DNA from: Effusibacillus dendaii
Lineage (GTDB): Bacteria; Bacillota; Bacilli; Tumebacillales; Effusibacillaceae
DNA: 64,000 nucleotides
Reading direction: 5' to 3'
Assembly: GCF_015097055.1 (NCBI RefSeq)
Contig: NZ_AP023366.1
Coordinates: 3,003,001 to 3,067,000 of the forward strand
In this document: piece after piece, positions 1-64,000 of the stretch
Position numbering within the stretch: position 1 is the stretch's first letter
How the letters are laid out: each line of letters begins with the position of its first letter
Position numbers and translations under genes: made by a program
Notes under the pieces: model-generated
Seen by the model: only the letters and a program-made list of their open reading frames with translations
Told to the model about the DNA's origin: nothing
Database searches by the model: none

Positions 1-812
1 CAGGTTTAATTACGATGTTTACGAGGGGATTGAACTTAGGCACCGATTTTCAAGCGGGTACGCGGATACAGGTACAGTTGGGGGCCGGTTTTTCCAGCTC
101 GGAACTGACTGGTGTTTTTAATCAGGTTGGATTGTCCGGAATCTCCATCACCTCGGCGGGCAACCAAGGGGAATATGCAGTGATTCGTTTGCCGCAAAAG
201 ATTGCGCCCGATCAGGAAGCGAAGATAAAAGCGGCTTTAAAATCGAAATATCCAAACTCACAGGATCCTGAAATTGCTTCAGTGGACCCGATCGTGGCGA
301 AGGAAATTTCGCAAAAAGCGTTTTACGCGGTGATTGCCGCTTCGATCGGGATTATCCTATATATGTCTATCCGGTTTGAGTACCGATTTGCGATTTCGGG
401 TGTGATTTCGCTGCTGCAGGTAGTGCTTTTGGTTTTATCGATCTTTGCCCTGTTGCAGATTGAGATCGATCTGCCGTTTATCGCGGCTATTCTGACGATT
501 GTTGGGTACAGTATTCATGATACGATTGTCATTTTCGACCGTATTCGCGAGAAAACGAATGTAACCAAATTGAAAACCAAGGCACAGCTTGAAGATCTCG
601 TGAACGAGTCACTGTGGGAAACGATGAACCGTTCCATCAATACGATTGTGACGGTGATATTTGCAGCCGGCTGTCTGTGGCTGTTAGGCGGTCAGGCGAT
701 CCGTAATTTCTCGTTGGCTCTGCTGATTGGATTGATTATCGGGGGACTGTCGTCGATTTTTATCGCGTCCCAGCTGTGGGTTAGCTGGCGGGAACGGAGT
801 TTGAAAGGATAA
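1..812 (+). CDS. secF: Protein translocase subunit SecF, C-terminal part (5' end outside window)
   Basis: SecF works with SecD in the membrane to drive late, proton-motive-force-dependent steps of Sec export. The reading frame is open to the left edge, so the start lies upstream. The visible part begins near the conserved GLNLGTDFQAGTRI segment after the first membrane helix, followed by the extracytoplasmic P1-like region and five hydrophobic helices. The diagnostic segment VGYSIHDTIVIFDRIRE lies at about residues 165-181. It is unclear whether this is a separate SecF or the SecF half of a fused SecDF as in Bacillus subtilis, because the upstream sequence is missing. The order secF-recJ-apt-relA-dtd is the usual Bacilli arrangement. 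Confidence 0.95.
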   Translation, partial: GLITMFTRGLNLGTDFQAGTRIQVQLGAGFSSSELTGVFNQVGLSGISITSAGNQGEYAVIRLPQKIAPDQEAKIKAALKSKYPNSQDPEIASVDPIVAKEISQKAFYAVIAASIGIILYMSIRFEYRFAISGVISLLQVVLLVLSIFALLQIEIDLPFIAAILTIVGYSIHDTIVIFDRIREKTNVTKLKTKAQLEDLVNESLWETMNRSINTIVTVIFAAGCLWLLGGQAIRNFSLALLIGLIIGGLSSIFIASQLWVSWRERSLKG

Positions 813-832
813 TCGCGCGAACGATTGACACA

Positions 833-886
833 AAGACTGTCGCGGGCATTTGGTGTTGTCACTCAAATGTACGGCGGTCTTTTTTG
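833..886 (+). terminator. Intrinsic terminator after secF
   Basis: AAGACTGTCG (833-842) can pair with CGGCGGTCTT (872-881), allowing two G-U pairs, and is followed directly by a T run. The loop is long, about 30 nt. It separates secF from the recJ operon. A TATAAT hexamer at 898-903 could be the -10 element for recJ. Confidence 0.6.
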
Positions 887-932
887 CGTTTTTCATTTAT
901 AATGGAAAAAAAGCTTGCGAGGGTTTTCAGAC

Positions 933-3398
933 ATGAAGATAGAAAAACGGTGGCTGGCGGCCGAATCCGACTCCACACATGCGGAAAAATTGGCAGAACA
1001 ACTCGGCGTTTCCCCATTGATCGCGAGGCTTTTGATCAATCGGGGGCTGACAGATGCAGTTGCCGCCCGGCGCTTTTTGGAACCTGACCGATTGGGGTTC
1101 TATGATCCCTACTTGATGAAAGATATGGATAAAGCGGTAACGCGCATCCGCCAGGCGATTGATCAACAGGAACGCATCATGGTGTATGGTGATTACGATG
1201 CGGATGGAGCCACTTCGACAAGTCTCATGTACTTGGCGCTTGCACAACAGGGCGCAGATGTCGAGTATTACATTCCGGACCGGTTTGAGGAAGGATACGG
1301 GTTAAACGGGCCCGCCTTACAGCAGGCGAAAGAAAATGGGTTCCAGCTTGTCATTACGGTGGATAACGGTATCGCGGCGGTGGAAGAAGTTCGTTTGGCA
1401 AACGAGCTGGGACTTGACCTGATTGTGACTGACCACCATACGCCGCCGGAGATTTTGCCTGATGCGTATGCCATTTTAAACCCGAAACAACCGGGCTGTC
1501 CTTACCCCGATAAAATGCTGGCGGGGGTGGGCGTTGCCTTCAAATTGGCGCAGGCGCTGTTCGGTCGGCTGCCGGAAGAGTATCTCGATCTGGCCGTAAT
1601 TGGAACGGTCGCCGATTTGGCCCCGCTGGTAGATGAAAACAGACTGTTTGCCGTTTACGGTTTGGAGCGAATCAATCAATCGCCGCGAGTGGGAATCAAG
1701 GCGTTGATTGATGTCAGCGGCCTGACAGACAAGCGGATCACGGCCGGCCACATCGGATTTTCATTCGGACCCAGAATCAATGCGGCCGGACGGTTGGATT
1801 CTGCCGCCAACGCAGTGGAACTGCTGATAACGGAAGAGGAGGGACGGGCGCGCTCCTTGGCCTATTTTTTGGATAAGCGCAATCAGGAGCGGCAGGAAAT
1901 AAGCGCACAAATCTTTGAGGAAGCGGTGGCAGAGGTCCAGGCACACCCGGAGTGGCTGGAAAGCCGTGTGCTGGTAGTGGCCAAAGAAAATTGGAACGCC
2001 GGAGTAATTGGAATTGTCGCTTCCCGGCTGGTCGAACAGTATTACCGCCCGGTTCTGATGATTTCGCTGCAAGCGGGGGAAGGCAAGGGATCGGGACGCA
2101 GTATCGACGGATTTCATTTGTACAATGCGATGTACCAGTGCCGCGATCTGTTTGATCACTTCGGTGGTCATAAAATGGCAGCCGGATTTTCTCTTGGTGA
2201 AGAGCGGATTGGTGAACTGCGGGATCGTTTGAACCAGATCGCGGAAGCCGTTTTGACGCCAGACGATTTGCGGCCAAAAGTAAATGTGGACGCTGAAGTT
2301 GACCTGTTGGAGGTCGATACGGATCTTGTCGCATCAATCGAAAAATTGGCCCCGTTTGGATTCGGAAATCCCAGCCCGAAACTGCAATTGACCGGATTAG
2401 AGGTGGAGCGCTGCCGCGCGGTTGGACAAGATGGGGCGCATCTGCAACTGACGGTAGGGCTTGGGGCTGCCCGACTGACGGGTATTGCGTTTCGAAGAGG
2501 CGAGGAGGCGGCTCTGATCCACCGGTGGCCGCGTCTGGATCTGGTCGGGGGATTGACGATCAACGAATGGAACGGCAATCGGACGGTTCAGTTGGTAATC
2601 GACGATTGGCGGCCGAATCAAGCGCAGGTGATCGATTGCCGCCATGTGAAAGACAAACAGACGTGGCTGAATGAACAGGCGGGCACGAAAGATTTGACGG
2701 TTGTCTGTTTTCATAAGGAATCGGTAGCCGAAACGAGGCGTGCGCTGGAACAGTACCCCTGGCAGGAACCGCATCAGCAGTCTGTGCTGTTGGCTGATGG
2801 AAAAGGCGTTTTGCAGCCGGTTTATACATCCGGGAAACAGAACGGACTGTTGTCAGGGGAGTCGGATCGGCCGTTGCCGCCTGTAACCGATTTCCCTCTC
2901 TCCGGTCATATTGTGTTTTATGATCTGCCGCAAACGCTTGATCAGTATCGAAACGTGGTTGACTTGATCGGCGGCACGTACTGTTTGTATCTGCTGCACG
3001 GACAGTCAGACCGAAAGTGGCTGGAACAGCGCATTCGCCAGCATTTGCCTGACCGTCAGATGTTTGCCCGAATCTATAAGATCCTGCAAGAGTCGGGAGC
3101 CTGTACGGATGAGGAACTGCGGCGGCGGCTGCAACCTGCGTACCACGCAGCGGCCGATTTTGTTCTGTCTGTATTTGTCGAATTAGGGTTTGCAGTTCAG
3201 GAAGGGAACACGTATTATGTGAATAAAGAGAGTCCAAAACGATCATTGGAAGAATCTACGCTTTACCGGGAACGAAAGGCCGGTGTCCAATCTTATGTTG
3301 ACGTTATGAGAGAGCTGCTGGATGCTTCGTCGGATCAAACGACAGCCAATCTGATGGTTCTTCTGGCGTCCCCACAAAAAAGGAGCTTACAAGCATGA
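933..3398 (+). CDS. recJ: Single-stranded-DNA-specific 5'-3' exonuclease RecJ
   Basis: RecJ degrades single-stranded DNA 5' to 3' in recombination and mismatch or base excision repair. The product is about 821 residues. It has the DHH phosphoesterase motifs [12 protein letters not shown] (about residue 84) and VTDHHTP (about 168), and the DHHA1 motif [12 protein letters not shown] (about 410), which bind the catalytic metals. A long C-terminal region resembles the Bacillus RecJ extension. I chose ATG 933 because GCGAGGG lies about nine bases upstream; an in-frame TTG at 915 would add six residues. The last codons overlap the apt start (ATGA), so the two genes are probably translationally coupled. 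Confidence 0.95.
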
Positions 3399-3907
3399 AT
3401 CTGAAAGATAAAATCCGCGTGATTTCCGATTTTCCAGAACCGGGAATCCGCTTTAAAGATATCACCACCCTATTGCAGGACGGGGCAGCGTTCCGATCCG
3501 CGATTGACCAGATGGCTGCCTTTGCACGCCAGCAAAATGCCGACTTGATTGCCGGTCCGGAAGCGCGCGGGTTCGTTTTGGCGGCGCCGGTTGCCTATTC
3601 GATGGGAGTCGGCTTTATCCCCATCCGAAAATCAGGTAAATTGCCCGGCGAAACAGTATCCGTTTCCTACCAACTTGAATATGGAAAAGATAAGCTGGAA
3701 ATTCACAGGGATGCTATCCAACCGGGACAGCGGGTTGTCATCGCAGATGATCTGCTCGCCACCGGCGGAACTGTCAGCTCGACGATCAAGCTGGTGGAAG
3801 AATTAGGTGGTATAGTTGCAGGACTGGCTTTCATGATAGAATTAACGTACCTATCAGGCAGGGAGAAGTTAAAAAACTATGAAGTATTCTCACTCGTCCA
3901 ATACTGA
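3395..3907 (+). CDS. apt: Adenine phosphoribosyltransferase
   Basis: Apt salvages adenine by transferring it to PRPP, giving AMP and pyrophosphate. The product is 170 residues, the normal family length. It carries the PRPP-binding motif [13 protein letters not shown] at about residues 113-125 and the family hallmark AGPEARGF near residue 52. The start overlaps the recJ stop by four bases, and the end overlaps the relA start by 29 bases. The three genes therefore form one tight transcription unit, in the standard Bacilli order. Confidence 0.97.
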
Positions 3908-6101
3908 TCAACCGAATATCGAACAGCGAAGAGAATCCCCCACGGGCATCCAGCAGTTGATCAAAAAGGTGGACCGTTACGGCAGTCCGGCCGATTTGGA
4001 ACTGATCAACCGCGCGTATGAGTTCGCCAAACAGGCCCACCAGGGACAAAAACGCCGCTCCGGAGAGGATTACATTATCCATCCGGTAGCGGTGGCTGAT
4101 ATTCTCGCTGATTTGGAGCTCGACGCCGCTACGGTTGCGTCTGCTCTTCTGCATGATGTGGTGGAAGACACCGAAGTGACGGAAGAACAGCTGACAGCCG
4201 CTTTTGGCACGGAGATTCGGGATCTTGTTGACGGTGTGACAAAACTTGGACGTTTAAAATACCTGTCGAAAGAAGAACAACAGGCAGAAAACCTGCGCAA
4301 AATGTTTTTGGCGATGTCCAAAGACATCCGCGTGATCCTTATTAAACTGGCCGACCGGCTGCACAATATGCGCACGTTGAAACATCTGCCGCCGGAAAAA
4401 CAGCAGCGGATTGCGACCGAAACGCTTGAGATTTTTGCGCCGTTGGCGCACCGCCTGGGGATTTCAAAAATCAAGTTTGAACTGGAAGATATTGCGCTGC
4501 GCTATATGAATCCGCAGCAATACTACCGGATTGTCAACCTGATGGCGAAAAAACGCCAGGAGCGGGAACAATACATTCAGGATGTTATTGAGACAATCAA
4601 AGGCAAGTTGCAGGAAATCGAAGTCACTGCCGAAGTGTACGGCAGGGCTAAGCATATTTACAGCATCTATCGCAAAATGACCAACCAGAACAAACAATTC
4701 AATGAAATCTACGATCTGCTGGCCGTTCGAATCATTGTGGATTCCATTAAGGATTGTTATGCGATCCTCGGCATTGTTCACACCCTGTGGAAACCGATGC
4801 CGGGACGGTTTAAAGATTATATTGCGATGCCAAAACAAAACATGTATCAAAGCTTGCATACCACCGTTATCGGACCACGCGGCGAACCGCTTGAAATCCA
4901 GATCCGTACATGGGAAATGCACCGCACCGCCGAATACGGGATTGCTGCCCACTGGCTGTATAAAGAAGGCAAACCGGCACAAGACATGTCGTTCGTGCAG
5001 AAAATGGGCTGGTTCCGTGAAATTCTCGAATGGCAGCAAGATTTGAAAGACGCTCAGGAATTCATGGAAACGTTGAAAATCGATCTGTTCTCCGACGAAG
5101 TATTCGTTTTCACACCGAAAGGAGCAGTTATCTCACTGCCGAAAGGTTCTGTTCCGATCGATTTCGCTTACCGTATCCACACGGATATAGGGAACCGCAC
5201 GATAGGCTCGAAAGTAAACGGCAAAATCGTACCTCTGGATTACAAATTGCAGACAGGCGATATCGTGGAGATTCTAACCTCCAAATCGTCGTTCGGCCCC
5301 AGCCGCGATTGGCTGAACATTGTCAAATCACCGCAGGCCAAGAGCAAGATCCGCACCTGGTTCAAAAAAGAAACACGCGAAGAAAACATTCTGAAAGGCC
5401 GCGAACTGCTTGAGAGAGAAGTGAAAAAGAACGGCCTGGAGGTTTCCGAAGTACTTACTGAGAAGAATCTAAGCGACGTGATGGTCAAGTTTAATTTTAC
5501 AAAAGAGGACGACCTGCTGGCCTCTGTCGGCTATGGTGCTGTCTCACCGATTCAGGTGATGACGCGGCTGTTGGAGAAAATCAGGAAAGAACAACCGGAA
5601 GAAGCTCCCGTTACGGAATTCCGGGAAGGAAACAGGCAGCAGCGAAAAGGCAGTGCGGGTGTTCGGGTACGTGGCGTCGATAATATGCTGATCCGTTTTT
5701 CCCGCTGCTGCAACCCGGTGCCGGGCGACGAGATTGTCGGTTTTGTCACCCGTGGCCGCGGCGTTTCGGTTCACCGCGTCGACTGCCCGAACGTGAAAGC
5801 GAACGATGAGGAAGAAGAAAAACGGTTCCTGGAGGTGGAATGGGAAAGTTCACCAGCTATCTCCTACCATGTCGATATCGAAGTGACAGCGCTTGACCGT
5901 CCTCGTATTACGATTGATGTGATGAACGCGGTGGCGGAAACGAAAACGAATATTGGAGCCGTACAAGCGCGCGGCGACAAACGGAAAATCGCTACCATCA
6001 GCCTGCAGATCACCATTCGCAATGTGGACCATCTGCATACGGTTGTGGAACGCATCAAGCGTGTCAAGGATGTATATACCGTGCGGAGAATCATGCAGTA
6101 A
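3879..6101 (+). CDS. relA: Bifunctional (p)ppGpp synthetase/hydrolase Rel
   Basis: This enzyme makes and degrades the stringent-response alarmone (p)ppGpp. The 740 residues show the full Rel order: HD hydrolase domain (about 40-190) with an intact HD motif LLHDVVEDT; synthetase domain (about 230-370) with [16 protein letters not shown] domain (about 400-460) with VFVFTPKG; a helical/zinc-finger-like region with the CCNPVPGD motif; and a C-terminal ACT domain. Because the HD catalytic residues are present, it is the bifunctional form and not an E. coli RelA-type synthetase-only enzyme. The start lies inside the apt 3' end. Confidence 0.97.
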
Positions 6102-6121
6102 CAGCAAAGGGGAATCGGTTT

Positions 6122-6571
6122 ATGCGAATGGTCGTACAACGGGCATCGAGAGCAAGCGTCACAGTGGAAGGACGAGTGACAGGAGCGATCGATTGCGGTC
6201 TTGTCGTGCTGGTGGGTGTTACGCACGGGGATACGGAGCGGGATGCCGATTATCTGGCAGACAAGCTCGTAAATTTAAGAATCTTTGAAAATGGCAACCA
6301 GAAGATGGACCTGTCCCTGCTTGATATAAAAGGGGCCGTTCTTTCCGTGTCGCAGTTCACATTGTATGGAGACTGTCGGAAAGGAAGACGGCCCAATTTT
6401 ATGGATGCGGCGGAACCCGAAGCGGCCAATCGGCTTTATCAATATCTGAACGACCGAATTCGCTCGCTCGGTGTACCGGTCGAAACAGGCGTGTTCGGCG
6501 CGATGATGCAAGTGGAACTGGTCAACGACGGACCGGTTACTCTTTTGCTCGACAGCAAGAAATTATTTTAG
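6122..6571 (+). CDS. dtd: D-aminoacyl-tRNA deacylase
   Basis: Dtd hydrolyses D-amino acids (and misloaded glycine) from tRNA, protecting translation. The 149-residue product has both signature motifs: SQFTLYGD (about residues 77-84) and the cross-subunit NDGPVT near residue 135. AAAGGGG lies upstream of ATG 6122. It follows relA by 20 bases in the conserved rel-dtd pair. No convincing terminator is seen before the convergent alcohol dehydrogenase gene. Confidence 0.97.
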
Positions 6572-6621
6572 GCCTTGCAACAACCGGCAATTACTGCAGC
6601 ATTTGCAGCTTAATATTTATC

Positions 6622-7785
6622 CTACAACGACATCCTGTAAATTTCCGCTATGTCTTCCTTGCTGAGTTTCTTAAACCTTCCCAATGGCCCGTTGCTAATC
6701 GCTTTTTCTGCCATCAGGCCGATGTTCGAATCGTCAATGTTGTAATCGGCAAGTCGATTTGGCGCGCCTATACGGTTCCAAAACTCACGCAGTTTCTGGA
6801 TGCCTTCGAGTGCCACTTCGCGGTCCGATTTTCCATTGGTGTCAACGTCAAATACCCGTACCGCCATCTGTTTGAAGCGCCCCACATTCTCATCCAGACA
6901 GTATTTCATCCAATTAGGGAACAGAATCGCCAATCCTCCACCGTGTGGAATGTCATATACGGCGGACACAGCATGTTCAATTCCGTGTGTGGCCCAGTCC
7001 CCCTCTGCTCCCATTCCCAATATGCCGTTCAACGCCATCGTTCCGCAATACAGAATCGTTTCTCGATATTCGTAATTCTGCAGGTCTTCGAGCAGCTTGG
7101 GCGCAGTTTCTATGACAGTTCTCAAAAGAGATTCACACATACGATCTTGCAGTGGTGTATTCGGGGTGTGATGGAAGTACTGCTCAAAAGCGTGCGACAT
7201 CATGTCTACCATTCCATATACGGTGTGATCTTTTGGTACGGTATACGTGTTCACCGGGTCCAGTATGGAGAACTTGGGAAAAGACAGACGACTTCCCCAA
7301 CCGATTTTTTCCTTGGTTTCCCAATTGGTTATGACAGATCCAGAGTTCATTTCCGATCCGGTGGCAGCCAGCGTAAGCACCGTGCCGAAAGGTACTGCGT
7401 CTTGCGGGGATGCCTTACGGGTAATAATATCCCACACATCCCCGTCATATTTTGCACCTACAGCGATTGCCTTTGTACAGTCGATTACACTGCCGCCGCC
7501 TACAGCGAGCAATAATTCAATTCCTTCTTTCTTGCAGATGTCTACCCCTTTATGTACAGTTGACAGCCGCGGGTTCGGTTCCACCCCGGACAGTTCAAAA
7601 ACGGCGGCCCCCAGATCTTTCAAAATGGCTGTGATCTGATCATACAAACCGTTTCGTTTAATGCTTCCTCCTCCATACACCAATAGAATCCTTTTTCCGT
7701 ATTTCGGGATTTCATTACGGAGTTGTTCGACCTGTCCCTTGCCGAAGATGAGCTTTGTCGGATTGTAAAAGGTAAAGTTCTTCAT
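6622..7785 (-). CDS. Iron-containing alcohol dehydrogenase (butanol dehydrogenase-like)
   Basis: A group III, metal-dependent alcohol dehydrogenase that probably reduces aldehydes to alcohols with NAD(P)H, similar to Bacillus YugJ/YugK and clostridial Bdh. The 387 residues start [17 protein letters not shown], typical of the family. A nucleotide-binding [10 protein letters not shown] lies near residue 97. Metal ligands appear as D and H residues in [12 protein letters not shown] and in [20 protein letters not shown] good ribosome site (GGAGG) lies before the start. It stands alone between dtd and a decayed region. The exact substrate cannot be read from sequence. Confidence 0.92.
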
Positions 7786-7805
7786 AAGTTACCTCCTGGC
7801 TGGTT

Positions 7806-9029
7806 ATGTTCAAAAACGGTGTCCTACTTTCTATATTGTACCTAAAAGATGCCAACATGAATCTTTATTTAAGTAGGGCTTGCTTAACGATTAAAAAACC
7901 GCATAACATCAAGGATTTCTGCCTGGTTTTGTCAAATATATATGCAGCGAACCAGATCTTGTTGCCAGGCGACTTTTTTCTGCCTTTTGGCGGGAAGCTG
8001 AATCCTGAGAATCGTTGGTGCAAGCTGGCCCAATTAATCCCGTGGGCGAAGGTGGACCCAAAATACGCCAAGTCGTTTAAAAAGTCGATCCGTGGTCAAC
8101 AAGCCGTTTCCATTCGTATGGCACCAGGCGCTTTGATCATCCAAGAGCGTTTGCAATTCTCTGATCGCGAAACAGTGGACAATTAACGGAGAATCCGTAT
8201 CTTAAGTACTTCATTGGTCTGTCCGGATTTCAGGATCGGCGGCCGCCATTTCATCATTCGCTCATGACTCATTTCCGGAAACGTCTGGATGCATCCGTTC
8301 TTCAAGAGGTCAATGAATGGATTGCAATGGAATCGGCGAAACAAGAACAAGATCACGACGATAACGATTCTACACCCAACGCAGGTCGCAAGTTTTCTGC
8401 AAAACGAAAGTGGTCAATGGGTTCTGACAAAGATTCGAATCAGGGCACGTTGTTACTCGATGCGACATGTGCGCCGGCGGATATAAGCCTACCCTACAGA
8501 TATTACATTGCTCAATGAAGGCCGCGAGAAACTGGAAGAAATCATGGATGTGCTGCATGCGATTGGCAAGCAGTTGAAATTCATTGCACGGGACATCCGA
8601 ATCATTGAGCAACTGGCGAGCCTCACTCCTCTCACCGTGTTGAACAAACAACAATACAAGAACTTGCTCGTCGTGCAGGAACTGTACCGGCAACAGTTGG
8701 AGATGTACACGAAACAAACTCACCAGATCGATGATCGGATTGTTAGCATTCACCAACCGCATGTACGCCCCATCGTACGAGGCAAGGCGAAGGCAAAGGT
8801 CGAGTTTGGCTCCACGGTGTCGATGAGCATGGTGAACGGATACGCGATCATCGAAGATGCAACGAAGCGAAATGCCATAGAAGGCAAGTTTGGCGAGGGA
8901 AAGCGCAAATATGGACTCAACCGGATCCGGGCACGCCTCGCACAAACGAGCTTTACCGTGGTTGCACTCCAGACTATCCTGAAAGAGACGGTACCCGACG
9001 AAATCATCTCCCTTGACCCTGTTTATTAA
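7806..9029 (+). pseudogene. Broken IS5-superfamily transposase
   Basis: Three reading-frame pieces join into one transposase. The first (to 8186, transposase sequence from about 7974) carries LPFGGKLNPENRW and ALIIQERLQFSDRETV. The second (8264-8518) carries MTHFRKRLDASVLQEVNEW and LLDATCAPADI. The third (8508-9029) carries LLNEGREKLEEIMD and KAKAKVEFGSTVSMSM. This is the N-terminal DUF772/catalytic DDE layout of IS5-type transposases. At least two frame changes, including a stop between 8186 and 8264, make it non-functional. I could not identify terminal inverted repeats or target duplications. The family assignment is from memory of similar proteins and is moderately sure. Confidence 0.75.
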
Positions 9030-9548
9030 ACGGGTAAACACTCGAGCTGGAGTGGACTGGATTGTCCTGCTATGGTCTATATTCACTGTTTTCACCGGCT
9101 TCGCAGAAGGTTTTGTTTCTTTATTGATTATTCGCATATTATTCGGGTTCTCTGAAGCCCCTGTATTGCCAGGCATGAACCAATATATTCTGTTCCAGTT
9201 AAGGAGCGAGGTTTTGCCAACTCGGTGACATTGTCCCGTGCCCTGGATATTTATATTATGCGCCGCTATATTTGCCGGGGTACTCCCTTGGGCGATATCC
9301 AATGATATTGGAGGAGAACATTCAGGGATAATTTCGGCCTGGATGAACATGTGGGGGGTGCCGCCGCTACCATTATGCCGACTGTCAGCGCGCTGATTGG
9401 AACCCGCTACGGATGGTATTACACCGTTCTTACGTTGGTACTTGCGGCTGTTCTTGGAGGGTTTGCAACGTTGCTGATAAAGCTTTCGGAGAAGATCAGT
9501 CAAAGTACCGACAATAGCAATAAATTAACGTTTACCACGGGAAGTTGA
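9013..9548 (+). pseudogene. Remnant of an MFS transporter (ACS/sugar-phosphate permease type)
   Basis: Fragments of a major facilitator protein lie in several frames directly downstream of the broken transposase. One piece has LIIRILFGFSEAPVLPGMNQ; a shifted frame reads PVKERGFANSVTLSRA; and 9351-9548 encodes the end of the protein with TVSALIGTRYGWYYT. Together they match the anion:cation symporter (ACS) branch of MFS. The N-terminal half is missing, so the insertion and later decay probably removed it. Its former substrate cannot be told. Confidence 0.7.
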
Positions 9549-9583
9549 AGTGGAAAACGTTTAACGAATGTGGAAAGATAAAC

Positions 9584-9630
9584 AGGCTCCTGTATTGTGG
9601 AGGTTCAACACAACACAGGAGCCTCTTTTT
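9584..9630 (+). terminator. Intrinsic terminator
   Basis: AGGCTCCTGT (9584-9593) pairs with ACAGGAGCCT (9615-9624) and is followed by a T run (9625-9631). It lies between the MFS remnant (+) and the convergent chemoreceptor gene (-). Confidence 0.8.
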
Positions 9631-9655
9631 TCCTTCAGCAATAGTGCTGAACCGT

Positions 9656-11644
9656 TTAAAGTTTAAACTTGGCCAGAATCTTCTGCAGATCATCCGCTAA
9701 TTGGGACAGGGTTTGAGCGGAAGTGGACACTTCTTCGATCGAGTGAAGCTGTTTTTGTGAACTGGTCGACACGACTTGTAAACTGTTTGCCGAATCGACT
9801 GCAATTTGTGCAACATCCCCGACAGAAGCGGTGACTTCTTCCGTACCAGCCGACATTTCTTCAGATGCAGCGGAAATTTCCTGAATTTGATCTGCTACTT
9901 GTTGAGCGGCCTGTAAAATCCCGTTAAGCGCCTCGCCTGCTTCGTTAACAGCCGCCATTCCTGCCTCCACTTCCGAAATCCCGACATCCATCGCCTGTAC
10001 GGAGCGTGCTGTATCTGCCTGAATTTCTTTGATCAATTCGGTAATCTGATTGGCGGATGCTTCCGATTGTTCCGCCAGTTTGCGCACCTCATCCGCTACT
10101 ACAGCAAATCCTCTGCCTTGTTCGCCGGCTCGGGCTGCTTCAATGGCGGCATTTAAGGCCAAAAGATTCGTCTGTGCTGCAATTCCGGTGATCACTTCCA
10201 CAATTTGGCCGATTTCTTTTGATCGTTCTCCCAAAAGTTTGACGACGGAAGCCGAATGATTCACAGAATTGCTTAAGGAGTCGATTTGCCGAATGGCTTT
10301 CTGAATCGATTCGTTGCCGTGTTCAGCGCCTTTCGCCATACTCCACGCCGATTCGGAAACACCGGAAGAAGTTTCCGCGATTCGTTGGATGCCAATTGCC
10401 ATTTCTTCCATCGCCTTAACGGTTTGTCCCGTGCTTTCCATCTGGGTTTTTGATCCTTCCGCAACAGTATCGATGACAACTGCCATCTGCTGGCTGGCTT
10501 CCTTAGTTTCGGAAGTGAATGTACGCAATCCGTCAGAAGTGGAAGCCAACTGTTTGGAATGCGACGATATTTGTTTGATGATGGCTTTCAGGTTATCGAT
10601 CATCGTGTTGAAATCTTCCGCCAGACGGCCTACTTCATCGCGGTTTTTGAGATCGATTTTTTCAACCGCCAGATTTCCGTCAGCGACTAATTTCATCTGA
10701 TCGGCGACCATTCGGATCGGATTGGAGATGCTGCGTGCGATCAGGAAGGAAATCAGAACGACAAGCGCAGCTGCTATTACAAGGATCAGCGAAACGCTTA
10801 CGGTAATGGCACTGGTGGTAGATACCATCGAATCCATCGGGATATGAAGCGCAAGTCCGTAACCGGTTTTTTGAATCGGCGTGTACACCACAAGATACTG
10901 TTTCCCTTTATCTGTGTAAGACCCTATACCGGATTCTTTGCTTGCTTTCTTTAGAATGTTGGCCAGATCAGGGGAGAGGCCTGATTTATCAAGCGTTTTA
11001 CCAATCGCTTCCTTTGTCGGGTAAATTTGCACCTGCTGCTTGTCATCCACCAAAATCGGATAACCGCCGGAACCGACCAGGCTCAGATTTGTGAGGGATT
11101 GCTTGATAAGTTCCTCAAAGTTAACCGTTCCCGCTACAACCCCGATGATTTCTCCTTTATCATTTTTGACAGGAGATGCCACTGCGATAATACGGTTGCC
11201 GGTTGTTCGGGAGATTATGATGGATGACAGATTCGTCTGCCCGGACATTGCCTTTTGAAAGTAATCACGGTCGATATAGTTGGTTCCGAGGTTTTCGGCC
11301 GAACTGGCAGTTGCAATGCCGTTCGCGGATACAAACATGATGATTTCATAAACACCTAATTGTTCCTTCATCATTTTGAGGTGATTCATTTGGCTGGGTA
11401 CGTTAAGCGAACGGATCGGTTCCGATTTGGCTGCCAGCTCGATTTCTGACTGGCGTGTTTCCAGCCACTGGTTCATTCCTTTGGAGACGCTTTGCGCATA
11501 ATCCAATGCAGAGGTTTCTTGTCGTTTGACTAACTCCGTGGAACTTGCCCGGTAGATGAAGTAAGTAGCGACAAGCAAGGGGACAAGAGCCACGAGAAGA
11601 AACCAGGAGATAAGTCGGTTGCGCAGGTTGCTTTGACGAAACAT
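9656..11644 (-). CDS. Methyl-accepting chemotaxis protein with Cache sensor domain
   Basis: A membrane chemoreceptor that would pass ligand signals to CheA/CheW. The 662 residues contain an N-terminal membrane helix (about 12-30), an extracellular Cache region (about 40-270), a second helix (about 280-305), a HAMP domain ([16 protein letters not shown], about 305-360), and a cytoplasmic signalling domain. The signalling domain includes the highly conserved hairpin tip [20 protein letters not shown] near residue 500. Glutamate/glutamine pairs suitable for methylation are present. GAAAGGAG precedes the start. It is a single gene with no chemotaxis neighbours, and the ligand is unknown. Confidence 0.95.
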
Positions 11645-11757
11645 CAGATGAGGACTCCTTTCTAGCTCTGATACGAGGATGATTCTTCAATCTTATTAAA
11701 TAATTTCGACAGTATTCGTCAATTGCCTGCATTTCTGGCTTCTTTCTCCTGGGCAGT

Positions 11758-11798
11758 AAAAAAGGGAATGTCCGCTATAATGCGTACATCCCTTTTTA
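11758..11798. terminator. Inverted repeat with T runs on both sides, between divergent MCP and sda genes
   Basis: AAAAAGGGAATGT (11758-11770) pairs with ACATCCCTTTTT (11785-11796), with one unpaired base. Both strands end in a T run, so it looks like a bidirectional terminator. Its position upstream of both neighbours is odd. A TATAAT hexamer sits in the loop. Confidence 0.45.
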
Positions 11799-11810
11799 GG
11801 GGTCTGGTTT

Positions 11811-11851
11811 TGTCACACGTTTGTTACACAGTTGTCACAAGAACGTTACAA
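11811..11851 (+). promoter_or_regulatory. Four direct repeats spaced exactly 11 bp upstream of sda
   Basis: TGTCACA (11811), TGTTACA (11822), TGTCACA (11833) and CGTTACA (11844) recur every 11 bp. They are therefore on one face of the helix. The unit (T/C)GT(C/T)ACA and the spacing resemble PhoP/PhoB-type boxes (TTNACA repeats with 11-bp period in Bacillus). The regulator is inferred; the repeat pattern itself is seen directly. Confidence 0.5.
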
Positions 11852-11927
11852 CGAAATTTTAAAATAGTAGTAACCTCACGAAACGGGGGGATTAGGAGTT
11901 ACACATATCGTGAATAAGGTGATCGCT

Positions 11928-12074
11928 ATGCTGAAACAACTCACGGATCACACGTTGCTGGACTGTTATGAAAAATCGTTGGAACTGAATTTGGATGATG
12001 AGTTTGTGCAATATTTGCTGGAAGAAATTTATCGGCGCGGATTGCAGAATGCAATTGAACTACTGCCAACCTGA
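11928..12074 (+). CDS. sda: Sda-like sporulation histidine kinase inhibitor
   Basis: A 48-residue peptide, MLKQLTDHTLLDCYEK..., resembling Bacillus Sda (46 residues). In Bacillus subtilis Sda binds KinA/KinB and blocks autophosphorylation when replication is disturbed. The match covers the first helix (LTDHTLLDCYEKSLELNLD) and the second helix (FVQYLLEEIYRRGL), the two-helix hairpin of the family. ATG 11928 has AAGGTG six bases upstream; an in-frame GTG at 11910 behind AGGAG is an alternative start. The stop codon abuts the end of the convergent ku gene with no gap. The repeats at 11811-11851 lie about 80 bases upstream. Confidence 0.8.
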   Translation: MLKQLTDHTLLDCYEKSLELNLDDEFVQYLLEEIYRRGLQNAIELLPT

Positions 12075-12944
12075 TTAGCTGGTGACTTTCCGCCGCCTCC
12101 GTTTGGGTTGCTCGTCCGTTTCAACCGCCTTCGGATTTTGAGCTCTACGGTCGGAAGCTGCTGTCTTTGTTTCCTTATCCGTTGCGGCTAAGCTCCGCTT
12201 TAATGCTTCCATCAAATCCACTACGTTGCTGGCGGGCGCGGCTTGTGGCTGGTCTATTTCCGCATTTTGAACTTTTGCTGCGATCAATTCCTTTAATGCG
12301 GCTTCATAATTGCTTTGATAATCAGTGCGGAACTGACTGCTGATTTCCTCAATCAAACGGACGGCCATCTGCAGTTCGTTTTCACTGACCTCCATCCCTG
12401 TCAGATTTTCAATTCCCGGGACCTCACTGACCGCGCGTACTTCCGCCGGGTAATGGATCATGCTCATGACCAGCGCATGTTGATGCAGGCGAATAACGGC
12501 CAGGTGCTCGCTGGTTCGAAAAGCCACTTTGGCAACCGCTGCCTTGTTGGTTTGCCGCATCGCCTCATACAGCAGCTTGTAGGGTTTTGCGCCATATTCG
12601 CCAGGTCCCAAATAGTAGGCCTTTTCATAAAAAATAGGGTCAATGCTGTCCTTGTCCGTAAAATGGAGAATCTCGATCGTTTTTAAAGTCGGCAGAGGAA
12701 GCTGGTCAAGATCCTCATCCGTTATAAGAACATAGTTGCCCGGTGCGTACTCATAGCCGCGGATGATCTCCTTTGCTTCCACCTCGCGGTCACATACGGG
12801 GCACCATTTTTTATATTGTATTGGATGTTTGCAGTATTCATGAAGATTGCGGAAGCTTGTGGAATGATCTTCCGTTGCTTTGAACAGACTGACCGGAATG
12901 TTTACCAGCCCGAAACTGATGCTCCCTTTCCACATCGATCGCAT
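12075..12944 (-). CDS. ku: DNA end-binding protein Ku (NHEJ)
   Basis: Bacterial Ku forms a homodimeric ring on double-strand ends and recruits LigD for non-homologous end joining, which is important in spores and stationary cells. The 289 residues start MRSMWKGSISFGLVNIPVSL, the family hallmark. They continue through the beta-barrel/bridge core (GYEYAPGNYVLITDEDLDQL) to a basic C-terminal tail (PKRRRRK) that probably contacts DNA. AAAGGGG lies about nine bases before the start. The likely partner ligase is encoded at 53551-54525, about 41 kb away, and not next to ku as is common. Confidence 0.96.
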   Translation of the reverse strand: MRSMWKGSISFGLVNIPVSLFKATEDHSTSFRNLHEYCKHPIQYKKWCPVCDREVEAKEIIRGYEYAPGNYVLITDEDLDQLPLPTLKTIEILHFTDKDSIDPIFYEKAYYLGPGEYGAKPYKLLYEAMRQTNKAAVAKVAFRTSEHLAVIRLHQHALVMSMIHYPAEVRAVSEVPGIENLTGMEVSENELQMAVRLIEEISSQFRTDYQSNYEAALKELIAAKVQNAEIDQPQAAPASNVVDLMEALKRSLAATDKETKTAASDRRAQNPKAVETDEQPKRRRRKVTS

Positions 12945-13089
12945 GATCGGACGCCCCTTTTTAGTCGATCTGTGCTAAAGTCTTGGCGAAAGCCAAGTTT
13001 TCTTGATTCTTAGGGTTCCCTGTTTTGTGCGGCTTACTCCGGTGTGAACCGCAGACGATGAAAAGGCAGCATAAACGGGCAAACAAAAA

Positions 13090-13138
13090 GCCCTGTACGA
13101 CGGAGATTACTGTAAAGTATTCCCGTATCGTGCGGGGC
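13090..13138 (-). terminator. Intrinsic terminator for the 13168-13476 gene
   Basis: GCCCTGTACGA (13090-13100) pairs with TCGTGCGGGGC (13128-13138). On the minus strand the stem is followed by CTTTTTGTTT, so it ends transcription from the small gene just upstream on that strand. Confidence 0.6.
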
Positions 13139-13167
13139 AGTCTTCTTTATTGCTGTTGCGATTTGGT

Positions 13168-13476
13168 TTATTCGACCGTAATGTCAGTCTCGCTGGTTTC
13201 CAGCCAGTCGTCCAAAACCTGTTTGTCTAACACTTTGTTTGTGACCATGGAAAGTTGTTTTAAGGTGAACACATCGCGCCAGTTGGCTCCCATGCCGTCC
13301 GCAATTCGAACGGCTGTCAAGAGACTGGCCCACGCCGCATGACGTTTATACCAGAAAAATGACTGATTTTCCATCATATATGGGTAAAGGTCATCAAATG
13401 AGGTATGTTTACATGCAACTGTGCGATCAAATTCCTCTTTTGCTTCCCGGACGTACGACAAGATGTCAAATGACAT
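13168..13476 (-). CDS. Hypothetical protein, 102 residues
   Basis: I do not recognise a named family. The protein is soluble, acidic and rich in aromatics, with no signal peptide or membrane helix. A run such as QSFFWYKRHAAWASLLTAVRIAD suggests a small helical fold. GGAGGGG precedes the ATG, so translation is likely. It is a single gene with its own terminator at 13090-13138, between ku and a DsrE-like gene on the same strand. Confidence 0.65.
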   Translation of the reverse strand: MSFDILSYVREAKEEFDRTVACKHTSFDDLYPYMMENQSFFWYKRHAAWASLLTAVRIADGMGANWRDVFTLKQLSMVTNKVLDKQVLDDWLETSETDITVE

Positions 13477-13573
13477 GGGCTCCCCTCCTTACCTTCATGA
13501 TACATGATAAAAGGGGTGTCCGAAAAGAGAATAGTTTTGCCATTCCCGTGAATAAATCAGGATAATAACCCTT

Positions 13574-13912
13574 TCAGGAAATGGTCAGAACCTCGTGTTT
13601 CCCTGCCAATTCAAGAAAATAATTCATCCCCGAAATTTCCCCGACCGTCAGTTGATCCGCCAACTGATAAAACTCCACGCAGGTTTTGCAGGCCAGCACG
13701 GGAACTCCTGCATCAGCCAGTTCCTTTAAGTGAACAGAGGCCAATGACTGATCGGTAAGAGCATACACCCCCCGATTCATACAGAATACGGCGGCCGGTT
13801 TTTCTTCCTGCTGTTTCAGAAGCACAAAAAAAGTTTCCAACACGGTTTGTCCCAGCCCACGATCCCCTTGTCCCAGTTGATCGGAAAGCAGCAGAACTAT
13901 TTTGTTTCGCAT
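13574..13912 (-). CDS. DsrE/YedF-like sulfur-relay family protein
   Basis: The 112-residue product starts MRNKIVLLLSDQLGQGDRGLG. It matches the DsrE-type C-terminal domain of YedF (sulfurtransferase-like selenium-metabolism protein). The N-terminal TusA-like domain of YedF is absent, so only the DsrE half is present. A CKTCVEFY motif near residue 80 gives two cysteines that could carry persulfide. I chose the start at 13912 because AGGGGAGG lies just upstream; the open frame extends 16 codons further. Function in sulfur or selenium transfer is inferred from family. Confidence 0.75.
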   Translation of the reverse strand: MRNKIVLLLSDQLGQGDRGLGQTVLETFFVLLKQQEEKPAAVFCMNRGVYALTDQSLASVHLKELADAGVPVLACKTCVEFYQLADQLTVGEISGMNYFLELAGKHEVLTIS

Positions 13913-14030
13913 AACACAAATCCTCCCCTGTTTCTTTTGGAATCTTTTGAGGCAGTTCAAAAACTAATCGTTATATGTATAATAACAAATATGACTTAAA
14001 AACTGCACAATCCTGAAGGAGTGTTGATTT

Positions 14031-14837
14031 GTGGGCTTGGTAGGAAGAAATGGCCACATCCCGTTATATATAATGATCTTCCTGATCATATGTTATTTGC
14101 TGTTGCCTCTGATTTCCGTTTTTATATCAAAAGATCCTGCATTTTTGCTAGAGAAGTTGCATAGCGATCTGTCTTTTAAAGCGCTTTCTCTCAGCCTGCA
14201 GACCACTGTCGTGGCGATGATTGTGATTGTGGTATTCGCGACACCGCTTGCTTATTTGTTGGCCAAAAGCAATTTTCGCGGTAAAAAGGTACTGGAAGTA
14301 GCTCTGCAAATGCCAGTCGTGGCGCCATCTGCCGTTGTCGGGGTAGGCCTTTTGCTTGTATTCGGGCAAAAAGGGCTGCTCGGCAGCACGTTCTCCTTGT
14401 TCGGTTTTTCTATTCCGTTTACTCGCATCGCAGTGGTAATGGCGCAAGTTTTTATGGCGGCTCCGTTTTTTATTACGACTGCCAGGCAGGCGTTTGAAGC
14501 GGTAGACAATCAATTGCTGGACGTGTCAAGGACGCTTGGCGTTGCCCCTTGGCGAACTTTTTGGCGGGTAACGGTGCCGCTTGCCCTGCCCGGATTACTG
14601 ACTGGAATTGCGCTCGGCTGGGCAAGAGCGTTGGGGGAATTCGGGGCTACCATGATGTTTGCCGGAAATTTGCCGGGCAAAACGCAGACGCTGCCGCTCG
14701 CCATCTATACGGCTATGGAATCGGACGCCGATGTAGCGGTTGCCATTTCTGCCTTGTTGTTGACCGTATCATTCTTGTTGCTTTTATTGGTCAGCTTCAT
14801 TGACAGACGGATGCGGCAGACAGTGTCGGCCCGTTAG
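14031..14837 (+). CDS. modB: Molybdate ABC transporter permease ModB
   Basis: ModB is the membrane channel subunit for molybdate (or tungstate) import. The 268 residues form about five to six membrane helices. The permease EAA loop appears as VDNQLLDVSRTLGVAPWRTF (about residues 160-180), followed by the ModB-typical GWARALGEFGATMMFAGN. It starts at GTG 14031 behind GAAGGAG. The partner ATPase and binding protein follow as one fused gene 60 bases downstream. No separate modA is seen upstream. Confidence 0.93.
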   Translation: MGLVGRNGHIPLYIMIFLIICYLLLPLISVFISKDPAFLLEKLHSDLSFKALSLSLQTTVVAMIVIVVFATPLAYLLAKSNFRGKKVLEVALQMPVVAPSAVVGVGLLLVFGQKGLLGSTFSLFGFSIPFTRIAVVMAQVFMAAPFFITTARQAFEAVDNQLLDVSRTLGVAPWRTFWRVTVPLALPGLLTGIALGWARALGEFGATMMFAGNLPGKTQTLPLAIYTAMESDADVAVAISALLLTVSFLLLLLVSFIDRRMRQTVSAR

Positions 14838-14896
14838 TCCACTTTTACACGATGTAAACGTGGTATGTGAGTTCGTATAGAGATAAGGAGTGGGTC

Positions 14897-16786
14897 TTGT
14901 TGTTATCGTTTCAACTTCGCAAGCAATTGCGTAATTTTACAGTTGATATCACACACCAGATTGACAAAGAGACGCTGGTCCTGATCGGACATTCGGGCTG
15001 CGGCAAAAGCACCACGCTGAAAATGCTGTCCGGGCTTTTGGCCCCCGATGAAGGCTTCATCCATTTAAACGGCCGGGTGTTGTACGACACGCAAAACAAA
15101 ATAAATCTTGCGCCGGAGCATCGCAACATCGGGTATGTATTTCAAAACTATGCGCTGTTTCCCCATCTCACCGTTACGGAAAACGTGGCATACGGTATTT
15201 CCCGACTTGACCGGGAAGAAAAAATGGCCAGGGTGAATGAAACACTTGACTTTTTGGGCATCCAATCATTATCGCAAGCCAAACCGGCCATGTTGTCAGG
15301 CGGTGAACAACAGCGTGTGGCACTGGCCCGTGCCTTGGTGACGCGTCCGCAACTTCTCTTGCTTGATGAACCGCTTTCCGCGCTTGATATTTCGACGCGT
15401 TCGTTTGTCAGGACGGAACTGAAAGAAATCCTGCGCAAACTGTCGATCCCAACGATTATTGTCACACATGACTATGAGGATGCGCGTGTTTTGGCGGATC
15501 GGATTGCAGTCATGGACCATGGTGAGATTCTCCAGTCAGGAACCGACAGGGAGATTTCAGAGTATCCGGCCAGCTCTTTCGTAGCGGAATTTACCGGCAC
15601 CAATCTGCTGCCCGTTCCTGCCCGTGCCACCACCAATCATCCGGATTCCGCAAAAGAAACGCATGCCGCGTTTCATCCCTGGTCGGTGGCAGTCAGTTTT
15701 CAACCGACGGCAAGCGGCTATGAATGGCAAGGGAAGATTTCCGATATCACCCGGTTTGGAGGATATGCCCGGTTGCATATCGAGGGCTCGGAACCGTTTT
15801 TTGCCGATATACAGGCGGATCAGTTGAACAGCAGGGGTTATCAACCGGGCGATACGGTACACGTAACCGTACATCCGGATCATGTACGCCTGGTGACGCC
15901 TTCCTTATCTTCCTTCTCCCGTTCCAACGGGAATGGTGATGCGCAAACCGCGAATGCCAAAATCGCGCCAAAAGGTCGCAAACGCCTGATCGCCTCCTTA
16001 TTGGGACTGGTGGCAGCAGTCGTTTTTGTGGCCGGTTTTGGATTGTTTTCCGCAAAATCGGGCAACAGCAGCCATCAGATCCACATGGTGGCGTTTGTGG
16101 CGGCCAATGCCACCGACCCGTTCAACGAAACGATTGTCGCATTCAAAAATCAGCACCCCGGATTGCAATTGGAAGCTACTTACGCAGGTACACAGGTGCT
16201 GCGAACACAGTTGGAAAACGGCGCAAAAGCAGATCTTTTCCTGTCAGCCGATCAGGATCATATACAGGCCGTCCAAAATGAAGGATTAATTGACCGGTAT
16301 GACCCGGTTTCACGCGGACATGAAGTGATCGTCGTTCCGAGAAGCAATCCGGCAGGAATTCATTCCTTGCAAGATTTGGCGACAAAACCGTCAAAATTGA
16401 TCATCGGGACGGATTCTGTACCGATCGGCAAATATACCAGGCAAGTGTTTGAGAAGGCGAGCCAACAGGATCTGGGGCCGCAGTTTCCGAAAGAAGTGAT
16501 GTCGCATGTGGTCTCCATGGAGTCAAATGTCAAACAGGTGCTGCAAAAAGTAGCCTTGGGCGAGGCGGACGCGGGAATTGTCTATCGTACGGATGTAACG
16601 CCAAATTTTGCAGATAAGCTGGACATCATTGAAATCCCGCCACGCTACAATGTGGCTGCGACAAACTATATCGCGGTCATGAAAAATACGCCCAATCCTG
16701 AATTGGCGAATGAACTGAAGAAATTCATGCTGTCGGAAGAAGGCCAGAAATTGTTTCAAAAATACGGGTACGACAACCTGAAATAA
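14897..16786 (+). CDS. Fused molybdate ATPase and binding protein (ModC-ModA)
   Basis: One continuous frame joins two subunits that are normally separate. With the TTG start at 14897 (AAGGAG six bases upstream; a TTG at 14900 is equally possible) the protein has about 630 residues. Residues 1-240 are a ModC-type ABC ATPase: Walker A GHSGCGKST (31-39), signature LSGGEQQ (133-139), Walker B LLLLDEP (153-159), switch histidine (191). Residues 265-335 are a TOBE-like domain. KGRKR (359-363) precedes one membrane helix (364-384), predicting an inside-to-outside crossing. Residues 394-629 are a ModA-type solute-binding domain (LFLSADQDHIQAV, IVYRTDV) without a lipobox cysteine. The binding domain would thus be tethered outside the cell by the ATPase chain. 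Confidence 0.9.
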   Translation: MLLSFQLRKQLRNFTVDITHQIDKETLVLIGHSGCGKSTTLKMLSGLLAPDEGFIHLNGRVLYDTQNKINLAPEHRNIGYVFQNYALFPHLTVTENVAYGISRLDREEKMARVNETLDFLGIQSLSQAKPAMLSGGEQQRVALARALVTRPQLLLLDEPLSALDISTRSFVRTELKEILRKLSIPTIIVTHDYEDARVLADRIAVMDHGEILQSGTDREISEYPASSFVAEFTGTNLLPVPARATTNHPDSAKETHAAFHPWSVAVSFQPTASGYEWQGKISDITRFGGYARLHIEGSEPFFADIQADQLNSRGYQPGDTVHVTVHPDHVRLVTPSLSSFSRSNGNGDAQTANAKIAPKGRKRLIASLLGLVAAVVFVAGFGLFSAKSGNSSHQIHMVAFVAANATDPFNETIVAFKNQHPGLQLEATYAGTQVLRTQLENGAKADLFLSADQDHIQAVQNEGLIDRYDPVSRGHEVIVVPRSNPAGIHSLQDLATKPSKLIIGTDSVPIGKYTRQVFEKASQQDLGPQFPKEVMSHVVSMESNVKQVLQKVALGEADAGIVYRTDVTPNFADKLDIIEIPPRYNVAATNYIAVMKNTPNPELANELKKFMLSEEGQKLFQKYGYDNLK

Positions 16787-16899
16787 GGCGTGTAAAAAAA
16801 TTTTTCTTTTGGATGAATATTTTGAGGATATGATCTTCATTTGTGGAAAAACTACCCTCTGTGAGTTTACCAACAATTCACTTAGGGAGGAATTAACGA

Positions 16900-18141
16900 A
16901 TGCTACAACAATCCATGTTCCAACCAGGCTTTGGAACAAACCCGCAGCAGGTTCGTCAAGACATTGCACAGGACCTGGCTTACAGCAATGCTGGTTCACA
17001 AATGGGCGGCTTCGGTGGTGTGCAGGCGGGTTACGGTGCGCAGGCAATGTTCCAACCGGGCTATGCAGGCACTAATGCACAGGCGGTAAAGCAGAATATG
17101 GGGCAGACCGGCTTTGGATTTGGTTCGGGCGCTCAGTTTGGAGCGGGCAGCCAATCCGGCAACCAAATGTCTCTCGGACCCGCTGCATCCGTATTGATGT
17201 CACCTGGTTTCGCAGGAACCAACGTACAGAAAGTGCGGCAAGATATCGCACAGGAAAGCGGCTACGGCATAGGTGCCACTTCCCAATTTGGAGGTACCCA
17301 ATACGGTAACGTGAATCAACAAAGCAATCAATTTGGCCAGTTTGGATTTGGAGCGCAGGCGATGTTCCAACCGGGTTTTGCAGGAACCAATGAACAAAGC
17401 GTACGGCAAGACATTGCGCGTGAATCCGGCTATGGAATGGGTATGGGGATGGGGATGGGAAGCCAGTTTTCCGGCCAATTCGGTACCGCGCAAGGTACGG
17501 GCCAAGGTGCACAATTTATGGCGATGGGCCTAGGTGGACAAGGTACGAGCCAAGGTGCAGTAGCTTTGGGCCCAGGCGCACAAGCGTTGATGTCACCGGG
17601 CTTCGCAGGAACCAATGTACAGAGTGTACGGCAAGACATTGCGCGTGAGTCCGGTTACGGAATGGGTATGGGAGGCCAGTTTTCCGGGCAATTCGGCACC
17701 GCACAAGGTACGGGCCAAGGGGCGCAATTTATGGCCATGAGCCAAGGTGGACAAGGCACGGGCCAAGCTGCAGTAACTTTGGGCCCAGGCGCACAAGCGT
17801 TGATGTCACCGGGCTTCGCAGGTACCAATGTACAGAGTGTACGGCAAGACATTGCGCGTGAATCCGGCTATGGAATGGGTATGGGAAGCCAGTTTTCCGG
17901 GCAATTCGGCACCGCGCAAGGTACGGGCCAAGGGGCACAATTTATGGCCATGAGCCAAGGTGGACAAGGCACGGACCAAGGTGCAGTAACTTTGGGCCCA
18001 GGCGCACAAGCATTGATGTCACCGGGCTTTGCAGGAACCAATGTACAGAGTGTACGGCAAGACATTGCGCGTGAATCCGGTTATGGAATGAATATGAGTG
18101 GATTTGCAGGAACCAACGCACAATCGACTTTTCTGAGCTAA
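16900..18141 (+). CDS. Gly/Gln/Met-rich repeat protein resembling gamma-type SASP
   Basis: A 413-residue protein made of seven copies, plus a truncated eighth, of a motif like PGFAGTNVQSVRQDIARESG. The copies are separated by Gly/Gln/Met-rich linkers such as QFSGQFGTAQGTGQGAQF. It has no cysteine or tryptophan and no signal peptide. The unit resembles the repeat of gamma-type small acid-soluble spore proteins (FASETNAQQVRKQN with Gln/Gly linkers), including AGTN-x-Q-x-VRQ and QFGT. It is four to five times longer than known gamma-SASP and lacks the Glu residues of the usual GPR protease site. AGGGAGG lies ten bases before the ATG. A role as a spore amino-acid store or coat/core filler is inference. 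Confidence 0.75.
   Translation: MLQQSMFQPGFGTNPQQVRQDIAQDLAYSNAGSQMGGFGGVQAGYGAQAMFQPGYAGTNAQAVKQNMGQTGFGFGSGAQFGAGSQSGNQMSLGPAASVLMSPGFAGTNVQKVRQDIAQESGYGIGATSQFGGTQYGNVNQQSNQFGQFGFGAQAMFQPGFAGTNEQSVRQDIARESGYGMGMGMGMGSQFSGQFGTAQGTGQGAQFMAMGLGGQGTSQGAVALGPGAQALMSPGFAGTNVQSVRQDIARESGYGMGMGGQFSGQFGTAQGTGQGAQFMAMSQGGQGTGQAAVTLGPGAQALMSPGFAGTNVQSVRQDIARESGYGMGMGSQFSGQFGTAQGTGQGAQFMAMSQGGQGTDQGAVTLGPGAQALMSPGFAGTNVQSVRQDIARESGYGMNMSGFAGTNAQSTFLS
17575..18109 (+). repeat. 213-bp in-frame tandem repeats in the SASP-like gene
   Basis: Near-identical units begin near 17575, 17788 and 18001, a period of 213 bp or 71 codons. The last copy is cut short before the stop. Earlier copies (16900-17574) are more diverged. 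This points to recent expansion at the 3' end by unequal recombination or slippage. Confidence 0.9.
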
Positions 18142-18161
18142 TGTTTAAGAAAGGCGAAAGA

Positions 18162-18199
18162 AGCCCAACTAAAGCTGCTGGAGCGGCTTTAGTTGGGCT
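18162..18199. terminator. Inverted repeat between the repeat-protein gene and the sinR-like gene
   Basis: AGCCCAACTAAAGC pairs with GCTTTAGTTGGGCT around a short loop, a very stable stem. The T tract is weak on the plus strand and slightly better on the minus strand. It sits exactly between convergent genes and probably terminates both. Confidence 0.65.
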
Positions 18200-18630
18200 A
18201 TTGATCTTTGCTCTGCAATCGCCATTTTTGATATTCAAGAAACTCGCGAAATTGATCTTTGCTCTGCAATCGCCATTTTTGATATTCAAGAAACTCGCGA
18301 AATTGATCTTTGCTCTGCAATCGCCATTTTTGATATTCAAGAAACTCGCGAAATTGATCTTTGGAAATTCCGGAAGCCATCGCATCTCTCGCAAGCTGCA
18401 GCCGATCTTCATCAGCGGCTCAGTATCCGGCTGTGAGCTGCCTTCCAATAACGTTTGAATATCGGTACCCAATACATGGGACACTTTTTCCAAAAAATGA
18501 ATGGAAGGGTTCTGTTGAATTCCCCGTTCAATGGAACTGAGATAGGATTTTGCGACTCCGCCCGATCTGCCAGTTCGGTCAGGGACATTTTATGGAGTTG
18601 CCTCAAATTTTGTATTTTTTTACCAATCAA
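18198..18630 (-). pseudogene. sinR: SinR-like biofilm/sporulation regulator, frameshifted, with repeated tail
   Basis: The minus strand reads a SinR-like protein in three frames. The N-terminal HTH begins MIGKKIQNLRQLHKMSLTEL. After a missing G near 18565 the frame continues VAKSYLSSIERGIQQNPS and FLEKVSHVLGTDIQTLLEG. A second one-base shift near 18415-18430 leads to RDAMASGISKDQFREF. The tail then repeats a 17-residue unit (SKDQFREFLEYQKWRLQ) three times and ends SKDQ. In Bacillus SinR a single copy of this helix forms the dimer and SinI-binding surface. The TTG start at 18630 has GAAGGGA upstream and a TATAAT at 18671-18676 on this strand. The two shifts suggest a pseudogene, but sequencing error in short G runs is possible. 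Confidence 0.8.
18200..18361 (-). repeat. 51-bp tandem repeat, about 3.2 copies, encoding the SinR tail helix
   Basis: Copies start at 18200, 18251, 18302 and (partial) 18353 and look identical base for base. A length of 51 bp keeps the frame (17 codons). The repeat lies inside the sinR-like gene. Confidence 0.95.
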
Positions 18631-18837
18631 AAAATATCCCTTCTTTTTTACAGAGTATTAATTCAATCTTATTATACTACGTTATAAAAAAACTAAAATA
18701 TGTGTTTGTACGATATCAACAACAACAGCAACTGGTTTCGTCCATTCAACGTGCGCAGATTGAAAGGTGTAAAAAAGAGAAACTGTTGGTGGATATCTAA
18801 TAGCGAGTATTCCAATTTTTGTGATATTCTGGTAACG

Positions 18838-18844
18838 AAAGAAC
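18838..18844 (-). promoter_or_regulatory. Possible SinR operator upstream of the ywqE-like gene
   Basis: AAAGAAC is the complement of GTTCTTT, matching the SinR consensus GTTCTYT. It lies 24 bases before the start of the YwqE-like gene, which diverges from the sinR-like gene. A 7-bp match can occur by chance. Confidence 0.35.
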
Positions 18845-18867
18845 TATCCAATTGGCGGGGGAGCATT

Positions 18868-19590
18868 ATGATCGATATGCATTGCCATCTGTTGCCTGGG
18901 GTGGATGACGGCGCTATGACGATGGAAGAATCGATTGAGATGGCAAGGATAGCGGCAGCGGATGGTATCACCGATATTGTGGCAACCCCGCATACGTATA
19001 ACGGGTTGCATCAGATTTCGGGCGAAAAAATCCTGGAGTCTGTTAAACTGCTGCAGACAGAACTGGATGCGCGCAACATTTCAATACGCATTCATCCGGG
19101 CTCGGAAATCCACCTGCATAAGGATTTGCTTTTTCATCTGGAACAAAATCATTGTATGACCTATTGCAACGCCAAAAAGTACATTTTGCTGGAACTTCCC
19201 TCCCATGAAATTCCGGCAGAATTCGATCAACAGATAGATAAATTGAAAAAACTCAAACTTACCCCTATTATCGCCCACCCGGAAAGGAATATGGTGCTTC
19301 GAAAGCGGCCGGATATTTTGCAAAACTGGATTGAACACGGGGTCATTTCTCAATTGACAGCCCGCTCAATTACAGGTCAGTCTGGCGGCCTTATGCAAAG
19401 AACGGCTGTCGAATTTATTAAAAATCGGTTTGTTCATGTCATTGGTTCGGATGCGCATAATTGTTCAGGAAAAAGACCGGAATTGCGCAGCGCTTTTGAA
19501 AAACTGGCAGAATTGTTTTCCAAAAAGGAGACAGATCGCTTCCATTCTAATGCGATGGCGGTAATCAACGGGGAGAACATACAGGTTTAG
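18868..19590 (+). CDS. ywqE: YwqE/CpsB-type tyrosine-protein phosphatase (PHP fold)
   Basis: A manganese-dependent phosphatase of the PHP superfamily that removes phosphate from bacterial tyrosine kinases and their targets in exopolysaccharide synthesis. The 240 residues start MIDMHCHLLPGVDDG, where the HxH and downstream Asp bind metal. TPHTYNG (about 41), HPGSEIHLH, IIAHPERN (about 132) and GSDAHN (about 193) complete the metal-binding set. ATG 18868 has GGCGGGGG upstream. No kinase or polysaccharide genes are adjacent. The divergent SinR-like gene fits a biofilm role, since SinR controls exopolysaccharide genes in Bacillus. Confidence 0.88.
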   Translation: MIDMHCHLLPGVDDGAMTMEESIEMARIAAADGITDIVATPHTYNGLHQISGEKILESVKLLQTELDARNISIRIHPGSEIHLHKDLLFHLEQNHCMTYCNAKKYILLELPSHEIPAEFDQQIDKLKKLKLTPIIAHPERNMVLRKRPDILQNWIEHGVISQLTARSITGQSGGLMQRTAVEFIKNRFVHVIGSDAHNCSGKRPELRSAFEKLAELFSKKETDRFHSNAMAVINGENIQV

Positions 19591-19651
19591 GTGTTGGATT
19601 TGAATCTGCTGTCGCAATCTGTCGATAAGAAAAGCATCCCCTCGGTTTTGA

Positions 19652-19745
19652 TTAAACCCCCTTCAGCATTAGATTCTTAAGGTTGTAATGGATGGTAATA
19701 TTGCCATCCTTACTTATCTCAACCTTGGCCATCAGCACCGCCAAT
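19652..19745 (-). pseudogene. Remnant of a serine recombinase C terminus
   Basis: About 28 codons read AKVEISKDGNITIHYNLKN and then stop. This resembles the far C-terminal end of large serine recombinases (often ...GNITIHYNFKN). Nothing upstream on this strand continues the protein. It is the only recognisable content of the 315-base gap 19591-19905, apart from a 19-mer shared with 28373-28391 and an AT-rich promoter-like stretch before 19906. Confidence 0.4.
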
Positions 19746-19905
19746 ATACTACATGGCCCAAGTATAGAGCTGTTTGCGACAAAGAAGTTGGCAGTAAAAA
19801 CAAAATACGTGTTGTAGGGACAGATTTACTTTTATACAATTAATTCAAAAATATTTGAATACTATGATATTTTGATAGTTATTCTTACCTAGGGAGGGAT
19901 ACAGT

Positions 19906-21804
19906 TTGAACGTTACGCAATCCTGGCAGCAGTTTGTGCTTAACAGAGAAACCCGCGTGAATGTTCGTAAGGAAATCTTGGATTCATGGCAAAGGTGCAG
20001 GCAGTTAGGTATTTCTCATGAATTGGATCAGGTTGCTTCTCACATCAGTAGTGATGAGTTCATCAAGAGACGTGAAAAAAACGAAGTTCTATTGGCGGCT
20101 GCTGTTCCAGTGATGGAAGAACTGTACAACCATTTAAAGGGTGGTGGTTACCTGCTCCTTCTCGCCGATGCGGATGGGTATTTGATCGAAATGATGGCGG
20201 ATGCGAAGGCGCAGCAAATATGCGATCGTGGAGGCATTTCTCCCGGTGCAAGATGGATGGAGGATAATGTTGGGTCCACCGGACTTTCCATAGCCCTGAG
20301 GACTCGCACCGCTATGGCCACATCAGCCACGGAACATTTTTGTACCGCCTTTCGTATATGGGATTGCTCAGCCTGCCCAATATATGTAGATGGAGAATTT
20401 ATGGGGGTGTTCGACGTATGTCGGGTGGGTCCGGGAAATGACATACGTGAACTGTTCACGTTAGCGGTCTCAGGAGCACGGGCTGTGGCAGAAAGATTAC
20501 GTTATGAGAGAAACAGAATAAGGGAAGAGATATTATCCGAAATTCTCTTACATTCTTGGGATATCAATTTGCAGTCCACAGGCATTCTTTCCTTCGACAA
20601 ATGGGGAAAGATTATACATAAGAATAAACTGGCTTCCGAGTTTATCCATCTGCTCCAGCAGGAAAATCAAAGATTAAACCCTTCTTCACAGACCAAGGAA
20701 CATCACGTAATCTACCAAATGAAAAGCCATTCGGAAGAAACAGCGGAGATCTTCCTGCAAGGACAGAGATACCTGCTTGAATCTAAACAATTAACGAAAC
20801 AGGATCAAAACTTGGCCACGGTTGTTTTGGTCACGCCCGAAACGCAAAAGAAAATCACCTATCCTGTGGCAAAACCTTCACAAGAAGAACAATCCGAAGT
20901 GCATGCTGCCTTTAAAACGAAGAATCCTCTCTTTAAGAAAACGTTGCATGTAGCTGCAAAAGCTGCCAGGAGTCAGGCATGCATTCTTATCCAAGGGGAA
21001 AGCGGCACGGGTAAAGATTTTATGGCCAGAGCGATACACCGCGAAAGCAGCAGGCGAAGTAAACCTTTTATTGCTCTAAACTGTGCCTCTTTGCCAAAAG
21101 AATTAATTGCTTCTGAACTTTTTGGTTATGCACCGGGAGCCTTTACCGGGGCCAAACAGCAGGGAAACCCCGGAAAAATTGAAGCAGCGAATGGAGGCAC
21201 TTTGTTTTTGGATGAAATTGCAGACATGCCTCTCGAACTGCAGGCTGTGTTTCTTCGTGCTCTGGAGGAAAAACAAATCACGAGAGTAGGAAGCACAACT
21301 CCCATTCCTGTGGATGTACGTTTTGTCGCCGCTTCCCACAAGGATTTGTGGCTATTGGTAGAAAAAGGGGAGTTCCGGCAAGACCTGTTCTATCGTCTCA
21401 ATGTATTTACTGTTCACATTCCCCCGTTACGAGAACGGCCGGAAGATTTGGAACTGTTGATTAATCAGATGCTTTCCGCATCTTGTGAACAAGCGTGGCG
21501 TAATATTATCACGTTTACTCCAGAAGCCATGGAACTCTTTCTACACTATGCATGGCCCGGTAACTTACGTGAGCTTCGGAATGTCATCGAGAGAATTACA
21601 TACCTTCATGAACAGGATCAGTTTGATGCTCGTCATGTACAAGAGTTTTTGGATTTTGGTGAAACAGCCAAGATAAAAATGAGTGAACGGGAACGTATTG
21701 AATTGGCTTTAAAAATTGCCAATGGTAATCGTGTTCAAGCTGCCAGACAACTGAATATCTCACGAAGCGCTTTATATCGTAAATTGGAGAAATACAGTAT
21801 GTAA
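19906..21804 (+). CDS. Sigma-54-dependent activator, AcoR-like (GAF-AAA-Fis)
   Basis: A bacterial enhancer-binding protein that opens sigma-54 promoters using ATP. The 632 residues contain an N-terminal GAF-type sensor region (about 50-200), an AAA+ domain with Walker A GESGTGKDF (about 364-372), the sigma-54-contacting loop GAFTGA (about 411), Walker B GGTLFLDEI, and a C-terminal Fis-type HTH (NGNRVQAARQLNISRSALYRK). The layout matches AcoR, the activator of acetoin catabolism. It starts with TTG behind AGGGAGGG. It probably controls the sigma-54 promoter at 23161; a broken IS630 copy now lies between regulator and target. The inducer is unknown. Confidence 0.92.
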   Translation: MNVTQSWQQFVLNRETRVNVRKEILDSWQRCRQLGISHELDQVASHISSDEFIKRREKNEVLLAAAVPVMEELYNHLKGGGYLLLLADADGYLIEMMADAKAQQICDRGGISPGARWMEDNVGSTGLSIALRTRTAMATSATEHFCTAFRIWDCSACPIYVDGEFMGVFDVCRVGPGNDIRELFTLAVSGARAVAERLRYERNRIREEILSEILLHSWDINLQSTGILSFDKWGKIIHKNKLASEFIHLLQQENQRLNPSSQTKEHHVIYQMKSHSEETAEIFLQGQRYLLESKQLTKQDQNLATVVLVTPETQKKITYPVAKPSQEEQSEVHAAFKTKNPLFKKTLHVAAKAARSQACILIQGESGTGKDFMARAIHRESSRRSKPFIALNCASLPKELIASELFGYAPGAFTGAKQQGNPGKIEAANGGTLFLDEIADMPLELQAVFLRALEEKQITRVGSTTPIPVDVRFVAASHKDLWLLVEKGEFRQDLFYRLNVFTVHIPPLRERPEDLELLINQMLSASCEQAWRNIITFTPEAMELFLHYAWPGNLRELRNVIERITYLHEQDQFDARHVQEFLDFGETAKIKMSERERIELALKIANGNRVQAARQLNISRSALYRKLEKYSM

Positions 21805-21830
21805 TGCCGATCTGGTAGATCGTTTTTAAA

Positions 21831-22987
21831 ATAACGTAAATTATGTTATTGAGCGAAAGACTCAAGTCCATACTTCCAACGAAAAGGGATCGGATTTTCG
21901 TTTACTTCTTTAAGATAAAGCTCAATACGTTGCTTCAGTTCTTCTTTGGAGTGTACACGTATATGGCGTAAAACACTTCTGCTCATCTTCGAAAAAAAGG
22001 CCTCGATCACGTTGAGCCAAGAGGCGTGCTTGGGAGCGAACACAAATTCAAAGCGATTAGGCACGGTTTCCAAGTATGCTCGAGTTTCTTTGGAGGTGTG
22101 GGCAGAGTGGTTATCCAAGATAATTTGAATGCGAAGCCCAGGGTCATAATGACCATCCAGCTTCTTAAGAAAATCAACAAATCTTTACTGCGATGACGTT
22201 CTTCTACCGTGCCGATCACTTCGCCTGTCAGCAAGTCGATCCCTGCCAATACGCTCAACGTACCGTGGCGGACATACTCAGGGTCGCGATCGGTCGAAGC
22301 ATGTTTACCCGGGACAGGAGGCAAATCTGGAGCCGTTGTGTAAATGGCTTGGATACCAGGCTTTTCATCATAAGATACCATCACATCATATACCGGCCTG
22401 AACGTATCATCTTCCAGAGCCCATTGGACTTGTTGATACACACAGAGCACTTGCGCCATCTTCGCATCAAAGTCCGGATCGCGCCGCTGTAAGTAATACG
22501 TGACTTTATGTGGGCGAATCTCTTGGCGGGAGAGAATTTGAGAGACCGTACCAACACCTATTTGTGCTACGCTAGGATGTCCTTGCTTCACCGCGTGTTC
22601 CCGAATATGACGGGTGAGTAACCGATATGTCCAAATCTCGCGGCAGGTCGGCCGGAGCGCTGAAGATCATCCAGCGCAGCTTTTACGCCCAATTGCGATG
22701 CCTTTTTAATACAGCGGTCTACCTTAGGTACGTTCGTGTGTAATTGAGCAGCCATCTTGGGCACACTCAGGCCCTCTGTATCAAGCAATATCATACGAGC
22801 ACGTTCAGCGTGACAAACTTGGGCGGTGCGAGATTGACTGATTTGTCGAAGCATAGTCTGTTCTTCTTCTGAAAGTACAAGTACAGGTTTTTTATAGTAG
22901 GCGGCCATTGGTATCCTCTCCCGACTGGATCTCTATACCAAGGATATCGTATTCTGGCATAAACTTATAGTATTTTCAAAACGTTAT
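21831..22987 (-). mobile_element. IS630-family element, inactive
   Basis: The span holds a transposase gene split by two frame changes. ATAACGT at 21831-21837 and its complement ACGTTAT at 22981-22987 may mark the ends, giving about 1.16 kb, normal for IS630. The exact ends and the expected TA target duplication are not certain. Confidence 0.65.
21846..22908 (-). pseudogene. IS630-family transposase, two frameshifts
   Basis: Three pieces give one transposase. 22588-22908 is the N-terminal HTH half (LSEEEQTMLRQISQSRTAQ, GLSVPKMAAQLHTNVPKVDR). 22007-22591 holds the middle with VMVSYDEKPGIQAIYTTAPD. 21846-22118 holds the C-terminal catalytic end with LDNHSAHTSKETRAYL and FAPKHASWLNVIEAFFS. The DDE residues (D in YDEKPG, D in LDNHSAH, E in NVIEAFF) are all visible, but in different frames. 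Some IS630 relatives use one programmed shift; two breaks make inactivity more likely. Confidence 0.85.
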
Positions 22988-22995
22988 ACTAGTGT

Positions 22996-23060
22996 CGGTG
23001 TTCAGACAACTCATGTCCATTGAGTTGTCTTGTTTTTTAATGTCCGTTGTCCGGACACCG
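22996..23060 (+). promoter_or_regulatory. Dyads and hairpin upstream of the sigma-54 promoter (candidate activator sites)
   Basis: Two related palindromes, TGTTCAGACA (22999-23008) and TGTCCGGACA (23048-23057), lie about 105-160 bp before the sigma-54 promoter, the usual distance for enhancer sites. Their flanks also pair with each other (CGGTGTTCAGACAAC with GTTGTCCGGACACCG, one mismatch). Between them AGACAACTCA/TGAGTTGTCT (23004-23030) forms a perfect stem followed by six T, so it could also be a terminator. The two structures exclude each other. Confidence 0.5.
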
Positions 23061-23160
23061 AATGTACCATGAAACAGATACGGTAGAATAAGGGTACATG
23101 AACAACATCATTACAACCTGAGAATACTGTTTTTTTTGATATTAACGAATATTTGATGGA

Positions 23161-23176
23161 TTGGCATGTTTTTTGC
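23161..23176 (+). promoter_or_regulatory. Sigma-54 promoter (-24/-12)
   Basis: TTGGCATGTTTTTTGC matches the sigma-54 consensus TGGCAC-N5-TTGC, with ten bases between the GG and GC pairs as required. The start of the SCP2-like gene is about 70 bases downstream. Confidence 0.8.
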
Positions 23177-23246
23177 TTTATCCAATAGACAAGTAGAGAA
23201 CATCAACAACACGCTCTACTAACAAAATTTAAGGAGGAGATTTGAT

Positions 23247-23636
23247 ATGACAATTGCTGCAGATCAATGGTCTACTCATTTTAAAGAGACTAATGACACA
23301 AATGAAGAGCTGAACGCCCACGGAAAGTTTTTTACCTGCTCGTATCTGTTGGATATGGAGACAAAAAAGTTCCTAATTCAAACCCACGCGGGAAAAATTG
23401 AGAAAATTACCATTGACCCTGATCCTCTTGATCATTATCAATTTGCCATTCGTGCAAGCGCAGATACGTGGCGCAAGTTTTCTCAGCCCACTCCACCGCC
23501 GATGTATCATGGCATTTGGGCGGCAAGTTTTAAGCGTGATATGAAATTGGAAGGTGACCTGCTTGTTTTAATGCAAAATCTTCGCTGCATAACAACCCAA
23601 TTGGAGCTTCTCCGTGTCGTCGGAGTTCCAGTTTAA
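23247..23636 (+). CDS. SCP2-like small protein
   Basis: A 129-residue soluble protein. Its central and C-terminal part resembles the sterol-carrier-protein-2 fold: a strand-rich segment (IQTHAGKIEKITIDPDPLDHYQFAIRAS cut here to its ends), then a helix-forming HGIWAASFKRDMKLEGDL, where the KLEGD turn is typical of SCP2 domains. SCP2-type proteins bind hydrophobic ligands. AAGGAGGAG precedes the ATG. It is the first gene of the sigma-54 operon and is followed after 30 bases by an alpha/beta hydrolase. The family call is moderate; the ligand is unknown. Confidence 0.7.
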   Translation: MTIAADQWSTHFKETNDTNEELNAHGKFFTCSYLLDMETKKFLIQTHAGKIEKITIDPDPLDHYQFAIRASADTWRKFSQPTPPPMYHGIWAASFKRDMKLEGDLLVLMQNLRCITTQLELLRVVGVPV

Positions 23637-23666
23637 ACTAAAAACTTAAAGAGGAGGAAATAAACT

Positions 23667-24524
23667 ATGCCAAAAGCTAAAATTTCACCTGTAACTGGTC
23701 GCTATGTCACAATCGAAGTCGATGGAGATGAGTATAAAGTATTTTATTTGGAAAACGGAACAGGACAACCAATTGTCTGTCAGCATACCGCAGGATGTCA
23801 CAACCATCAATGGCGGGGGCTTCTTGAAGATGAAGAACTCACGCAAAACTATCGTATCATTGCCTATGACCTGCCACGCCACGGAAAATCCGATCCTCCG
23901 CTTAACCGCGAGTGGTGGAAGGAAGAGTATAAATTGACTGCTGATTTCTACACCAAATTTATCGTCACCCTTTGTGATGCACTCGAGTTGGAAAGACCCA
24001 TTTTCATGGGATCATCTTTTGGGGGGAACGTAGCTCTTCAGCTTGCCCTACGCTACCCTGATCGCTTTGAAGCCGTCATTCCTGTAGAAGCTGCCGACTA
24101 CTCTCCAGGGTTCTATCTTGACTGGTGGCATCATCCGCATGCTAATGCCGCTCAAGTGTGTGCAAGCGGGGTATGGGATTTAATGGCTCCACAATCACCA
24201 GATAAAGATCGGTGGGCAACGTGGTTTTATTACTCTCAAGGATCGGAAGCGTTTAAGGGTGATTTGTATTTCTACTCCGTTGATCATGACCTTCGTGGAA
24301 AGCTTGATCAAATTCAAGGCGACAAAGTCAAAGTTGTCATGCTCACAGGAGATTACGACTATCTCACCACCCCTGAAGATGGAAGGCGTACCGCAAGCCA
24401 AATTAAAAATGCCGAGTTTGTCGAAATGGTTGGCATCGGGCACTTCCCGATGAGTGAAAACCACGAAGTGTTCCGAAAGTACCTAAAACAAGCATTGGAT
24501 ATGATTCGCACGGCAAAGGCGTAA
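23667..24524 (+). CDS. Alpha/beta-fold hydrolase in a sigma-54 operon
   Basis: A 285-residue cytoplasmic hydrolase. The nucleophile elbow is MGSSFGGN (about residues 111-118), the acid is probably Asp in LTGDYDYLT (about 230), and the catalytic His is in VGIGHFPM (about 258). An oxyanion region HTAGCHNHQW occurs near residue 36. It lies 30 bases after the SCP2-like gene behind AGAGGAGG and ends at a strong terminator. Control by the AcoR-like activator and sigma-54 suggests catabolism of an ester, lactone or similar small substrate. The substrate cannot be named. Confidence 0.88.
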   Translation: MPKAKISPVTGRYVTIEVDGDEYKVFYLENGTGQPIVCQHTAGCHNHQWRGLLEDEELTQNYRIIAYDLPRHGKSDPPLNREWWKEEYKLTADFYTKFIVTLCDALELERPIFMGSSFGGNVALQLALRYPDRFEAVIPVEAADYSPGFYLDWWHHPHANAAQVCASGVWDLMAPQSPDKDRWATWFYYSQGSEAFKGDLYFYSVDHDLRGKLDQIQGDKVKVVMLTGDYDYLTTPEDGRRTASQIKNAEFVEMVGIGHFPMSENHEVFRKYLKQALDMIRTAKA

Positions 24525-24556
24525 AAAAGAGGCCCACAAATAGCTTGATGTCCCAT

Positions 24557-24595
24557 AAGAGCCATCACGACTTCCCATCGTGGATGGCTCTTTCT
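24557..24595 (+). terminator. Intrinsic terminator of the sigma-54 operon
   Basis: AAGAGCCATCACGA pairs with TCGTGGATGGCTCTT (one bulge) and is followed by a short T-rich run. Confidence 0.8.
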
Positions 24596-24763
24596 AATTT
24601 ACGAGAATTAGTCTTGACTCAGACTTCATTTTTTCTTGAAGGAAATTGTTTTTTAAGAAGTCTGGTCGTCACCAGCTTCTCGTGGTATGATACTAAAAAA
24701 CGATTATTTGTTTAATCCTATCAGAATACTAGGTTTTAATTGTGGACCTATGTGAGGTGAATA

Positions 24764-26614
24764 TTGTTGCAACTTCAGGTTATGAACAGTCCATTTAATC
24801 AGGAGCAGATAGAACTCCTGAATCGCCTCCTGCCAACGCTTACGGAGACACAAAAGATATGGCTCAGCGGATATCTTTCCGCGCATGCAGCGGGATCTTT
24901 GCAAACGTCTGTATCTGCTCAGGCGCTGTCTCAGGCAGTCGCGGTGGCAACAGGCCCAACCCATCACGCCACAGCCTCCCGGGAGGTGACGGTGCTTTTC
25001 GGATCGCAGACCGGCAACAGCCAAGGCTTGGCCAAGGAGTTTTCCCGAAAGCTGGAAGAGCGAGGTTTTCAGGCAACACTCAGTTCCATGGGCGACTTCA
25101 AGCCTACGAATCTAAAGAATCTCCGAAACTTGTTGGTTGTGGTGAGCACCCACGGGGAAGGGGAGCCGCCGGACAGCGCCCTGCTTTTCTTTGAGTTCCT
25201 CCACAGCAAGAGAGCGCCTCGTTTGGAGGACCTGCGGTATTCCGTGCTCGCTTTGGGAGACAGCTCTTACGAGTTTTTCTGCAAAACCGGCAAGGATTTC
25301 GACAGACGTTTGGAGGAGTTGGGTGGTCAGCGTCTTTTCCCGCGTGTGGATTGTGACGTTGACTTCGATGAACCTGCGGCAGAGTGGTTTGAAGGCGTCT
25401 TGGGCGCCCTGAGTGGAACGCAAGAGGTTCCTTCTGTCGCAGCGGAAGCTAATACAGCGCTGCAAAAAGCACAGGCAACAGAGGCCGTTTATTCGAGGAC
25501 TAACCCATTTTATGCGGAGGTCCTGGAGAATTTGAATCTTAACGGCCGTGGATCGAATCGGGAAACCCGGCACCTCGAAATATCCCTTGCAGGATCCAAT
25601 TTGCAGTATGAACCGGGTGATTGTTTGGGCATTTACCCGCAAAACCCCCCTGAGCTCGTGGACAAACTGATTGGTGCCATGGGCTGGAATCCTGATGAGC
25701 CCGTTTTGGTGAATAAAAAGGGTGAAGAGTGTGCACTTCGGGAGGCGTTGCTCTCCCACTACGAGATCACGGTGTTGACAAAGCCCTTAATGGAGCAAAC
25801 GGCCCAGCTGTCTTCAAGCGTCGGGCTGCGCGAGCTTTTGGAACCAGGACGGGAGCAGGAACTCAGAACCTATCTTAACGGCAGGGATCTGTTAGATCTG
25901 GTGCAGGATTTCTCACTGCGGGGGCTGCCTGCAGGCGAATTCGTACCGATCCTGCGGAAAATGCCGGCACGTCTCTACTCGATCGCCAGCAGTTCAAAGG
26001 CTAACCCGGACGAGGTGCACGTCACCATCCGAACCGTGCGTTACCATGCGCACGGACGAGAGCGGTATGGCGTCTGCTCCGTGTACTGCGCAGACCGTGT
26101 ACAGCCGGGTGACACCTTGCCGGTTTACGTCCATCACAATCCGAATTTCAAACTTCCCTCCGATCCTGATACACCCGTGATTATGATCGGTCCGGGAACG
26201 GGTGTGGCCCCTTTTCGGGCCTTTCTGGCAGAGCGTGAGGAGATCGGTGCCAAAGGGAAAACGTGGTTGTTCTACGGGGATCAGCACTTCAGTACGGACT
26301 TCCTGTATCAGCTCGACTGGCAGAAGTGGCTTAAAGAGGGAGTCCTGACGCGGATGGATGTAGCTTTCTCCCGCGATACCTCTGAGAAGGTGTACGTGCA
26401 GCACCGCATGTTGGAGAAAAGCAAGGATCTCTTCCGGTGGTTGGAGGAAGGGGCCCATGTATATGTTTGCGGCGATGAGAAGCACATGGCACATGACGTT
26501 CACGCTGCGCTGGCCACGATTCTGGAACAAGAGGGCGGTATGAGCAGGGAAGAAGCTCTGGCCTATCTGTCTGACATGCAGCAGCAGAAGCGTTACCAGC
26601 GTGATGTGTACTAA
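24764..26614 (+). CDS. cysJ: Sulfite reductase (NADPH) flavoprotein, alpha subunit
   Basis: CysJ passes electrons from NADPH through FAD and FMN to the CysI haemoprotein in assimilatory sulfite reduction. The 616 residues have a flavodoxin domain (TVLFGSQTGNSQGLAKEF, about 75-92), an FAD-binding domain (RLYSIASSS, about 402-410), and an NADPH-binding end (IGPGTGVAPFRAFL, about 478) closing with RYQRDVY. The TTG start has GAGGTG upstream; ATG 24782 is an alternative. An extended -10 element (TGGTATGAT) lies about 75 bases before the gene. cysI follows after 33 bases. Confidence 0.96.
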   Translation: MLQLQVMNSPFNQEQIELLNRLLPTLTETQKIWLSGYLSAHAAGSLQTSVSAQALSQAVAVATGPTHHATASREVTVLFGSQTGNSQGLAKEFSRKLEERGFQATLSSMGDFKPTNLKNLRNLLVVVSTHGEGEPPDSALLFFEFLHSKRAPRLEDLRYSVLALGDSSYEFFCKTGKDFDRRLEELGGQRLFPRVDCDVDFDEPAAEWFEGVLGALSGTQEVPSVAAEANTALQKAQATEAVYSRTNPFYAEVLENLNLNGRGSNRETRHLEISLAGSNLQYEPGDCLGIYPQNPPELVDKLIGAMGWNPDEPVLVNKKGEECALREALLSHYEITVLTKPLMEQTAQLSSSVGLRELLEPGREQELRTYLNGRDLLDLVQDFSLRGLPAGEFVPILRKMPARLYSIASSSKANPDEVHVTIRTVRYHAHGRERYGVCSVYCADRVQPGDTLPVYVHHNPNFKLPSDPDTPVIMIGPGTGVAPFRAFLAEREEIGAKGKTWLFYGDQHFSTDFLYQLDWQKWLKEGVLTRMDVAFSRDTSEKVYVQHRMLEKSKDLFRWLEEGAHVYVCGDEKHMAHDVHAALATILEQEGGMSREEALAYLSDMQQQKRYQRDVY

Positions 26615-26647
26615 GACATACATCAAGAACGAAAGCGAGGGAAGGGC

Positions 26648-28366
26648 ATGGCACAAAATCCAATGGGTCTGTCTCAGGGGGCTCCCAGCGATGTGGAGCG
26701 TATCAAGCGCGAGAGTCGCTACCTGAGAGGGACGCTTTCAGAGTCGATAGAAGATCCAATCACCGGTTCCGTCCCCCATGACGACGAACGGTTGACGAAA
26801 TTCCACGGGAGCTATATGCAGGATGACCGAGATTTGCGCAACGAACGCAAACGGCAGAAGTTAGAACCCGCCTACGGGTTCATGGTGCGTGTGCGGGCTC
26901 CTGGCGGTGTTGTTACGCCGGAACAGTGGCTGGTTCTGGACCGTCTGGCCCAAAACTATGGAGGCGGTACGCTGCGCCTGACCACTCGGCAGTCCTTCCA
27001 GTTCCACCGTATTCTCAAGTGGAATCTGAAGAAGACGATTCGCGAGGTAAACGATGCGCTGTTGACCACGTTGGCCGCCTGCGGCGATGTGAACCGCAAT
27101 GTCATGTGTAATCCAAATCCGTACCAGTCGGAAGTTCATGAAGAGGTATACGAGTGGGCCAAGCGGCTTAGTGAACACCTCAAGCCGCAGACAACCGCCT
27201 ATCATGAAATCTGGCTCGACGGGGAAAAAGTGGTAGACAGCCGGGAGGCTGCGGAAGAAGTGGAGCCCATTTACGGGCCTGTATATCTGCCGCGAAAATT
27301 CAAAATCGGAATTGCGGTCCCACCGACCAATGATGTGGATGTGTTTTCCCAGGATTTGGGCCTGATAGCCATTTATGAAGAAGGACGGCTGCTGGGATTC
27401 AACGTGGCGGTCGGAGGCGGTATGGGGATGACGTACGGAGATGAGAAGACGTATCCGCAAGTGGCCAGAGTGATTGGGTTCTGCCCGGCGGACCGGATTA
27501 TTGACTTGGCCGAGAAGACGGTCATGATCCAACGGGATTATGGCGATCGCTCCGTCCGGAAGCACGCCCGGTTCAAATACACGATCGACGACCGTGGCAT
27601 AGAGTGGTTTATGACCGAACTCCATGACAGGCTGGGGTGGAAGCTTGACGAAGCTCGGCCTTACCATTTTGAACGAAACGGTGACCGGTTTGGCTGGGTG
27701 AAGGGGAGTAACGACAGATGGCATCTCACCCTTTTTATCCAGAACGGAAGGATTGTGGATGGGGATACCCCTCTGATGACCGGCCTGCGCGAAATCGCCA
27801 AGATTCACTCTGGGGACTTTCGACTTACGCCGAACCAGAACCTCATCATCGCCAACGTTACCAGCCAGATAAAGCCTAAGATTGAAGAGCTGGTCAAGCA
27901 ATACGGGCTTACCGACGGTCTGGAACATTCCGGGTTACGGAGGAATTCTATCGCCTGTGTGGCACTGCCCACCTGTGGGCTGGCGATGGCGGAAGCGGAA
28001 CGCTACCTTCCCGCTCTGCTGGAGAAGATCGAGGTAATCCTGGATGAGGTCGGCCTTCGTCAAGAGGAAATCGTGATTCGTATGTCCGGATGCCCTAACG
28101 GATGCGCTCGGCCGGCTTTGGCTGAAATCGCGTTTACGGGAAAGGCGCCAGGCAAATATAATTTGTATCTGGGCGGCGGATTTGCCGGGCAGCGCTTGAA
28201 CAAACTGTTCCGCGAAAACATCGGCGAAACAGAGATCCTGGAGACGCTGCGGCCGATCATCCATCACTATGCGCAGGAACGGCATGAAGGCGAACATTTC
28301 GGTGATTTTGTCATCCGTGCCGGATATGTCAAAGAAGTTCGCTCTGGATTGGACTACCATGAGTAA
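26648..28366 (+). CDS. cysI: Sulfite reductase (NADPH) haemoprotein, beta subunit
   Basis: CysI reduces sulfite to sulfide with six electrons from CysJ, using a [4Fe-4S] cluster coupled to sirohaem. The 572 residues contain two ferredoxin-like/sirohaem repeats. The cluster cysteines appear in order as [10 protein letters not shown] (about 437-446) and [10 protein letters not shown] (about 477-486), the C-x5-C...C-x3-C signature. [12 protein letters not shown] near residue 115 is also typical. The ribosome site is GCGAGGG. It forms a two-gene operon with cysJ; no phosphoadenylyl sulfate genes are in the window. Confidence 0.97.
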
Positions 28367-28481
28367 AGGTTGTCGCAATCTGTCGATAAAAAATACAATC
28401 AATAATATTGCTGTATTTGCATAAATGATGTAAAATACTTTTCAAACGATAGGAAAACCGTTTGGAAGGGGATTTGTGGGG

Positions 28482-28853
28482 ATGCGGGGTAGCAATGCAA
28501 TTTTGGCGGATCAATTGAAACTGCAAATTCTTTCCGAATGCAAACAGCAGTTGCAAACCAGAAGCCGGGGTACGTTAAAATTCTTTGTTCGCAACGGGCA
28601 GATTCAAAAGATTTTCCGCAAAAACGAACTTCGCCTGATCGGCGGCAGCCGGTTCGATTTGGCGGTTCCGGAAGCGGGAATGACCCCGGCAATGATCAAA
28701 CAATTCCTCGCGTTGGTTGAAGACGCCCTGCAGCAATATGAACGGATCGATTATGGACACATTTCGATTACCTATCGATTGAATCCGGATGGATCGCAAA
28801 TTGACGATATGGCGGTCGAATGGGAAGACGAAAAACATCTGAAAATCTTGTAG
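28482..28853 (+). CDS. Hypothetical protein, about 123 residues
   Basis: I do not recognise a family. The protein is soluble, with an N-terminal helix (ADQLKLQILSECKQQLQ), a strand-rich middle (GTLKFFVRNGQIQKIFRK), and a C-terminal ISITYRLNPDGSQIDDMAV. GGAAGGGG upstream supports GTG 28476 or ATG 28482 as start. It has its own terminator (28874-28911) and stands between cysI and the Tad operon. A link with either is not evident. Confidence 0.6.
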   Translation: MRGSNAILADQLKLQILSECKQQLQTRSRGTLKFFVRNGQIQKIFRKNELRLIGGSRFDLAVPEAGMTPAMIKQFLALVEDALQQYERIDYGHISITYRLNPDGSQIDDMAVEWEDEKHLKIL

Positions 28854-28873
28854 CCAAAAGTTGGCCGAATGCG

Positions 28874-28911
28874 AAGCACGCATTTTCCTGATGGGAAATG
28901 TGTGCTTTTTG
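28874..28911 (+). terminator. Intrinsic terminator before the Tad operon
   Basis: AAGCACGCATTT pairs with AAATGTGTGCTT (G-U pairs allowed), with an inner TCC/GGA pairing, followed by TTTTTG. Confidence 0.8.
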
Positions 28912-28951
28912 TATTACAGGCGAAAGGCGGAACGGAAAGGACGGCGCTATA

Positions 28952-30376
28952 GTGATTACGGATCATGAAAAGCAAACCCATCTGCTGGTTGCTTCCCCGA
29001 GCACTTTGTTTCGGGAGGAGATCAAGCGCATTTTTGAAAAATCGGGTTATTCGACAGCGGACCTCATCGATTCACTTGGCGGTTTGACAGAGGCGTTGGA
29101 TCGTCTGAATGAAAAGGGTGCGGCGGTAGAAGGCATCATTTTGGCAAGCGATCTGGCGTATACGGGCCCGGACAATAAATTGGAGAGTTTGGCCGACCAG
29201 CTGCGAATGATAAAATCACGTTTTCCTGCTGTGAGAATGCTCGTTTTAAGCAAGGAAACGGTCGGCCACCCGTTTCTCTCTGAGTTGGTTGAGATGGGAA
29301 TCCGCCATATTTTGCTGCGTGGCACAAATCGCCAACCACTGCAGGCAGCCGATCTGATAACCGCCTATCGGCAGCCATTAACCGAATCGGAACTGGAGAT
29401 TCTTCGTCATTTTGATCCAACCGTTCGCTGGCGAGAATCCGAACCGGAGCGCCCGCCTTTTCTTTCGTTTGGTCTGCACACTGCAAAGAACCGGCAGCAG
29501 GTGGAAGTTGCTGTTTCCCGGGATGAATCCAAAGAGAGCCCCGGCTGCAGTGTAGGCGCCGGTTCCGGCGGCGGCTCCAAATATCTGTCCGTTCCAGCCA
29601 GAATGATTTCGGTAATCAGCCTGCATCCGCAGGCGGGGGCCACTTTTTTGACAGATAATTTCTCCTTTTATTTAGCGGAGAATCAAATTCCAGTGGCGGT
29701 TATTGAATCATCGGCCGATCCGCCGATTTGGTACGATCTGTTGGATGGGGACGCGGGCGCCCCACACGGGTGGATTTCCTGGTTGGAACAGCTGCGGGAC
29801 AAGGGGCATCTGCAAAAAGGAATCGAGTGGAAACGGGACGATGTGCATTGCTTCCCGCAGGGCAAGCATTCAACACCTGAGGCTTCGGCGGAGGAAGCGG
29901 TCAAATTGTTTTATTTCACCAAGCAGTTTCCGGTGCTGTTCGCAGATCTGTCAAACAACTGGGAGAGTCCGATGGCGGAAGAATCGATCCGGCAGTCGGA
30001 TGAAATCTGGATTGTCATGACCGGTGATCCGATTCAGATGAACAATCGGCTTTCCCGCTTGATCCCCTTTATTGAGCGCTTAAATAGCCGTAAGAAAGCA
30101 GTGCTGATCGGCAACAAATGGGATTCTGCGTTGGACGAATACATAACGCCGGAGATCGTATCGGAGCGGACGGGAATTGAATTTGTCACAGCCATTCAGG
30201 ATTTGTCGCACATTCCGCTAATGGCCCTTTGGGAAGGCAAGAAAACGATACAAACAGCTGTCGGTAAATCCATGTTACGAAGACCGTTTCAGATTTTGGC
30301 GAAACGGATTCTGCCGCCACTGGTTGTGGACGAATTCACTCGAAAAAATCAGCGTTTCCTGATTATCGGAAATTAA
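28952..30376 (+). CDS. TadZ/CpaE-like protein with degenerate nucleotide-binding motif
   Basis: First gene of the Tad locus. With GTG 28952 (GGAAAGGAC nine bases upstream) it has 474 residues. The N-terminal part (about 1-135) looks like an atypical receiver domain (HLLVASPSTLFREEIKRIF, GIRHILLRGTN), as in CpaE/TadZ. The C-terminal part (about 205-474) looks like the MinD/ParA fold, but the Walker A position reads SLHPQAGATFLT and lacks the lysine of KGG(V/A)GKT. It may bind ATP poorly or act as a scaffold that places the pilus machine at the pole. A second TadZ with an intact motif follows at 31158. Confidence 0.72.
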   Translation: MITDHEKQTHLLVASPSTLFREEIKRIFEKSGYSTADLIDSLGGLTEALDRLNEKGAAVEGIILASDLAYTGPDNKLESLADQLRMIKSRFPAVRMLVLSKETVGHPFLSELVEMGIRHILLRGTNRQPLQAADLITAYRQPLTESELEILRHFDPTVRWRESEPERPPFLSFGLHTAKNRQQVEVAVSRDESKESPGCSVGAGSGGGSKYLSVPARMISVISLHPQAGATFLTDNFSFYLAENQIPVAVIESSADPPIWYDLLDGDAGAPHGWISWLEQLRDKGHLQKGIEWKRDDVHCFPQGKHSTPEASAEEAVKLFYFTKQFPVLFADLSNNWESPMAEESIRQSDEIWIVMTGDPIQMNNRLSRLIPFIERLNSRKKAVLIGNKWDSALDEYITPEIVSERTGIEFVTAIQDLSHIPLMALWEGKKTIQTAVGKSMLRRPFQILAKRILPPLVVDEFTRKNQRFLIIGN

Positions 30377-30408
30377 CAAACGATGTGCGAGGAGGAGGTG
30401 TAAGGAAT

Positions 30409-31152
30409 TTGAAAACGTGGCGTATCAGATTATGGAGTGGCTTCCAGCCGCGAAGTAAAAGAATTCTCTTTGCGTTTGTGGGGGCCGCCTTGTCCACCTG
30501 GATGTTGTACCTGACCGTTTCCCCTCCCGCCGTGAAAGAAACGGTTCAGGTGGTGGAAGCATCTGCCCCGATTGCCAAAAATCAAAAAATCACGCCTGCC
30601 TCACTTACTTTGGCACCAATTCCATCATCCAGCTATCAGTCATGGATGGTTCGCGATCCGGCGCAGCTCATCGGCAAGTATGCCGAGGTGGACATTTTTC
30701 CCGGGGAATGGGTACGGGCAGAGCGAGTAGCAGAGAAGCAGGCGGCCAATTTTCAACCGGATGAGAGAGTGATGAATCTGCCGGTACAATTGGCGAATCT
30801 TGGCGGCATGCCGAAACAGGGTGATGTTGTCGATGTGATCGCATATTTTCAGCCGCCGCAGAAGGGAGCCGGCATCGGCCACACGGAGCTGATTTTGCAG
30901 AATGTGTACATTCAATCGATGGTGACAAAAGAGGGAAAGCAGCCGCCGACTGAACAGCAATCGAAAGGGAAAGAAGATTTTGTGCCTGCGATTGTTTCCC
31001 TGAAGGTGACTGTGCAGGACAGCCTGCTCTTAAGCACGTTGATTGGCAGTCCGGATGTTGCCATCCGGTTGATAGGCAGACAGCCAAACAGCTCCAACGT
31101 GCAAATCAAATCACCCGTTGCGGACCAACTGCGGCGGACAGGAATGGAGTGA
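30409..31152 (+). CDS. cpaB: Flp pilus assembly protein CpaB/RcpC-like (SAF domain)
   Basis: CpaB is an envelope protein of Tad systems. The 247 residues begin with a basic cytoplasmic stretch and one membrane helix (ILFAFVGAALSTWMLYLTV, about 19-37). A SAF domain follows (VVEASAPIAKNQKITPASL, GKYAEVDIFPGEWV) and then a CpaB-type C-terminal region (GDVVDVIAYF, LILQNVYIQS). The TTG start at 30409 is eight bases after GGAGGAGGTG. In a Gram-positive cell it probably guides the pilus through the wall side of the membrane; that role is inferred. Confidence 0.85.
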   Translation: MKTWRIRLWSGFQPRSKRILFAFVGAALSTWMLYLTVSPPAVKETVQVVEASAPIAKNQKITPASLTLAPIPSSSYQSWMVRDPAQLIGKYAEVDIFPGEWVRAERVAEKQAANFQPDERVMNLPVQLANLGGMPKQGDVVDVIAYFQPPQKGAGIGHTELILQNVYIQSMVTKEGKQPPTEQQSKGKEDFVPAIVSLKVTVQDSLLLSTLIGSPDVAIRLIGRQPNSSNVQIKSPVADQLRRTGME

Positions 31153-31157
31153 ACTAA

Positions 31158-32240
31158 ATGAAAATTGCCATTCTGGCGGTAAATGAACGGATCGGCCAAT
31201 TGTTCAAGTCGTGTTTTCCGGAATTGGAAGCGGATATTTTCACCGATCCGAACCGTTTGCGGAGGCAGCATGTGGTTTTTATGATGTATCGGTTTGCGTC
31301 TGATTCGGTAAGAACGATCCTGGAGGCGTTGCACAGAAACGGAAACCGGGTGGCCTGCTTTTTGCAGGAAGCGGATCGTGCCATGTGGGAGACCTATTTG
31401 AAGGGGAAAAATGTGAAGTTGCTGGTAAACGGATTTTTTAACGCAGAATCGGTTTGTCAGGTGTTTGGATGGCGGCTGAATTCGCTGCCGCTAAAACGGT
31501 CGTTTGCCTTTGCGAGCGCAATGGGAGGCGCAGGGAAAACGTTCTTAAGTCTGTATCTGGCAAGAAAACTGTCTGTCGATCGAAGGGTACGGTTGGTGGA
31601 CTGGAATTGCGCGTCGCCTGTATACGCCCATTTTTTCAGGGTGAATGGGCGTTCGGCTGATCTGACTGCCGCGTTGGGAGCGATACGCAATGGACAACCT
31701 GTCGATCTGCACCAATATGAAACCGATGTCCAGGAAAATTTGACATTGTCAGGGTTAACGGTTAATTACAGCGAATCCTCAAAATGGACTGTCGATCATT
31801 TTAGTGAACTGTGGGATCTCTATCAGAAACAAGTGCATGACGTTCTGATTTGTGAGGTTCCGAATCACCCGCTGCTCCCACCTGCAACAGTTGCCCTGCT
31901 TCGTTTCACCGACATCGTGATTCCGCTCCTGCCTGATCCGCATACATGGGAGAATACTTTGCAACTGGTCGACTGGATCAGGGCGCAGCGGGTGGAAAAT
32001 CCGGCTCGGCTGCATCTGGTCTTGAATCGGAGAACAGAATCGTATTCAATCAGCAACCGCGATTTACAAAAGCTGGCGAATGCCGATTCTGTCGCGCAGA
32101 TACCAGAAATCGCGAATCTCTGGAGTCGAATCGCTTCGCATAAACCTTTGCGGCAAGAGACGCAGGACATGTCGGATCCAGTGAAAAGTTTGGACGATTG
32201 GATGAACAGTCTCGGGCTGAAAGAGGCGGTGCTGACATGA
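31158..32240 (+). CDS. tadZ: TadZ/CpaE-like ATPase
   Basis: A MinD/ParA-type ATPase of the Tad system, thought to localise the pilus machine. The 360 residues have an N-terminal receiver-like region without a clear phospho-acceptor, then a deviant Walker A ASAMGGAGKTFLSLYL (about 116-131) with the key lysine present, then the DWNCASPVYAHFF switch region. It follows cpaB by five bases, and its stop overlaps the tadA start (ATGA). It is a paralogue of the 28952 gene product; having both is unusual. Confidence 0.82.
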   Translation: MKIAILAVNERIGQLFKSCFPELEADIFTDPNRLRRQHVVFMMYRFASDSVRTILEALHRNGNRVACFLQEADRAMWETYLKGKNVKLLVNGFFNAESVCQVFGWRLNSLPLKRSFAFASAMGGAGKTFLSLYLARKLSVDRRVRLVDWNCASPVYAHFFRVNGRSADLTAALGAIRNGQPVDLHQYETDVQENLTLSGLTVNYSESSKWTVDHFSELWDLYQKQVHDVLICEVPNHPLLPPATVALLRFTDIVIPLLPDPHTWENTLQLVDWIRAQRVENPARLHLVLNRRTESYSISNRDLQKLANADSVAQIPEIANLWSRIASHKPLRQETQDMSDPVKSLDDWMNSLGLKEAVLT

Positions 32241-33586
32241 GTGTGACGTCTGAAGCATCGTTAACCGGTTCTCCCGAGTTGGAGATCGCGTTGCATGCGG
32301 TGATTCGCTACGTCAACGACACGCAGGTGGAACTGGTTCACAAACTGTATCAAAAGAAAATTCCGATCTCCGTTTTTCAAGAAAAATTGGACGAACTGCT
32401 CCTTACAGAAGATCTTGTAATCCCCGTTGTATCTCACAGCGTACTGAAGAAGCTGGTTCTCGATGAACTGCTCGGATACGGAATTTTACAGCCATTGGTC
32501 GACGATCCGTCGGTGACGGACATATTCGTCAACCACCACCAGGAAATTCTTGTCAGGCGAAATGGGGCGGACGAACCTGTGCCGCTTCGGTTTCGGGATG
32601 CGGAACAGTTGGAAGAGTATTTTCGCAAAATCATGATGCGGCTCGGAGCCCGTGTCGACAGATTTCACCCGATTGTGGACACGCGCGACCCGGACCTCCA
32701 TCTCCGCATCAATGGCGGCATACCGCCGGTAGTGAACGAACCGTATTTTACCATTCGCAAACACCAGGCGGACACATTCACCCTGCAAAAGTTGATTGAG
32801 ACCGGTACGTTGACACGGGATATGGCGGATACCTTGCAGACTTATGTGGGTTCTTGGCTGAATCTGTTAATTTCCGGTCCGACCGGCTCCGGGAAAACGA
32901 CTTTGCTGCGAGCGCTCTGCGAATGTATCGATCCGCTGGAGCGACTGGCCGTACTGGAGGAAGAAGCGGAACTGCGGATTCCGCATCAAAACATAGTGGC
33001 GCTGGAAACAAAGAAAAAATGGGGCGAAGACGAACTGGCCATTGAGATGGATTTACTCGTAAAAAATGCGATGCGCATGTCGCCCCGCCGGATCGTTCTT
33101 GGTGAACTGCGGCATAAAGAAGCGCTTGAATTGATCCGGGCGTTCGGCACCGGACATGACGGAGGGCTTACTTGTATTCATGCGAACGATGTGAAATCCG
33201 CCTTGAAACAGTTGGCGTTTTTGATGCTGTATGCGGACACGCCGCTTACATATGAGCATCTTCTCAGTATGATCGCAGATTCAGTCGACATTGTGGTCCA
33301 TATCGAACGATACAAAGTGGTGGAAATCGCCGAAGTGGTGGGTTTCGATTCGTCGCGGCAGACGATTGCGACGAGAACGGTCTGGCGCTATCAAGTCGAT
33401 CCGCTTACGGAGGAGGGAGTGTATGAGAAAAAGGGGGAAAGCGACAGTCTTTTACAAAAAATGGCGCTGCGCCGTTCCCTCCGTAAGCGGAAACAACCGA
33501 TCCCCATTCCCGCCCGAATCATCCGATTCCCATCCGAACCTTCCGATCTCCACCCGAATCTTCCGCCCCCATTCGAAAGTAGGTGA
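32237..33586 (+). CDS. tadA: Tad secretion ATPase TadA/CpaF
   Basis: The hexameric motor ATPase powering pilin assembly, type II/IV secretion ATPase family. With the ATG at 32237 the product has 449 residues. Walker A is GPTGSGKTT (about 214-222), the Asp box LAVLEEEAELR follows, and Walker B/His box elements are RRIVLGELRHKEALE and GHDGGLTCIHAND. The C-terminal 40 residues are Arg/Pro-rich (PIPIPARIIRF) and encoded by short imperfect CCGAATCTTCCG-like DNA repeats; such a tail is not usual for TadA. The start overlaps the tadZ stop. Confidence 0.95.
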   Translation: MSVTSEASLTGSPELEIALHAVIRYVNDTQVELVHKLYQKKIPISVFQEKLDELLLTEDLVIPVVSHSVLKKLVLDELLGYGILQPLVDDPSVTDIFVNHHQEILVRRNGADEPVPLRFRDAEQLEEYFRKIMMRLGARVDRFHPIVDTRDPDLHLRINGGIPPVVNEPYFTIRKHQADTFTLQKLIETGTLTRDMADTLQTYVGSWLNLLISGPTGSGKTTLLRALCECIDPLERLAVLEEEAELRIPHQNIVALETKKKWGEDELAIEMDLLVKNAMRMSPRRIVLGELRHKEALELIRAFGTGHDGGLTCIHANDVKSALKQLAFLMLYADTPLTYEHLLSMIADSVDIVVHIERYKVVEIAEVVGFDSSRQTIATRTVWRYQVDPLTEEGVYEKKGESDSLLQKMALRRSLRKRKQPIPIPARIIRFPSEPSDLHPNLPPPFESR

Positions 33587-33592
33587 GCAGGC

Positions 33593-34531
33593 ATGCAGGC
33601 TGTTTTTTGGTCATTCACGTTATTAGGCTGTCTGTACGCGCTATTTCGTCAAATTCCCTCCCCGTTTCCGAAAAAGGGACAGCGCAGGCTGAAATGGATG
33701 GATCACGGCGCTCGTATTGAAAAAGAATGGGATCGTTGGTTGAGGCGAAACAAACGGATGTACAGCCTGACGGAACGATGCAACAATCTGTTGCAAAAAT
33801 CGCGAATCCGTATCGGCGGAAGGCCCCTCAACAAGTACCTGTTCCTCTTTTTGGTTACCACACTCTTCCTGTATACGGCGATATACGCGTCTGGCATGCT
33901 GTACAATCCGGTCGCCGGATTGTTGCTTGGGGGCGTGGCCGCTTACTTGCCCGTTCACGGATTAAAGTGGGACGCACGCTATCGGAAGCGGCAGATGCGC
34001 AGGCAGGCCCCCCATTTTTTCCTGACGTTGATGAATTTCTATGAGGTGCATCATGACATCTTGTCTGCGGTGAAAGACGCGGTTCCCAGGCTGAAGCAGC
34101 CTTTGCGGGCAGATCTGCAGTTTTTGGTGCTGCAGTTGCAGAATGGGAATCAAACGCTGAGGGAATCGATCCAGGACGTCAAGCAGCGGTTCGACAACAA
34201 GCTGCTGCAGGATTTTCTTGATGATCTGGAACTGCAAATTCGGTATGGGGGTGATTTTTCCAATACGTTGAAGAACTATGCGGAAGAAGCCATTGAATTG
34301 GAAATTCGCATAATGGAGCGCAGCAGCGAAACGGCCGGGGCGTCGTTGGTGACATACTTTCTGTTTGGCGTATTTTTGATGCTGCTCGTTTCGATGCGCC
34401 GCATCCAGCCGCAGGCGATCCAACTGCTGGTGACTCATCCTGTCGGCAAACTGACGGTAGTGGTGATCCTCCTGATTATGCTCGCGGTTCTCTATGTGTT
34501 GAAAGAGGTGACCGAGGTCGAAGAACAGTAG
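33593..34531 (+). CDS. tadB: Tad platform protein TadB (GspF family)
   Basis: TadB is an inner-membrane platform protein that couples the ATPase to pilin polymerisation. The 312 residues have two membrane helices near 85-125, a cytoplasmic type II secretion F domain (FFLTLMNFYEVHHDILSAV, RYGGDFSNTL) and two C-terminal helices (about 250-305). It follows tadA by six bases and precedes tadC, the usual order. Confidence 0.9.
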   Translation: MQAVFWSFTLLGCLYALFRQIPSPFPKKGQRRLKWMDHGARIEKEWDRWLRRNKRMYSLTERCNNLLQKSRIRIGGRPLNKYLFLFLVTTLFLYTAIYASGMLYNPVAGLLLGGVAAYLPVHGLKWDARYRKRQMRRQAPHFFLTLMNFYEVHHDILSAVKDAVPRLKQPLRADLQFLVLQLQNGNQTLRESIQDVKQRFDNKLLQDFLDDLELQIRYGGDFSNTLKNYAEEAIELEIRIMERSSETAGASLVTYFLFGVFLMLLVSMRRIQPQAIQLLVTHPVGKLTVVVILLIMLAVLYVLKEVTEVEEQ

Positions 34532-34538
34532 GTGGGAA

Positions 34539-34549
34539 GGGGGGGGGGG
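34539..34549 (+). repeat. Run of eleven G between tadB and tadC
   Basis: An unbroken G tract lies in the 93-base gap between tadB and tadC. Its length makes it prone to slippage. It is not in coding sequence. Confidence 0.9.
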
Positions 34550-34624
34550 TTATCGGAGTGGTCATGGTGAGTGGCTAACAGGGACGGTAGTCGATGAGGG
34601 CAGTAGTCGTTGGAGGTGAGCGGT

Positions 34625-35470
34625 TTGATCGTGGCCAGCAGTCTGTTTCTGTTTACGAGTCTCTTTGTGCTTTGGCAAGAACTGTTGTCCTATCTGCGGC
34701 AAAAAACCGGTTCGGAGCACCGCAAGTTAAAACACATTCAAAAAGAGCGGCAAATCGACATTCATCCGCTCGATCGGCTGGCCGGTTGGTTGATGCCCGT
34801 GATTCGCCACATGCCGAACAGACAGATGTTGGAACGTGTGACTTTGCAGGCGGGAAGCCCCTATCAAATGACGTTTCCCCGATATGCGGTCTTGAAACTG
34901 CTGGGCGCGGTCGGATTTGGTTTGCTGCTGTCTCCGAAGTGGATCGTAGGGAAAATCGTTTATGCGATGATCGGCTTTCTGGCACCGGATTTGCTGTTGT
35001 TTGCCAAAAGGCGGGCCAGGCAGAAGCGTATTTTGCGGGAACTGCCCTTTATGATGCAGAAAATTGCCCGCTCTGCCTCAAACGGAATTCCGCTTCGCGA
35101 GGTGTTGGCCGTTTTGGCCGACCGATTACGCGGGCCGCTGCAGGAAGAGGTGAAACGGTTGTCTGCTCATTACAGCATAGAGGGCAACCTGTCAAAATGT
35201 TTACCCGCTTTTTGCGATCGAATCGGCTTGGAGGAAGTCGACGATATGGCATTTGCCATGTTGCAGGCGGAACAATCCGGCAAGATGCGGGTCATTTTGG
35301 AGAAACAGGCGGAGATTCTGAAGCGGAGGGAATCGTTTGCGGCACATAAAAACACGAAAAATCGGGCGAATTTTTTGCCGCTTGCCACGGTTGGCATGGT
35401 GATTTGTATTTTTCTGCTTGTGGCAGTGCCTTTGTTTTTGTCGATTGCCACAAACGGATTATTTAAATAA
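34625..35470 (+). CDS. tadC: Tad platform protein TadC (GspF family)
   Basis: Second platform protein, pairing with TadB. With TTG 34625, placed six bases after GGAGGTGA, it has 281 residues. It has an N-terminal helix, a middle helix pair (about 85-125), a type II secretion F domain (FMMQKIARSASNGIPLREVL, AMLQAEQSGKMRVIL), and a final helix (FLPLATVGMVICIFLLVAV). The family and order in the operon are clear; the exact start is less certain because several TTG/GTG codons are near. Confidence 0.9.
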   Translation: MIVASSLFLFTSLFVLWQELLSYLRQKTGSEHRKLKHIQKERQIDIHPLDRLAGWLMPVIRHMPNRQMLERVTLQAGSPYQMTFPRYAVLKLLGAVGFGLLLSPKWIVGKIVYAMIGFLAPDLLLFAKRRARQKRILRELPFMMQKIARSASNGIPLREVLAVLADRLRGPLQEEVKRLSAHYSIEGNLSKCLPAFCDRIGLEEVDDMAFAMLQAEQSGKMRVILEKQAEILKRRESFAAHKNTKNRANFLPLATVGMVICIFLLVAVPLFLSIATNGLFK

Positions 35471-35495
35471 CAAAAATTTTGGTGAGGTGCTGAAC

Positions 35496-35693
35496 ATGAA
35501 AAGGATGATGAAACGATTTTGGAAAAAGGAAACGGCCACCCCGTCCATCGAAACGGTCGCGATTGTCGCGTTTATTGCATTGGCGATTTTTACAAATTTA
35601 GGTGATTTGGGCAAAGCGGTGGGGGATGTGTTTGATTATGTGAAAGACGAGCTGACAAACCAGATTTCCGCCACGAATCGCACGTCTTCCTGA
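35496..35693 (+). CDS. flp: Flp-type major pilin
   Basis: A 65-residue prepilin, the probable pilus subunit. A basic leader (MKRMMKRFWKKE) precedes TATPSIETVAIVAFIAL, which matches the Flp pattern GATAIEYGLIAALIA: a processing site, the conserved Glu five residues into the mature pilin, then the hydrophobic assembly helix. The usual Tyr after Glu is Thr here. GGTGAGGTG precedes the ATG. The prepilin peptidase gene follows after 12 bases. Confidence 0.85.
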   Translation: MKRMMKRFWKKETATPSIETVAIVAFIALAIFTNLGDLGKAVGDVFDYVKDELTNQISATNRTSS

Positions 35694-35705
35694 TGGTGTA
35701 GGGAG

Positions 35706-36134
35706 ATGGAAGGAGCGAGTTTGCTGATTGTTTACTTTTTCTCCATATGGGCGGTGATCACAGATATTCGGTCACGACGGATCAGCAACCGGCTGGTCAT
35801 TCTGTTCCTGTTGGCAGGGATGGCTGTTAATGCGGCAAAAGGTTTGTGGAGCGGCATGCTGGTTGCCTTTCTGGTTGCGGCTGGTATTTCGCTGCTTTTG
35901 TACCGTATTAACGAATCGATGTTTGGGGCGGGTGACTACAAGTTTTATATCGCGCTGGCGGTGTTGACCGGTCTGAAATGGTCGTTTGGCGCCTTTTTCT
36001 ACAGTTTGCTGGTCGCGCTGCCTGTGTTTGCCTTTTATATGCTGAAAGACGGCACAAAAAACCCTAGCATCCCGTATGCAGTTCCGTTTCTGGGCGGCAT
36101 TATCTGGCAGCAAATGTCGCCTCTTATCGGGTGA
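35706..36134 (+). CDS. tadV: Prepilin peptidase TadV/CpaA (A24 family)
   Basis: An integral-membrane aspartic protease that removes the leader of Flp and pseudopilins. The 142 residues form about five helices. The two catalytic aspartates are in AVITDIRSRRISN (Asp about residue 20) and GAGDYKFYIALA (Asp about residue 78, the GxGD motif). Its short length matches CpaA-type peptidases without the methylase domain. The stop codon overlaps the next start. Confidence 0.93.
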   Translation: MEGASLLIVYFFSIWAVITDIRSRRISNRLVILFLLAGMAVNAAKGLWSGMLVAFLVAAGISLLLYRINESMFGAGDYKFYIALAVLTGLKWSFGAFFYSLLVALPVFAFYMLKDGTKNPSIPYAVPFLGGIIWQQMSPLIG

Positions 36135-36571
36135 TCGCGATGCGACAAATCCGATTTTTTATGAAACAAGAGAAAGGCTCGCCGTCGATTGAGTTTTTGG
36201 GCGCCGTTTTGCTGATCATGCTGATTGTGTTCAATATTTATGGACCTATCAAGTATATCTACCAGATGTTTACAATTGAACATGTTCACCGTTTGGCGCT
36301 GCTTCAAATGGAGCAGGAGGGCGGCTTTAGCGACAGTCTGAAAACCTCCATCGAACGAAAGCTGGAAGCGTGGGGTCTGGACAGCCGCAAAGCGCAAATC
36401 ACAAGCGATACGCCTGCTCCTACACAATGGGGGGACCCAATCGACCTGACGATTCGTTATCAGACCGATTACGACACCTACGGGTTGAAGGCGTTGGCAT
36501 TCCAGTCTGCCAGAGATGAACAGGTGATTCAGGTGACAAGGAGTTCGATCAGCCGTGTCTATTTTAAATAA
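36131..36571 (+). CDS. tadE: TadE-like pseudopilin
   Basis: A 146-residue minor pilin. The N-terminal QEKGSPSIEFLGAVLLIMLIV carries the same SPSIE processing/assembly pattern as the Flp pilin next door, with a helix typical of TadE. The rest is a small extracellular domain. The GTG start at 36131 overlaps the tadV stop; ATG 36140 is an alternative. The 3' end overlaps the following gene by 17 bases, so coupling is likely. Confidence 0.78.
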   Translation: MIAMRQIRFFMKQEKGSPSIEFLGAVLLIMLIVFNIYGPIKYIYQMFTIEHVHRLALLQMEQEGGFSDSLKTSIERKLEAWGLDSRKAQITSDTPAPTQWGDPIDLTIRYQTDYDTYGLKALAFQSARDEQVIQVTRSSISRVYFK

Positions 36572-37094
36572 GTTTCTAAAAAGCAGGCGGGCGGCTGCCA
36601 CGACACTCATTTCATTGACGATTGTTTTGCTGCTTACCTATGCCGCTTTCCTTATTGTGGAAGTGGGGCGGTTGTATGCGTTGCATAACCGCTTTCAAAA
36701 CGATCTGGACTTTGCCAATGGAGCAGCGTGGGCGGCGATTGATCGGGAACGCCTGGCGTATGGGGTGGTTCAATTTCATGCTGTGAACGAATCACGTTCC
36801 GAAGGAGATCGCCGGGCCGAGGATGTATTTTTGGCGGCGCTTCGAAAAGGTATGAATGTGAGTGATTTGATGACACCGGAAAGTCCGGCGCAATCAGTGA
36901 TTGCGGGCCCTGTAGAATTGAATGATTTTCAGGTCTACCTGGCCTCCGATTTGCCGGCTGCCACCCCTCAAGGCTTTCCGATTGAGAAAATCAGCGTTTA
37001 TTCCAAAATTACAATCCCAGTAAAACTACTCTTTTTCGGTCAAGTTTTTCAAATGGGGGTTCAACGGGTGACAGATTTTCAGAAAACAAATTGA
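36555..37094 (+). CDS. TadG/TadE-like minor pilin or anchored pilus protein
   Basis: A 179-residue protein with an N-terminal helix (RRAAATTLISLTIVLLLTYAAF) and an extracellular domain. The segment FQNDLDFANGAAWAAID resembles the TadG/TadE region after the helix (usually ...QNAADAAALAAA). Last gene of the tightly packed Tad operon. It is shorter than typical TadG and lacks a von Willebrand A domain. It begins inside tadE at a GTG. Confidence 0.7.
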   Translation: MSILNKFLKSRRAAATTLISLTIVLLLTYAAFLIVEVGRLYALHNRFQNDLDFANGAAWAAIDRERLAYGVVQFHAVNESRSEGDRRAEDVFLAALRKGMNVSDLMTPESPAQSVIAGPVELNDFQVYLASDLPAATPQGFPIEKISVYSKITIPVKLLFFGQVFQMGVQRVTDFQKTN

Positions 37095-37444
37095 TACATC
37101 GACAGCAGATGCCGCGATAATAGAGGGCTGCATTATCTTGATACTCACGATTGCAAAAATTTACAAATGAAAGGATAATAAGGACAAATTTACCATTTTA
37201 GTAAGTGTATGACTGGATATTGGGGGATGTCCTTGGAATGTCAATTTGGCATTTTCAGGGACTTCTTTGTTCGTGAGCACACGAATGGATTCACAATCCG
37301 ACAAATGAGTTCATGGGCTCCAAAGGGCGTTTTCTGTTTTTAACGGACTCAGTTTCATTCGCGTTGCGAGATTTGCCTCGAAAATATCTGGTCCTTAGAC
37401 TGGTGTTAAGAGAAACCAAAAATTAGGAGAGGAATGATGGTTTT
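37095..37444 (+). other. Intergenic region with a probable terminator, Tad operon to surface genes
   Basis: GTCCTTGGAATG and CATTTTCAGGGAC (about 37228-37262) can pair and are followed by a T-rich stretch, so this probably ends the Tad transcript. The rest is AT-rich and may hold the promoter of the next gene. AGGAGAGG lies before 37445. I see no coding sequence and no convincing riboswitch. Confidence 0.5.
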
Positions 37445-38269
37445 ATGAAAAAGAAAACAATGGCGCGAGTAGTAGGTTTGGCAATCGTGGCGGGTATTGG
37501 TTTTGGTAACATCGCGAACGCAGAAGTAGTCAGCGAAAACTTTGGAATCTCGATCAATGGGCAAGCGTATGTCACTCCGGAAGGGGAGCAAAAGCCGTAT
37601 ATCAATCAGGACGGTCGGACAATGGTTCCGGTACGTTTCGTTAGTCAACAGTTGGGTGCTTATGTGAATTGGGATCAATACAGTCAAAAAGTAACGATCA
37701 CCGGGAACAAGACCATCCAGATCCAAGTCGGACAGTCGTTCATCAATGTGGATGGTCAACGTGTGCAGATGGATACCCAAGCGGAACTGACGAAAGATCG
37801 GGTATTTATTCCGGCGCGGTTTATCGGGGAAGCGTTAGGCGCACAAGTCAATTGGGACGGGCAGACGGTTTCCTTCCAAGTGCCGCAGACTCCCGCTAAT
37901 AGCTCTAACATGAAGCAGAATGAGGATGGTTCGTATAGTTTTGATAACGTCTATCAAGCAACTGTTCGTACCAACCAAAGTGAGAGAGAAAAAGAAAATA
38001 CGGTGAATTTGCTTTCTCAAATTAAATGGACAACATCGGGAAATACGGTCACCGTTTCGGTTCCCGCAACAGGTTCTGAAAATCTTCATTGGATTATGCA
38101 GGATTCTACGCCCCCTCAATGGGATGGTACGACTGCACACACCCGGACAACGGTTGGCGGTTGGGGACAAACTATTATCTTGTATGACATTACAACCGGG
38201 GCTCAATTAGCTAAATTATGGATTTTATACAAAAATGGCGAATGGGTTGTAAAGTATCCAAGTCTATAA
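37445..38269 (+). CDS. Exported protein with copper-amine-oxidase N-terminal-like domain
   Basis: A 274-residue secreted protein. The signal peptide (KKKTMARVVGLAIVAGIGFG) probably ends at ANA before EVV near residue 27. Residues about 35-150 form two alpha-beta units typical of the copper amine oxidase N-terminal domain: RTMVPVRFVSQQLGAYVNWD and RVFIPARFIGEALGAQVNWD. This domain is common on Bacilli surface proteins and does not imply amine oxidase activity. The C-terminal 120 residues are unassigned. It is followed after ten bases by a PKD protein and appears to start a three-gene surface operon. Confidence 0.85.
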   Translation: MKKKTMARVVGLAIVAGIGFGNIANAEVVSENFGISINGQAYVTPEGEQKPYINQDGRTMVPVRFVSQQLGAYVNWDQYSQKVTITGNKTIQIQVGQSFINVDGQRVQMDTQAELTKDRVFIPARFIGEALGAQVNWDGQTVSFQVPQTPANSSNMKQNEDGSYSFDNVYQATVRTNQSEREKENTVNLLSQIKWTTSGNTVTVSVPATGSENLHWIMQDSTPPQWDGTTAHTRTTVGGWGQTIILYDITTGAQLAKLWILYKNGEWVVKYPSL

Positions 38270-38279
38270 GAGGTGCAAT

Positions 38280-40592
38280 ATGAAGAAAAAACTAGCGACT
38301 GTTTTAGTAGCCTGTCTGATCGGGCAGGCTTTTCCCTCTTTCTCTATGGCGGCATTAATCCCGAACGGGGTTGCAAATCCTTACGATGGTTCTGATGTAG
38401 GATCAATGCCGGGCGAGATCCAGTTAAAAGGCACCTATCCACCCGGTTCCACGGTTTCTTTTAGTGATACGGATGGTAACGGGTATGAAGGTGGCTTATC
38501 TCAATCTTGGTACAATCCTGGAGGATTTCCAGTAAATTACGGAAAAGGTCAAGCGAATATTACGTTTCCTGACGGCTCCACCGGAACCGGTCAGGTTCTG
38601 GAATACCAAAGAACTGATTTACAGAAAAACAACGGGTATTTGTTAGTGGCGGACAAGGATATTCCGGATTGGGTATCCGCCATGCAAGGCAATCTTGACT
38701 ATGTGAACAGTAAGTTAAACCACAGTACAATGGAAGCGCCGTCAGGAATTCAGTGGTCTGTCGCCCCCCTCCCGGACGTGATTAACTTCTCCGGAGGGAT
38801 CATTGAATTCGGCGGCGGAGGGACACAAGACACCCGGTTTATCGTTAATTCAGACGGGACAACCGCCCATGCGGAATACAAAGTGATTCCCACACCGTCG
38901 CCTACGGCAGAAATGTCTATTGCTCAACCGCAAGCAAGTTACACAGTCGGGGATAAAATTAATCTCAATCTGGTTTCACACGTTTCTGCCGCGAACACTA
39001 ACTATCATTATGTGGCGGTTCATCTTACAGGCAACGGCTATGATCAATATCTGCCCGTAACCGGGAATGATGGGAAAAGCTATGCAGCCGCTACAGGAAC
39101 CACTTATGACAAGGCTGTAGCCGTTGCAGGGGGAAACCTAACAAATACAAACACAACACAAACTTACACGGATACCGGGATTCTTGATACGGCAGCTTTG
39201 GCACTTCCAAACGGGACATATAAAGTCGATTTTATTTTGTATGATGAAGTGGCGCGGCAGGCAACAACACAGACCATTAAGATTACGTTAGGACCGCCGC
39301 CTGCTGGACCCGCTATCTCTTTAAGTGCAAACCCAACTTCATTGGATGTAGGTGGATATTCGACTCTGACCACAAGCGCGTCCAATGTACCGAATGGCGA
39401 TAGCATTGTAATTAAGGATATCAGCCTGGCCAATACTTTAAGCGGTAGCAATCAAGTGTCCGCAGCATCAACAACCGCTGTAAGCCAAACAGCCCAAACG
39501 GTTCAGTATCAGGCATTTTTGATGAATTCACAAGGCAGGATCGATGCACAGTCCAACACGGTTTCTGTTACTTGGTCCGTACCCGCTCCGGTGAATCAAC
39601 CGCCTAAAGCCATTATTGACGCACCTGAAACGGTCATGGCAGGTGAAGATATTCCGGTCAGCGGCGCAAGGTCTTATGATCCGGATGGACGGATTGTGAA
39701 ATACCAATGGGATTACACAGTTAAGCCAAATGGTTCTATTACGGGGCAACAGGGAACAATCTGGTATCCGACACCAGGAACCTATCAAGTGGTTTTAACC
39801 GTCACGGACGATAAAGGGCTTACAAATGACACAAGGGCTACCATCCAAGTAGTCGAGCCAAAAGTGAAGGCTGTAATCGCGGTGTCAGGTACGCAGAAGG
39901 AAAATCGAAAGTTTACACTTGATGCAACGCAAAGTCAAAGCCCGACGCATTATCCGATTGATTGGAGTAAGACGCAATGGACAATCACCGCACAACCGGG
40001 AGGCATCTATGATGTAGGTTCAATGGCGGCTTCCATTCGAACCAAAGGATCATATACCGGCAATCAGACACTTGATATGTTGATCAAATTACAAGGGCCG
40101 TATAACGTGCATCTATATGTCCAAAATACTGCCGGTTACTCTGACGAAACGGATCTGGCCTTGCCGATCGATCCGGATTTGCCGCCTACACCATCATTTC
40201 AAGGCACTAAAGTAGTTTACAGGGATATAAAAGATCAAGACTACGGTGCAGATAAAATCTACGACACATCAATAAGTCCAGACGGAGACTATATTGCGAA
40301 TCGAGTTTGGAAAGTGCAGTATGATTCGAATAATGACGGTATTTTTTCCGATGAACCGGTTTTAGTGATTGATGAAAGTACATTGGTTCCCAATGTTGAA
40401 AAAACAATCACATTCAACGGCTTTACTTATCGTGTAACCAAAACATCGGATGCACAAGGACAGTTTCTATTGTTTAAGTTGAATCAGGTCGGTAAATATC
40501 ACTTTGAATTAGAGGTTACAGAAGGGTTCGGACAGCCAACCATGCCGGAGTTTATTTTACCAAGTGATTACAAAAAGGGGTCCACAGAATGA
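38280..40592 (+). CDS. Large exported protein with PKD domain
   Basis: A 770-residue secreted protein with a signal peptide (LATVLVACLIGQAFPSFSMA). Residues about 440-525 form a PKD domain (SGARSYDPDGRIVKYQWDY, TPGTYQVVLTVTDDKG). Other parts look like Ig-like beta domains, and there are many Thr/Ser/Asn and Pro. No LPXTG or SLH anchor is seen. Its stop overlaps the start of the RCC1 protein (ATGA), so the two are co-translated. PKD domains usually mediate protein or glycan contacts outside the cell. A role with the Tad pilus just upstream is inferred from position. Confidence 0.82.
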   Translation: MKKKLATVLVACLIGQAFPSFSMAALIPNGVANPYDGSDVGSMPGEIQLKGTYPPGSTVSFSDTDGNGYEGGLSQSWYNPGGFPVNYGKGQANITFPDGSTGTGQVLEYQRTDLQKNNGYLLVADKDIPDWVSAMQGNLDYVNSKLNHSTMEAPSGIQWSVAPLPDVINFSGGIIEFGGGGTQDTRFIVNSDGTTAHAEYKVIPTPSPTAEMSIAQPQASYTVGDKINLNLVSHVSAANTNYHYVAVHLTGNGYDQYLPVTGNDGKSYAAATGTTYDKAVAVAGGNLTNTNTTQTYTDTGILDTAALALPNGTYKVDFILYDEVARQATTQTIKITLGPPPAGPAISLSANPTSLDVGGYSTLTTSASNVPNGDSIVIKDISLANTLSGSNQVSAASTTAVSQTAQTVQYQAFLMNSQGRIDAQSNTVSVTWSVPAPVNQPPKAIIDAPETVMAGEDIPVSGARSYDPDGRIVKYQWDYTVKPNGSITGQQGTIWYPTPGTYQVVLTVTDDKGLTNDTRATIQVVEPKVKAVIAVSGTQKENRKFTLDATQSQSPTHYPIDWSKTQWTITAQPGGIYDVGSMAASIRTKGSYTGNQTLDMLIKLQGPYNVHLYVQNTAGYSDETDLALPIDPDLPPTPSFQGTKVVYRDIKDQDYGADKIYDTSISPDGDYIANRVWKVQYDSNNDGIFSDEPVLVIDESTLVPNVEKTITFNGFTYRVTKTSDAQGQFLLFKLNQVGKYHFELEVTEGFGQPTMPEFILPSDYKKGSTE

Positions 40593-43500
40593 TAGAGCGA
40601 TTGAGTAAAAAAATTCTATTAATTCTTTCGATCTTTATACTGATTGTCCATCCGTCCTTTGCATCCACAATGGCAGAGAGCGACAAGATTAACGAGTGGA
40701 AAAACCTGCCGCCTGTTGCGGATTTTCAGTTGCAAAGGGCAAAAAAGGTGGATTTACGGTTTAACATCGGAGTAACAGCACAAGGCAACGCTTCCACAAT
40801 CAATGCCAAGATTCAGTCTATCGTTAAACCGAAACTAGCGGCCAATAATATTGACGCGGATATCCAGGTGACTGATGGGGTAGGGGTTGATCACGGGACC
40901 ATTGCAGGCGGGGGGTGGGATAATTACATCCACATGGTCAATAACACCTTCTGGTCGATGGGAATCAACCAAAACGGTGAGTTGGGGGTCGGATCCCAAG
41001 ATGGTGCAGCGGTTCCGCATATGGCTCCCGAAAGAATGACGGTATTTGATAATGCTCAAATTGTTGATGTGAAATACTTTATTTCGGGAGGTATTGCACT
41101 TTTACGGGACGGAACCGTTTGGTATTGGGGTGCTCAATCTATGACCAATTACCCTAATTATTATCTGCCTGTTAAGGTCCCAATTTCCAATGTCAAACAA
41201 ATTGAATCAAGCACGGGTACCGTACTGATGCTGAAAACAGACGGAACGGTGTGGGGGATTGGATATACTCAATTTGGTGAAATCGGGCAAGGAACGAGTT
41301 ATTATCCACCAGGTGGGTTTACTTTAACTCCGCTTCAGACGAAAATTGATAATGTGGTAAAGCTTTTTCATGCAGGGTATGGTAACTGGTACAATATGTT
41401 CTTTGCAATTCGTTCGGACGGAACGGTGTGGGGGTGGGGTAACGGCAATCCTACACCCGCAAATACAGGTTTTTCAGCATCCGATGTAGTTGATTTTGCC
41501 GGGTATGCACAGGATGCTTACACATATTCGATCATGTTGCTTCGAAAAGATGGGACCATCTATCAATGGGGTCCGAGCAAGTCATGGACTGTTCCTGGTC
41601 TAACGAATGTGGTTTCCATAGGAAATGACGGGTCAAACAATTACGCTGTCAAATCCGATGGAACCGTTTGGACCTGGACCACAAGCTCTAATAGCTATTG
41701 GTCTACACCGGTTCAAGTGACTTCATTGACGAATGTTGAAAAGATCAACACTAATGGAAGTGGTACGTTTGCCATCAAAAAGGATGGTAGTGTCTGGGCA
41801 TTTGGTAATAATCAGTATGGGCAATTGGGAACAGGTGATACGGCGAGTGCGACAAACAGCAGCCCGAAACAAGTTCGCGGCGGAGCGACTGGATCCACCT
41901 ATCTGACCATGCCACAAATAACATATTCCAAAGATTTTAGTGCTTACATTTCCCCACTGACCTATCGTAGCGACTCGGTTCCTTTCGTTATTGATGTTAG
42001 TGATAATTACCGAAGCGAGTTGAATGATCCGTTTGTATCGTCAACAATCCAGCAGAAGTTAATCGGCAACCATGCGTATTTTGCAGGTCTGGGGACGGGA
42101 TCTAACCAAGCGCAGTTTTTGAACCTGATCACACAAAACAACCAAAAGGGTACTTATATTGCCAACAATACAATTGATAATGCCTTAAATCAGTTGGCCG
42201 ACTATATCATACAAGTCGCAAATACTGAGTATCCACCCGTTAGCCAGTATATCTTGCTTAATGAACAGGTGAGTTACGATCCGAAATATGGAGATCCGGA
42301 GCAAGACCCCAAATATGCAGAAAAGTGGATGTTTACCCACGATGAAACGTATTTTGAAAACAATCTGGGCAAAATACCTGATTCTGGCCAATGGCGGTCA
42401 ACTCCCATATCGCCCTTTACGAAAACGGGGCAATATGTCGTCAATTACAAGGTGCGCGACAATCCCAAAAACGATGATCGGTTTGACAATTACCGATTAT
42501 GGAGTTTGAATTCTCCGACACCTTTTATTCTTTATGTACACCGCCGGCCGATTGCCGACTTCGGCGTGTCCTTTATAAGCCGAAATCAGGACTTGTCCTA
42601 CAACGTCTGGATGAACGATCAGTCTTACGACCCAGATCACACGTCAAGAACCGATAAAGGGATTACCCAATGGAAGTGGAGTTGGAAATTATCTAGTGCT
42701 GTAGGTTGGAATACCGGGGTTCCTACCGTTTTACAACCGAACGAAAAGTATTTAATCCAGCTTCAGGTCAAGGATTTAGAAGGCGCGTGGAGTTACCCAA
42801 CCATAAAAGAGATTGACACAACCAACCCGAACCTGTCACCGACAATGATTATCACACAGCCAAACGGAACGGTGAGCAACCCAACCGTTTACAGTTCGGA
42901 TCCATTGGTTACATGGACGTACACAGACCCGGAAAATGATCCGGAACAAGCATGGAGATTGTTCGGCTACTATACGGATACGAACACGATGGCCTTTTCG
43001 ATGCAACAGACAGGAAACGCCGTGTCGTATCAAATTCCAGCCGGTACGATACCAAAAGACCGGGAAGTCAAACTGTACGGACAAGTGTACTCCAAGGGTT
43101 CCTGGTCACCGTTTAGTAATGTCGTGTATTTTAAAATTCATAAGAACCACCCCCCAATCGTAACTATTAGTGAGTCACCCAACCCATCCTACGATGGAGA
43201 TAACGTAAATGTTACGGTAACACTCACCGACCCTGACGGAGACCCGACAAACCTGGTGGTGCAAATGCAAAGGGAAGGGGGGACTTGGACGACCGTCTGG
43301 ACGAAAAATACAGTCCCTTCCGGTCAATCCCAAACATTCACTATTCCAAATCTGTCGCAAGGAACGTATACCTTGCAAGCAACGGCAACCGACCCGGATG
43401 GAGAGACCGGCCGTGCCACAGCTTCTTTTGTCGTGAAGCCTTTAACGATAGGAGGTAGAGTACATCCACCTGTCGCCCGATCCGGACAAGCGATTCAATT

Positions 43501-43804
43501 AACTGCCACAACAGCAGGAAAGGCACAGTCAGTTTCCGCGAAAATCGATTGGAACCAGGATGGCCGTTTCGATGGCGAGAGTGAAACAGTTGCCCTCACG
43601 CCTCTCTCAGACACCTCACTCGATGAAAATGTTTGGGAGGCGACGGTCATCATTCCGCTGCCGACAGAAGATGGAGACTATCCCGTTCAGTTTGCCGCAA
43701 CGAAACAAACGAATGTAGGTTTTCTCAAAACCGCTTCCGATTATCAGTCTGTCAGGGTGCAGGGTTCTATTTTCAATGATTTTGTAATTGAGCATTACCA
43801 TTAA
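40589..43804 (+). CDS. Very large exported protein: RCC1-type repeats plus Ig-like domains
   Basis: A 1071-residue secreted protein with an N-terminal signal (ILLILSIFILIVHPSFAST). From about 110 to 430 it has RCC1-like beta-propeller repeats marked by DGTVWxWG: RDGTVWYWG, KTDGTVWGIGY, RSDGTVWGWGN, RKDGTIYQWG, KSDGTVWTW, KKDGSVWAFGNNQYGQLGTGD. Next comes an unassigned region, then PKD or fibronectin-like segments (PTVYSSDPLVTWTYTDPEND, VTVTLTDPDGDP) to the end. No cell-wall anchor is seen. Together with the PKD and amine-oxidase-N proteins it could form a surface or pilus-tip complex; this is inference. Confidence 0.85.
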   Translation: MIERLSKKILLILSIFILIVHPSFASTMAESDKINEWKNLPPVADFQLQRAKKVDLRFNIGVTAQGNASTINAKIQSIVKPKLAANNIDADIQVTDGVGVDHGTIAGGGWDNYIHMVNNTFWSMGINQNGELGVGSQDGAAVPHMAPERMTVFDNAQIVDVKYFISGGIALLRDGTVWYWGAQSMTNYPNYYLPVKVPISNVKQIESSTGTVLMLKTDGTVWGIGYTQFGEIGQGTSYYPPGGFTLTPLQTKIDNVVKLFHAGYGNWYNMFFAIRSDGTVWGWGNGNPTPANTGFSASDVVDFAGYAQDAYTYSIMLLRKDGTIYQWGPSKSWTVPGLTNVVSIGNDGSNNYAVKSDGTVWTWTTSSNSYWSTPVQVTSLTNVEKINTNGSGTFAIKKDGSVWAFGNNQYGQLGTGDTASATNSSPKQVRGGATGSTYLTMPQITYSKDFSAYISPLTYRSDSVPFVIDVSDNYRSELNDPFVSSTIQQKLIGNHAYFAGLGTGSNQAQFLNLITQNNQKGTYIANNTIDNALNQLADYIIQVANTEYPPVSQYILLNEQVSYDPKYGDPEQDPKYAEKWMFTHDETYFENNLGKIPDSGQWRSTPISPFTKTGQYVVNYKVRDNPKNDDRFDNYRLWSLNSPTPFILYVHRRPIADFGVSFISRNQDLSYNVWMNDQSYDPDHTSRTDKGITQWKWSWKLSSAVGWNTGVPTVLQPNEKYLIQLQVKDLEGAWSYPTIKEIDTTNPNLSPTMIITQPNGTVSNPTVYSSDPLVTWTYTDPENDPEQAWRLFGYYTDTNTMAFSMQQTGNAVSYQIPAGTIPKDREVKLYGQVYSKGSWSPFSNVVYFKIHKNHPPIVTISESPNPSYDGDNVNVTVTLTDPDGDPTNLVVQMQREGGTWTTVWTKNTVPSGQSQTFTIPNLSQGTYTLQATATDPDGETGRATASFVVKPLTIGGRVHPPVARSGQAIQLTATTAGKAQSVSAKIDWNQDGRFDGESETVALTPLSDTSLDENVWEATVIIPLPTEDGDYPVQFAATKQTNVGFLKTASDYQSVRVQGSIFNDFVIEHYH

Positions 43805-43907
43805 ATTGACTGCAAGAAATTGACCGCAAGCGCCAGGACTATTAAAATACAAATAGACTGATAACTGTTTTCCGTTTTCAGAAATTTATAAAAAAGAAGG
43901 GCCGAAC

Positions 43908-45656
43908 ATGAATTTTCAACCGACCGGGAGATTTGCAGGGTATTCGATTCATCATTTGCGTAACGACTTTCTTTCGGGGGTGATGGTAGCAGTTGTGGCA
44001 TTGCCGCTCGGAATGGGATTTGCGATAGCTTCCGGTGTGCGGCCTGAATATGGACTGTATACGACCATTATTGCCGGTATTCTGATTTCCCTTTTTGGCG
44101 GGTCCAAATATCAGATTGGCGGTCCGACGGGTGCTTTTATTCCCATTCTGTTTGCGATTGTGCTCGCGCACGGCTACGAGGATCTGTTACTGGCTTGTAT
44201 GATGGCCGGTTTGATTCTGATTTTGATGGGCTTTTTGAAACTGGGAGCGCTCATTCAGTATTTTCCGCGCCCGGTAACGATCGGTTTTACCTCAGGTATT
44301 GCTGTCATCATATTCAGTGGTCAAATCACAAATTTTCTGGGGTTGAGAAATGTCACTTCCCATCAGGAATTTTCAGCCAATATGCGGGAAATCGTCAGTC
44401 ACCTGGGGACAGCCAATTGGTATAGTATCCTGACTGCCTTAATTTGTCTGTTTAGCATTTTGCTGATCCGAAAGGTTACTCCGAAGATTCCCAACATGCT
44501 GGTAGGTTTGGTGATTTCGACCTTGATTTCTGTCTGGTTCTATCCCGGACAGGTGGCGACCATCGGTTCCGCTTTCGGATCGATTCCAAATACGTTGCCG
44601 AATTTCCATTTTCCCGATTTCTCCTGGCAGCATATTGAGCAACTGTTGCCGTCCGCTTTTGTGATTGCAATGCTTGGCGGTATCGAATCGCTGTTATCTG
44701 CGGTTGTGGCTGATCAGATGACGGGTACCCGTCACAACAGCAACCGTGAATTGATTGGGCAGGGAATCGCCAATTTGGTCACGCCGTTTTTTGGCGGAAT
44801 CCCGGCAACGGGGGCGATTGCGCGAACGGCTGTCAACATTCGAACAGGTGCGGCTTCTCCCTTGTCCGGTGTGATACATAGCATCGTGGTGTTGCTGGTA
44901 CTGCTTTTGTTTGCTCCTTATGCTGCGTTGTTACCGCTATCCGGAATGGCTTCCGTATTGATGATGGTCGCCTGGAATATGAGTGAACGGAAAGAATTTC
45001 TTCACTTGTTGAAAACCCGTTCCAGCGATGCCGTCGTATTGATGGTGACGTTCCTGTTTACTGTGTTTTTCAATTTGACGGTGGCTGTCGGGTTCGGACT
45101 GTTGTTGGCTATTGTTTTATTTGCCAAACGGATGTCGGATGTAGCGGAAGTTGCCAAAGCGCTGCCCGATCCGGAAAACAATCGGGGAAAAATCGGTTCG
45201 CACATGGTATCGGAGGAACACGACTGTCCGCAAATCACCATTTATAACGTGGAGGGTCCTCTTTTCTTTGGGGTTGGCCGATTTTTTGAAAATCAGGTCA
45301 TGCATGGAATGGCGAGGTTCCCAAAGGTGATTTTATTGCGCCTGGAAAAAGTGCCATTTCTTGATACGACAGGTGAATCGTATTTGGCTAAAATGGTGCA
45401 GCGAGCTAAGGAACAGGGGGTATTGCTGCTGTTGACAGAAGTGGCGGAACAGCCGACAAATCTTTTGAAAAAAACGGGATTATATGAAAAAATTGGCGGC
45501 GACCGGATTTTTGCGCATACCGGCGAAGCGCTTGACTATGCCGTGTCGCAGTTGGATTCGGCTAAATGTAAAGGTTGTCAGCATTATGCGTTTCGCGAAT
45601 GTCATCAGTTGTCTAAACCGCAGCAGGGAACAGTTCTGGTTACGTCTCAAGTTTAA
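43908..45656 (+). CDS. SulP-family anion transporter with STAS domain
   Basis: A 582-residue membrane transporter of the SLC26/SulP family, probably for sulfate, bicarbonate or another anion. It has about 12 to 14 helices starting near residue 25 (VAVVALPLGMGFAIASG), the family segment YGLYTTIIAGI, and a C-terminal STAS domain (about 430-550; VILLRLEKVPFLDTTGE). It is preceded by AAGAAGGG and followed closely by a quinone reductase gene. Substrate is uncertain. cysJI lie about 16 kb away, so sulfate is possible but unproven. Confidence 0.92.
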   Translation: MNFQPTGRFAGYSIHHLRNDFLSGVMVAVVALPLGMGFAIASGVRPEYGLYTTIIAGILISLFGGSKYQIGGPTGAFIPILFAIVLAHGYEDLLLACMMAGLILILMGFLKLGALIQYFPRPVTIGFTSGIAVIIFSGQITNFLGLRNVTSHQEFSANMREIVSHLGTANWYSILTALICLFSILLIRKVTPKIPNMLVGLVISTLISVWFYPGQVATIGSAFGSIPNTLPNFHFPDFSWQHIEQLLPSAFVIAMLGGIESLLSAVVADQMTGTRHNSNRELIGQGIANLVTPFFGGIPATGAIARTAVNIRTGAASPLSGVIHSIVVLLVLLLFAPYAALLPLSGMASVLMMVAWNMSERKEFLHLLKTRSSDAVVLMVTFLFTVFFNLTVAVGFGLLLAIVLFAKRMSDVAEVAKALPDPENNRGKIGSHMVSEEHDCPQITIYNVEGPLFFGVGRFFENQVMHGMARFPKVILLRLEKVPFLDTTGESYLAKMVQRAKEQGVLLLLTEVAEQPTNLLKKTGLYEKIGGDRIFAHTGEALDYAVSQLDSAKCKGCQHYAFRECHQLSKPQQGTVLVTSQV

Positions 45657-45674
45657 CAAAAGGGGGATGGTGGA

Positions 45675-46655
45675 ATGAAAGCATGGGTTGTGAAACAGTT
45701 GGGGGAACCACGAGATGTGTTGACCATGGAAGAACTGCCCGATCCGTCTGTTGGAGCGGGTCAGGTCTTGATTGAAGTGAAAGGGGCAGCGTCCAACTTT
45801 TTTGATATCCTGCTGTGCCAAGGCATCTACCAGGAAAAACCGCCGCTTCCGTTCACGCCGGGCGCAGAAATTTCCGGAACGATAGTCGCGGTGGGCGAAG
45901 GCGTGTCGTTGCAAGTGGGCCAGCGGGTTCTGGCGACTCCTCAACTGCCGAATGGCGGATATGCGGAAAAAGTGGCCGTGCCAGCCGATTCGGTCTATCC
46001 GATTCCTGATTCGATGACCTGGAGCGATGCGGCCTCTATGTTTATCACCTACCAAACCGCCTATTATGCATTGCATCATTGTGCCCGCATGCGGCCGGGT
46101 GAAGTGCTTCTCGTTCATGCCGGAGCAGGCGGCGTCGGTTCTGCCGCTATTCAGTTGGGCGTAGCGGCAGGCGCGCGCGTGATTGCTACGGCGGGCGGGG
46201 CGGCTAAGGCGCAAATTTGCCGTGATCTGGGAGCGGAAGTGGTAATCGATTACCTGTCGGAAGATTTTGTGGAGGCTGTCAAGAAAGCCACAAATGGCCG
46301 CGGCGCTGACGTAATTTTTGATCCGGTAGGCGGTGACACGTTTGACAAATCCCGTAAATGTATCGCGTTTGCAGGGCGGATTCTGGTAATCGGGTTTGCT
46401 GGCGGACGGATTGCCGATGCGCCGACCAACCATGTATTGGTCAAAAACTACTCGATTGTGGGTGTGCATTGGGGATTGTTCCGCCGTTTGATGCCGGAAG
46501 GAGTACGTGAAATCCATCGTCAGTTGATTGAGATGTACGAGAAAGGTCAGATCAAACCGCTCATCTACAAGGAGTTTTCGTTTGACCAACTGGTGGAAGC
46601 ATTGGAAATGCTGGCCACTCGCAACACCTGGGGAAAAGTCATTATTCAACCGTAG
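45675..46655 (+). CDS. NADPH:quinone oxidoreductase-like MDR protein
   Basis: A 326-residue zinc-independent medium-chain dehydrogenase. The nucleotide-binding motif VHAGAGGVGSAAIQLG is near residue 150, and NGRGADVIFDPVGGDTFD is typical of quinone oxidoreductase-like members. The structural and catalytic zinc cysteines of alcohol dehydrogenases are absent. AGGGGGATGG precedes the ATG. It follows the SulP gene by 18 bases and ends at a clear terminator. The physiological substrate is unknown. Confidence 0.92.
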   Translation: MKAWVVKQLGEPRDVLTMEELPDPSVGAGQVLIEVKGAASNFFDILLCQGIYQEKPPLPFTPGAEISGTIVAVGEGVSLQVGQRVLATPQLPNGGYAEKVAVPADSVYPIPDSMTWSDAASMFITYQTAYYALHHCARMRPGEVLLVHAGAGGVGSAAIQLGVAAGARVIATAGGAAKAQICRDLGAEVVIDYLSEDFVEAVKKATNGRGADVIFDPVGGDTFDKSRKCIAFAGRILVIGFAGGRIADAPTNHVLVKNYSIVGVHWGLFRRLMPEGVREIHRQLIEMYEKGQIKPLIYKEFSFDQLVEALEMLATRNTWGKVIIQP

Positions 46656-46744
46656 CAAACAGTTTCTTGTTGGCGAAACCGTTGAAAACCCTATCGTATT
46701 TGCAAGGAAAATCAGAAGAGTTATCGCATTTTTGACAGACAGCA

Positions 46745-46769
46745 GCAGGCTTGAAAGCCTGCTTTTTTT
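46745..46769 (+). terminator. Intrinsic terminator after the quinone reductase
   Basis: GCAGGCT (46745-46751) pairs with AGCCTGC (46756-46762), followed by seven T. Confidence 0.9.
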
Positions 46770-46797
46770 GTTCCTCCTTATCGTGAGCCCTTTTGCC

Positions 46798-47330
46798 CTA
46801 TTGTAACAAAATTCTTATTACGTAATGGCTCCGTCTATTATATCCATGAGTGTTGCGGTTATTTGTTTTTCCGTTAAATTTCTCCGGTTTTTTAAATCGG
46901 TTCATTGCCTGTCTGGGTGTCCAAAGAGGCCTTAGAAGCCCTTCCCATTTCCTAAAAACGGCTGCCGTCGGTCTTGCATACTGCTCGCCGTTGATCGAAG
47001 AGCCGCCCCCAGGAATCGGCCTGTTGTCCATTCAAAAGTTAGTTCATCAAGTCCTTCCTGAGGCACTCCCTCCCCTTGCCAAAAGTACTTTGCAAAAAAT
47101 CTTTCTTCCAGCTCGGGGGCAAATGTAGAACCCCGAATTGGCTTATCTCGATCATTATTTTCTCCCGCTTCCAATACAAGAACGGAAGTTTTCTTATCAT
47201 CAGCAAGTGTCTTTGCAATGACAGTACCGGCGGGACCGGTGCCTATTACGACATAGTCAAAAACTAGTTTTCTATTATTTCTTTGTAATTTACTCAATCG
47301 GGATCCTCTTCCCTTACCTTCTGCGAACAC
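46798..47330 (-). pseudogene. N-terminal remnant of a GMC-family oxidoreductase
   Basis: The minus strand encodes the FAD-binding start of a GMC oxidoreductase: DYVVIGTGPAGTVIAKTL, then VLVLEAGENND. It reads on to TTGRFLG, where a missing G in a G run shifts the frame. The next frame continues GGGSSINGEQYARPTAAVF and KFNGKTNNRNTHG. The rest of the protein, about 350 residues, is absent. It is a truncated and shifted relic next to the DUF1259 fragment, on the same strand. Confidence 0.75.
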
Positions 47331-47622
47331 GGGGATTTACGGGTCCCGTAGTAAGAGTCGCCAATGCGCGTGCTGCTTTCCGAGCGAACGACAATGGCCT
47401 ATCAATAGATTCGAAATGGATGAACATCAGACGTGGACTGTCAAACAGCCAGTGGTCGTGAAAAGCAGTTACCTTGATTCCGTTTCGCCGCAGTACAGAG
47501 ATAAAGCGATTCACCTCACTTTGGAGTATAACGAAAATTCGCCGTTGCTGCTCGGACGCATGTGAAAACACACCTATTTCGTATCGGCAAAAAAAACGTT
47601 CATCGTCGTCAAAATTTTCCAA
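47314..47622 (-). pseudogene. C-terminal fragment of a DUF1259-type protein
   Basis: The 102 codons include VNRFISVLRRNGIKVTAFHD and WLFDSPRLMFIHFESID, which match the C-terminal part of DUF1259 proteins (usually ...NGI-x-VTA-x-HNHWL...). The N-terminal portion of the family is missing. It lies just upstream of the GMC relic on the same strand. The family annotation is from memory and the function unknown. Confidence 0.55.
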
Positions 47623-47637
47623 TCATCAACGGCGAAG

Positions 47638-47763
47638 ATGAAGCGAGGAAACGCGCTGGCGAGCAACGCGATTCGCATTAAGCAAAAAGCTACCGCTCGG
47701 GCACGGGGGGGCAATGCCGTTGCAGTAAACGCTGCCAACGTCCGCAAGGGCAAACGCCGCTAA
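47638..47763 (+). CDS. Possible 41-residue basic peptide (Ala/Asn/Arg/Lys-rich)
   Basis: The frame reads MKRGNALASNAIRIKQKATA and ends VRKGKRR. The peptide is strongly basic and low in complexity, like a nucleic-acid-binding or small spore protein. The ribosome-binding site is weak and no homologue is recognised. It may be chance coding next to decayed genes. Confidence 0.25.
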   Translation: MKRGNALASNAIRIKQKATARARGGNAVAVNAANVRKGKRR

Positions 47764-47948
47764 CTGTGTTCAGCAATTTTAACTGGCAAAACATGGTCGA
47801 GAAGCTCTCGGTCGTGTTTTGCGTGCATCATCCTCCTTCACCACCCGGTACGCTGAATTGACAACCGTACAAACTGTGATAAACTTACTTTTGGTGAGTG
47901 CAATGAAGATGCAATGTAAACATATAAATATAAATAACGTGTTCAAAA

Positions 47949-47981
47949 ATGGCCTTCTGCCCTAACTGGGTGGAAGGCCAT
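47949..47981 (+). terminator. Strong hairpin upstream of the CDF exporter
   Basis: ATGGCCTTC (47949-47957) pairs with GAAGGCCAT (47973-47981), with an inner CCC/GGG pair. The T-rich tail is weak. It lies 40 bases before the transporter start, so it could be a terminator or a leader structure. Confidence 0.45.
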
Positions 47982-48020
47982 TATGTTTCCCTAGTGAAAT
48001 AAAAATGGAGAGGGGCAACA

Positions 48021-48932
48021 TTGGTGCGTATGGGAAAAGAAGCGTCCATGTTTGCAGCATGGGTTAGTTTAATCAGCAACGTTCTTTTGACCATAATTAA
48101 AATTGTGGTCGGAGTCTTATTTAATAGTCAGGTGTTAGTGGCCGATGGAGTGCATAATGCCGGTGACGTGATCGCTTCTTTTGCTTCTTTGAGTTCCATG
48201 CGGATTTCGAACCAACCTGCAGATGAGGACCATCCGTATGGCCATGGGAAAGCGGAGGTGGTGGCTTCCGGTATCGTGGCGATGATTTTGGCATTAGCCG
48301 CTATTATGATTGGTTTTAAATCGGTTGAAGTCTTATTGAAACCGGCTGCTGAAGCTCATATTATTGCCCTGATAGCTGCCTTCGTTTCGTTGGTTTGGAA
48401 ACAAGCACTCTATATCTATACCATTCGTTTGGGTAAAGAACATAATAGTAAAGGATTACTTGCTGCGGCCTATGATCATTTGGCTGACGTTTATGCCTCA
48501 CTGGCTGCTGTTATCGGTATAGGTCTGGCATTACTAGGCCAAAAGTACAACATTCCTTTCACAGCATACGGTGATCCTGTTTCGGGGATCGTAGTTGCAT
48601 TATTGGTTATGAAATTAGCCTACGGAATGGGCAGGGAATCTGTTGAAGTGTTAATGGAGAAGAATGTAGACTCTGAAAAATTAAAGCAATATGAAGAGCT
48701 TGTAAAATCAGTGCCGCAAGTAAAACGTATTGATCGGTTACGTGCCCGGGAACATGGTCACTATATCATGGTCGATGTACGGGTAGGGATCCCCGGCAAT
48801 TTTACTGTACAGGAAGGGCATGACATCAGTCGCCAAATTAAAAAATCGATTATGGGTGCTCATAAGGACGTTTATGAGGTTCTTGTTCATTTAAATCCAT
48901 GGTATGAAACCGAGAACCATGATAACCAATAG
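48021..48932 (+). CDS. Cation diffusion facilitator (Zn/Fe/Mn/Co exporter)
   Basis: A 303-residue CDF-family exporter that moves divalent metals out in exchange for protons. There are six membrane helices. Metal-site residues lie in LVADGVHNAGDVIASF (helix 2) and AAAYDHLADVYASL (helix 5), with the loop motif HPYGHGKAEVV. The C-terminal cytoplasmic domain (about 210-300) ends in VHLNPW. TTG 48021 follows GGAGAGGGG; GTG 48024 and ATG 48030 are alternatives. The metal cannot be assigned from sequence. Confidence 0.92.
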   Translation: MVRMGKEASMFAAWVSLISNVLLTIIKIVVGVLFNSQVLVADGVHNAGDVIASFASLSSMRISNQPADEDHPYGHGKAEVVASGIVAMILALAAIMIGFKSVEVLLKPAAEAHIIALIAAFVSLVWKQALYIYTIRLGKEHNSKGLLAAAYDHLADVYASLAAVIGIGLALLGQKYNIPFTAYGDPVSGIVVALLVMKLAYGMGRESVEVLMEKNVDSEKLKQYEELVKSVPQVKRIDRLRAREHGHYIMVDVRVGIPGNFTVQEGHDISRQIKKSIMGAHKDVYEVLVHLNPWYETENHDNQ

Positions 48933-49041
48933 AAAAAGTGTAGAACGTGGAAACGGCATTTATTCTGGTGAGTAAACCTGTTCCTCACTTTTCAATAAAA
49001 AACGACTGAGCCTACCCCAACCAATCTAATTACAAAAAATC

Positions 49042-49070
49042 GGACCGGCGTCTCCGGTCCTTCTATTTTT
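49042..49070 (+). terminator. Intrinsic terminator after the CDF gene
   Basis: GGACCGG (49042-49048) pairs with CCGGTCC (49054-49060), followed by TTCTATTTTT. Apart from a possible relic at 49080-49166, the gap 48933-49270 holds nothing else I can support. Confidence 0.8.
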
Positions 49071-49079
49071 ACCAGCGGA

Positions 49080-49166
49080 TTAATAGGTTGTTGCAGGAAC
49101 CAGCAGGATGAACAAGACGAAAATAATCAAGAATACGACCGCCCAACGGGTGTGTCTTCCAGCTTT
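49080..49166 (-). pseudogene. Possible relic of a YjcZ-like small hydrophobic protein
   Basis: The minus strand reads RWAVVFLIIFVLFILLVPA and then TTY and a stop. This hydrophobic pattern is like the C-terminal helix of YjcZ-type sporulation peptides (ALIVVLFILLIIVG). No start codon is in frame before a stop upstream, so it is not a complete gene as it stands. Confidence 0.3.
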
Positions 49167-49270
49167 TAGACACCTTGATTAATAATCGTCTTTTTTTTGA
49201 ATGCAACTGTCGTACAAGTGAATTTATTTAGAAGTGAGGTTTAGAGATAGCGGTGGCTGAAACCAATTTT

Positions 49271-49606
49271 TTAAATGGTTCCCGGCGCGGGTTGATCGAC
49301 TCCGCTGACATGATGCTGATGTCCGTCATCCACAGATGTGTAAAAATCATAATAATGAACATGCATTCCGTTTCCAACCGGAATCGCCGGACTGGAGTAT
49401 GCTTTGTATGAATGGGTATGGCCATCTTCAAATACGACATAACCCTCGGTATAGTGGATATGACCTCCATCCGGCGTTAGGATAGGTGGGTGAGTAACAT
49501 CCAGACATTGGTGGACATGTCCATTTGCGATTGCGGTATAATCCACTGAACCGTGAGTATGATGCGGAACAAAACCTTGGATAAAAGACTCTTTATTGAC
49601 TGCCAT
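49271..49606 (-). CDS. YmaF-family protein
   Basis: A 111-residue His-rich soluble protein matching YmaF of Bacilli. Repeated histidine pairs and triads (PHHTHGSVD, NGHVHQC, GGHIHYTEG, DGHTHSY, NGMHVHYY, DGHQHHVSG) spread through the length suggest metal binding. I chose the ATG at 49606 because AAAGGAG lies ten bases upstream; the frame extends seven codons further. It stands divergently from the feo locus. The function is unknown in the family. Confidence 0.88.
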   Translation of the reverse strand: MAVNKESFIQGFVPHHTHGSVDYTAIANGHVHQCLDVTHPPILTPDGGHIHYTEGYVVFEDGHTHSYKAYSSPAIPVGNGMHVHYYDFYTSVDDGHQHHVSGVDQPAPGTI

Positions 49607-49789
49607 CGTCCCCGGCTCCTTTGTCACAAGTCAATTTAATTTATGCGGCAGCCTACTTGTTTGACACGGGATATTTTGTAACACATCCATGGTCGTCGGT
49701 CTTTGTTTAGAGGAATGTCTGTGTCTGCTTTCTCTTTTTTTGTTTGGACTCTATACAGGCTTGCGAAAAACAGTTATAGTAAAGGACAA

Positions 49790-49804
49790 TGAAAATCATT
49801 ATCA
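49790..49804 (+). promoter_or_regulatory. Fur box upstream of feoA
   Basis: TGAAAATCATTATCA matches the 7-1-7 Fur consensus TGATAATNATTATCA at all but one position. It lies about 15-50 bases before feoA, where bound Fur would block transcription when iron is plentiful. Confidence 0.85.
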
Positions 49805-49819
49805 ATGAAGGTGTTGAAG

Positions 49820-50046
49820 ATGTTCCTCAGTGACTGCCAATCGGAGAAAAAATGAAAGTAAGCACCACGTTGACAAACGATGCGTTCGGCAGACGGCTGA
49901 TGGATTTGGGCTTGATTCCCGGAACGGAAGTGTCGGTGGTAAGAAAAGCGCCATTTGGGGATCCGATTGTAGTGCGATTTCGCGGATACCAGATTGGCTT
50001 GCGTGTGTCCGATGCAAAACGGATTTCCGTGGAAACGGTTTCGTAG
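49820..50046 (+). pseudogene. feoA: Ferrous iron transport protein FeoA, probable N-terminal frameshift
   Basis: FeoA is a small SH3-like partner of FeoB. The clear part (49852-50046, 64 residues) has FGRRLMDLGLIPGTEVSVV and APFGDPIVVRFRGYQIGLR. A normal FeoA start, MFLSDCQ, is found at 49820 in another frame; one extra base near 49840 would join it to IGEKMKVS. So the gene probably carries a one-base deletion, or translation starts at ATG 49852 and makes a protein about 10 residues short. A sequencing error is possible. Confidence 0.7.
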
Positions 50047-50055
50047 GGATGCGCC

Positions 50056-51904
50056 ATGTCTGTAACTATCGCATTGGCCGGGAATTTATAGCCTCTATGC
50101 GCAATCGATTGAGGAAAAGCTTGCGGTTTCGTATATATTAAATGAATCTCCCGATTTGCTGCTAAATATCGTCGATGCATCCAATCTGGAGCGCAATTTG
50201 TATTTTACAGTGCAGCTGCTGGAAATGGGGTTGCCAACCGTCGTTGCCTTGAATATGGTTGATGTGGCGGCATCGCAAGGCAGGAAAGTGAAACATGAAA
50301 CACTGGAAAATCGGCTCGGTGTTCCGGTTGTGTCGATGGTTGCCCGTAAGGGAATCGGACAGGATGATTTGATCAGACGGCTCAAACAGTACCCGTCCAC
50401 CAGTTCTTTCCGGATTGAATATCCGGCCGAGGTGGAGTCAGCGGTAGAGCGTTTGGTTGCCATCCTGGAACGTGCGGGTACGGTATTTACTCCCAGTTTC
50501 CGCTGGATTTCCCTGATGTGGATTGAACGGAATGAAACGGTTGAACAGGCCGTCTATAGCCGGGTCGATCCATCCGTTTATGAACAGATGCAGCAGGTTC
50601 GGGACCAATTGACGGAAAAAGCCGGCCATCTGATCCGCCATACCCGTTACAGTTGGATTGAATCGTTGACACAGGAGATTGTCATTCAGGAAAAAATGGT
50701 CAATCAGACATGGAGTGACCGGGTAGATCGTACTTTAATGCACCGCTATTTAGGTATCCCGATTTTTCTGTTCATGATGTTTCTGGTGTTTCAGTTGACG
50801 TTCAGTTGGGTGGGAACCTATCTGTCCGACCAGTTGGACAATGTATTCAGCGGTCCTGTTGCGGACGGGTTGCAATCACTGCTTGCATCGCTCAACAGCC
50901 CCGACTGGTTTTCCAGATTGATGGTCGACGGCATACTGACGGGTGTAGGCGGTGTATTGGTACTTGTGCCGCAGATTGCCATACTGTTTTTGGCTTTATC
51001 TTTTTTGGAAGACTCGGGGTATATGTCACGGGCTGCCATATTGTTGGACCGTTTGATGAGGGCTATAGGTCTAAACAGAAAATCGTTTATTCCGCTGATA
51101 TTGGGATTTGGCTGTAATGTGCCAGCCATTATGGCTACCCGTGTGCTTGAAGATGAAAGAGGGCGAATCGTGACGGCCTTAATGGCGCCATTTATGTCCT
51201 GTTCCGCCCGATTGTCCGTGTATTCGCTGTTCGTGGCGGCGTTTTTCGCCAAATGGCAGGGAGCTGTCGTGTTTCTGTTATATGTGACCGGAATTCTGGT
51301 GGCGATTGGGACCGCTTTTATTTTGAAAAAATGGTTGAGCGACAAAGAAAGTCCGTTTCTGATGGCACTGCCCCCGTACCGCGCTCCCATGCTGAAAAGT
51401 CTCTTCTTGCATACATGGGATAAGGCAAAAGGATTTTTGCGCAAGGCCGGAACTATCATTTTCTCCATGTCGGTGATTGTCTGGTTCCTTGGAAACTATT
51501 CCTGGCACGGAGCCGTTTCCATGGAGAATAGTTTTTTGGCGGCGGTCGGTGGTTTTATTGCGCCGCTGTTTGTCCCTATGGGATTTGCGACCTGGCAGGC
51601 GGGGTTTGCTTTACTGACCGGATTTCTGGCAAAAGAAGCGGTTGTTTCCACGATGAGCATCACGTACGGGACGGGGCAAGCGGTTGATATGCTCGGTTCT
51701 GTTCTGAAGACTGCGTTCACGCCGCAAGCCGCCCTTGCGTTTCTGTTTTTCGTGCTGCTGTACACGCCTTGTTTGTCTACGGTCGTAATGATGAAGCAGG
51801 AAACCGGTTCATGGCGGTGGACGGCCCTTTCAATCATTTACAGTTTTGCGGTTGCGTGGGTAGTTGCTTTGATGGTGTACGGAATTGCATCACGGGTCTA
51901 CTAA
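50056..51904 (+). pseudogene. feoB: Ferrous iron transporter FeoB with deleted P-loop region
   Basis: FeoB imports Fe(II), and its N-terminal G domain is required for transport. The gene starts MSVTIALAGN at 50056 with a typical FeoB beginning. It then jumps out of frame at CCGGGAAT (50078-50085) to what should be GIYSLYAQSIEEK. Compared with FeoB, about 45-50 codons are missing: the P-loop (NPNxGKT), switch I and the DLPG motif. The rest is intact in one frame: VDASNLERNLYFTVQLLEMG and NMVD of the G domain, then the transporter part with GFGCNVPAIMATR and FMSCSARLSVY. A truncated product from TTG 50156 would have no nucleotide-binding loop. Confidence 0.85.
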
Positions 51905-51928
51905 ATGCCGCACAAAGGTGGGAAAAAC

Positions 51929-52123
51929 ATGATTTACGCGGTCATGGCGGTTGTGTTGGGGGTTGCGGGATGGCAAATCGTGAATCTGGTAAGACGGGCG
52001 AAGCGGGGAATGTGCGCCAGCGGCTGTTCCGGCTGCGGATCAAATGGCCATTGCCCGATCCAGAACACTCACAACAATAGCATCGACGTTGATATTACGG
52101 ATGTGAAAGAGATTCGTTTGTAG
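51929..52123 (+). CDS. FeoB-associated Cys-rich membrane protein
   Basis: A 64-residue protein with one N-terminal membrane helix (AVMAVVLGVAGWQIVNLV) followed by a cysteine cluster (CASGCSGCGSNGHC). Such proteins are regularly encoded after feoB in Bacillota. ATG 51929 is preceded by AAAGGTGGG; ATG 51905 is in frame but poorly placed. It is intact although feoA and feoB are damaged. A terminator follows. Confidence 0.85.
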   Translation: MIYAVMAVVLGVAGWQIVNLVRRAKRGMCASGCSGCGSNGHCPIQNTHNNSIDVDITDVKEIRL

Positions 52124-52149
52124 CATTCACTAAACAGATAAGAAATAGA

Positions 52150-52182
52150 GGGAAGTCCAAAAACGGGCTTCCCTTCTTTTTG
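52150..52182 (+). terminator. Intrinsic terminator of the feo locus
   Basis: GGGAAGTCC pairs with GGGCTTCCC (one mismatch tolerated) and is followed by TTCTTTTTG. Confidence 0.85.
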
Positions 52183-52291
52183 TCGATAGAAGGAATCAGG
52201 GCAGCGAACCATAACAATTCGGAGGGATCGCCCGGCACAACAATGAAAATGGGGATCAAGTAGAATAATAGGGTGACACTCCGTTAGCGTT

Positions 52292-52329
52292 GTAACAAAC
52301 CGTTACATTCGGGTAACAAATGTGTAACA
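52292..52329. promoter_or_regulatory. Second cluster of GTAACA/GTTACA repeats at 10-11 bp spacing
   Basis: GTAACA (52292), GTTACA (52302), GTAACA (52313) and GTAACA (52324) recur every 10-11 bp. The pattern is like the cluster before sda. No gene start is close, and the region also contains transposon-like remnants, so the role is unclear. Confidence 0.35.
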
Positions 52330-52339
52330 ATTGAACACT

Positions 52340-52512
52340 TCCCTCCCTACGCCTAACGGCTGAGTGGAAGGAGATTCTTGGATAGTCGCTTCCAACGAAG
52401 TGAAAATTACCAAGCGATCCCTGTAGTTCCCACAGTTTAGGCAACTGCGTGGTTGCCAAACGAATCCCTTCCTGATTGATATTGATGCTTGCATTCTTTA
52501 TCCTATGCCTTC
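52340..52512 (-). pseudogene. Possible relic of an IS605-type TnpB C terminus
   Basis: The minus strand reads HRIKNASININQEGIRLATT and continues without known similarity. The NASINI-x-x-EGIRL pattern is like the end of the TnpB zinc-finger/RuvC region (HDRDxNASIN). There is no upstream coding sequence. It fills part of the 470-base gap 52183-52656. Confidence 0.35.
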
Positions 52513-52517
52513 TAATT

Positions 52518-52564
52518 GTTACTTTAATTCAGTTGCTTGACAAAAGTAACTATCGTGTCATAAT
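52518..52564 (+). promoter_or_regulatory. Promoter and inverted-repeat operator before the ring-opening dioxygenase
   Basis: TTGACA (52537-52542) and CATAAT (52559-52564) form a sigma-A promoter with a 16-bp spacer. GTTACTTT (52518-52525) and AAAGTAAC (52543-52550) are a perfect inverted repeat flanking the -35 box. Two more AGTAA motifs follow at about 52579 and 52593. This looks like a repressor site; the AGTAA repeats resemble sites of HxlR/DUF24-type regulators such as YodB. Confidence 0.55.
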
Positions 52565-52656
52565 AGGCACATAAGGTTAGTAACGTACAAATAGTAATTC
52601 CATTTGTTCAGATATTGAAAGGATGCAAACTTTAGGCAAGAGGAGGCAAAAATAAA

Positions 52657-53433
52657 ATGGCGCCTGCGTTTTTCATTGCACATGGATCGCCGATGCTGGC
52701 GATTGAAAATAACGAATACACCCGTGATCTGAATCAGTTGGGGAAAAGCTTGGGCACGCCTGACGCAATTGTCGTCTTCTCCGCTCATTGGGTAAGCCGC
52801 ACGCTTTCCTTAACGAGTACGAACGAACCGCAGAGAACGATATATGATTTTGGCGGGTTTCCGAAGGATTTGTATGAAGTGATTTACCCCGCGAAAGGAT
52901 CAGTCAAAGTGGCGGAAGAAGTTGCGGAGCTTTTGGAAAGCAACGGTATCGAGGTAAGACGCGATTTGGGCCGGGGACTTGATCATGGCGTTTGGGTGAT
53001 ACTTCGTCACATGTTTCCCGAAGCTGACATTCCCGTAATTCCCGTCAGCGTGAATCCGCTGCTTCCGCCAGAAGAGCAGTATCGAATTGGGCGAGCTCTG
53101 ACCGAACTGAAAAACAGAAACATTGTGGTGATCGGGAGCGGTGGAACCGTTCATAACTTTCATGAAATTGACTTTTCAAGGGAAAATGCATCAGCCGAAT
53201 GGGCGAAGGAATTTGACAGTTGGCTGATTGACCGTATCCGCGAATGGGACACAGCCTCTCTCTTTGACTATAAACAACTGGCGCCTTATGCGGCAGCGGC
53301 CACACCGGATTATGAGCACTTTTTGCCGGTGTTCATTGCGATGGGATGCGGCGACGACAACCGAAAAGCAAAACAGCTGCACCAGAGCTATCGATATGGA
53401 TCGTTAAGCCACATCATCCTTGAATTTGCTTGA
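52657..53433 (+). CDS. DODA-type extradiol aromatic-ring-opening dioxygenase (LigB family)
   Basis: A 258-residue metal-dependent dioxygenase similar to YgiD and plant DOPA 4,5-dioxygenase, which open catechol rings. Metal ligands are probably the histidines in IAHGSPM (about 9), FSAHW (about 45) and GLDHGVW (about 111). GSGGTVHNFHE near residue 166 is family-typical. AAGAGGAGG precedes the ATG. Single gene behind a promoter with an operator-like inverted repeat, so it may be induced by quinones or catechols. That induction is inference. Confidence 0.9.
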   Translation: MAPAFFIAHGSPMLAIENNEYTRDLNQLGKSLGTPDAIVVFSAHWVSRTLSLTSTNEPQRTIYDFGGFPKDLYEVIYPAKGSVKVAEEVAELLESNGIEVRRDLGRGLDHGVWVILRHMFPEADIPVIPVSVNPLLPPEEQYRIGRALTELKNRNIVVIGSGGTVHNFHEIDFSRENASAEWAKEFDSWLIDRIREWDTASLFDYKQLAPYAAAATPDYEHFLPVFIAMGCGDDNRKAKQLHQSYRYGSLSHIILEFA

Positions 53434-53545
53434 AAGGGGAAACAAACCGTTTTGCGACGGCGGGCATAAAGACAATTTTGAAGACTGTGCCCGCGCAAAG
53501 AAAGTCCTGTAGCTCAAAAAAATCGACAAAAAGTACTTACGAGAC

Positions 53546-53577
53546 AACGTTCAAGGGTCTCTTCCCTTGAACGTTTT
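53546..53577 (+). terminator. Terminator hairpin overlapping the ligase stop codon
   Basis: AACGTTCAAGGG (53546-53557) pairs perfectly with CCCTTGAACGTT (53564-53575), followed by T. It ends the dioxygenase transcript. The same bases encode the last codons and stop of the convergent ligase gene. Confidence 0.85.
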
Positions 53578-54525
53578 TAGTTCCTCAACCGGGAATGTAC
53601 ATTTACCCGCCGCAACATCCACAAAAGATTGGATGCTGGGCTGTCTCAGTAAGTGACCGTCAATCCACTCGGCAAAATGAATTTTGACAGTGAGTTCCGG
53701 TTTCAGCCAGAGAGTGTCTTTTAAGCGTGGGGGTTTGTTTTCGAAAGGCATCGCCGGTTGAATGAGCGGCCTTATGCCCTCCGTTACATCGGCCCAGTCT
53801 TTTTGTGTCAGTTTGCCGGTTCCCGCGTGGCCAATATACCAGAAGCGGCCTTTCGAATCGAATAAACCCAGGAGCAGTGAATTCACAATACGATCTCTGA
53901 GAGTGACCCCGCCCACTACCGCTATTAAATCCCGGTAAAATTTAATTTTTCGCCATCGCGAATCTTTCCCGTTGATTTCATATGTACTGGTCAGATCTTT
54001 GAGAACAACCCCTTCCATTTCCTGTTGTTTGACAACTTGGTACAAAGCCTGTGCGTTGTCAAAATTCTCGACCAGTTGAACGCTGGACTTTGGGGTGATA
54101 ATACGGTCAAGGATTTGCTGCCGTTTCGATAATGGGTAAGAGGTTATCCACTCACCGTTCAGATAGAGAACGTCAAAAATCATGTACGTGACGGGTACTG
54201 CCTGTTGGATGGAGTCAACGTTTTGGAGATTGGTTATGCCGTCTCTTCTCATAACCTCATAAAAAGAAGGTTTTCCATCCCGGAGGGCGATTATTTCTCC
54301 GTCCAATATGACAGACTTCGCCGAACAATACTCCCTGATCTCAGACAGTTCGGGATAGTGAAAGGTTCGTTCGTTTAATTTTCGATTAAACAGTCTGTGT
54401 TCGCGGCCATCGTAGTAGCTCAATATCCGAACCCCATCCCATTTCACTTGGGCCGCCCATTGAGGGCCCTCAGGAAATTGATCTGTACGTATGGGTTCGA
54501 ACGGAACAATCGGTTGAAGTGGCAT
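53551..54525 (-). CDS. ligD: Stand-alone ATP-dependent DNA ligase, LigD ligase-domain type
   Basis: This ligase seals breaks, probably together with Ku. The 324 residues contain the adenylation motif KWDGVRI (catalytic Lys about residue 28), FNRKLNE (motif Ia), LDGEIIAL (motif III), EGVVLKD (motif IV) and WRKIKF (motif V), then an OB-fold domain (FWYIGHAGTGKL, LWLKPELTVKIHFAEW). The polymerase and phosphoesterase domains of full LigD are absent. The last six codons and the stop lie in a terminator hairpin. ku is 41 kb away. Confidence 0.93.
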   Translation of the reverse strand: MPLQPIVPFEPIRTDQFPEGPQWAAQVKWDGVRILSYYDGREHRLFNRKLNERTFHYPELSEIREYCSAKSVILDGEIIALRDGKPSFYEVMRRDGITNLQNVDSIQQAVPVTYMIFDVLYLNGEWITSYPLSKRQQILDRIITPKSSVQLVENFDNAQALYQVVKQQEMEGVVLKDLTSTYEINGKDSRWRKIKFYRDLIAVVGGVTLRDRIVNSLLLGLFDSKGRFWYIGHAGTGKLTQKDWADVTEGIRPLIQPAMPFENKPPRLKDTLWLKPELTVKIHFAEWIDGHLLRQPSIQSFVDVAAGKCTFPVEELKTFKGRDP

Positions 54526-54579
54526 GATGGACAGTCCCTTTTTACTATATATTGATGCAAAAAGAGCAAAAATAAAAAG

Positions 54580-54602
54580 GGATTCCCAAAAATTCGGAAT
54601 CC
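54580..54602 (-). terminator. Intrinsic terminator for the 54619-54897 gene
   Basis: GGATTCC (54580-54586) and GGAATCC (54596-54602) form a stem; on the minus strand it is followed by CTTTTTATTTTT. Confidence 0.75.
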
Positions 54603-54618
54603 TGGTGGAGCGTTCTGT

Positions 54619-54897
54619 TTATTTCAACTGTTCGTTTACTTTGCGAATCACATCAATGACTTGATCCTTGCTGTGAACCGTTTCGATTGCTTGCTTCAAA
54701 TCTTCCGCCGTTTTCTTTTTCCGCACCCACGGTGACGGTGCCGCATTCATGCCCATCAGACTCAAAATTTGTACGAGACGGGCATGAATCGCCATTTTGG
54801 CAATCTTGATATCCATCTTCTGATTTTGAATGTCTTGCAGCAGCTTGGCCGACAGTTCTACAGTGCCCTCAATCGCATGTTCCACATGGCTGCTCAT
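54619..54897 (-). CDS. Hypothetical protein, 92 residues
   Basis: A soluble, helical, Lys-rich protein with no named family recognised. It contains AIEGTVELSAKLLQDIQNQK and ends DVIRKVNEQLK, consistent with two or three helices. GGAGGTACAT precedes the ATG. It lies upstream of the ligase gene on the same strand, but a terminator between them suggests separate transcription. Confidence 0.65.
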   Translation of the reverse strand: MSSHVEHAIEGTVELSAKLLQDIQNQKMDIKIAKMAIHARLVQILSLMGMNAAPSPWVRKKKTAEDLKQAIETVHSKDQVIDVIRKVNEQLK

Positions 54898-55081
54898 TTA
54901 TGTACCTCCGTTTCACGATTCTGCTTTTTTAACCATACCATCCTCTTGCCGGAATCTCAACTGGTTTGTCTTTGTTGCGTTTTTGTGACACAAATGAAAA
55001 AACTTTTAAAATATTCTTCAAAAAAGTAACCGTTCGGGTTAATCTGATAATAAGCCAATTTTTCCAAAAGGAGAGATTTTA

Positions 55082-56674
55082 ATGATTACCCCATTGACTC
55101 CGCTTGATTGGAAACGGAGAGCGGTTAAGTATTATCCTGACAAAATCGCCGTCATTGACGACGAGAAGCGGTTTACATATCGGGAGTTCGGGAAACGAAC
55201 CAACCAGTTGTCCCATGCTTTGATGTCGATTGGCATTCAAAAAGGCGACCATGTCGCCGTGATGCTGCCGAATACGCATGAGATGCTGGAATGTTTCTAT
55301 GGAATTACGCAGTTTGGCGCGGTGATGGTCCCGCTGAATTATCGGTTAACCTCGGACGACTTCGCGTATATTTTGAATCACAGCGATGCCAAAGCGTTGA
55401 TTCTGTCTGCCGAATACGCCAAACCGATCGAGGAGATTCGCGATCAAATTCCAAATATCAAGCACTTTATCGTAACCGATCAGAATCAGTTTTCGACCAG
55501 GCTGGATGCTTTGGACTACGAATCGTTTCTGGCAGGCAAAGCGGATTCGGATATTCACATCGAAATTGACGAAAATCAAATGATCACGATCAATTATACG
55601 AGCGGGACCACCTCCCGACCGAAAGGCGTTATGATGACACACCGCGGAAACTATATGAACGCGGCCGATTTTCTCTATCATTTGCGTATTCATCATGATG
55701 ATGTGTACCTGCATACGCTGCCCATGTTCCATGCGAACGGATGGGGCGGCGTGTGGGCGATCACGGCAGCCGGGGGTACCCATGTTTGCCTGCGAAAAGT
55801 GGATGCGAAACGAATACTCGAACTGTTCCAGAAAGAAGGCGTCAGTTCCTTGTGTGGCGCCCCGACGGTTGTTAACATGATGGTCAACGCACCGGAAGCG
55901 AAAGATATCAAGCTGTCTGTTCGCCCTCGCATGGGAACAGCTGGGTCGCCTCCGCCGGCCGCATTGATTCAAAAAGCGCAGGAACTGCTCGGACTTGAAA
56001 TGATTCATGTCTACGGGCTGACTGAAACGTCGCCGTTTATTCTGTACTGCGAATGGCCCCGCCGTTTCGAATCGCTGTCGGCTGACGAGCAGGCCGATAT
56101 CAAAGCAAGACAGGGGATTGAAATGGTGTTTAATGGCGAAACGAAAGTGGTGCGTCCAGAGGATGGAAGGGAAGTGGAATGGAACGGCAAGGAAATCGGC
56201 GAGATTGTGACCCGGGGCAATGTTGTGATGGAAGGTTATTACAAACAGCCGGAAGCAACCGCAAACGCGATCAAGGATGGTTGGTTCTATTCGGGCGACC
56301 TGGCGGTCGTGCATCCGGACGGCTATGTGGAGATTTTGGACCGATCGAAAGATATCATTATCTCCGGCGGAGAAAATATTTCCTCGACCGAAGTGGAAGG
56401 CGTCATTTACAAACACCCGGCCGTATTGGAAGCGGCCGTTATCGCTGTCCCTGATGAAAAATGGGGAGAGGTGCCGAAAGCCATCATCGTCCTGAAGGAA
56501 GGTTCTACTCTGACCGAGCAGGAATTGATTCAATTCTGCCGGGACAGAATGGCACATTTTAAATGCCCAAAATCGGTTGATTTCGTCGATTCGCTGCCGC
56601 GCACCGCAACCGGAAAGCTGCAAAAGTTTCGTCTGCGGGAAAAGTACTGGCAAGGCAACAGGCGGGTGAATTAA
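55082..56674 (+). CDS. Acyl-CoA synthetase (AMP-forming, fatty-acid CoA ligase type)
   Basis: A 530-residue ANL-superfamily enzyme that activates a carboxylic acid through acyl-AMP to acyl-CoA. The ATP-binding motif TINYTSGTTSRPKGVMMTH is at about 164-182. The core motif GLTETSPF, the hinge YVEILDRSKDIIISGGENIS (about 418-437), and the catalytic lysine region PRTATGKLQK (about 510) are all present. AAAGGAGAG precedes the ATG. It is a single gene with a terminator. It resembles medium- and long-chain fatty acid ligases, but chain length cannot be read. Confidence 0.93.
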   Translation: MITPLTPLDWKRRAVKYYPDKIAVIDDEKRFTYREFGKRTNQLSHALMSIGIQKGDHVAVMLPNTHEMLECFYGITQFGAVMVPLNYRLTSDDFAYILNHSDAKALILSAEYAKPIEEIRDQIPNIKHFIVTDQNQFSTRLDALDYESFLAGKADSDIHIEIDENQMITINYTSGTTSRPKGVMMTHRGNYMNAADFLYHLRIHHDDVYLHTLPMFHANGWGGVWAITAAGGTHVCLRKVDAKRILELFQKEGVSSLCGAPTVVNMMVNAPEAKDIKLSVRPRMGTAGSPPPAALIQKAQELLGLEMIHVYGLTETSPFILYCEWPRRFESLSADEQADIKARQGIEMVFNGETKVVRPEDGREVEWNGKEIGEIVTRGNVVMEGYYKQPEATANAIKDGWFYSGDLAVVHPDGYVEILDRSKDIIISGGENISSTEVEGVIYKHPAVLEAAVIAVPDEKWGEVPKAIIVLKEGSTLTEQELIQFCRDRMAHFKCPKSVDFVDSLPRTATGKLQKFRLREKYWQGNRRVN

Positions 56675-56713
56675 TGAGATGAAAGCAACCGTAATCAACG
56701 AATAGCAGGAAAT

Positions 56714-56770
56714 ACGCCCCTCCCTACACAAACGGACTTCTCAAGGGTGATTCGGAGGCGGCGTTTTTTT
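56714..56770 (+). terminator. Intrinsic terminator after the acyl-CoA synthetase
   Basis: ACGCCCCTCC (56714-56723) pairs with GGAGGCGGCGT (one bulge), followed by seven T. The loop is about 30 nt. Confidence 0.7.
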
Positions 56771-56939
56771 GTGCGAAAGAGGATCCCCAATTGCCAATCA
56801 GTCGAACGCCCACGGTAATATAAAAATACCGACAGGACTGTATGTGCATTTTTTTGACAAATTATACACATATTATCTGATGAGTAGGTAAGCGGACTGA
56901 AAAATGTAAAAATAAATGAATTGGAGCGATCTAAGTAAT

Positions 56940-57662
56940 ATGAAAAAACTTCTTTCTATTGCACTAGCAGGTACAGTATTGTTTTCTGGAATTTCATATG
57001 CTGCTTCAACAGATCAACCCGTTATACCCGTGTCTGGGATGACATCGATACCGATCGGTGAACACAAGGTTCCGCCATTACCATATGCGTACAATGCACT
57101 TGAACCGTACATTGACGAGCAAACGATGCGTCTGCATCACGACATTCACCACAAAGCATATGTGGATGGTTTAAATAAGGCGGAAAAAGAAATGCAGAAA
57201 GCACGTGATTCCGGCGATTTTGCACTAATCAAGCATTGGGAAAGAGAAGCTGCCTTTAACGGCTCCGGCCATTACTTACATACTATATTCTGGAATAACA
57301 TGAAGCCAAACGGCGGCGGGCAAGCAAGCGGGCCTATTGCGAAAGAGATTGTAAGATCATTCGGGAGCTTCGAGAAATTCAAAGCACATTTTTCGGCATC
57401 CGCTGAAAAAGTGGAAGGCTCCGGTTGGGCGGCACTTGTATGGAGCCCGGGGGCCGGACATCTCGAAATCCTGCAGGCAGAAAAGCATCAAAATCTCACG
57501 CAGCAGGGCGTAATTCCGCTGCTAGTCCTTGATGTATGGGAGCATGCATATTACTTGAAATATAATAATAAGCGCGGGGACTATGTGAAAGCATGGTGGA
57601 ATGTCGTTAACTGGGACGATGTTAACAAACGGTATCAGCAAGCAAGCAAACTGTCTCTTTGA
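56940..57662 (+). CDS. Exported superoxide dismutase (Fe/Mn type)
   Basis: A 240-residue SOD with an N-terminal signal peptide (MKKLLSIALAGTVLFSG, likely cleaved after SYA). The mature enzyme would act outside the membrane. Metal ligands are in MRLHHDIHHKAYV (first His), NGSGHYLHTIFW (second His), and DVWEHAYYLKY (Asp and His). Most SODs of this family are cytoplasmic; secreted copies are a minority. ATG 56940 has only GGAG 14 bases upstream; ATG 56916 is an alternative giving a longer signal. The metal cannot be told with certainty. Confidence 0.9.
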   Translation: MKKLLSIALAGTVLFSGISYAASTDQPVIPVSGMTSIPIGEHKVPPLPYAYNALEPYIDEQTMRLHHDIHHKAYVDGLNKAEKEMQKARDSGDFALIKHWEREAAFNGSGHYLHTIFWNNMKPNGGGQASGPIAKEIVRSFGSFEKFKAHFSASAEKVEGSGWAALVWSPGAGHLEILQAEKHQNLTQQGVIPLLVLDVWEHAYYLKYNNKRGDYVKAWWNVVNWDDVNKRYQQASKLSL

Positions 57663-57664
57663 CG

Positions 57665-57916
57665 CTCCGCAGGGCAAGCCCTTGCGGATTCCTGATTCAT
57701 CATGGAAACCATTGTCCCCACTCCAACCCGAATTTCTATAACTCAATTATATTTCTTGTTAGCAGAGCAGGCTGCCCTAAATCGGGCAGCCTGCTTACAA
57801 ATAAGACGAAGAGCGCTTTAGTTTTTGCTTACGACCAAAAGCCGTGTCCTCTGTTGAAATAGGACGCGGTTTTCTCTTTCCTATAGGAAAAATAGACAGT
57901 GCGCTTGTCTATTTTT
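57665..57916 (+). terminator. Series of three or four hairpins between SOD and glycosyltransferases
   Basis: Stems seen: CCGCAGGGC/GCCCTTGCGG (57667-57687), GCAGGCTGCCC/GGGCAGCCTGC (57767-57794), AAGCCGTGTCCT/AGGACGCGGTTTT (57839-57874, T-rich tail) and AAAAATAGACA/TGTCTATTTTT (57888-57916, T-rich tail). The last two look like intrinsic terminators. Nothing coding is seen in 57663-58013. Confidence 0.65.
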
Positions 57917-58013
57917 AACCCCTTTTTGCCAAAAACCATGTTCTAAAAAAAATAAGAGAATAGAATATAGCAGAACGAGCGAGTGAATGTTTAGGATAGA
58001 AGGGGGGACAACT

Positions 58014-58736
58014 ATGTCTTATCGAAGGATACGAGGCCTTGTCAGCGTTGTTGTACCCGCCTACAACAGTGCGCGTTATATTCGAACTTGTATAAACAGT
58101 CTTGTAAAGCAAAGCTACCCCCATATTGAAATTATTATCGTAAATGACGCTTCTTCTGATAGGACAGCTAACGTTATCCAAAATTGGAAGAAATCAACCG
58201 GTGCACGTCTTGCCTCCAGAGGGCGGATTGCTGTGGCTGTCTTACCTCGAAATACCGGATTTTCCGGTGCCATTACGATGGGAATGTTTCTGTCTGAGGG
58301 AGAATTTATCGCCATTCAGGACGCTGACGATTTATCCCACCCGGATCGGTTTAAAAAACAGGTACAGTTTCTACGCGACCATCCTGAAGTCGGATTGGTG
58401 GGAACCAACTATGCTGCGTTTAAAAGCGGATCTTTTAAAAATCAGGAGATAGCGAATTGGATCAGGTTCGGGAATGAAATAAAAGAGACATATGCAGCAG
58501 GGGGCCACTGCATTTGTCATGGAACCATTATGTTCCGGGGAAGCATCTTCGATCAAATCGGAGGTCCTACAAGACGCATCGAAGGAGCGGAAGACTACGA
58601 ATTCATTGTTAGATGTATCGAAAACGGGATAACTGTCGAAAATCTTCCGGACGTACTGTATTATTACCGAAACCACGCCCTCCAACGGTCAAGAAAATAC
58701 TTCGGTAAAACAGAAAAAAAGGGTAGATGGAAATGA
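58014..58736 (+). CDS. Glycosyltransferase family 2
   Basis: A 240-residue GT-A fold enzyme that transfers a sugar from a nucleotide donor. It begins VSVVVPAYNSARYIRTCINS, followed by IEIIIVNDASSDRT (about 43-56), and the metal-binding QDADDLSHPDRF (about 100). ATG 58014 has AAGGGGGG upstream; the frame runs nine codons further back. It overlaps the next glycosyltransferase gene by ten bases, so the two form an operon. The acceptor (spore surface, wall or exopolysaccharide) is unknown. Confidence 0.9.
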   Translation: MSYRRIRGLVSVVVPAYNSARYIRTCINSLVKQSYPHIEIIIVNDASSDRTANVIQNWKKSTGARLASRGRIAVAVLPRNTGFSGAITMGMFLSEGEFIAIQDADDLSHPDRFKKQVQFLRDHPEVGLVGTNYAAFKSGSFKNQEIANWIRFGNEIKETYAAGGHCICHGTIMFRGSIFDQIGGPTRRIEGAEDYEFIVRCIENGITVENLPDVLYYYRNHALQRSRKYFGKTEKKGRWK

Positions 58737-59866
58737 AGCAGAAAAGCACCAGTGTTTTAATGATTCTGGATGGCTTTTATGTTGGGGGAACAGAAACCCA
58801 TGTGCTCACGATCGCCAACGAGCTGGTGAAAAGCGGAAAAAAAGTTGTAATAGCGGGTAAAACTGGACCTTTATATAAGTCTTTTCAAGACATTGGCTGC
58901 CGCGTGTACGCTATTGATTTTCGGGTCGATAACACTGTTCTCGATGAAGCACGGAAAGAGGCGGACATTGTATTAAAAAAGATCGTGCAGACAGAACGCA
59001 TCAACATTATTCACGGTCACCAGACAACATCCACTCGACGCGTTCTGTCGGTAGTGAGAGAATTGAAGATTCCTCTTGTATTCACCGTACACGGCACCTA
59101 TGAGGACATCCAAGTCCTGCAGGATATAAAGGAAATGGGAGCTGCTATCATCAGTGTGAGCGTCCCCATCAAAGACTGGCTGAAGCGGTATGCCATTCCG
59201 TCCATCCTGATCCCAAATGGAATCGATGTCAAGGAATATCGGCCACTGAAAAAGCCCGGATTACGAAAACAGCTTGGAATTCCCGCACATGTCCCGATCG
59301 CCCTTTACGCAAGCCGGTTAGCCTGGGAAAAGGCGGATATATGCGAACAATTTATTCGCGCGTGCGAGACACTACGCAAAAGACATTTTCCATCCCTGCA
59401 TGTGCTCATTGTGGGGAGTGGGCAGCACGCTGATAACATTAAAAACCTGGTGGCCGATATCCAAAAAAATAAAAAAAGAAAGTTTATCCACTTTCTCGGT
59501 GAGCGCAGAGACATGGCCTCTCTTTATTCGATCAGTACCTGTGTCGTGGGCACGGGGCGCGTAGCGTTGGAAGCAATGGCATGTGCTCGACCTGTCGTTG
59601 CGGTAGGACGCCACGGCTTTTTCGGAGTTTTATATCCTAAACTTCTCCATAAAGGATGGAATTATTATTTTGGGGATCACAACTCCCTGCAACCATGTTC
59701 CAGCGCAATGCTTGCCGGTCATTTATACGCCGTTCTCTCTGCTCCTGCAAGCCGCAGGACAATATTTGGAAAACGAGGTCGACAGTTTATCATCAATAAC
59801 TTTACGATTACGAGATCTGCACGCCAACTGGCTACCGTCTACCGCCGCTGCCTGAGAAAGCAGTGA
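58727..59866 (+). CDS. Glycosyltransferase family 4 (GT-B)
   Basis: A 379-residue GT-B enzyme. The N-terminal part has DGFYVGGTETHVLTIANEL (about 14-32) as in GT4 enzymes. The donor-binding part has IPNGIDVKEYRPL (about 163) and VALEAMACARPVVAVG (about 283), where the Glu contacts the sugar nucleotide. It starts inside the end of the GT2 gene. A hairpin with CCCTCTG/CAGAGGG (59918-59946) follows. The pathway is unknown. Confidence 0.9.
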   Translation: MEMKQKSTSVLMILDGFYVGGTETHVLTIANELVKSGKKVVIAGKTGPLYKSFQDIGCRVYAIDFRVDNTVLDEARKEADIVLKKIVQTERINIIHGHQTTSTRRVLSVVRELKIPLVFTVHGTYEDIQVLQDIKEMGAAIISVSVPIKDWLKRYAIPSILIPNGIDVKEYRPLKKPGLRKQLGIPAHVPIALYASRLAWEKADICEQFIRACETLRKRHFPSLHVLIVGSGQHADNIKNLVADIQKNKKRKFIHFLGERRDMASLYSISTCVVGTGRVALEAMACARPVVAVGRHGFFGVLYPKLLHKGWNYYFGDHNSLQPCSSAMLAGHLYAVLSAPASRRTIFGKRGRQFIINNFTITRSARQLATVYRRCLRKQ

Positions 59867-59917
59867 CGAACCTCAGATTGACGATTCGTCATTTTGCTAA
59901 TGTGTTAAGGTAAGGGA

Positions 59918-59946
59918 TTCCCTCTGTCGTCAGCCAGAGGGATCTT
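59918..59946 (+). terminator. Hairpin after the glycosyltransferase pair
   Basis: ATTCCCTCTG and CAGAGGGAT form a stem around an eight-base loop, with a weak T-rich tail. Confidence 0.55.
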
Positions 59947-59973
59947 TGATGTATACATATTTTTTCTGAAAGA

Positions 59974-60339
59974 TTAACTAATGGCTTTCTCAAGAACAAA
60001 TACAACGGTCGGAGGGTTACTGATAAAAGCTGATATTCCAAATCCTCTGTTGATAAGCTCCGTCAAGATAGGACTTACACTACTAGCATTAATTATTAGA
60101 TCAGTGGGTATATCGGCGGGGTCGCTAAAACTTATTGAATCGATTGTAAATTGACCATTAATATTCCCGGCTTCAAGAACAACAAAACTTATGGAGTCTT
60201 TTGACGATTTGATTAATTTTATTCTTAGATCATCACTAATTTTTGCGTTGACCCGTTTTTTTTTTTTTTTCGGGATTACTACATTCGTGGTAATTACATC
60301 GCATTTTTTCTTCACACGGGTATTGACACTCTTTTTCAT
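59974..60339 (-). CDS. Hypothetical protein with poly-lysine tract
   Basis: A 121-residue protein I cannot assign. The basic N-terminal part (KKSVNTRVKKKCDVITTNVV) leads to five consecutive lysines encoded by an unbroken run of 15 A (60256-60270 as T on the plus strand). A beta-rich domain follows (KDSISFVVLEAGNINGQFTI, FGISAFISNPPTVVFVLE). AAGGAG precedes the ATG. Gain or loss of bases in the A run would switch the frame. It is more AT-rich than its neighbours and lies beside glycosyltransferases, suggesting a surface or spore role, but this is a guess. Confidence 0.6.
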   Translation of the reverse strand: MKKSVNTRVKKKCDVITTNVVIPKKKKKRVNAKISDDLRIKLIKSSKDSISFVVLEAGNINGQFTIDSISFSDPADIPTDLIINASSVSPILTELINRGFGISAFISNPPTVVFVLEKAIS

Positions 60340-60454
60340 ATTAACACTCCTTGCGAATATTTGATACTATTCTATTCGGAGTAAATAAAAGAGTTTGGAC
60401 AAAGATCTGATAAAATAAGTGGATTTTGTCATCAGCCAGCGGAATTCCTCTAAC

Positions 60455-61072
60455 CTACGTTTTTTTTCGGAATAAAGAAACGAGCGACAGGAGGAGTGCT
60501 GCGCTGGAAAGAACATAAGGCCACGTGTTGCCGCTTGTTGACGATTCCGTTTTTGCCCCTGGTGCGGCTGCATTCTCTTGCTGCTGCTGATCTCCCGCTT
60601 TTGTATCTGCAGAGACCGTTACGACGGGAGCGGGTGTCTTGGAATCTGGAGCGCCTGTCCACTCCACGACAGAGTTGTCCGAATAGGTTTGATACGACTT
60701 CCACGACAGTGTTCCAGGATCCTTCGGATTCTTGCCGGATAGGCCGAATTCGACAAATTCATTCGGTTTAATGCCGCCGGCAGTTGCTGTCCAAGTGATC
60801 GCCTTAAAGCGGCCTTCCGAATCTTTTTCAAATTCATAGGTCCAACCGGGTACGGGCAGTACATTTCCGATGCTGGTTCCCGGTGGAAATTCAACACGAA
60901 CTTTGGTTGTCGGATTGTCTTTCTCATTCGGCACACGAATCGTATACCGCTCATAAGAATCCGCTTTCGTCTCTTTCGGCCAGACGGTCACATGCGCGCT
61001 CGCAGTGCCTGCGAACAGGAGAAGGCTGGCGGAGAAAAGGATGGCGGATGCGATCTGTTTGCGTTTCTTCAT
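60455..61072 (-). CDS. ycnI: YcnI-family copper-associated exported protein (DUF1775)
   Basis: A 205-residue exported, membrane-anchored protein. The signal peptide ends ASA, and the mature protein starts HVTVWPKETKADSYERYTI, where the N-terminal His, a Trp and a Glu form the copper site known from Bacillus YcnI. The domain runs to about 150 (VVEWTGAPDS). A Gln/Ala-rich linker and C-terminal helix (WPYVLSSAALLLSLVSLF) with basic tail RKK anchor it. It lies just downstream of the copC-copD gene, the order found in ycnKJI loci. Confidence 0.92.
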   Translation of the reverse strand: MKKRKQIASAILFSASLLLFAGTASAHVTVWPKETKADSYERYTIRVPNEKDNPTTKVRVEFPPGTSIGNVLPVPGWTYEFEKDSEGRFKAITWTATAGGIKPNEFVEFGLSGKNPKDPGTLSWKSYQTYSDNSVVEWTGAPDSKTPAPVVTVSADTKAGDQQQQENAAAPGAKTESSTSGNTWPYVLSSAALLLSLVSLFRKKT

Positions 61073-61102
61073 TAGAGGTATCCTCCCTTGGTTTGCCTAC
61101 AT

Positions 61103-62104
61103 TTATGGAGTGGGATAAGCGGATTGGCTCATTAAAATCCCGGCCATCACCGCAAAGAGTCCGATGCCCACTTCCTAGCCCAATAAGGTTTGGGAGAGGG
61201 AAGGCGCATCTTTTCTCCATTGCAGTGTCTGCCTTAACGCCAGCAGAAGCATGGCGAGCACCAGAACGATTTTTAAAACCAGTAAGAAAGTCCAAGAACT
61301 GAGAGCTGCGGTAAGCGTTGTCCAATCGGTCTGCAAAAACATCATAAACAGACCGGAACCAATCGTGAATATGGCAGACAGTGCCGCTGTTTGCACAAAA
61401 AAAGGGCGAAATGTTTGCCGGTCCAGATTCTGACCATCGATTGTTTTCCAAATCATAGTCAGGCCCAGATAGGTCAATGCACCCAACCAGAGGGATAAGG
61501 CTGCCAGATGTAAAGCGCGGGAAGCAAGCGCCAGCCAGAGCGGCTCAATTCCCCAGGCGTGTCCTCCGAGCTCGTTCGCACAAACCAAAAGTCCCCACAG
61601 GATCGGGTACCAGCTTTCCACCATACCGGGGATTGCCAGCAGCAGAAGCAGGATCAATTGAACGGCCAGCATTGCCACAAGAGGTGCCTGTTTGAGCAAG
61701 TACCATTTTCCTTCGCCAAATACCGAGCCCAGAAACGAATTCGGCAAATCTGTAGAATAGGTGATGCCTGACACGATGAAACCGACCGCAAGAATGCCCG
61801 CGACCAGAACGTACGTCCCCTCTGCCAGAGGCGGAAGTTTGGCGTAAAGCTCCCGGGCATTGCCGGGGGTCAGTTTTAATTCGGTTACCGGTATCTTTTT
61901 TCCCGTGCGATCCTGCAGATACAAGCCGACGGTTTCTAATTCCAGCGGTTCACTGAAATCCATAATGATTTTTTGCGGGCTTTGCTGCACAATTTCCCCG
62001 CTTTCAGGGGAAGATGTGATCAGATTTGCATGGGCGAATGCCGAAGAAGGAAACAAGCAAAGCAACAGCCCCAGACTTATTAGCCAAAGCGAGAACCGTT
62101 TCAT
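61103..62104 (-). pseudogene. CopC-CopD copper-uptake gene (YcnJ-like) with internal deletion and nonsense codon
   Basis: YcnJ-type proteins join an extracellular CopC domain to a CopD membrane domain for copper uptake. The signal and CopC start are normal (AFAHANLITSSPESGEI, mature His first). The reading passes from AEGTYV straight into LVAGILAVGFIVSG, so the end of CopC (with its usual DGHP segment) and the first CopD helices are missing in frame. At 61175 an in-frame TAG follows SLSQTLLG; beyond it the same frame encodes EVGIGLFAVMAGILM, the expected last helix, until 61103. The open frame 61175-62104 gives 309 residues, against more than 500 in YcnJ. Confidence 0.8.
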
Positions 62105-62230
62105 GGTGGTCTCCTTTTTGATGTAATCACCACATTTAATCTATCAGGTGCCGAACAAGATTTGAATGACCCACCCGGGCTATTTTTGGTCGATAGTCTG
62201 TGATAATGTAGAAACAGGGGGGGCTGGTAC

Positions 62231-63132
62231 ATGACCTACAGACAAACCAAGTGGTTGATCATCCTTGTTCCTATGCTGACGATAGAATTATGGGAATTTA
62301 TCAGACACGCTTATTTATATCCATATATGTCCATGCGAATGGGAAACTGGCTGTCGGCCATCATTGTTTTGGCTGTTACTCTCATGCTGACCGTCGGGCT
62401 GTTTAAGAGAATGGAAAATCTGCAGGAGGAACTGAATCGGGAACGAGCCGAAAAAGCGATTTTGGTCGAGCGGGAAAGAATCGCACGTGAACTGCATGAT
62501 GGCATCGCCCAATCCCTTTTCCTGGTATCGGTAAAATTGCATAAGTTGGAGGAATCTTCTCTTGCAGAATCGGAGCCGTTTCAAAGCCTTAAGAAGACGA
62601 TTCGCCGTGTCTATGACGATGTCAGACAAGCGATAGCCAATTTGCGAGTTCCTCCCCTCACAGATTCTGCACAATGGAGCCATTCGATTCAATCCTTGAT
62701 ACAAAATTTCGAGAACGACACAAGCTTGTCAGTGTCTCTCGATTGGGATTTTGAAAGAGATATGTTAACTCCGAAAGAAAAAGTGGAAATGACCGCATGT
62801 CTGCGGGAAGCCTTGATGAACATACGGAAACACGCAAATGCCAGCCGGGTATGGATTCGGTTTTCCAATGATGGGTTGGGGTGGCGTCTGCTGGTGGAAG
62901 ATGATGGGGGCGGAATCAGTGAGGATCCGTTTGCGAATCCTTCTTGCTATGGGCTTCGCATGATGAGAGAGCGGGCGGACGAACCAATCGCGAAATTGCA
63001 GAAGAGCTATTTATATCGGAAAATACGGTAAAAAACCACCTGAAAAACATTCTGCACAAGCTGCACCTTGAAAACCGGGTGCAATTAACCAGTTATGCAT
63101 ATGAACAGGGTTGGATTCAATCGAAAGAGTAA
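62231..63132 (+). pseudogene. NarX/LiaS-type histidine kinase fused by deletion to a LuxR-type regulator end
   Basis: The first part (62231-63031) is a HisKA_3 kinase: two membrane helices (about 10-55), the phospho-acceptor segment ERERIARELHDGIAQSLFLV (His about 90), and an ATPase domain with REALMNIRKHANASRV and DDGGGI. It runs as a kinase to GLRMMRERADE. A few bases on, in another frame (to 63132), the sequence is a LuxR-type HTH: GRTNREIAEELFISENTVKN. The kinase end and the whole receiver domain of the response regulator are missing. The junction contains GGCGGACGAA, which fits both partners. Read as it stands, the kinase ends in a short frameshifted tail. Confidence 0.82.
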
Positions 63133-63204
63133 TCAAAGAGCTTCCTCTCCACAAGATCTTTCAGCTTATGGAGAAGCGGCATTGATTTGTATGAAAGTCT
63201 TTAT

Positions 63205-63459
63205 TTAGCGTCCGCGTGGATGGTTGCGGGCGGTTGCGGCAAAGGTCTGTTCATCGTCGAGCAATCCGCAAACGCCGCACTGCACGCGGCGCAGACTTCC
63301 TTTATACGGGATATGAAGCGGATCGATACTGGCCGCATCCAACAGTTCAACGGTGTTGCCTGTATCGGGATCCAATTTTACATATTGCGGAACTTGTTCG
63401 ATCACGGCGAATTTTGTGCGATTCGTCCGGCAAGCGGGACAAAGGTAAGGAGTAGCCAT
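63205..63459 (-). CDS. Small zinc-ribbon-like protein, 84 residues
   Basis: Two cysteine pairs, YLCPACRTNRTKF near the N terminus and VQCGVCGLLDDE near residue 65, suggest a single zinc ribbon. I chose the ATG at 63459 because AAAGGAGG lies eight bases upstream; the frame extends 28 codons further. I do not recognise a named family. It diverges from the haloacid dehalogenase-like gene. Confidence 0.7.
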   Translation of the reverse strand: MATPYLCPACRTNRTKFAVIEQVPQYVKLDPDTGNTVELLDAASIDPLHIPYKGSLRRVQCGVCGLLDDEQTFAATARNHPRGR

Positions 63460-63528
63460 ACTATCAATCCTCCTTTTATCAGTATGTCCAAAATTGCCGA
63501 ATACTACATACACAAAGGAGAGATTAAA

Positions 63529-64000
63529 ATGGCGCAGCCGCAAGTGAAAGCATTAATCTTTGATACGTTTGGAACGTTGGTCGATTACCGTACGACCATC
63601 ATTCGGGAAGGGGCCGCATGGAATCAAAAAAAGGGCTGGACTGTCGATTGGGCAAAATTTGCCGATGAGTGGCGCGGTCAGTATCGGCCGAATATGGACA
63701 AGGTGATGCGAGGCGAGCTGCCGTGGATGAACATTGATCAGTTGCACCGGATGGCGTTGGAGGAACTGCTGCCCAAATACGGGATCAACGATCTTTCGGA
63801 AGCCGAAAAAACGGAATTGAATACCATTTGGCATCGTCTGCTGCCATGGGGCGACACGGTTATGGGCCTTACGTATCTCGGCATGCGGTATACAATTGCC
63901 CCCTTGTCAAACGGAAACGTTGCCTTGCTAAGCAACATGGCCAAACATGCGAGGTTGCCGTGGGATTTGATACTATCAGCAGAACTGGCGAAAGCGTACA
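63529..64000 (+). CDS. Haloacid dehalogenase type II-like HAD hydrolase (3' end outside window)
   Basis: The frame is open to the window edge, giving 157 residues. KALIFDTFGTLVDYRT carries the nucleophile Asp in the haloacid-dehalogenase type II variant of motif I (FDTFGTL). APLSNGNVALLSNMAK holds motif II Ser/Asn. Cap-domain helices lie between. AAAGGAGAG precedes ATG 63529. Type II enzymes convert L-2-haloacids to D-2-hydroxyacids, but many relatives have other substrates. Confidence 0.9.
   Translation, partial: MAQPQVKALIFDTFGTLVDYRTTIIREGAAWNQKKGWTVDWAKFADEWRGQYRPNMDKVMRGELPWMNIDQLHRMALEELLPKYGINDLSEAEKTELNTIWHRLLPWGDTVMGLTYLGMRYTIAPLSNGNVALLSNMAKHARLPWDLILSAELAKAY

Follow-up and report, generated by a model that had tools for sequence, protein, structure and literature searches.

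A predicted SCP2-fold protein and an alpha/beta hydrolase form a constant gene pair under probable sigma-54 control in Effusibacillus dendaii: a possible two-protein catabolic hydrolase

Why does a small operon of Effusibacillus dendaii set a gene for an SCP2-like protein before one for an alpha/beta hydrolase, and what might the two proteins do together? We put at roughly 50% the probability that this operon, which lies in the 64,000-nucleotide stretch of DNA analysed here (the window), encodes a two-protein catabolic hydrolase for a lactone- or ester-type ring-cleavage product, controlled by a GAF-domain activator and sigma-54. The reading sets out from features legible in the sequence: the gene pair, its predicted folds, the triad residues, their conservation, a natural fusion, a promoter and an upstream motif. 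Activator and promoter are both of ordinary types, and the pair consists of known folds in an undescribed and strikingly constant combination. Searches of the open-licence full-text literature listed no paper that describes such a pair, and passages of PMC9007349 and PMC13101518 contain nothing on it. The features of the locus, in window coordinates, are as follows.

19906..21804, + strand: sigma-54 enhancer-binding activator of AcoR/DhaR type, 632 aa; Pfam GAF, AAA+ and Fis-type HTH_8; GAFTGA at nt 21136
21827..22992, - strand: IS630-family element, transposase in three frames; right end ~22992, left end estimated
22999..23008, no strand assigned: first palindrome of the first-pass annotation, TGTTCAGACA; not conserved, overlaps the terminator hairpin
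23004..23030, + strand: terminator-like hairpin, 10 bp, T-rich tail; -13.8 kcal/mol for 22996-23036; matches the activator's hairpin in locus L022
23041..23057, + strand: candidate activator-binding site, TGTCCgtTGTCCGGACA, 120 bp 5' of the promoter; holds the second palindrome; motif in 6/6 activator-linked loci
23048: second palindrome of the first-pass annotation, TGTCCGGACA; conserved inside the longer motif
23161..23177, + strand: sigma-54 -24/-12 promoter, TTGGCATGTTTTTTGCT; 12/13 consensus positions
23247..23636, + strand: gene for the SCP2-fold small protein, 129 aa; model pLDDT 93.2; Z 14.3 to 2cx7
23667..24524, + strand: gene for the alpha/beta hydrolase, 285 aa; Ser117, Asp231, His259; Z 28.0 to 4uhd, 27.0 to 2xua
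24557..24592, + strand: hairpin 3' of the hydrolase gene, from folding; weak T tract; probable operon end

The first-pass annotation had described this arrangement, and its two open reading frames, near-consensus promoter, upstream activator gene (present and intact) and intervening broken IS630 copy are all in place. Three partial copies elsewhere in the genome fix the right end of the IS630 element, and the left end is estimated from the end sequences. No intact IS630 transposase above the model cut-off was found: two pieces reach 23 and 66 bits against 100, and a third matches DDE_3, leaving a copy that is recognisable and split. The element sits just past the stop codon of the activator gene and ahead of that gene's terminator hairpin; its insertion would have parted the gene from its terminator while the activator reading frame, the candidate binding site and the promoter stayed unbroken. 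An activator works in trans, so with these three elements intact the operon is expected to remain under control.

Is this activator dedicated to the pair? The protein has the features of its class, namely an AAA+ domain with GAFTGA, a C-terminal Fis HTH and a sensor domain. Like AcoR/DhaR-type activators it combines GAF, AAA+ and Fis HTH domains, adjoins its target and has a candidate site ~100-121 bp 5' of a -24/-12 promoter; it differs in its target and in scoring only 332 bits against the DhaR model NF008485, whose equivalog cut-off is 551. Orthologues lie directly 5' of the pair, at 183-274 bp and with no IS between, in five other loci: Paenibacillus (L022), Domibacillus (L024 and L025), a Bacilli genome (L100) and a Peribacillus plasmid (L108). 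The strict promoter TTGGC-N7-TTGC(A/T) stands 71-86 bp before the start codon in the window and in each of these five, that is, in 6/6 activator-linked loci compared with 0/83 loci lacking an activator match, some of them truncated by the end of the contig or of the fetched flank; 88 other loci were tested in all. The 254-bp region, dinucleotide-shuffled 4000 times, never produced a match to this pattern. A looser pattern is found in 10 of the 88, five of these without the activator. The genome also carries rpoN.

The motif TGTYC-N2/3-TGYYCGRAC is present in all six activator-linked regions, 100-121 bp before the promoter, is absent from 4000 shuffles of each, and has a single match in the 3.45-Mb genome. 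Because the six loci that served to define it are also the ones counted, L024 and L025 being near-identical, these counts measure consistency and are not an independent test. A search for further Bacillota loci that could supply such a test gained none, only the already known genome appearing among 41. Of the two palindromes proposed earlier as a pair, both decamers are present, and the second is conserved inside the longer motif; the first is not conserved. The bare decamers exceed chance only slightly (3 strand-matches against 0.72 expected, a number reached by 8 of 100 shuffles). The first was rejected as a second activator site, as it is not conserved and overlaps the activator's terminator hairpin, where L022 has a relative of it with two mismatches.

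The segment 23041-23057 is thus, judged from its sequence, the probable activator-binding site, and the protein that binds it would be this activator. Here, as in some other Bacillota, the GAF-domain activator would bind TGTYC-N2/3-TGYYCGRAC ~100-121 bp upstream and drive the sigma-54 polymerase. The dedicated control that the first-pass annotation had proposed is supported: five other loci have the activator beside the pair with no IS between and keep both the promoter and the upstream site, and the motif is unique in the genome. The pair in this bacterium seems to be switched on by its own activator. That annotation had also staked its claim on orthologous pairs sharing a -24/-12 promoter. 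The strict box is absent from 83 of the 88 loci, so that sigma-54 control of the family as a whole falls, whereas control of this operon stands. Loci without the strict promoter often carry LysR, IclR or GntR regulators instead, and a Planococcus locus (L023) has neither activator match nor promoter. We conclude that sigma-54 control, though real, is confined to some Bacillota and does not characterise the family. The Bacillota version is a clean, self-contained sigma-54 switch, and its inducer would point to the substrate.

How constant, then, is the pair itself? A pattern search with the small protein across 84,980 species genomes gave 73 confirmed loci, and the hydrolase is matched in all 73, some copies being cut by contig ends or frame-broken; the first-pass annotation had proposed looking for the same pair in other genomes, and it recurs. 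In a sample of 398 genomes of the same class, the small protein is found in six, the genome studied here included, with the hydrolase in 6/6. It is absent from the three other genomes listed for the genus. These two counts point to a patchy spread in Bacilli. Plasmids contributed 113 records with a hydrolase match, and in 20 of the 20 plasmid regions viewed, one of them haloarchaeal, the small gene lies directly 5' of the hydrolase gene or is fused to it. Kinship of the plasmid small genes to the window protein was established by alignment, tblastn or profile, individually for all except L123, L126 and the second of L131; two unrelated small proteins gave no match. A small gene called 'hypothetical protein' in the annotated records viewed is thus the constant companion of one hydrolase subfamily, which spans Actinomycetota, Pseudomonadota, Bacillota and haloarchaea, and plasmids too.

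In a tree of the hydrolases (95 rows including the window protein, with matches of 200 residues or fewer, and locus L131, left out), the window protein groups with Paenibacillus, Domibacillus and Planococcus with full support, and this Bacillota group falls inside a mainly actinobacterial part of the tree with weak support (86/71). Against Paenibacillus naphthalenovorans the dN and dS values are 0.067 and 0.82 for the small protein, 0.033 and 1.12 for the hydrolase and 0.11 and 1.09 for the activator; these ratios, well below 1, imply that all three are under purifying selection. The E. dendaii genome carries the pair once more, in a diverged form (31% and 47% identity), at C1:921748-922948. 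Its cluster (L021 8696-14703, C1 ~920.7-926.7 kb) includes genes for a GntR regulator, an MFS transporter, a 3-hydroxyisobutyrate-dehydrogenase-like (HIBADH-like) protein, an MBL lactonase-like protein and a PcaC-like decarboxylase, with what resembles, by eye, the remnant of an aldehyde dehydrogenase.

The small protein is assigned by structure prediction. Its model has the SCP2 fold, superimposing on the stand-alone bacterial SCP2 protein 2cx7 with an rmsd of 2.5 over 119 of 129 residues, and matching another, 1wfr, with Z 12.5 and a Foldseek E of 2.7e-5. Sequence searches are far less telling: the window protein matches no Pfam family at E<=0.1, and so not SCP2 (PF02036). Among 45 relatives, eleven have weak matches to SCP2 (best E 0.02) and individual ones hit six further families, in one case at E 0.0044. 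When solved structures were searched by sequence with the profile of the small protein, two chance-level matches were the only result. SCP2-fold domains also occur in alkylsulfatase chains, among them SdsA1/Pisa1 (Z 9.0-9.5) and YjcS (chain 7tl5, Z 10.0), where they likewise accompany a hydrolase, and this gives a precedent for such a domain serving one. The E. dendaii system differs from these in lacking the Pfam match and in its partner, an alpha/beta hydrolase that is usually a separate polypeptide.

Does the small protein merely deliver a ligand, or does it belong to the enzyme? It is possible that it holds a hydrophobic ligand for the hydrolase, as had been suggested earlier. A natural fusion makes a domain partnership likelier than a loose carrier. 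On plasmid pDK3 of Rhodococcus DK17 (L124 7596-8846) one 416-aa protein joins an SCP2-like domain to the hydrolase; its N-terminal 135 aa match the SCP2-like profile in hhalign at 95.4% (E 1.9e-8, 97 columns), compared with 0.1% for a control segment. The fusion is found in Rhodococcus DK17 and DK180, one lineage and 2/113 plasmid records, and its hydrolase forms a very long branch in the tree. An apparent fusion in L094 was not counted, its hydrolase match being partial and its SCP match broken in two, and the length of open frame 5' of the hydrolase proved useless as a fusion search in GC-rich DNA. The two genes overlap by four bases in 11 of 90 loci, the median gap being 18 bases. Evolutionary distances of the SCP2-like protein and the hydrolase correlate at 0.848; this is uninformative as proof of contact, since SCP and LysR correlate equally (0.846) over the same 28 loci.

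In the hydrolase, Ser117 and Asp231 are invariant over all 95 aligned rows, and His259 is present in 94 and replaced by a gap in the remaining one, the window protein serving as reference and L131 and matches of 200 residues or fewer again being omitted. The model has a pLDDT of 84, lower around ~150-170 and 190-210, with 150-154 and 198-200 among the low-confidence parts. In structure comparison the esterase 4uhd and the enol-lactonase 2xua are a near tie; 2xua is within 1 Z of the top esterases, and esterases rank as high as lactonases. The best NCBIfam matches are enol-lactonases, at 79 and 73 bits and far below cut-off; BphD, at 41 bits, is below its cut-off as well. The protein shares with the PcaD/CatD class (TIGR02427; 2xua) the alpha/beta fold with its Ser-Asp-His triad, and some relatives adjoin genes for PcaC, muconate cycloisomerase or beta-ketoadipate CoA-transferase and thiolase. 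It differs in scoring only 72.7 bits against a TIGR02427 cut-off of 255.85, in its constant SCP2-like partner, and in that many of its loci have no aromatic-pathway genes.

What, then, might the substrate be? Neighbours were tallied for 98 loci, in fetched flanks and by similarity to reference proteins; several references come from counted loci, with labels given by eye for L021 and taken from the record annotation for L122, L124, L113 and L125, and L131 stands outside the tally. A lactonase (MBL or SMP-30), PcaC-like decarboxylase (CMD), intradiol dioxygenase or cycloisomerase is a neighbour in 26 of the 98, and 72 have none, so that the lactone reading rests on a minority of loci. Among 53 actinobacterial genome loci, 36 have a LysR-type regulator and 13 an aldehyde dehydrogenase, and 0/53 have a lactonase, decarboxylase, dioxygenase or cycloisomerase neighbour. 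The 14 Pseudomonadota loci have IclR, MBL lactonase and sugar-type ABC transporter genes in 10 each, DMFase-like genes in three and aldehyde dehydrogenase in one; the five Bacillota genome loci have the activator in three and a DMFase-like gene in one. Among plasmids and Bacilli genomes, models are passed above cut-off by SSADH in L108, PcaC in L102 and muconate cycloisomerase in L112, and the intradiol dioxygenases of L114 and L115 match catechol dioxygenase models below cut-off; among the Pseudomonadota, the lactonase of L075 passes the AttM model. SMP-30 lactonases and beta-keto acid cleavage enzymes are annotated beside the pair in some loci. The same search of the window's own flank (16-32 kb) returned the activator only; the next gene downstream of the operon resembles sulfite reductase by eye.

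The chemistry of these neighbours suggests the opening of a lactone, or of a related acyl compound. A parallel may be drawn with the AttM/BlcC lactonase operons of alphaproteobacteria: an MBL lactonase gene adjoins the pair in 10/14 Pseudomonadota genome loci, and succinate-semialdehyde dehydrogenase recurs elsewhere. AttM, however, is of the MBL fold, and the pair is an additional, different hydrolase. In the two-protein hydrolase that we favour, the alpha/beta hydrolase with its catalytic triad would carry out the hydrolysis, and the SCP2-fold protein, as constant partner and most likely bound to it, would help to form the substrate or to hold and present it. That substrate would probably be a hydrophobic product of ring cleavage, of lactone or ester type or a related acyl compound, and its hydrolysis would release an aldehyde or keto acid for a succinate-semialdehyde-type dehydrogenase or for beta-ketoadipate enzymes.

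A bolder form of this proposal, tentative and with the odds against it, makes the SCP2-fold protein a true enzyme subunit. Together with the hydrolase it would make up a two-protein enzyme for butenolides and enol-lactones, standing in for muconolactone isomerase and enol-lactonase in some ring-cleavage pathways and acting on different lactones elsewhere. This enzyme would have reached both Bacteria and haloarchaea, its regulators (sigma-54 activator, LysR, IclR, GntR) swapped by lineage. If the pair is one enzyme, many unannotated loci gain a role, and lactone opening can be tested as a step of some marine aromatic pathways.

Could the small protein instead be a catalyst in its own right? It might act as an isomerase-like partner, turning a butenolide, muconolactone for example, into the enol-lactone that the hydrolase opens, the pair then replacing CatC and CatD and yielding, in the window's clade, a semialdehyde acid. 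The gene order in Alloyangia fits (anion symporter, muconate cycloisomerase, SCP2-like protein, hydrolase, LysR; neither CatC nor CatD is annotated within the 16.8 kb viewed), as does that in Roseivivax, where a dioxygenase, the pair, CoA-transferase subunits and pcaF of the beta-ketoadipate end lie together. Muconolactone isomerase (PF02426) was not found in the seven plasmid records searched, but that search covered plasmids only, chromosomes being excluded, and plasmid gene tables are incomplete. Regions of the Roseivivax type, moreover, list no cycloisomerase beside the dioxygenase, and only two columns of the small protein are invariant across the clades aligned. No SCP2 fold is known to act as an isomerase, which also counts against this explanation, and we consider it unlikely. 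In Phaeobacter inhibens, plasmid pP88_c (L131 1822-8852) has two such units in a row, with an intradiol dioxygenase gene divergent from the pair.

The hydrolase might alternatively cleave a C-C bond in the manner of BphD, or a beta-keto acid, after ring cleavage, with the SCP2-like protein as substrate carrier only. The C-C hydrolases 1j1i and 4lyd match the model with Z 25.5 and 24.8, bphD is annotated in Marinibacterium, and beta-keto acid cleavage enzymes are close by; the sequence models, however, favour enol-lactonases over BphD, and some loci have separate lactonases next to the pair, leaving this role distinctly doubtful. Very improbable is a part in an amide or formamide pathway alongside the adjoining DMFase-like large and small subunits of Paenibacillus and marine alphaproteobacteria, since, for all that a DMFase-like large subunit adjoins the pair in L022, L078, L086 and L090, and that L078 matches the solved DMFase large and small subunits by sequence, these are only 4 of 73 genome loci and the SCP2-like profile has no match to the DMFase-like small subunit. 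A relationship between that subunit and the SCP2-like protein is likewise without support. In these loci the large subunits stand beside the pair with clustered small-subunit-like genes (L078, L086 and L090, downstream; L022, 7191-9960), and such neighbours fit amide as well as lactone chemistry.

Finally, two other features of the window deserve mention. A second near-consensus sigma-54 site, CTGGCACCGGATTTGCT, at 34979-34995, also agrees with 12/13 consensus positions and is the one other site in the window to score 12. Upstream of the activator gene, at 16900-18458, a 413-aa open reading frame made up of FQPGFAGTNxQ/VRQDIAxESGYG-like repeat units is followed by a short tandem-repeat open reading frame.

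Follow-up and report, generated by a model that had tools for sequence, protein, structure and literature searches.

Deletion between short direct repeats is a classical way in which pseudogenes are formed, as in the lacI-type deletions, and the loss of an iron importer through a change of reading frame is represented by efeU of E. coli K-12, a cryptic gene which carries a frameshift. Among intact relatives of the ferrous iron transporter considered here, FeoB of the Brevibacillus type (B. massiliensis, L013; B. fluminis, L010; genome G007, L014) carries GNPNAGKTSLFN...GVTVEKKEG...DLPG, and its gene is placed in the order feoA, feoB and the FeoB-associated gene. The FeoB G domain has been described as essential in regulated import (PMC3153494), and a search of titles and abstracts in the literature found no report of a natural feoB devoid of the P-loop.

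The feoB locus of Effusibacillus dendaii can be compared with each of these systems. It shares the gene order of the Brevibacillus-type loci, and what remains of the protein is 64-65% identical to their FeoB over 608 residues, but 143 bp covering the stretch mentioned above are lacking. As in the lacI-type deletions, the end points lie in a short sequence which fits both sides and of which one copy is left; in E. dendaii, however, the repeat is reconstructed from codons. As in E. coli K-12, the iron importer of a laboratory or type strain appears to have been killed by one frame-changing event in an otherwise intact operon, although efeU belongs to another transporter family and was affected by a small frameshift instead of a 143-bp deletion. 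The feoB of E. dendaii is a real but ordinary pseudogene.

E. dendaii is a soil bacterium. The genome of strain skT53 comprises 3,454,394 bp in one contig, and the stretch of 64,000 nucleotides analysed here (the window, to which positions refer) corresponds to bases 3003001-3067000. The G+C content of the window is 48.2%, in agreement with the 48.22 mol% published for skT53, at first Effusibacillus sp. skT53 and later named E. dendaii (PMC8297450; PMC8502169). The strain was sequenced with PacBio RS II subreads (1,362 Mb, ~395x) and assembled with FALCON (PMC8297450).

All elements of the feo operon are located on the + strand. Upstream of feoA, consensus matching points to a Fur-box-like operator (49785-49804): GACAATGAAAATCATTATC agrees with the Fur consensus at 16-17 of 19 positions, the top score within the window, and TGAAAATCATTATCA differs by one mismatch from the 15-mer inverted repeat. 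The intact feoA (49852-50046; Pfam FeoA, 67.6 bits), which also precedes feoB in relatives, is followed by a remnant of the normal feoB start (50056-50091), by the remainder of feoB (50078-51904) and by an intact gene for a FeoB-associated Cys-rich membrane protein (51905-52123; Pfam FeoB_associated, 38.2 bits), likewise found 3' of feoB in relatives. After the operon, a terminator-like hairpin with an 11-pair stem and a T tail (52148-52175) was recognised, again as a consensus match.

From the feoB start codon (ATG, 50056) the frame extends for just 11 codons, MSVTIALAGNL, before a TAG at 50089-50091, leaving no continuous ORF into the membrane core; relatives with an intact gene read M..TIALAGNPNAGKTSLFN. 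A second frame, which begins at 50078 with PGIYSLYAQSIEEK (PGIYSLYAQS...), continues for 608 codons, with no stop and no indel, to the TAA at 51902-51904. It comprises the end of the G domain, the helical domain and the retained membrane core, and matches Pfam FeoB_N at positions 55-154, FeoB_Cyto, Gate (128.5 bits) and FeoB_C (66.9 bits). In the Pfam profile search, positions 1-54 of FeoB_N had no match at the locus, and the P-loop of G1 (GNPNxGK[ST]), the Thr of G2 and the DL of the G3 motif DLPG are absent in every frame. A preliminary description of this DNA had placed the start MSVTIALAGN and the rest of the gene in different frames and had considered the remaining frame intact, and both observations hold.

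The extent of the loss was taken from intact homologs, as the stretch running from the two nucleotides that precede GNPN up to the P of DLPG. This stretch measures 143 bp (47 codons and 2 nt) in L010, L013, L014, L015 and L016, the closest homologs, and 3n+2 bases in all 42 intact homologs measured, so that one event accounts for both the lost residues and the change of frame. Judged against these homologs, it is confirmed that 143 bp are missing from feoB, comprising G1 (P-loop), G2 (switch I) and the first residues (DL) of G3. The earlier figure of about 45-50 missing codons with a changed frame is thereby borne out, the G1-G3 region to which they had been assigned becomes G1, G2 and the beginning of G3, and the comparison also supports the proposal that the P-loop was lost by a deletion at CCGGGAAT. 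Programmed frameshifting was rejected as an explanation, since about 47 codons are absent and not just out of frame.

The deletion junction, CCGGGAAT at 50078-50085, is the sole remaining copy of a presumed direct repeat, and a single copy at the locus is expected after deletion between repeats. Leftward, in the start frame, it reads gCC GGG AAT (A-G-N), and rightward, in the downstream frame, CCG GGA ATt (P-G-I), as had already been noticed for the end of ALAGN and the start of PGI. Because the octamer fits both edges, a deletion between direct repeats of 8 bp accounts best for the loss, through either slippage or recombination. In the intact L016, the exact octamer is present at the upstream site and CCGGGAAC (7/8) at the downstream site, where several relatives are within one mismatch of the octamer; since both octamers were exact in none of the intact homologs compared, the repeat length is a reconstruction. 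Moreover, the A-G-N and P-G-I codons share the pattern CCNGGNAT, so the double reading needs only two wobble bases and can arise by chance, at about 1 in 16 by our own estimate, and the repeat could have been shorter than 8 bp. The proposed recombination between two CCGGGAAT copies is in keeping with the fit at both edges and with the exact upstream copy in L016, but like the full 8-bp length of the repeat it is inferred.

According to this mechanism, the parental feoB would have contained two CCGGGAAT copies, one in ALAGNP and one in DLPGI, between which replication slippage or illegitimate recombination would have produced a single 143-bp deletion. The deletion took out the P-loop together with switch I and the first part of G3 and shifted the frame, so that translation from the normal start now stops after 11 codons; Fe(II) uptake driven by FeoB would be lost, and the cell would depend on other metal importers. 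Given that the G domain is essential to the regulation of import (PMC3153494), FeoB transport has very likely been lost, and the gene is probably dead. Taken as a whole, we hold with high confidence that feoB of skT53 is a pseudogene derived from a single 143-bp deletion, most likely between CCGGGAAT copies, with FeoB-mediated Fe(II) uptake lost and other importers relied upon. The annotation should be corrected by marking feoB as a pseudogene. It is further predicted that the E. dendaii type strain cannot use FeoB for ferrous iron, which is relevant when reading its growth without oxygen, described as weak only (PMC8502169); a link between this weak growth and the loss of feoB is speculation.

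The preliminary description regarded the event as recent, which is plausible and for which the intact frame over 608 codons speaks, but relative-rate tests and conserved-site counts gave a mixed answer. Five sites that are conserved in at least 95% of 42 homologs are changed in E. dendaii (P86S, A145S, F296L, G334R, E430A), two of which, F296 and G334, are invariant in 42/42, and 8 of 11 clade members show 0-2 such departures. These changes lend some weight to the possibility, tentative and compatible with the best explanation, that the deletion is not very recent or that selection on feoB had been relaxed beforehand. Against it, three intact clade members also have 3-5 departures at such sites, two depart at 14 and 18 clade-invariant columns (15 here), relative-rate tests were not significant with 3/4 outgroups, and the 608 codons have accumulated neither stop nor indel.

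The same uninterrupted frame is also the pattern that a truncated product still in use would give, and the operon neighbours and the Fur-box-like site are intact. Nevertheless, it is extremely unlikely that a truncated FeoB core is made from an internal start and keeps part of its function in the absence of GTP binding: the domain that has lost G1, G2 and the beginning of G3 is one which regulated import is reported to require (PMC3153494), the invariant membrane-core residues F296 and G334 are changed, and the first in-frame candidate start, TTG at 50156, has no obvious ribosome-binding site. That a core without the G domain, translated from an internal start, has been kept in frame for a selected role, e.g. 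nucleotide-independent Fe(II) movement, is hardly credible. The living strain might instead carry an intact feoB from which 143 bp were dropped because of a mixed culture or a mistake in the assembly or its consensus, an option raised by the PacBio-only assembly, for which short-read polishing is not reported (PMC8297450), and by neighbouring genes at 46.8-47.7 kb which look frame-shifted too. At ~395x long-read coverage an assembly artefact behind the deletion is unlikely, and a clean loss of 143 bp whose junction reads both ways over 8 bp marks a biological deletion and not the 1-bp indel errors of PacBio; with indels also absent from feoA and from the rest of feoB, this reading is very improbable.

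The check for a second feoB proposed in the preliminary description was run over the genome, and neither a second feoB nor a displaced copy of the lost G1 segment is present. Other FeoB_N matches, in open frames of 234-820 codons, were rejected for both roles, being weakly FeoB-like and apparently other P-loop GTPases. Among other metal importers, the genome encodes one NRAMP, one FTR1-family protein and one clear FecCD-type permease, as assigned by family. Among the congeners, G001 is without any FeoB match, and G002 and G003 have a FeoB of another branch (47-48% identical). In comparison with L019 and L022, the E. dendaii feoB (50078-51904) falls among Brevibacillus-type FeoB and apart from the FeoB of G002 and G003, a placement suggestive of gene exchange or of differential loss of feoB within the genus.

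Further degraded genes are found near the operon, on the - strand. At 46798-47330, a GMC-type oxidoreductase remnant has its FAD-binding N terminus and a GGGSSINGEQ stretch in different frames, with the rest missing, and at 47317-47753 a DUF1259 (Pfam DUF1529 entry) gene remnant matches in frame only profile positions 62-120 of 121, with apparent earlier pieces in other frames. Together with feoB, several degraded genes are gathered within ~5 kb. Two more genomes of this class have FeoB-like matches with internal TGA stops, three in G079:C6:256700-258571 and one in G142:C8:151479-152864, so broken copies of the FeoB family exist elsewhere too.
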